Source: a virus
DNA length: 22,613 bases
IMG/VR virus record: IMGVR_UViG_3300007539_000250
Location: 1 to 22,613 of that record
Reading direction: 5' to 3' (one strand)
Part shown: piece after piece, positions 1 through 22,613 of the stretch
Position numbering within the stretch: the stretch's first letter is position 1
Layout of the letters: the number at the start of each line of letters is the position of its first letter
Program-made: the position numbers and the translations under genes
The notes under the pieces: generated by a model
The model's database searches: none
The model's input: the letters and a program-made list of their open reading frames with translations, nothing else
What the model was told of the DNA's origin: nothing

Positions 1-3000
1 ACAACGGAAATTGTTGGCGTTCCTGCGGGAGTTATTGGAACTGCACAAAAAGGGCCCGCTTTTGTTCCTGTTACAGTCGGGTCATTTTTAGATTTTGAGA
101 ATAAATTTGGGTCTCTTGATCCAGAAAAATTTGGAACTTATGCGGTTAATGAGTGGCTTAAAAACAGAACAGCACTTACTTACGTAAGAGTTTTGGGTGC
201 GGGTGCGAATAGCACGACTACAGATATATCAAACACACAGACAGCTGGAACTGTTAAAAATGCAGGATTTAAATTGTCAGGATCTAGATCTGATTCTGAC
301 AATAGGTACGATGGCGTCGTCCAGTTTCTTGTTGCTAAACACGATCCTCAAGCAAACGAACAGTATGGGATGCCTCTCTTTACTGACAATAGCTCGGTTG
401 ATGCATCAGGTGATGTACATCTCATAAGAGCAATGCTTATGACACCTAGTGGCTCGAGATTCGAGGTTTTAGATCATAATGGATTTTATGCAGGAACTTC
501 TACGTCAGATGATACTGCCAAGATAAGATCATACGACGGAACTACAGAACAAGGGATATTTAAGCTTGTTCTTTCTTCAGCAGCAGGCTCTAACTTTTCG
601 AGTGATGAGACATTTTCAGGTATTAAAATTTATACTGCTTCTCTTAATCCAGACAGCAAACACTATGTAGCCAAAATTTTAAATACAAACCCAGATAGAT
701 TTAACGAGTCGCAACACTTTTTATATTCACACTTTCCAGTAGAAGATGAGCTTGCAAGAGTTAAACATGATGCTGCAGCTGCTACTGTTGCAATACTTTC
801 AGGATCAGATAAGACTCATGCAGGTGCAGGAGGAAATGGAACGACATACACAGAGCTTTTTGGATCTTTTAATACTAGATACCAGACAGCTAAGTCAACT
901 TCTTTTATATCACAACCTTTTGGAGAAATAGAGTACGATCTGTTTCACTTTGAAGCTTTAGACGATGGAACAGCAGGTAACAGAAAAGTTAAAGTATCAA
1001 TTTCAAACCTTAGAAAGTCTACAAATATAAAAGATCCTTACGGAACGTTTACAGTTCTTGTAAGAGATTTTTATGATACTGATACTGATCTTAAGATTTT
1101 AGAACAATACTCGCAGTGCACTCTAAATCCTGCAGATGAAAATTATGTTGGGACAAAGATTGGAGACTTGAAGGCGTACTATAATTTTGATGCAGAGACA
1201 GACTCTGAAAGAAGACTTAACGTTGACGGAAAAAGACCTATTAGATCTTCTTATGTTAGAATTGTAATGCATCCTGATGTTGAAGATAGAAAAATTCCGG
1301 CGGGATGTCTTCCTTTTGGATTCAGAGGTCTTCCCGTTGTTAAAACTACAAATTCTTTGACTGATAATACTTCTATTTTATCAGAATGCGTTTTAAATAC
1401 AGAAAATACTACTCGTCTTTCTTTGGTAGGCACCGGCGCTGAATTGTCTCTTACGGGCTCAATTTTTCCTCCTGTACCTTTAAGATTTAAAGCAACAAGA
1501 GGCGCTGTTTCTTCTTCGCCTGGGTTTACGGGTGCTCCTGGCTCTCTAGAGCTAGCTGATTCAAGATATTTCTTTGGAATTAAATTTGAAAGAGTTCCAG
1601 CAGAAGGAGATGTCACTAATGCTGTTCTCAAAGCTAACGGCAGCGGAGAGCACAATTATCTTTTGAGCAACTATTCACAGCTTCTTGGTATTTCTAAGCT
1701 CGATGTTTTAGTTACCGGATCTGGCGCTGACGCTTTTAATGATAATAAGTTTACATTGGCAAAAGTGGCACTTTACCATCAGCCTTCAGCAGGCCAGACA
1801 CCAAATACGATAATGGGTGCTTTAACAGGCTCAGTTTCAGAGCACATGCTAGAAGCAGCCTATATTAGAAATGGTGTGCTTAATAAACCTCAGTATACAA
1901 TCACAGATGACGTAGGATCAAGAACAAGAATGACGTTTGGAACTATTGCCGCAGCTACCTCGTCAGTTGTTTTCAATAGATTTACAGACTACATGAAGTT
2001 TACTAACATGCTGTACGGTGGTTTTGATGGATTTAACGTTCTCGATAGAGATCAAAGAAAAATGAATGACAAGGCTTCTTCTGTCGATTCGGGTGGAAAA
2101 GCAGCAGGAGATGACAAAGGGTACATAGGTCTTTCAGTAAGTTCATCACCAGGCGCTGGAAAAGACAATAATATAATAAATTCTTACAGGACAGGGATTA
2201 AGATTCTTACCGATCCTTTCGCATCTAGAGTCAATATTGTCACAATTCCAGGAATAAGAGACAGCTATGTAACAGACTTTGCCATCGAAAAGACAAAAGA
2301 GTACAGCAAAGCTATCTATTTAATGGATATGCCTGCATACGACGATAGTTTAAATAGACTTTACGATGATGCAACAACACGTCCTCATGTAAGAAAAACA
2401 GTTGAACAATTTGAATCAAGAGCACTTGACAGCAATTATTCAGCTACATATTTCCCAGATGTTATTATAGAAGATGAGCAAACAACAGAAGCTGTTAACG
2501 TTCCTCCTTCAGTTGTTGCTCTGGGCGCATTAGGTTACAATGATAGAATATCTTTCCCATGGTTTGCTCCAGCAGGCTTCAATAGAGGTTCTTTGGATAC
2601 TGTGCTAAACACTGAGGTAAGACTTACTGCTGAAGATAGAAATATTTTGTACGAGGCGCGTATTAATCCTATCGCAAACTTTCCTGACGGTGGTTTTGTA
2701 ATATTTGGACAAAAGACACTTCAGCAAGCAAAATCTTCACTAGACAGAGTCAATGTTAGAAGAATGTTGCTAGAAGTAAAGAGGATAGTTTCAGATATTG
2801 CAAACGGATTAATCTTTGAACAAAACACACCTCAAACTCGAGCAAGATTCTTATCACTCGTCAAGCCTAAGCTTGCTTCAATTCAAGGAAATCAAGGCAT
2901 TGATAGTTTTAATGTTATCATGGATTCTTCAAACAATTCCAACGAAGACATTGAACAAAATAGACTTAATGGAAAAATTGTTGTTGTCCCAACAAGAGCT

Positions 3001-3057
3001 GTAGAATTTATTGCAATTGATTTCATTATTACAAATTCAGGCGTGAGTTTTGAATAA
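1..3057 (+). CDS. Tail sheath protein, first copy (5' end missing)
   Basis: Contractile tail sheath subunit, which polymerises around the tail tube and shortens to drive infection. The frame is open from base 1 to the TAA at 3055-3057 (1018 visible residues). The first visible residues (EIVGVPAGVIGT) match the second sheath protein near its residue 22, so only about 20 residues lie upstream of the window. The conserved sheath C-terminal part is present: VPPSVVALGALGYND, then PWFAPAGFNRG near visible residue 853, DRVNVRRMLLEVKR, and a last strand of the form AVEFIAIDFIITNSG. The middle part is a large divergent insertion. At roughly 1040 residues it is much longer than T4 gp18 (about 660). It is followed after 27 bases by a paralogue. 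The family call is firm; which copy forms the main sheath is unknown. An in-frame TTG at 193 lies well inside the conserved N-terminal domain and is not the start. Confidence 0.93.
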   Translation, partial: TTEIVGVPAGVIGTAQKGPAFVPVTVGSFLDFENKFGSLDPEKFGTYAVNEWLKNRTALTYVRVLGAGANSTTTDISNTQTAGTVKNAGFKLSGSRSDSDNRYDGVVQFLVAKHDPQANEQYGMPLFTDNSSVDASGDVHLIRAMLMTPSGSRFEVLDHNGFYAGTSTSDDTAKIRSYDGTTEQGIFKLVLSSAAGSNFSSDETFSGIKIYTASLNPDSKHYVAKILNTNPDRFNESQHFLYSHFPVEDELARVKHDAAAATVAILSGSDKTHAGAGGNGTTYTELFGSFNTRYQTAKSTSFISQPFGEIEYDLFHFEALDDGTAGNRKVKVSISNLRKSTNIKDPYGTFTVLVRDFYDTDTDLKILEQYSQCTLNPADENYVGTKIGDLKAYYNFDAETDSERRLNVDGKRPIRSSYVRIVMHPDVEDRKIPAGCLPFGFRGLPVVKTTNSLTDNTSILSECVLNTENTTRLSLVGTGAELSLTGSIFPPVPLRFKATRGAVSSSPGFTGAPGSLELADSRYFFGIKFERVPAEGDVTNAVLKANGSGEHNYLLSNYSQLLGISKLDVLVTGSGADAFNDNKFTLAKVALYHQPSAGQTPNTIMGALTGSVSEHMLEAAYIRNGVLNKPQYTITDDVGSRTRMTFGTIAAATSSVVFNRFTDYMKFTNMLYGGFDGFNVLDRDQRKMNDKASSVDSGGKAAGDDKGYIGLSVSSSPGAGKDNNIINSYRTGIKILTDPFASRVNIVTIPGIRDSYVTDFAIEKTKEYSKAIYLMDMPAYDDSLNRLYDDATTRPHVRKTVEQFESRALDSNYSATYFPDVIIEDEQTTEAVNVPPSVVALGALGYNDRISFPWFAPAGFNRGSLDTVLNTEVRLTAEDRNILYEARINPIANFPDGGFVIFGQKTLQQAKSSLDRVNVRRMLLEVKRIVSDIANGLIFEQNTPQTRARFLSLVKPKLASIQGNQGIDSFNVIMDSSNNSNEDIEQNRLNGKIVVVPTRAVEFIAIDFIITNSGVSFE

Positions 3058-3084
3058 TTATAAAGGATACATGGAGAATAAAAC

Positions 3085-6033
3085 ATGGCAGAATTAACAG
3101 GAAAATCAGCAGGCGTCGGTACTAGAGAGATTGACCTATCAGGACCTATACCCACTGGGCCTGCTGGCGTCCCCGCTGGAATTATAGGAACTTCTAATGA
3201 AGGGCCTGCTTATGTCCCTCTCACTTTTGCAACTTATGGGCAGTATAAAGCTACTTACGGATCTTCAGATGGTTTAAAGTATGGACCTATTGCAGCTAGT
3301 GAGTGGCTTAAGAGTGCTCAAGCTCTGACTTATGTTAGAGTTTTAGGCATCGGAGACGGTAAAAAAAGATCTTCTTCTACAGGAAATGTTACTCGTGCAG
3401 GATTTGTTGTCGGAGAAAAACAAGTACAAGCTGATGGAATTGTAGGGCACAACCCCTATGCTAATATCGGCGGAGAACCTGGAAGAACTTATTTCTTAGG
3501 CTGCTTCATGTCAGAATCAAATGGTTCGACAATATTTAGTTCTCCGGAAATACAAAATGCAACCAATTCTGTTCCAATTCTTCGTGGGGTAATTCTTGCT
3601 GCGTCTGGCGTTGTTTTGTCACTTAGCGGAGCAAAAGGTGTAACGAATACAGCACCCGACGCAGCCGCTGTTTCTTCTACTGTTCGTGGATACACAACTG
3701 GATCCGTCGTGTTAAGCTCAGGAGGCAGTGATTTTGTTCTCTTTATGAATGGTTATAAAGCCACAACGTCTAATCCTTCTGCAATTACAGCTTCTTTTGA
3801 TATGCATTCGCCCAATTATTTTCCAAATGTTTTAAATACAGATCCTTTGAAGCTCGAACAGAAAGGTCACGTATTATACGGGAAGTACGATGTTCATCCA
3901 GCATTGGCTGAAGTTACTGGTGCTGGAACTACAACTCCTGGAACCGGTTATCCAGAGCAGGCTGCATTCATACTTACGTCTTCTATTGGAAGAAATACTG
4001 CATCCGGAAACGTTCCTGTCTATGAATCATTTCAAGATAGATTTAGCAATGCTTCTTCACCATATGTAATTTCACAAAAGTTTGGTGCTGCGCCTTACAA
4101 CCTATTTAAACTTGAAACACTTTCAGACGGCGCTGGTGTTTCTCATAAATTTAAGTTTTCTATACAGAACATTGTTAAATCAACATCTGCAACTGATAAG
4201 TTTGGAACTTTTGATTTAGTTTTAAGAGATTTTTATGATTCTGATGATGAGAAAAAAGCTCTAATAACTTTTAGTGGGCTTTCTTTGGATCACTCTTCGC
4301 CAAGATTTATCGGAAGAGTTATAGGAGATAAAAAGATTTTCTTTAACTTTGATACTGATAATGAATCTCAAAAAATTGTCGTTGAAGGATCACATAATGT
4401 TACAAATAACTATGTTAGAGTTATTCTTTCTGATGAGTTAAAGAATAAAGAAGTTCCTGATGAAGCACTTCCAGTTGGATTTAGAGGTCCTAGACACCTC
4501 TTAACATCCGGATCTTTGTTAGCTAGTCCTGTCGTCGGAAGTGACTTGGTAATAAGTGACATGCACAGAAGAATAAGAGAACCTGCTGTGCCTTTCAGAG
4601 AGACAATTTCTCAAGGCACTGGATTTACAAAACGCGTGGATGTCAATTTACACTGGGGAATTCAAACCAATATTAAAACATCAGCTACAAAACCAAATCT
4701 TGTATCTGCCTTTGATACGACTTTTGAAACTATTTCAAAGTATTTTCCGACGCACAGAAAAGATTCTTTCAATTTTTCAGAAGGTGACAACGCCGGAGTC
4801 GCTGATGCTTTAGGGACTATTAGAGACTCAGATAGATTCAATCACAATAAGTTTACACTTGAAAATATTCAAGTAAGAACAGGATCTTCTGGTTTGGCTG
4901 ATCCGGATCAGTGGCTTAGCGCATCATACGTCAGAAATGGAGTGATTGCTGTTAATGCAACTAACAAGACAAGAGGATTAACTATGGATGACTTCGGTGT
5001 GGTATCTAATAGAAAATTCTTGAAGTTTACAGTTCCGTTACAGGGTGGTTTTGACGGTGTTAATATCTTTAACAAAGACCAACGAGACTTAGAAAATAAC
5101 GCTGCTAAGAGAGAAATTGACGATGAACTAAATCAAGGAGGAACATCTGGGCCTACAATTTCAGCTTATAGAAAAGCTTTGGATATAATGGGTTCTACTT
5201 CTGACGTTGATATTCAACTTCTTTCAATTCCTGGAATTAGACATGAAGCAGTTTCTGATTATGCTATTTCAACAGTTGAAAATAGATTTGATGCGATGCT
5301 TATCACAGATATTGAAGAAAGAGATCAGTTCAACACTGTTATTACTTCATCTGCACAGAAGCCACACGTTGCAAACACAGTTACAGCCTTCAAGAATAGA
5401 ATTTTAGACTCTTCTTTTGCAGCAGCTTATTTTCCAGACGTAACTGTTGAAGACCCAGATACACGTGGTCTGGTAACAGTTCCTCCATCAGTTGTCACAA
5501 TAGGTGCTTATGCACTTAATGATAAAATAGGTCATCCTTGGTTTGCTCCTGCTGGATTTACTAGAGGCGCACTTAGAACTGTTGAATCAACAAGTGTTAG
5601 ACTCAATAGAACAAATCTAGATGATCTATATGATGCAGACATCAATCCTTTGGCTCAATATCCAGGTAAGCCACTTGCTGTGTGGGGCCAAAAGACGCTA
5701 ATGGCAAACGCATCTGCTCTTGACAGAGTAAATGTTAGAAGGCTATTAATCGATGTTAGAAGAAAAGTTAGAAATATTGCTAATACTCTTCTATTTGAGC
5801 CTAACAGAAGCGAGACATTAGAGAAATTCTCTAACTTAGTCAATCCGATCTTGCAATCTGTACAAGATGCACAAGGTGTTGATAGATTCAAGGTTATCAT
5901 TGACACCACAACAACGACGCAGGCTGACGTTGAAAATAACACAATTAGGGGCAAGATCTATTTGCAGCCTACAAGAGCAGTAGAATTTGTTGCTCTCGAC
6001 TTTGTTGTCACAAATGCTGGAACAACTGTCTAG
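3085..6033 (+). CDS. Tail sheath protein, second copy
   Basis: Complete tail sheath subunit of 982 residues, paralogous to the gene just upstream. The ATG at 3085 is preceded by GGAG at 3073-3076. The conserved N-terminal segment (residues about 8-93) contains GVPAGIIGTSNEGPAYVP and ALTYVRVLGIGDG, both with close counterparts in the first copy. The C-terminal sheath domain (from about residue 700) has LLSIPGIRHEAVSDYA, VPPSVVTIGAYALND, PWFAPAGFTRG near residue 818, DRVNVRRLLIDVRRKVRNIA and QGVDRFKVIIDTTTT. The central domain differs most between the copies and is probably the surface-exposed decoration. Two stop codons in a row (TAG, TAA at 6031-6036) close the gene. It sits directly before the tube gene, as gp18 precedes gp19 in T4, which suggests it is the main sheath; that choice is inference. 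Confidence 0.95.
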   Translation: MAELTGKSAGVGTREIDLSGPIPTGPAGVPAGIIGTSNEGPAYVPLTFATYGQYKATYGSSDGLKYGPIAASEWLKSAQALTYVRVLGIGDGKKRSSSTGNVTRAGFVVGEKQVQADGIVGHNPYANIGGEPGRTYFLGCFMSESNGSTIFSSPEIQNATNSVPILRGVILAASGVVLSLSGAKGVTNTAPDAAAVSSTVRGYTTGSVVLSSGGSDFVLFMNGYKATTSNPSAITASFDMHSPNYFPNVLNTDPLKLEQKGHVLYGKYDVHPALAEVTGAGTTTPGTGYPEQAAFILTSSIGRNTASGNVPVYESFQDRFSNASSPYVISQKFGAAPYNLFKLETLSDGAGVSHKFKFSIQNIVKSTSATDKFGTFDLVLRDFYDSDDEKKALITFSGLSLDHSSPRFIGRVIGDKKIFFNFDTDNESQKIVVEGSHNVTNNYVRVILSDELKNKEVPDEALPVGFRGPRHLLTSGSLLASPVVGSDLVISDMHRRIREPAVPFRETISQGTGFTKRVDVNLHWGIQTNIKTSATKPNLVSAFDTTFETISKYFPTHRKDSFNFSEGDNAGVADALGTIRDSDRFNHNKFTLENIQVRTGSSGLADPDQWLSASYVRNGVIAVNATNKTRGLTMDDFGVVSNRKFLKFTVPLQGGFDGVNIFNKDQRDLENNAAKREIDDELNQGGTSGPTISAYRKALDIMGSTSDVDIQLLSIPGIRHEAVSDYAISTVENRFDAMLITDIEERDQFNTVITSSAQKPHVANTVTAFKNRILDSSFAAAYFPDVTVEDPDTRGLVTVPPSVVTIGAYALNDKIGHPWFAPAGFTRGALRTVESTSVRLNRTNLDDLYDADINPLAQYPGKPLAVWGQKTLMANASALDRVNVRRLLIDVRRKVRNIANTLLFEPNRSETLEKFSNLVNPILQSVQDAQGVDRFKVIIDTTTTTQADVENNTIRGKIYLQPTRAVEFVALDFVVTNAGTTV

Positions 6034-6064
6034 TAAGAACTATATATTATAACAGGAGAATTAA

Positions 6065-6553
6065 ATGGCAGAGACACTATCAGTCACAGATATGCTTCCC
6101 AATAAGTTTGAACCTAAAAGAAATTATCGGTGGGTTCTTGCAATTGAGGGTATTGACTCTTTCTTGGTAACGTCAGCAAATAGACCCAATGTAAACATTG
6201 GTGAAAAGAAGATTGAGTACATCAACAGCTACAGAAGAGTTGCAAGTAAACTTGAATTTCAAAATTTATCTATTAAGCTTCACGATCCAATTGCTCCTTC
6301 AGGCGCACAGCAAATGATGGAGTGGATTAGAACACATTACGAGTCTGTATCCGGTCGTGCTGGTTATGCTGATTTTTACAAACGTGACATTCAGCTTAAG
6401 ATGCTTGATCCAATTGGTACAGTTATTGAACTTTGGGACATCAAAGGCGCGTTTTTAACAAGTGTCAACTTTAATACACTCGACTATACAAGTGATGACA
6501 TCATGTACATAGACGCTACAATTAGCTTTGACAACTGTGTACTTCAGTTCTGA
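6065..6553 (+). CDS. Tail tube protein (gp19-like)
   Basis: Inner tail tube subunit, 162 residues, almost the length of T4 gp19 (163). It forms stacked hexameric rings inside the sheath through which DNA passes. Typical family segments are the N-terminal RNYRWVLAIEGIDSFLVTSA, the central LSIKLHDPIAPSGAQQMMEW, and a C-terminal strand ending IDATISFDNCVLQF. The ATG has GGAG at 6055-6058, six bases upstream. Arg codons are mixed (AGA plus CGT and CGG), a departure from the nearly uniform AGA of the sheath genes that fits high expression. The gene follows the sheath and ends just before an intrinsic terminator, so sheath and tube are probably the main products of one abundant transcript. Confidence 0.93.
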   Translation: MAETLSVTDMLPNKFEPKRNYRWVLAIEGIDSFLVTSANRPNVNIGEKKIEYINSYRRVASKLEFQNLSIKLHDPIAPSGAQQMMEWIRTHYESVSGRAGYADFYKRDIQLKMLDPIGTVIELWDIKGAFLTSVNFNTLDYTSDDIMYIDATISFDNCVLQF

Positions 6554-6580
6554 TTTAAAATAAGTTTTACTCGAAAATTA

Positions 6581-6612
6581 AACAACCGTATACTTAATAC
6601 GGTTGTTTTTTT
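6581..6612 (+). terminator. Intrinsic terminator after the tail tube gene
   Basis: A perfect 11-bp stem (6581-6591 with 6597-6607, arm AACAACCGTAT) and a five-base loop are followed by a T run to 6612. It lies in the 70-base gap between the tube gene and the gp26-like gene. It would separate abundant sheath/tube mRNA from the less abundant assembly-protein mRNA, possibly as a partial terminator, because no clear promoter is seen between it and the next gene. Confidence 0.9.
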
Positions 6613-6623
6613 ATGGAGTAAAT

Positions 6624-7451
6624 ATGTCAAATCAAGAAGTTACACCTGATCATGGTCAGATTATGCGTCAAAATGTTATGAAAGATGAGTTTGGTTGGGA
6701 AGTCCCTATTGAGTCTATTCCTATCCCTACTAAAGGTGTCATATATGATCCTAATAGCACACTTTATAATACTTCGACTCTTCAAATAAGATCAATGACT
6801 GCTAGAGAAGAAGATATTTTAGCTTCTCCTGCTTTTCACAAAGAAGGCACAGCACTCACACATCTTATTCAGTCATGTCTTATTGATAAGTCTGTAAATT
6901 GTGAAGAAATGATTAGCGGCGACAGAATGGCATTGATGATTGGTATTAGAGTCACGGGTTATGGTCCTGAATATCATGCATCGAGTAATTGTCAATCTTG
7001 CGGAAAAAATAATGATTTTGTTGTGGACTTGACAACAATCCCTATTAAAAGATTAAGCATAACTCCGATTGAAGCCGGAAAAAATGAATTTCAGTTTACA
7101 CTTCCTGTGACAAAGAAAAAAGTGAATTTTAAGTATGTTACTGCAAAAGAAGAAAGAGAGAAAAATATAGCATCAAGAAATATTCAAAAAGTAACCGGTT
7201 CTTCTATTTCTAACATTATTACTTCCTTTTTAGAAAATTCAATTGTATCTGTAGATGATGTTAGAGATAGAATGAAAATTAAACACTTTGTTATGAACAT
7301 GCCTGCTTTTGATTCCAAAGCATTAAGAAAGTTTATTTTAGAAAATGAGCCGGGCATGGATATGAAAAGATCATTTGAGTGTAAGAATTGTGGGCATCAC
7401 AATGAGACAACAATGCCCATGACGTCAGAGTTTTTTTGGCCCACTAAATAA
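6624..7451 (+). CDS. gp26-like baseplate hub / tail assembly protein with zinc ribbon
   Basis: 275-residue protein resembling the T4 gp26 family (T4_baseplate), needed for hub or tail assembly. Characteristic segments are VPIESIPIPTKGVIY (residues 27-41), IRSMTAREEDILASPA (55-70) and RVTGYGPEYH. Two CxxC pairs, C123/C126 and C253/C256, probably form one zinc ribbon. The protein ends in SEFFWPTK. The start is the ATG at 6624 with GGAG at 6615-6618; an in-frame TTG at 6603 lies inside the terminator hairpin and is rejected. The gene lies between the tube and tape-measure genes, the place where tail-assembly chaperones are encoded in long-tailed phages, and the next frame overlaps its end across a run of seven T. 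Whether it is a structural hub subunit or a chaperone cannot be told from sequence alone. Confidence 0.82.
   Translation: MSNQEVTPDHGQIMRQNVMKDEFGWEVPIESIPIPTKGVIYDPNSTLYNTSTLQIRSMTAREEDILASPAFHKEGTALTHLIQSCLIDKSVNCEEMISGDRMALMIGIRVTGYGPEYHASSNCQSCGKNNDFVVDLTTIPIKRLSITPIEAGKNEFQFTLPVTKKKVNFKYVTAKEEREKNIASRNIQKVTGSSISNIITSFLENSIVSVDDVRDRMKIKHFVMNMPAFDSKALRKFILENEPGMDMKRSFECKNCGHHNETTMPMTSEFFWPTK
7431..7437 (+). promoter_or_regulatory. Candidate slippery run for +1 (or -2) ribosomal frameshifting
   Basis: Seven T occupy the codons TTT TTT TGG near the end of the gp26-like gene. A P-site tRNA-Phe on TTT at 7434-7436 could move one base forward and re-pair perfectly on 7435-7437, reading GGC next. 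The +1 frame is open from 7423 to 7674. A slip here would replace the last four residues (WPTK) by 78 new ones, giving a 349-residue product. The run also encodes an FFW motif that may be conserved for protein reasons, so it is not proof of slippage. Confidence 0.4.
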
Positions 7452-7457
7452 CTGGAG

Positions 7458-7483
7458 AGAAGCATTCCTGGAAGAATGCTTTT
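7458..7483 (+). promoter_or_regulatory. RNA hairpin between a Shine-Dalgarno and the ATG at 7492
   Basis: The core is an 8-bp stem, 7460-7467 paired with 7474-7481 (AAGCATTC with GAATGCTT), closed by a six-base loop. One GU and one AU pair extend it to 7458-7483. It starts directly after GGAG (7454-7457) and ends eight bases before the ATG at 7492. Folding would therefore bring a distant SD to normal spacing, as is known for T4 gene 25. It could also stimulate frameshifting, or act as a weak terminator because of T 7480-7484. Confidence 0.5.
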
Positions 7484-7491
7484 TGCTTCAG

Positions 7492-7674
7492 ATGCACCTG
7501 AATATGAGTTATTCAGACGTGCAAAAACTCCCGGTGAGATACCGTCACTGGTTTATAAAACGCTTGTCTAAGCATTTTGATCAAAGAAACAAGCAGTTTG
7601 CACCTGAAAAACAATCAGAAAAATTTGCTCCCTTGTCAAGAATAGAAGAAATTATAAATAAAAAAATGGAATGA
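7492..7674 (+). CDS. Small tail-assembly protein (gp51-like position), possible frameshift extension
   Basis: Small basic protein of 60 residues from the ATG at 7492 (56 from the ATG at 7504; a TTG at 7483 is also possible). It has SYSDVQKLPVRYRHWFIKRL followed by a charged tail. The pattern LPV..R.WF..RL is reminiscent of short proteins encoded after gp26 in T4-like phages, but I cannot confirm homology. No SD lies at normal distance from any start. The frame stays open upstream to 7423, inside the gp26-like gene, and that stretch encodes a plausible helix (NNWREAFLEECFLLQ). So the protein may be the C-terminal extension of a frameshifted gp26-like product (G/GT logic), or it may be started from a split ribosome site across the hairpin. 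It ends 24 bases before the tape-measure gene. Confidence 0.65.
   Translation: MHLNMSYSDVQKLPVRYRHWFIKRLSKHFDQRNKQFAPEKQSEKFAPLSRIEEIINKKME
7653..7660 (+). promoter_or_regulatory. Possible T4-type late promoter element
   Basis: An exact TATAAATA, the T4 late promoter consensus, lies 38 bases before the tape-measure ATG. It falls in the AT-rich last codons of the preceding small gene, so chance occurrence is quite possible. No other exact copy was noticed before the other genes; the sheath and tube genes have only looser TATAAAGG and TATATATT sequences. Confidence 0.25.
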
Positions 7675-7698
7675 GATATTTATTAAGGGAGTAACACT

Positions 7699-10023
7699 AT
7701 GCCATTGACGCCACAAGAAATTGCTCAAATAACAAATGCAGTAACAGCGGGCATTACGTCTGGATTTAGTAGTGCTACTTTGAATATTAATAGTGCTGCT
7801 GTAACAAGTATTGAAACAGCAATTCAAAACGGTTTTACTGCAGCTGTTCAATCATTAAATTCAAACTCTGGTGGTGTATCGCCTCCAGCGCCGGGCGCCG
7901 GAAGCGGAGGTTCTGGTGGCGGCTCAGGCGGCGCCGGAGGCGCCGGAGGCGGCGGAGGTGGCGGTAGTGCCGGTGGAGGCGGCGGACCGGCTGGAGGCGG
8001 CACCGGAAGCGGAATAAACACATCACAGCTTACATTGCAGAGTTCAATTTTAAACACTGTGGTAGAGGCCGCTGATGCTACTACACAGGCTTTCGGCACG
8101 CTAAATGATAGCATAGCTAGATATAGTAATACTTCTACGCAAGAAATGGTTAGAAACTTACAAGGCCAGCTCGGAATTATTACAAGATCAAACGAAACTT
8201 TAACTCAAGCAATTAAAAGAACTGAAAATTTAGGCGCTCGAGCCATAGCAAATTCTGTTATTGCATATAGAGAGAATATGGCAGAATTTCAAGAGTTTGA
8301 AGGTTTGAAAAACGGTCAAGCTCAGCAAATAATGGAGGATATAGCAAAAGATTTTGGAGATACCAGCATCAACTTGTTGCACCAGTCTGATGAAAATATG
8401 CTAAAATATTCAGCGATCTTTAAAGACTCTATGAAGATGCAATCTGAAGAAGTTTCGCAATTAATAGCTGTTGGATTTGCTGAAACAGGTGAGGCTTCTA
8501 CTGCTATCTTAGATGAGATTGCAAATCAAGCAAGAGTCGTAGGTGACGCCGTGGGCATTCCCTTTGTTCAGATGGGTGAAGGTATTAGACAAGTTATGAC
8601 AGACATGAATACCTTTACTGGAATTACTGTTAAATCTGCTGCAAATGTTGTTGCTAGTTTAAACCAGATGGGATTATCAGTATCAGATTTTTCACGTATG
8701 TTAACACCCTTTAGAGACTTTGACACTTCTGTTGATAAAATAGGACAATTTTCTGCAGTCTTTGGTGTACAAATGGATGCCATGGAAATGATGGCACTAG
8801 CTAACGAAAATGAAGAAGAGTTTTTGCATAGGCTTAGAAATCAGCTTCTCGATCAAGGTGTAGATATGGAAAACATGTCTAACACAAGACAAAGAGCACT
8901 TGCAAATATGCTAAACATGGATGTTCAGCAAGCTAAGATGTTTTTGCAAACAGGACAAAAGGTAACGTCTCTAGAAGATCTAAGAGAAAGAAACAGAGAA
9001 GCGGCTACAAGAGACACAGCAGATGCACTAGCAGCTCTTAATACAACTCTCGTGAGAATAGACTCAACCATGGCTGAGCAGAAAAAAATGCGTCAAGAAA
9101 TGAGAGATATGGACACAGCGGGTTCTATGAGAGCCATGTCGCTGCATGCTGCGAATTTTCAAACTTCATTAAGCAAAGCATATGATAACTCTGGTGCTAT
9201 GCTTGGGCACATTAAAGAAATAAATCAAGAATTTACTAACTTAACAACAGGATTTACAACCGCCGGAATTGACTTTGGTAATGCTCTCTTAAACGACGCA
9301 TCTTTGTCAGAAGCTTGGGATACAGCTACAGTAAACTACCAGGCCGGAGCATCGAATTTAGCATCTATTGCAGATCAGTCAAATAGAGATCTTTTTAGAT
9401 CAATTGCTGAATCTGCACATAATAGAGCAGTTGAGGAAGGAGCAGCACCTCAATCTTGGCCCAGAATGTTTAGAGCAATTGCTAGAGCGCTTGGAAGCAG
9501 TGATCACGGTGGTGATGAAATTATGGCTCATTATGTCTCTGATATTGAAAGATTTGGAAGCACTATTTCTGAACATGTTGGTATTGCTATGAAAAATATA
9601 GCTGCAGCTGTTGACAAAGAAGGAATTAAAACTAGCTTTGCAGATGCTATGAGCATTGTAAACACCGAAATTCAAGATATGGCGGGTGAAGTTAACAGCC
9701 TAGCAGATCAAATTGTACTTCCTGGGGCACCTTTGCAACTAAATTTAGCCACACCTGCAGAAGAAGCATCCCGAGACTATCAACAGTTTATTGTCTCAAT
9801 ACAAGATTTAATTGATAAGATTGATAATTCACCACCAGAAATAAAAGTAGAAATCGATATTGAGAAGTTGAAAGAAGCACTTTCCAATTCGATAGAAGAA
9901 GGCTTTAATAATGCAGACTATAAGTTTAACTTAAAAATTAGTGAACTGCAATTTGCTCAAATCTTAAAGAGAACAAAAGATATAACTGGCGCAGGTATTC
10001 AGCTTACTGGAGGTATGTTTTGA
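7699..10023 (+). CDS. Tail tape measure protein
   Basis: 774-residue, mostly helical protein that sets tail length and occupies the tube lumen; T4 gp29 (590 residues) is the counterpart by position. The ATG follows a strong SD, AAGGGAG (7685-7691). Residues 1-57 form an Ala/Ser/Thr-rich N-terminal part, about 58-105 a Gly/Ser/Ala linker, and the rest a long helical body. Within the body, QFSAVFGVQMDAMEMMALAN and EEFLHRLRNQLLDQGVDMEN (about residues 350-395) resemble tape-measure proteins of T4-like marine phages. No clear transmembrane segment is seen, unlike many siphophage tape measures. The C-terminal portion (PEIKVEIDIEKLKEAL) is charged, as expected for the hub-binding end. The call rests on position after the tube and chaperone genes, length and helical composition. 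Confidence 0.82.
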   Translation: MPLTPQEIAQITNAVTAGITSGFSSATLNINSAAVTSIETAIQNGFTAAVQSLNSNSGGVSPPAPGAGSGGSGGGSGGAGGAGGGGGGGSAGGGGGPAGGGTGSGINTSQLTLQSSILNTVVEAADATTQAFGTLNDSIARYSNTSTQEMVRNLQGQLGIITRSNETLTQAIKRTENLGARAIANSVIAYRENMAEFQEFEGLKNGQAQQIMEDIAKDFGDTSINLLHQSDENMLKYSAIFKDSMKMQSEEVSQLIAVGFAETGEASTAILDEIANQARVVGDAVGIPFVQMGEGIRQVMTDMNTFTGITVKSAANVVASLNQMGLSVSDFSRMLTPFRDFDTSVDKIGQFSAVFGVQMDAMEMMALANENEEEFLHRLRNQLLDQGVDMENMSNTRQRALANMLNMDVQQAKMFLQTGQKVTSLEDLRERNREAATRDTADALAALNTTLVRIDSTMAEQKKMRQEMRDMDTAGSMRAMSLHAANFQTSLSKAYDNSGAMLGHIKEINQEFTNLTTGFTTAGIDFGNALLNDASLSEAWDTATVNYQAGASNLASIADQSNRDLFRSIAESAHNRAVEEGAAPQSWPRMFRAIARALGSSDHGGDEIMAHYVSDIERFGSTISEHVGIAMKNIAAAVDKEGIKTSFADAMSIVNTEIQDMAGEVNSLADQIVLPGAPLQLNLATPAEEASRDYQQFIVSIQDLIDKIDNSPPEIKVEIDIEKLKEALSNSIEEGFNNADYKFNLKISELQFAQILKRTKDITGAGIQLTGGMF
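7870..8013 (+). repeat. Low-complexity GGN tract encoding the tape-measure glycine linker
   Basis: About 48 codons, nearly all GGN, GCN or AGC/AGT, encode runs such as GSGGGSGGAGGAGGGGGGGS. The tract is far more GC-rich than the AT-rich surroundings. On the minus strand it produces an apparent proline-rich open frame that is only a shadow. The tract could vary in length by replication slippage. Confidence 0.85.
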
Positions 10024-10280
10024 AAAAAAGTAGAGACGTAGTTGACGAAATTGTTTTTGCAAAAAATCAACTTACTGAGGGCTTGAGTAGTGATGAAAAA
10101 AAAGAAGTTGATATGTATTTTGAAGAAATTATAAAAGAATTTGAACCCATGATAGAAATATTTGACAAGATTTTATCAGAAGAAAAAATTCTTCAAAATA
10201 TAACAAACATCATCAAAGAGCACGCGTCGGAAGAAAAATGGTCAGAAAAAATGTCAGATATGTTCAAAGAATTGGAATAA
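10020..10280 (+). CDS. Small acidic helical protein of unknown function
   Basis: 86 residues beginning at TTG (10020), overlapping the tape-measure stop by four bases. TTG is chosen because GGAGG (10009-10013) sits six bases upstream and the first in-frame ATG is over 90 bases further on. The product is strongly charged and predicted helical (KKSRDVVDEIVFAKNQL, DKILSEEKILQNITNII), with many Glu/Asp/Lys and no Cys, signal peptide or membrane segment. It lies between the tape-measure and baseplate genes and is coupled to the former. A role as a tape-measure or hub chaperone is a guess from position. I do not recognise a family. Confidence 0.8.
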   Translation: MKKSRDVVDEIVFAKNQLTEGLSSDEKKEVDMYFEEIIKEFEPMIEIFDKILSEEKILQNITNIIKEHASEEKWSEKMSDMFKELE

Positions 10281-10283
10281 ACA

Positions 10284-13200
10284 ATGTCTAGAGAAACACT
10301 TAAAGATTTTTTATCAGAAAATGGATTTGCAGGCGTTGATGCTATTCAGTATACTCTAAATGAAGATGCGAATGATTTAGGTAAAGATACACATACGGGT
10401 GAAGATCTAATAGGTAGTTCGGGTATTATAGGCGACTTTTTAAAATATGTAGCTGAAAACCGTGGTAATTTTTATGAGTTTGAAGGTGGCAATGCAACCA
10501 ATACCACAGCAGGAAAAAGAGGAGATGTCCTCTATTCACCTGATCAATTTATATCTTCTGCTCCTTTTATTATCCAGGGAAGTATACTAGCAGGAGAATT
10601 AGAAAAGTATAGTAATAGTAGATATTTTGACGACCCAGACACAGGAACAGCAACCGAACCGGTGGATGAGCTTAATACAATTATTAACAAAGTTGATGGA
10701 TCAGTTGCAGTAGGGTCAGAACCTACAGGACCTCGAACAGCAAACAATCTTTTGAAAGATGTTGTAGTTCCTGTTGAAAGTGATGATCCAGAAGACTTTG
10801 TTGTTCAAGCTAGCGTAGCAGCACTTAAAAGAAATAGTAGATTTAATATGGACGATGAGTTCTATCAAAATGTTGATTCGTTAGACACAAGCGAAAACTA
10901 TCAGTTTGTAAGAGATGATACTGACTATTATACTTCTTTCGAAAAATTAAAAGATGCAGGTGCATCTCTTTTGTTAAAAGCAACCGGATATGACACTACA
11001 CCAGGACCGAGAAACGAAGAGGGATTTGTTAGCAATTTAGAGAAATCAATTTTAGAAAAGGATAATTCTATAGTTGTAGATCAAGAAACTTCTGTTGCAA
11101 TGCCTAGTTCTATTCCGGGAGAAGAAGTTCCTAAACTAACAGCAGAATCTCTTAGAAGTAGAAATGCAACTGGTGTTCCTAATAATTGGATTTTTTCATC
11201 TAGAATAAACAAGGGATCGATTGCTGGAGACAGACCTTCTTTTGGTGTAACCTATAATCAAGCTCTTAAATTTGAAGATACTACACCTACACATAAAATT
11301 AAAACTGCACTTAGAATGATAGCACTTTTTACTTTTGTCAAAAGCTTGTTAGACGCGGTTTTTGAAGCTCTTGGAAGAGAAGACAAAAAGGCAATTATTC
11401 CAAAAATTAAAAATATCGCTCAAAAAGGAGAAAATTTAAGTTCTGATGAAGTCTTGCGGCTATCTAGATCTTCAAACAAGTTTATTGTTAAAAACTATCT
11501 CTTTGACAATTTATTGACACCGACAGATTTTCCTTATGAAGCATGTTTTAATAGAGGCATAAAAGTTGTTTTTGGTTCAAAAAATCCAAATCCATCTAAC
11601 GTTCAAGATGTTGCAAAACATATTCATGATACATATGACTCGCCAGGATTTTGGTTGGCTATGTCTAATTCAGCAATTAAAAAGACATTTCTTTTTGGAG
11701 AAGGAATTAGTGAAATTTTAAAAGATGGCGGAGCCGGCTCAGGATCTAAAGATGCTATAAAAAATATATTCACTGATAGTTCAGCAATAGCCAGAATAGC
11801 AAATGTTTTTGCCATGATAGGTGAAAAAAGCTTACATCATACCAACGGTCTGGATGAAGACAACTTAGACATTACTAAAAAAGTTGCAAATGCAAGAGAT
11901 GTTGATTCACTTGACAATATTCCAGGCAACAGAGTTGGTAAAAGTAGAAGAAAAGGTGCTAGAAGCACTAGAAAGGGATTCTTAAACAAATTGACTGGGT
12001 TTGCATCTTCTGAGATAGGTACTGAAAAAACACTTTTTTGGGAACAGGGCGATGTTCCTTCTGCATATATTTTACCTTTAAACATATTAAGGGCAGCATC
12101 AGACTTAAACAATACAGTCACTAGAACCAATCCCGCAAGAGGAATGCTAGGAAGTCGACTAGTTAGAAATACCTATACAGGGATTGATACGGACGGAACT
12201 GCAGCGAGAATACCTGAGAGAGTTGTTAAAATTCTAGAAGACAGGCTTGATTCCGAGTATGTTCCTTTTTACATACAAGATCTTAGAACAAATGAAATCA
12301 TTTCTTTTCATGCTTTCTTAAGTCAACTTACAGACACAATATCACCAAGCTTTCTTGCCACGCCCGGTTACGGTAGAATGGACCCAGTTCAAACATATCA
12401 GTCAACAACCAGAAGTTTGCAAGTGGGCTTCACAGTTTACTCAACAAACAGAGAAGACTTTGACGACATGTGGTATAAGATAAATAAATTTGTCACACTT
12501 CTTTATCCGCAGTGGACACAAGGAACACTTGTTCAGACAGGTGACCCTGATAAAATAACAGAAGGCGCGAGATTTGTTCAGCCTTTTTCTCAAAAAATTG
12601 GTGCCTCTCCTATTGTAAGACTCAGAATTGGTGATGTTGTCAAATCTAACTATTCTAGATTCGCACTAGCAAGAACTTTTGGAATTGGAGATGCTGGAGT
12701 AAAAGCAAATCCTGTCGGATATAGTGGCCCTAATGCACAGATTGCCTGGTCGGGTGTAATGGGAGAATTTATGAGAAAATGGAGAGACTTAGGAATAACA
12801 ATTTTTGCTACTATTTTTGGTTCTCCTCAAGGACTTTTGCAAATTGCTTCTGATAAAACTGATTCTTCTTCCATCGCCGGAGGATTCGGACATGCAGCAG
12901 CTAATATTGGATTTGACTATGCAGCAGAAGCGCTTGCTACTATCCTTGTCAATGGATTTGCAAATCCTTTGTTGACTATCCAAACGCTAAACAGGCTTAA
13001 AGATCCTAATGTATTTGGGCAAGAAGGATTTGCTGGGCTTGGAAGTAGCGTAATGTATGTATATTTAAATCCAAATATGATTGAAGGTTATTCTAACGAA
13101 GACAATTCAAATAAGTTTTTTACTTCAAAAAGAGTATTAGGAAAAGTTAAGAAAAAAATAGACGAAGATAATTTAGGCGGCGTTAGATACGTTGTAGAAG

Positions 13201-13820
13201 TCTTAGACCGGTCAGATAAAGATTTATTTAAAGAATCTTTAGTTGTTAAGCACGAAGATATTTGGAATGATCCTACAGAGACATTTACAAAATCAGTTGC
13301 AGGTATAGCTTTTAGTGTTGCAGGCTTAGATTTAGTAGGAATTATTGACAGTTTTGCTTCAATAGGTAGTAAAGCAGGCGGAACTGACGGAGCTGCTTTC
13401 TTAGGAGATATTGTTTCAGATGCTGCTTCTTTATTTTTAGAAAATCCAGAGTCTATATTTATGAGGCCTGAAGTCAATCCTTACGTCAGAGCTTTTGAGT
13501 CTACTAAAGGTAGAGGTCTTGCTGGCGTTATAAAAACTGTTACTTTTAATTGGCTGGATGACTTTCCATGGGAAACAGATCATAATGCTAGAGCACCTAT
13601 CGGATGCAATATTACTTTTAGTTTTGATGTTATACATGATATTCCGCCCGGTCTTGATCACACGGGTTACAATAGAGCACCACTATATAATGTGGGTGAG
13701 ATTATGAAAAATGTATCAGGCGACGTATATGATGATAAATTTTCAAAATCAGAAAGAATGTTTAGAATGGGTGGCGCAACTGCTGCTGATCCTGGAACAA
13801 CTGTTAAGAAGAGAGGATAA
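10284..13820 (+). CDS. Large baseplate / tube-cap-like structural protein
   Basis: 1178-residue protein. Residues about 655-760 carry VPFYIQDLRTNEIISFHAFL, YGRMDPVQTYQSTTRSLQVG and DFDDMWYKINKFVTLLYPQW, a block I associate with baseplate tube-cap-type proteins of T4-like phages. The C-terminus (about 1068-1145) has VTFNWLDDFPWETDHNARAP and SFDVIHDIPPGLDHTGYNRA, typical of baseplate proteins encoded beside a LysM partner. The N-terminal half is unique and acidic, and a basic patch (KSRRKGARSTRKG) lies near residue 555. It is more than three times the size of T4 gp48 or gp54. The ATG follows the previous stop by three bases with only a weak SD, so translational coupling is likely. A structural role is well supported; the exact baseplate position is inference. 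Confidence 0.72.
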   Translation: MSRETLKDFLSENGFAGVDAIQYTLNEDANDLGKDTHTGEDLIGSSGIIGDFLKYVAENRGNFYEFEGGNATNTTAGKRGDVLYSPDQFISSAPFIIQGSILAGELEKYSNSRYFDDPDTGTATEPVDELNTIINKVDGSVAVGSEPTGPRTANNLLKDVVVPVESDDPEDFVVQASVAALKRNSRFNMDDEFYQNVDSLDTSENYQFVRDDTDYYTSFEKLKDAGASLLLKATGYDTTPGPRNEEGFVSNLEKSILEKDNSIVVDQETSVAMPSSIPGEEVPKLTAESLRSRNATGVPNNWIFSSRINKGSIAGDRPSFGVTYNQALKFEDTTPTHKIKTALRMIALFTFVKSLLDAVFEALGREDKKAIIPKIKNIAQKGENLSSDEVLRLSRSSNKFIVKNYLFDNLLTPTDFPYEACFNRGIKVVFGSKNPNPSNVQDVAKHIHDTYDSPGFWLAMSNSAIKKTFLFGEGISEILKDGGAGSGSKDAIKNIFTDSSAIARIANVFAMIGEKSLHHTNGLDEDNLDITKKVANARDVDSLDNIPGNRVGKSRRKGARSTRKGFLNKLTGFASSEIGTEKTLFWEQGDVPSAYILPLNILRAASDLNNTVTRTNPARGMLGSRLVRNTYTGIDTDGTAARIPERVVKILEDRLDSEYVPFYIQDLRTNEIISFHAFLSQLTDTISPSFLATPGYGRMDPVQTYQSTTRSLQVGFTVYSTNREDFDDMWYKINKFVTLLYPQWTQGTLVQTGDPDKITEGARFVQPFSQKIGASPIVRLRIGDVVKSNYSRFALARTFGIGDAGVKANPVGYSGPNAQIAWSGVMGEFMRKWRDLGITIFATIFGSPQGLLQIASDKTDSSSIAGGFGHAAANIGFDYAAEALATILVNGFANPLLTIQTLNRLKDPNVFGQEGFAGLGSSVMYVYLNPNMIEGYSNEDNSNKFFTSKRVLGKVKKKIDEDNLGGVRYVVEVLDRSDKDLFKESLVVKHEDIWNDPTETFTKSVAGIAFSVAGLDLVGIIDSFASIGSKAGGTDGAAFLGDIVSDAASLFLENPESIFMRPEVNPYVRAFESTKGRGLAGVIKTVTFNWLDDFPWETDHNARAPIGCNITFSFDVIHDIPPGLDHTGYNRAPLYNVGEIMKNVSGDVYDDKFSKSERMFRMGGATAADPGTTVKKRG

Positions 13821-13822
13821 TT

Positions 13823-14116
13823 ATGTCATTTTCAAGATATACGTCAGCAGCTGGACCCTTACCTAACACAAGAACTATGAGTACAATTAACTCACTAGTG
13901 AGATCAGGAGTTAGAAATGGTACCATTGAAACAGAAAGTATTATCTTAGAAGAAGACAGAAGATTAGATCAGTTAGCAGGTCAAATATACGGAGATTCTT
14001 CTTATTGGTGGGTCATTGCAGCTGCTAGTGGTATTGGGTGGGGTTTGCAAGTTCCGGCCGGAACAATAATAAACATACCGAAAGATTTGAATACCATTTT
14101 AAGTCTAGCTTTATGA
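13823..14116 (+). CDS. LysM-like baseplate protein (gpX/gp53-like)
   Basis: 97-residue protein with one LysM-like module at residues 46-88: DRRLDQLAGQIYGDSSYWWV, then a helix and VPAGTIINIPKDL. In contractile phages a short LysM-like protein (P2 gpX type, or the LysM part of T4 gp53) binds other baseplate components rather than peptidoglycan, and is encoded beside the hub. The ATG at 13823 is preceded by GAGAGG (13811-13816), two bases after the previous stop, and the next gene begins seven bases downstream. Residues 1-45 form an extended N-terminal arm. There is no signal peptide, which fits assembly in the cytoplasm. Confidence 0.78.
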   Translation: MSFSRYTSAAGPLPNTRTMSTINSLVRSGVRNGTIETESIILEEDRRLDQLAGQIYGDSSYWWVIAAASGIGWGLQVPAGTIINIPKDLNTILSLAL

Positions 14117-14123
14117 GGTAAAT

Positions 14124-17100
14124 ATGGGAAGAGAGACAGAAAATGTTGATGTTGCTTTTGAAATGATATTGCAAGCAGCAAATGAATATGAAGGATATAT
14201 CTTGGGCATGCCCGAGAGTGATGTTATCACAGGAATTCTCAACGAAGTTAATGAAGAAAAAAATAGAAACTATGGAGATTCTGAAGCTAGAAAAATAAGA
14301 GACTTAATTACAAGAATTATAGACAGAACAACAGCCGCTCCTCAGCTTGATGAAATTGCCGAAACTTTAAAAAATAGGTGGGGTGACATAAATTTTTCTG
14401 GCAATTTTAGAGGAGGTCCAGCAGGACATGAAGATATTATTAGAGTTGTGCACAAAGGAGCAGGAGATGAATCTGGACAATACAGGATTAAAAAAGAATT
14501 TGCTCAAGCTGGCGAAGCTCCTGCTGGAAGCAATTTAGAAAATGAGTACTTAGAATTTAAAAATAAAGAAATGGCACACATTGTTAGGTACATAGATCCT
14601 AGAAAAGTGTCTAAAAGAGCTCCTACCGCCGAAGATCAAGCTCCTCCTGCGGCTGAAGCAACAGCTGCAAACAGCAGAGGACAAGTAGAAAGAACAATCT
14701 CTGGGACCACTGTTGCAGAAAGCGAGATTGACTTAAGTCAAATTCCTCCAGAAAGTTTTAATAACTCAAACGAATTAAGTGTGTCGTCTCCAAATCTAGG
14801 AGCAGTCATAATTAAAGATCCAAGATTTAGCTTTAGTTCAAAAAATTCAAATCATATGCCAGTATTTTTATCTGCGATTACTCCTATCGAGATGTCTAGG
14901 TGTACTCCTTATTTAGATATCAAAGTTATGTCTAGACAGCAATCGTCTTTCAATAAAATGGGAATATATAATTTTCTAAGAGTAACAGATGATCAAAAAG
15001 AAAATTCAGGTACTGCTTTTTTTAATCCTAGACCAGTTGATATAGATCCTGTAAAATCAGAAGGAGATGAGTTTTTTAATTATATGGATTTGTTTACATC
15101 TCCTCAGACAATGGTCAATGCAAATATTAATAAACAGTGGTTTGGTGAAAGAAACTATAAAAATTTTAGTAATTCCTTAAGTAATTTATTTAGTGAAAAA
15201 GGAGACAAAAGAACAGGAAAAGACTTTTTTTACTCTAGCGTAAATGATCCATTCCAACCTTTTATGACGCTATTAGGTCTAAATGTGTCAGTCTCAGGTA
15301 TCGGCTATGGTCTTTTAGCAACAAAAGTTGCTTCTTTGAGAATTAAGCTACATGACAAGTCTAGAATAAAAGATTTATCTCCACTTCTGGCACCAGAAGA
15401 ATTTAGTAAGACAAAATTTATTATTGAGTTCGGATGGTCACACCCAGACGGCGCCGTAACTTCAAATAATACGTTAGGACAATATTTAAATGCACTAAGA
15501 GACACAAACGTTTATCAATTGCAAGGTGCAGATTACAGCTTCGGAGATGATAACACAGTTGATATTACCTTAAGACTGGTTTGTGCCGGATTTAGTTATT
15601 TACAGTCTGTAAGTGCTGCTGCTGGAAAGCTCATATCAATTAAAAATGTTGCTAGAGAAATACAGGATACTTTAGACTTTATACTTGGCACTGGTGAAGG
15701 AAGTCTAAGTGATGATAGAATAGAAGAAATTAGAGGAACACTTAGAATATCTAATCAGGACTTTTCTAGACTGGGTAGTTTGTCTGATTTTGATAAAGTG
15801 AGCGAATTTAAGAAAAAATCAGAAGAATATAGAAAAAGTCTGCTTGCAGAAAAATTAGGAGGATTGACGGGGCTTTTAAACGTATTGCAAAATGAAATTG
15901 CTTCTCCCGAAGAAGAAGTTTTGAGAAAGATTATCGAAATAGTTTATAATTTTGAAAACAATGCTGAAACTGATTTATCTAAAATTGTTGCGCAATTAAA
16001 AAGTGGAGAAGGTAATTTTAGTTATGAAAACTTAGATGAAAAGCTTATTAACGCAGGAGATATTACTTATGCAAAATTAAGATCTCTTCCTTACGGAATA
16101 GATCCATTTCGCGGACAGGTTTCAACAAACTACATTGCGCACTTAAAAAGCTTAATGGATCCAGTAACATCTTTTATAGATGATATGCCCTTAATTGGTG
16201 TTGTTGGAGATCCTAATACTTCGTACAACTCTTTAAAGAGTAAAGACAAACATGTCTCTCTAGGTAAAATTATTAGTTCTTTTATAGGGTATCCTCTGTC
16301 TACATCACTTCAGTATGCAGAAGTTCAATTATTCTTTTATCCTGTAAATTCACACGCCGCGGCAGCATCAAAGCATACGACAGCTAGTTTACCGATTAGT
16401 TTGAAAATGTTAGAAAAAGAAATAGAAAAAAGAGTTTTGTCAAATGAGCAATCATTTAGAAATTTATCTGTACAGACGTTTTTTAACATGATTGACTCAA
16501 TTGTACAAAATGAGCAACTTCCTGCTTACGGCATGTATCCGGAAAATATATCTTCTATAAATGAAAGAATAGAAGCATTTGAGAAGAAGTCTGAAGAAGA
16601 AAAGTATGCAGAAGCTACCGGAGCCGACGGATTAGGCGCAGACGTTGCTCGGCTTGAAGATGAAGCAGCGGCGGCATATGCTGAACAAACTGCAGAAGGC
16701 GGCGGAAGCGAAAGAGAAAAAGAACAATATGTTGCTGCACAAATTATCGATACTTACAGACAAAAACTACAACAGGAATTAACTAATGCTTCTAGCTCTA
16801 GAGTAAATACAATTTATGATGCTGAAACACCTAGTACCGGCGACCAGCCTGTTAAAGCTGCCTACTTAGATAGAGATAAGTTTAAACATATTAATCTATC
16901 AATGTTTTTCGAAACTGTTCCAGCAAAGCAAAAAAGTAAAATGGGAGATTCTAATGATCCTCCTAAAAAAAGAATAATTGACTTTTATAAAAGTAAAAAA
17001 GATGACAGAAGAGAAGTAACTGCAAGAGGTATTGATCATAAAAACAGCATATTAAGAATACACATTTATGATGAAAATGCAACAATGAATCCAGACTTAG

Positions 17101-17630
17101 GATATTTCGGTTCAGGATTTTCAAATACAAATGGTCAACCTACTTCTAATGTAATATTAGACAACTTGCTTTCTTATTCATATGTAAAAGATCTTCTTAT
17201 GACTTATCACCCAACAATAATACACGGATCTTCTACAGGAGTAATCAATAATATAAGAGTTTCTGGTAATACAACAGGCCAACATGCTAATATATTGATT
17301 GCTGAAAGTTATCTCGAGTTAAACAATAAAAAAGATGACAAAGATATTGGTGACAGCGGGTTTGATGAAACTGTTTTTCTTCCTACAACTGTTAGTTTAG
17401 AAATGATGGGTTTTCCGATGTTAGCAAGAGGCCAGCAAATTTTTATAGATTTTGGAACTCAGACAAGCTTGGATAACTTGTATTCAGTAAAGTCTATAGA
17501 GCATTCAATACAAGCAGGTATATTTAAAACAACAGCAACTTTACAAGCAACTAATCAAATGATTGTCACAGCTTATAGAGACAGACTGAAGACTATGGTT
17601 GCAAGAGCAATTGACAAAGGAAATGTGTAA
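14124..17630 (+). CDS. Large baseplate hub-like protein
   Basis: 1168-residue protein, probably the baseplate hub that links the tape measure and tube to the central spike (T4 gp27 / gpD role). Around residue 430 it has FIIEFGWSHPDGAVT and LRLVCAGFSYLQSV. The C-terminal part (about 1085-1165) has LEMMGFPMLARGQQIFIDFG and NLYSVKSIEHSIQAGIFKTT, a beta arrangement seen in hub proteins. Other parts are an N-terminal helical segment, an Ala/Pro-rich linker near 170-185, and a highly charged, probably coiled-coil stretch at about 813-890. T4 gp27 has only 391 residues, so additional domains are fused here. The ATG at 14124 has GAGG (14115-14118) overlapping the LysM gene's stop. No lysozyme-like catalytic domain was recognised. 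Family assignment is by segments and position. Confidence 0.68.
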   Translation: MGRETENVDVAFEMILQAANEYEGYILGMPESDVITGILNEVNEEKNRNYGDSEARKIRDLITRIIDRTTAAPQLDEIAETLKNRWGDINFSGNFRGGPAGHEDIIRVVHKGAGDESGQYRIKKEFAQAGEAPAGSNLENEYLEFKNKEMAHIVRYIDPRKVSKRAPTAEDQAPPAAEATAANSRGQVERTISGTTVAESEIDLSQIPPESFNNSNELSVSSPNLGAVIIKDPRFSFSSKNSNHMPVFLSAITPIEMSRCTPYLDIKVMSRQQSSFNKMGIYNFLRVTDDQKENSGTAFFNPRPVDIDPVKSEGDEFFNYMDLFTSPQTMVNANINKQWFGERNYKNFSNSLSNLFSEKGDKRTGKDFFYSSVNDPFQPFMTLLGLNVSVSGIGYGLLATKVASLRIKLHDKSRIKDLSPLLAPEEFSKTKFIIEFGWSHPDGAVTSNNTLGQYLNALRDTNVYQLQGADYSFGDDNTVDITLRLVCAGFSYLQSVSAAAGKLISIKNVAREIQDTLDFILGTGEGSLSDDRIEEIRGTLRISNQDFSRLGSLSDFDKVSEFKKKSEEYRKSLLAEKLGGLTGLLNVLQNEIASPEEEVLRKIIEIVYNFENNAETDLSKIVAQLKSGEGNFSYENLDEKLINAGDITYAKLRSLPYGIDPFRGQVSTNYIAHLKSLMDPVTSFIDDMPLIGVVGDPNTSYNSLKSKDKHVSLGKIISSFIGYPLSTSLQYAEVQLFFYPVNSHAAAASKHTTASLPISLKMLEKEIEKRVLSNEQSFRNLSVQTFFNMIDSIVQNEQLPAYGMYPENISSINERIEAFEKKSEEEKYAEATGADGLGADVARLEDEAAAAYAEQTAEGGGSEREKEQYVAAQIIDTYRQKLQQELTNASSSRVNTIYDAETPSTGDQPVKAAYLDRDKFKHINLSMFFETVPAKQKSKMGDSNDPPKKRIIDFYKSKKDDRREVTARGIDHKNSILRIHIYDENATMNPDLGYFGSGFSNTNGQPTSNVILDNLLSYSYVKDLLMTYHPTIIHGSSTGVINNIRVSGNTTGQHANILIAESYLELNNKKDDKDIGDSGFDETVFLPTTVSLEMMGFPMLARGQQIFIDFGTQTSLDNLYSVKSIEHSIQAGIFKTTATLQATNQMIVTAYRDRLKTMVARAIDKGNV

Positions 17631-17640
17631 ATTTTAAAAT
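17611..17640 (+). promoter_or_regulatory. Candidate sigma70-like promoter before the polymerase gene
   Basis: TTGACA (17611-17616, inside the last hub codons), an 18-base spacer and TAAAAT (17635-17640) precede the polymerase ATG at 17660. A perfect TATAAT lies at 17645-17650 but has no -35 box at proper distance. The AT-rich context raises the risk of chance. An own promoter would let this gene be expressed apart from the tail operon. Confidence 0.35.
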
Positions 17641-17659
17641 TCATTATAATAATTTATGC

Positions 17660-18739
17660 ATGCTTCAAAATTTTAAAAAAGTTAATATTTCAAATTTAAT
17701 AATTGATCCTTCGTTTGACTATCTATCTGGTCAGAAGATTGTTTCTTTAAATTCAGATGGGATCGATATATCAATAGCATCTTTAAACATGATAAGAAAT
17801 ATAAGTCATTTAGATTCTATTAAAAGTATTTTTGAAACTAATTTTAAAATTTGCGATGTTTTAAATTTAAATAATAATGATAAAGTAAATTGGAAGTACT
17901 TGATAGGAAAAGAGTCATGCTTGAGTTATGCTTGCAATCTAAAAAAAGAAATATTATTTTCCAAAGATATTATTACTACTTATCATACAGAAATATTTTA
18001 TAAAAGAAAGATGTTATATAACAATCTTAGCCAAATCTTAGATAAAGATAAAAATATTTTAGAAGCCCCTGTTTATGATCATTCAGGCGTCTCAGGAAGA
18101 ACTAGTATAAAGTCAGGTTTTAATTTTCTAACTTCCTCCAAAGACTTTAGAAAGACTTGTCAATCTAAGATTGATGGAAATATGCTTGTAAGTGTTGACT
18201 TTAAGTCTTGCGAGCCTAATCTTTATTTGAGATCGATCGGAAAAAATATTCCAAATTCAGACGTTTACAAGTATCTAGTCGAAGAGTTAAATATAAAAGT
18301 TGAAGAAAGAGAGAAACTAAAAAGAGGAATATTGTCAGTACTATATGGAGCATCAGATGAAACAGCAAGTAGAATATTGGGAGGAGATAAAAATACTTTA
18401 AATAAGATAAAAGAATTTTTTGAGATCGAAAAATGGACGAAAGAGTTACAAAAAGAGTTTGATGAGAAAAAATATATTTTTAACATGTATGGAAGACCAA
18501 TATTTTCAGATAAAAGTATTTTAAATAAATGGATTCAGTCTTCAGCAGTTGACTTTTGCAGTTTAGCATTTTTAAATTTAGTAGAAGAGCATGATTTAAA
18601 AGTTGCCTATCTTGTCCATGATGACATGGTTATTGACTGTACCAAAGATAAGTTTGAAAAAATTAAAAACATAAAAGCATTGCTAGATCCTTATGCTAAT
18701 ATTTCTCTTCCTGTAGAAGTTACTGTTTTAAGTGCATAA
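17660..18739 (+). CDS. Minimal family A DNA polymerase
   Basis: 359-residue template-directed DNA polymerase of the Pol I family, reduced to the polymerase core. Motif A is SVDFKSCEPNLYLR, with D180 and E185 matching E. coli D705 and E710. Motif B (O helix) is REKLKRGILSVLYGA, with R217, K221 and Y229-G230; L225 stands where Pol I has F762. Motif C is YLVHDDMVID with H320, D321, D322. N289 and Q293 match N845 and Q849, and GRTS (146-149) matches the template-binding TGR segment. The N-terminal 110 residues are unlike an exonuclease domain, and the thumb is very short. The ATG at 17660 has no SD. Spot counts show much lower GC than the neighbours. It lies between tail genes and the replication module and overlaps the next gene by eight bases. 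It could be the phage replicase or an accessory gap-filling enzyme. Confidence 0.87.
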   Translation: MLQNFKKVNISNLIIDPSFDYLSGQKIVSLNSDGIDISIASLNMIRNISHLDSIKSIFETNFKICDVLNLNNNDKVNWKYLIGKESCLSYACNLKKEILFSKDIITTYHTEIFYKRKMLYNNLSQILDKDKNILEAPVYDHSGVSGRTSIKSGFNFLTSSKDFRKTCQSKIDGNMLVSVDFKSCEPNLYLRSIGKNIPNSDVYKYLVEELNIKVEEREKLKRGILSVLYGASDETASRILGGDKNTLNKIKEFFEIEKWTKELQKEFDEKKYIFNMYGRPIFSDKSILNKWIQSSAVDFCSLAFLNLVEEHDLKVAYLVHDDMVIDCTKDKFEKIKNIKALLDPYANISLPVEVTVLSA

Positions 18740-20324
18740 TTATTCTGTGAAAAAAGACAAACTAAAAGAGTATTATGGAACACAACGACCGTCTTTTGCT
18801 GGAGGCCCTGGAGCAGGAAGCAATTTCTATAGCGGAAGAGATCTTGGTTTTCATTCACGAGGTAGTTTAGGCACAAGAGGCGCCGACTCAAATTTTTCGA
18901 GGATAACAATGCAGAGAATAGTACCAGAAGATCTGTACGAAGAAGAAATAGAGATAGACGAAGATTACGAAGTCGAAAATTCTAGATATTCTCTAGAAGA
19001 AACTTTAGAATTAATCAAAGAATGGACGGAAGGCCCAGATGGAGTTTTGGATCCAGAACCTGGAGATATCGTACCTGTCAATTCAGAAAACGAGTCTTCT
19101 TCAACATCATTGGCACTTATATCTAAGTCTGAAGACTCAGCTCAAGAGCTAATAGGCGACATATTTTTAGATACTAAACAAATAGCTGATATTACTAGTA
19201 TTGCGTACACTATTGGAAAATCTAAAAGTAAAAGTGAAATAGCTGCAAATGTTGCCGCTTTGTTTACACGCGGGGGCAGAGTCGCCGGCGGAGCTGCTGC
19301 TAGAAAAATTCCTGTCCTAGCTGATGTTATGTCAATATTTGATTTTTTTAAGTCTTGGTATGATATTGTCTCAAGTGCAAGCAAAATAAAAGAGATGGAT
19401 AAAGATTTTAAAAAGATGCTTAAGACAACATCTATGAAAGAAATGGTTAGAAAAAGAGAACATTACATAGATTTGTTTATTGATGGTATCAAGGCTGTAG
19501 AGAAAGAGCAAAAAATAATATATGAAGATATCGGAGAAATGCTAGAAAATTTAATAGAAGTTCTTTCACCATTAGACTATTTTGCTGCTATACTCGGCAC
19601 CGCAGGAACACCAGCAGGAACAGTTGCAGCAGGTGTGGCAGCAAAAACATTAGAAGGCGCAACAGCTTCTGTTATAGGTGAAGTATTAGAAAAAGCAATT
19701 AAAGAAATGACACAGTCGTTTGAAATAGACGCTGACGGAGATCAGTTTTTGACTTGGCTTAAACAAAATAGAGATCCTAGTTCAAGAGGTTTAAGATTTT
19801 TAGTGTGGTTTCTTGGAATTTTTAATATGATCCCGGGCTCTGGACTTTTTACTCTAGGCTTTTCAGGTGTATTTGAAGGTCTTTTGAGAGGTGCAAAACT
19901 ACAAAATACTCTGATGCAAAAAATTACAATGCTTAAAAATCCTGACATTATACCCGCAGAAGACTTAGAAGATTCAGAATCTTTGACATCATCAGCTGCA
20001 GATGCCGTAGTTAAAGCTTTCTTTAGTCCCACAGGATCATCTTCAGGAATATTTAGCAATGTTTTTAACGAGTCTCTAGAAAAAAGATCACTTATTTATC
20101 TAATAGAAGAAAAAGACCCCGAACTCTCAGAAGAAGCCGAAGAAGATGTAAATGAAATATCCGGAGCCGGTGCAGCTGCAGGATTTACTTTACCGCTAGG
20201 CGCTTCTCCAGAAAGTGATAGTGGGCAAAGAAGTAGTCACTCAGGTGGCACTGCTTTCCCATACGGTAAGAAAACACAGCGAAGAAGAAAAGAATTTGCT
20301 AGAAAAACGTTTGGTGGAAAATAA
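18732..20324 (+). CDS. Unknown protein with hydrophobic segments, coupled to the polymerase
   Basis: 530 residues from the GTG at 18732, which overlaps the polymerase stop by eight bases. An ATG at 18909 with GAGG six bases upstream is the alternative start (471 residues). The upstream portion reads as Gly/Arg-rich protein and leaves no gap, so I keep the longer form. Residues 66-120 are very acidic (EEEIEIDEDYE), 180-190 are Gly/Ala/Arg-rich, and 205-275 are charged and helical. Residues 281-304 are Ala/Gly-rich (LDYFAAILGTAGTPAGTVAA), and 355-384 are strongly hydrophobic (LRFLVWFLGIFNMIPGSGLF and onward), a possible membrane hairpin. The C-terminus is basic (KKTQRRRKEFARK). I recognise no family. 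A virion or ejected protein acting at a membrane is one possibility; a polymerase partner is another. Neither is demonstrated. Confidence 0.8.
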   Translation: MHNYSVKKDKLKEYYGTQRPSFAGGPGAGSNFYSGRDLGFHSRGSLGTRGADSNFSRITMQRIVPEDLYEEEIEIDEDYEVENSRYSLEETLELIKEWTEGPDGVLDPEPGDIVPVNSENESSSTSLALISKSEDSAQELIGDIFLDTKQIADITSIAYTIGKSKSKSEIAANVAALFTRGGRVAGGAAARKIPVLADVMSIFDFFKSWYDIVSSASKIKEMDKDFKKMLKTTSMKEMVRKREHYIDLFIDGIKAVEKEQKIIYEDIGEMLENLIEVLSPLDYFAAILGTAGTPAGTVAAGVAAKTLEGATASVIGEVLEKAIKEMTQSFEIDADGDQFLTWLKQNRDPSSRGLRFLVWFLGIFNMIPGSGLFTLGFSGVFEGLLRGAKLQNTLMQKITMLKNPDIIPAEDLEDSESLTSSAADAVVKAFFSPTGSSSGIFSNVFNESLEKRSLIYLIEEKDPELSEEAEEDVNEISGAGAAAGFTLPLGASPESDSGQRSSHSGGTAFPYGKKTQRRRKEFARKTFGGK

Positions 20325-20326
20325 TT

Positions 20327-20356
20327 TTGTAAACTTGCCTACTTCTTACGTATAAT
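20327..20356 (+). promoter_or_regulatory. Candidate promoter for the SSB gene
   Basis: TTGTAA (20327-20332, four of six bases of the -35 consensus), an 18-base spacer and a perfect TATAAT (20351-20356) lie in the 89-base gap before the SSB gene. The predicted transcript would carry a leader of about 50 bases with a direct repeat. This is the likely start of the replication/recombination transcript. Confidence 0.6.
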
Positions 20357-20372
20357 GCTTAAGCAATTAAAC

Positions 20373-20397
20373 ATTGCACATTACAAATTGCACATTA
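20373..20397 (+). repeat. 11-base direct repeat in the SSB leader
   Basis: ATTGCACATTA occurs at 20373-20383 and again at 20387-20397, a 14-base period, just upstream of the Shine-Dalgarno AAAGGAG (20402-20408). Its place between promoter and SD makes it a candidate binding site for translational or transcriptional control, possibly autoregulation by the SSB as known for T4 gp32. No protein is shown to bind it. Confidence 0.7.
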
Positions 20398-20413
20398 TAT
20401 AAAGGAGATAAAA

Positions 20414-21190
20414 ATGGCAGTTGATTTTGACGCGATTAGAGCAAAGCTAGCCCGTTTGAGCGGCGCAAACACAAACCGTAACGTAACTTGGAAGCCAACT
20501 GAAGGTGAAGAACACACAGTTCGTCTTATTGCATTCCCCGATAATGACGGGCAACCTTTCAAGGAAATTCAGTGGTATTACAATATTCCAGGAGCTCGAG
20601 GCATCGTAGCACCTTTTCAGTTCGGAAAGAAAGATCCTGTACAGGAGCTTATTTCTAAGCTTCGTGAAGAAGGTTCAAAAGAGTCTTACGAGATGGCAAA
20701 GAATCTTTATCCTTCAATGCGTACATACGCTGCTGTTATCGTCCGCGGACAAGAAGATGAAGGCGTAAAGATTTGGTCTTTTGGAAAGACAGTTTACCAG
20801 AAGCTTCTTTCTATCATGCTTGATGAAGATTACGGTGATATTACTGATCCTCTCGAGGGGCGCGATGTCAAGGTTGTCTGCACTAAGCCTCCGGGCAAGA
20901 AGTACGCTATGACTGACGTCATGCCACGTGGTAAGTCTACTAAGCTTTCTACAAACAGCAAGCAGACCAAAGAGTGGTTAGACAATATGCCTGCGGTTGA
21001 AGATCTTTACACACTTAAGTCTTATGATGAACTATCTGGAATTCTTGAGCGCTGGATCAATGGCGACGATGAATCAGTCTCTAGTGAGGGTACAGAACAC
21101 CCAACTTCTACTGCTTCTTCGTCAGATAATGACACTTCTTCTGGAAACTACGACAGTCTTGACGATGCATTTGCTGACTTGATGGACTGA
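20414..21190 (+). CDS. Single-stranded DNA-binding protein (gp32-like)
   Basis: 258-residue SSB that coats single-stranded DNA at the fork and in recombination. The N-terminal basic arm (residues 1-28, IRAKLARLSG then VTWKP) resembles the cooperativity region of gp32. The core has EGEEHTVRLIAFP, YPSMRTYAAVIV and IWSFGKTVYQKLLSIM (120-135), the last matching gp32 around its FGKKIWDKI segment. The C-terminal tail is Ser/Asp-rich and ends DSLDDAFADLMD, the acidic partner-binding tail. The T4 zinc-binding Cys/His set is absent: C156 is the only Cys. A strong SD lies just upstream. Arg is coded 6 times CGT, 3 CGC, 1 CGA and only 1 AGA, unlike the neighbours, which fits very high expression. T4 gp32 is somewhat longer (301). 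Confidence 0.9.
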   Translation: MAVDFDAIRAKLARLSGANTNRNVTWKPTEGEEHTVRLIAFPDNDGQPFKEIQWYYNIPGARGIVAPFQFGKKDPVQELISKLREEGSKESYEMAKNLYPSMRTYAAVIVRGQEDEGVKIWSFGKTVYQKLLSIMLDEDYGDITDPLEGRDVKVVCTKPPGKKYAMTDVMPRGKSTKLSTNSKQTKEWLDNMPAVEDLYTLKSYDELSGILERWINGDDESVSSEGTEHPTSTASSSDNDTSSGNYDSLDDAFADLMD

Positions 21191-21213
21191 TTAGCTTAAT
21201 AAGCGCTTAAACT

Positions 21214-21242
21214 TGGCGAGCAAGAAATTGCTCGCCATTTTT
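21214..21242 (+). terminator. Intrinsic terminator after the SSB gene
   Basis: A perfect 10-bp stem (TGGCGAGCAA at 21214-21223 with 21228-21237) with a GAAA tetraloop is followed by five T (21238-21242). It lies 24 bases after the SSB stop and should uncouple high SSB expression from the recombinase gene, either fully or as an attenuator. I saw no convincing promoter in the 48 bases between it and the recombinase ATG. Confidence 0.92.
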
Positions 21243-21290
21243 GTGTAAATAGTCAACAAGCTGTGTAGACTTTATAAGAAAGGAGTAGAT

Positions 21291-22469
21291 ATGAAAAACG
21301 ATGATGATTTTACCAAAGACTTAATTAAGTCTTTAAATAAAGAGCAAGGCTCTAGAGTAGCCTACAACCTATCCGAAGACGAAAGCCCTACACATGTTAA
21401 GCGATGGATTAGTACTGGTTCAAGGATGCTTGACTGGATTTGTGCTAATAGAAAAAATGGAGGGTTTCCAGAAGGTAGAATTGTAGAAATATTTGGTCCA
21501 CCGAGTATTGGTAAGTCACATATTGCTACACAAATTGCAAGAAGTACCCAAAAGATGGGAGGAATTGTCGTTTATATCGATACTGAAAATGCCACTTCAG
21601 TAGAAAATCTTCAGATGCTGGGTGTAGACGTATCTAAGCGATTTGTTTATGTTGATACTCACTGTACTGAAGAAGTTTTGTCAATTGCAGAAAAGACTAT
21701 TCTTAAAGCAAAAGCTCTTGATAAAGATGTTCCTGTAACAGTCATTTGGGATTCTGTTGCAGCATCTTCACCTAAAGCAGAACTCTTAGGCGACTATGAC
21801 AAAGAAAGCATTGGGTTGCAAGCAAGAGCTATTTCTAAGGGTATGCGTAAAATTACAGGTGTAATTGGTCAAACTAACAGCTTGTTTGTAATTCTTAATC
21901 AAATTAGAACAAAAGTAGGAGTTATGTATGGAGATCCTGATACTACACCCGGGGGTAAGGCAATCCCTTTTCACTCATCTATACGAATCAAACTGGGTGC
22001 AGGACAGCAAATCAAAGACGGAGATGATGTCATTGGTATTCAAGTTTGGGCGAAGACTGTTAAGAATAAGGTAGCTCCTCCGTTTAGAAAGTCTCACTTT
22101 CAGATTCACTTTGGAAAAGGTATTGTTGAACACGAAGAGCTTTTTGATTTGCTTAGAAAACATTGCAAGGAAAATGATGTTATCAAAGACAATATTATGT
22201 ACAAAATTGATGGCGGTGGTGCTTGGAAAGCTATTAGTATGACCGACACAAATACTGGAGAAATCATTGCAGAAAAGAAGTTTTACAAAACAAACTTTAA
22301 TGAAATCATTGAGTGTGAAGAGTGGACTGACGCAGTAGATATTTTAACTGAAGCTGCTATGGAAAAGAAGTTAGGGTCTATTGAAGGTGTTGATATTGAC
22401 TCTGAGTCCTATGAAGAAGTTCAAGCTTTGGCCCAAGAATTAGAAATGGACCTAGATGTAGATGTATAA
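21291..22469 (+). CDS. RecA/UvsX-like recombinase
   Basis: 392-residue ATP-dependent strand-exchange protein. Walker A is GPPSIGKS (residues 69-76), the catalytic Glu is E99 in VVYIDTENA, and Walker B is VTVIWDSVAA with D154. Loop L2 and its surroundings read NQIRTKVGVMYGDPDTTPGG (203-222). These follow bacterial RecA (GPESSGKT; NQIR.K.GVMFG.P.TTPGG) more closely than T4 UvsX. The C-terminal part (about 330-392) is acidic and ends EMDLDVDV, as in many recombinases whose acidic tail moderates DNA binding. The ATG has AAAGGAG (21279-21285) five bases upstream. It lies between the SSB and a 5'-3' exonuclease, a standard recombination set: nuclease to resect, SSB to coat, recombinase to pair. Confidence 0.92.
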   Translation: MKNDDDFTKDLIKSLNKEQGSRVAYNLSEDESPTHVKRWISTGSRMLDWICANRKNGGFPEGRIVEIFGPPSIGKSHIATQIARSTQKMGGIVVYIDTENATSVENLQMLGVDVSKRFVYVDTHCTEEVLSIAEKTILKAKALDKDVPVTVIWDSVAASSPKAELLGDYDKESIGLQARAISKGMRKITGVIGQTNSLFVILNQIRTKVGVMYGDPDTTPGGKAIPFHSSIRIKLGAGQQIKDGDDVIGIQVWAKTVKNKVAPPFRKSHFQIHFGKGIVEHEELFDLLRKHCKENDVIKDNIMYKIDGGGAWKAISMTDTNTGEIIAEKKFYKTNFNEIIECEEWTDAVDILTEAAMEKKLGSIEGVDIDSESYEEVQALAQELEMDLDVDV

Positions 22470-22613
22470 AAATAGAGTCATACTTGTAGATGGATTAAAT
22501 CTGTTTACAAGGCACTTTATGGCAAATCCTGCAATGTCTGAAAACGGCGAGCACGTTGGAGGAATTGTAGGATTTTTTAATGCTATGATGCGTCTTGTAG
22601 AAAAATGCAAACC
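22462..22613 (+). CDS. 5'-3' exonuclease, FEN/PIN-like (3' end missing)
   Basis: Start of a gene running off the window; 50 codons are visible. The ATG at 22462 overlaps the recombinase stop by eight bases, and no strong SD is visible, so translational coupling is likely. The N-terminal strand RVILVDGLNLFTRHF carries the conserved metal-binding Asp (D10) in the VDG.N pattern of FEN-type 5' nucleases. It is followed by a helix (GGIVGFFNAMMRLVEK), as in T4 RNase H, T5 exonuclease and the Pol I 5' nuclease domain. Such enzymes remove RNA primers and 5' flaps. With the small polymerase upstream it would supply the nuclease function absent from that protein. Confidence 0.8.
   Translation, partial: MYKNRVILVDGLNLFTRHFMANPAMSENGEHVGGIVGFFNAMMRLVEKCK

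Follow-up and report, generated by a model that had tools for sequence, protein, structure and literature searches.

An uncultivated virus contig of 22,613 bases (the window, meaning the whole stretch of DNA analysed here) encodes a predicted family A DNA polymerase, mini-PolA, that is compact and proofreading-free, in which a short N-terminal domain precedes a palm and fingers with the full set of canonical catalytic residues. Larger related genomes carry a full Pol III-type polymerase, hence in these marine phages mini-PolA is most likely a helper, rather than the main copying enzyme. The window, which ends 3.9 kb past mini-PolA, contains the following features.

193-6033, plus strand: two tandem tail sheath genes (193-3057 and 3085-6033; Pfam and PHROG matches)
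14124-17630, plus strand: large protein, presumably baseplate or tail (position and synteny)
17660-18739, plus strand: mini-PolA, predicted stand-alone family A DNA polymerase (Pfam, PHROG, 27-sequence alignment, AlphaFold and Foldseek)
17660-18079, plus strand: N-terminal ~140 residues of mini-PolA, a possible substitute thumb (model and profile comparison)
18098-18100, plus strand: R147, the R668-like arginine of the (T/S)GR motif (invariant in 27/27)
18197-18214, plus strand: motif A, D180 to E185 (DFKSCE; D, K, C and E invariant)
18308-18349, plus strand: motif B, R217-K221-L225-Y229-G230 (27-sequence alignment)
18524-18538, plus strand: N289 to Q293, equivalents of N845 and Q849 (invariant)
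18617-18625, plus strand: motif C, H320-D321-D322 (H and D invariant)
18732-20324, plus strand: variable insert gene, 530 aa by the first GTG (family search and synteny)
20414-21190, plus strand: gp32-like single-strand DNA binding protein, SSB (phrog_1192, E 8e-20)
21291-22469, plus strand: UvsX/RecA-like recombinase (phrog_97, E 2e-66)
22471-22613, plus strand: separate Pol I-type 5' nuclease, start only, as the contig end cuts the gene (tblastn to relatives)

The mini-PolA frame runs from an ATG start to a TAA stop and encodes 359 amino acids, in the position and at the length given by the first-pass annotation, whose residue numbers (D180, E185, R217, K221, Y229-G230, N289, Q293 and H320-D321-D322) were likewise all correct. 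The Pfam DNA_pol_A model matched the protein at 41.4 bits, against a cut-off of 34.3, as did phrog_17 (DNA polymerase) at E 6e-15; at the level of sequence, the family A match is far above chance. Motif conservation was scored on an alignment of 27 mini-PolA sequences, throughout which R147, D180, E185, R217, K221, Y229, G230, N289, Q293, H320 and D321 were invariant. The active site had been described as complete, which holds for these catalytic residues, but not for the third residue of motif C, which was D in eight sequences, S in 13 and A in six, and which corresponds to E883 in Pol I. The 762 position (F762 in Pol I, L225 in mini-PolA) was always L or I. E185 is the equivalent of E710, the steric gate of Pol I, and its retention in all 27 sequences is what one would expect of an enzyme that makes DNA and not RNA. 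R668, D705, R754, Y766, N845 and H881 of E. coli Pol I are equivalent to R147, D180, R217, Y229, N289 and H320, and successive spacings are 33, 37, 12, 60 and 31 residues in mini-PolA, against 37, 49, 12, 79 and 36 in Pol I. Hence the shortening mainly affects the stretches between motifs A and B, and after motif B, while sparing the active site. The reported absence of a 3'-5' exonuclease domain stands, as a 359-aa frame leaves no room for one and no profile matched, and the predicted protein is an obvious candidate for a very small DNA polymerase without an exonuclease.

Structure prediction had been proposed as a check on this reading, and an AlphaFold2 model from 27 sequences (mean pLDDT 92.3, pTM 0.89; pLDDT 80.8 with eight sequences) indeed places the catalytic residues in the classical palm arrangement: strand 175-181 has D180 at its end, and strands 314-319 and 322-327 are joined by a turn that holds H320-D321. 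The best PDB matches found by Foldseek were without exception large fragments of Pol I, those of Bacillus, Thermus and E. coli (E ~1e-11 to 1e-9), and the modelled protein has the Pol I fold. However, the whole-chain TM-score against these fragments was only ~0.48, with a large rmsd, indicating that domain placement, or the N-terminal part, differs from Pol I. Residues 1-140 had no detectable homology by profile comparison to canonical thumb regions, or to divPolA1, a recently described group of divergent phage polymerases. This part was predicted well (pLDDT about 85-95), and its two adjacent long helices (84-104 and 107-119), which precede the palm, could be thumb-like, making a substitute thumb plausible in the model. 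The thumb previously called reduced is therefore better described as a short N-terminal part lacking a detectable homologue, with no recognisable canonical thumb.

Two IMG/VR scans, returning 12 and then 41 loci, brought the known distribution of mini-PolA to about 40 loci on uncultivated phage contigs. Nearly all of these relatives had intact frames of 344-390 aa, the exceptions being fragments at contig edges and two records with a frameshift; one of the two, L070, has one base fewer across the gene than the intact L050. Values of dN/dS were 0.06-0.2 in most of the closer pairs with measurable synonymous change, a pattern indicating that mini-PolA is under purifying selection. These data bear on the suggestion that the gene is what decay has left of a longer Pol I, in favour of which its low GC (27%), fast divergence and two frameshifted records could be cited. 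The ~40 full-length relatives, the invariant catalytic residues and the selection against amino acid change refute it, and low GC is common to all relatives examined, such that the probability of decay is practically nil. Among 50,697 annotated phage records, there was no relative of the window protein at E 1e-5, nor of two divergent members of the clade, and no relative was confirmed in a set with one genome per prokaryote species. The mini-PolA clade thus comprises compact, conserved family A polymerases absent, at this threshold, from ~50,700 annotated phage records.

The tail sheath genes place the contig among T4-like contractile-tail phages. Every relative of sufficient length had the same order of mini-PolA, a variable insert, SSB, UvsX, 5' nuclease, DnaB and RNR, with a small baseplate wedge-like gene, flanked by two large tail proteins, upstream of mini-PolA. 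The first-pass annotation had placed the polymerase next to tail genes, which is correct for one side only, the other side being a replication-recombination cassette. The large protein at 14124-17630, to which a family search gave no match, was always encoded immediately 5' of mini-PolA, and the insert gene at 18732-20324 was mainly present in the window's sub-clade, with unrelated genes in its place in other relatives. The 5' nuclease is encoded by its own gene, as had been envisaged, starting at 22471 in the window and found within the same cassette in relatives. Its full-length relatives, at the same cassette position, are 5_3_exonuc_N proteins resembling the 5' nuclease domain of Taq Pol I (E 1e-20), and the similarity identifies it as the Pol I N-terminal domain in stand-alone form. 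A 317-aa 'exonuclease' past UvsX was rejected as a proofreading enzyme, having proved to be a 5' nuclease. Across 11/11 loci, mini-PolA was the lowest-GC gene of its neighbourhood (23-31%, versus 32-38% for the locus). The tandem sheaths differ from one another and are very long (954 or more and 982 aa), and both are kept in relatives, including G001 and G003.

A second conserved module comprises a SbcD-SbcC fusion, an AAA ATPase, a DnaG-like primase and a RuvC-like resolvase. The fusion of SbcD and SbcC (gp47- and gp46-like) is ~1040 aa long (L027 8872-11991 in G001) and occurs in 6/6 large relatives, defined as the six contigs of 134-237 kb. A core protein combining a PAP2-type phosphatase with a Fic/DOC domain, encoded near the primase gene (L017 4402-5721), was also in 6/6. 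A 787-aa core protein beside RuvC was considered as a hidden polymerase, and rejected because its sequence looks structural, of LamG type.

It had been proposed that other polymerases be sought in the rest of the genome. The large relatives yielded neither a family B nor a second family A polymerase, but a DnaE-type Pol III alpha was complete in four of the six, and in two smaller contigs (G003, G009, G010, G012, G014 and G015 in total). This protein of ~1170 aa has PHP, PF07733 polymerase, fingers and HHH_6 domains, contains the active-site string PDIDSD, and scored 600 bits against TIGR00594, for which the cut-off is 434. It is encoded 29-39 kb downstream of mini-PolA, some contig positions being approximate. 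DnaE is present on all six contigs that extend 44 kb or further past mini-PolA, and none of the contigs lacking it extends beyond 32 kb; the two large relatives lacking it (G011, 134 kb, and G001, 136 kb) stop before, or at about, the DnaE site. By extension from these relatives, the window's own phage would carry DnaE too, outside the 22.6-kb contig. A separate gene for a DnaQ-like exonuclease was found in G003, G010, G012 and G013, but in none of the other genomes surveyed, meaning the expectation of a separate exonuclease was borne out in four genomes only.

The first-pass annotation left two roles open, an unusual replicase or an accessory polymerase. The strongest evidence against mini-PolA being the replicase is that identity between genomes is 83-91% for DnaE, and only 33-52% for mini-PolA. 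The latter diverges fastest within its cassette, where mean identities are 69% for SSB, 78% for UvsX, 76% for DnaB and 59% for the 5' nuclease. Hence the unusual-replicase option is unsupported, whereas the accessory option is supported by the presence of DnaE in all relatives extending far enough. We therefore consider it probable that mini-PolA is an accessory polymerase and DnaE the replicase, with the polymerase and 5' nuclease activities of Pol I on separate genes. DnaE would copy the phage genome, while mini-PolA and the separate 5' nuclease would remove RNA primers and fill Okazaki gaps, in the manner of the two ends of Pol I, and mini-PolA might also extend recombination joints made by UvsX. 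Within a T4-like virion, labour would then be divided in bacterial style between Pol III alpha and a split Pol I. As to the accessory task itself, Okazaki gap filling, recombination synthesis and repair synthesis are each compatible with the data.

A replicase, too, could be expected beside DnaB, SSB and UvsX, and Yutin et al. interpret the gene context of divPolA1 as replicative (PMC11348598). Were mini-PolA the main replicase, it would be a minimal one, relying on SSB for processivity and on separate nucleases, consistent with the DnaB, SSB and 5' nuclease that accompany it, and with G011 and G001 having no other polymerase. This is nevertheless improbable, given that every contig extending far enough has the much more conserved DnaE, and that Leu at the 762 position, which has been associated with lysogeny rather than with a lytic life cycle (PMC9069017), is unexpected for a T4-like replicase. 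An earlier reading of mini-PolA as the sole replicase, based on the lack of a PolB or second PolA in the six large genomes, was dropped when the search for Pol III alpha found DnaE. Alternatively, mini-PolA could be dedicated to recombination-primed synthesis, extending UvsX D-loops before DnaE takes over for bulk replication. In all contigs examined, the enzyme lies near UvsX and the gp32-like SSB, and all six large genomes have the SbcC-SbcD fusion and the RuvC-like resolvase among their core genes, but the 5' nuclease in the same cassette suits primer removal equally well or better, making such exclusive use unlikely, though more credible than a main replicase. Least credible of these roles is an RNA polymerase or primer-making enzyme, as proposed for divPolA2, a further group of phage polymerases. 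RNA polymerases have been co-opted from PolA-type enzymes (PMC11348598), and mini-PolA has an N-terminal domain without a detectable homologue; against this, E185 is invariant, canonical PolA is the closest profile match, and a separate DnaG-like primase is a core gene, leaving this conversion very improbable.

The closest parallel to the accessory role that we favour is divPolA1, which Yutin et al. (2024) described in 14 phages around Flavobacterium phage immuto as a divergent PolA with a truncated thumb and an inactivated exonuclease domain, adjoining a conserved replication cassette, and accompanied by a second, regular polymerase of family A, B or C (PMC11348598). The divPolA1 cassette order is seen in immuto, and mini-PolA shares the slot upstream of SSB, UvsX, 5' nuclease and DnaB. 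Both are small family A polymerases without working proofreading, and both coexist with a regular polymerase, which for mini-PolA is the DnaE of its relatives. However, divPolA1 proteins are about 395-452 aa (16 examined), rather than 344-390 aa, whereas mini-PolA has no exonuclease remnant, and an N-terminus unmatched to theirs. In addition, 16/16 divPolA1 sequences have His at 710, Tyr at 754 and Tyr at 881, where mini-PolA has Glu, Arg and His; a closer match may exist beyond these 16, among further divPolA1 genomes of Yutin et al. such as the GOV-bin and LR79 records. In profile comparisons, mini-PolA was nearer to canonical PolA (E 4e-15, with eight sequences) than to divPolA1 (1e-10); the opposite order, obtained when a single canonical sequence was used, was reversed with eight and discarded. 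The two groups are separate clades in the phylogeny (support 99/98 for mini-PolA, 100/100 for divPolA1), and the branch joining them is short, among long branches, such that the two may be sister groups, or one may have displaced the other at the same position. On sequence grounds, mini-PolA is intact and conserved, in a clade of its own.

It is quite possible, if somewhat short of probable, that mini-PolA represents a third, undescribed divergent phage PolA group, in which the core, a new N-terminal domain and the separate 5' nuclease amount to a split Pol I beside a phage Pol III alpha. Were this true, one T4-like phage lineage would have rebuilt the bacterial two-polymerase replication scheme. 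In the T4-like metagenome relatives, DnaE, the presumed replicase, is combined with a Pol I-like enzyme whose parts lie on two genes, raising the question of which polymerase matures Okazaki fragments in large phages.

Canonical Pol I/Klenow, and phage PolA such as T7 gp5 and T5-like enzymes, share the polymerase core and all catalytic motifs with mini-PolA, and are its closest profile match, but mini-PolA lacks the 3'-5' exonuclease and a recognisable thumb, has shorter inter-motif stretches, and has its 5' nuclease on another gene, downstream of UvsX. The divPolA2 proteins of barbaviruses, ICP1, and Vibrio and Aeromonas phages (phrog_4756) resemble mini-PolA in having no exonuclease and an N-terminal domain unlike a thumb, yet differ in their variable gene neighbourhood beside PolB (PMC11348598). 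Motif A is DFKxxE in the divPolA2 member of Vibrio phage 1.063.O, as in mini-PolA, but profile similarity is weak (E 2e-6), and divPolA2 proteins are longer (~420-435 aa); phrog_4756 gave only a partial match to the window protein (E 5e-5), against E 2e-91 for a divPolA2 reference. Rhodothermus phage RM378 has a related sheath gene, and encodes its polymerase and exonuclease on separate genes, but it was rejected as a precedent for a split family A polymerase, as its polymerase, p092, reads as family B by motifs.

Several incidental observations concern these other groups. divPolA1 is very abundant, with at least 565 viral-contig loci in IMG/VR (queries A2 and the Mel-JY01 protein), compared with the 14 phages originally reported. 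An unannotated divPolA1-type protein is present in the PolB-carrying Microcystis phage Mel-JY01 (50397-51623, WWT39333; L074 10398-11621), where the neighbouring WWT39339 is labelled DNA polymerase I and matches the 5' nuclease. PHROG 4756, listed as of unknown function, is the divPolA2 family (L313 7473-8762), and the member found in Vibrio phage ICP1 (L314 301-1605) is labelled hypothetical.
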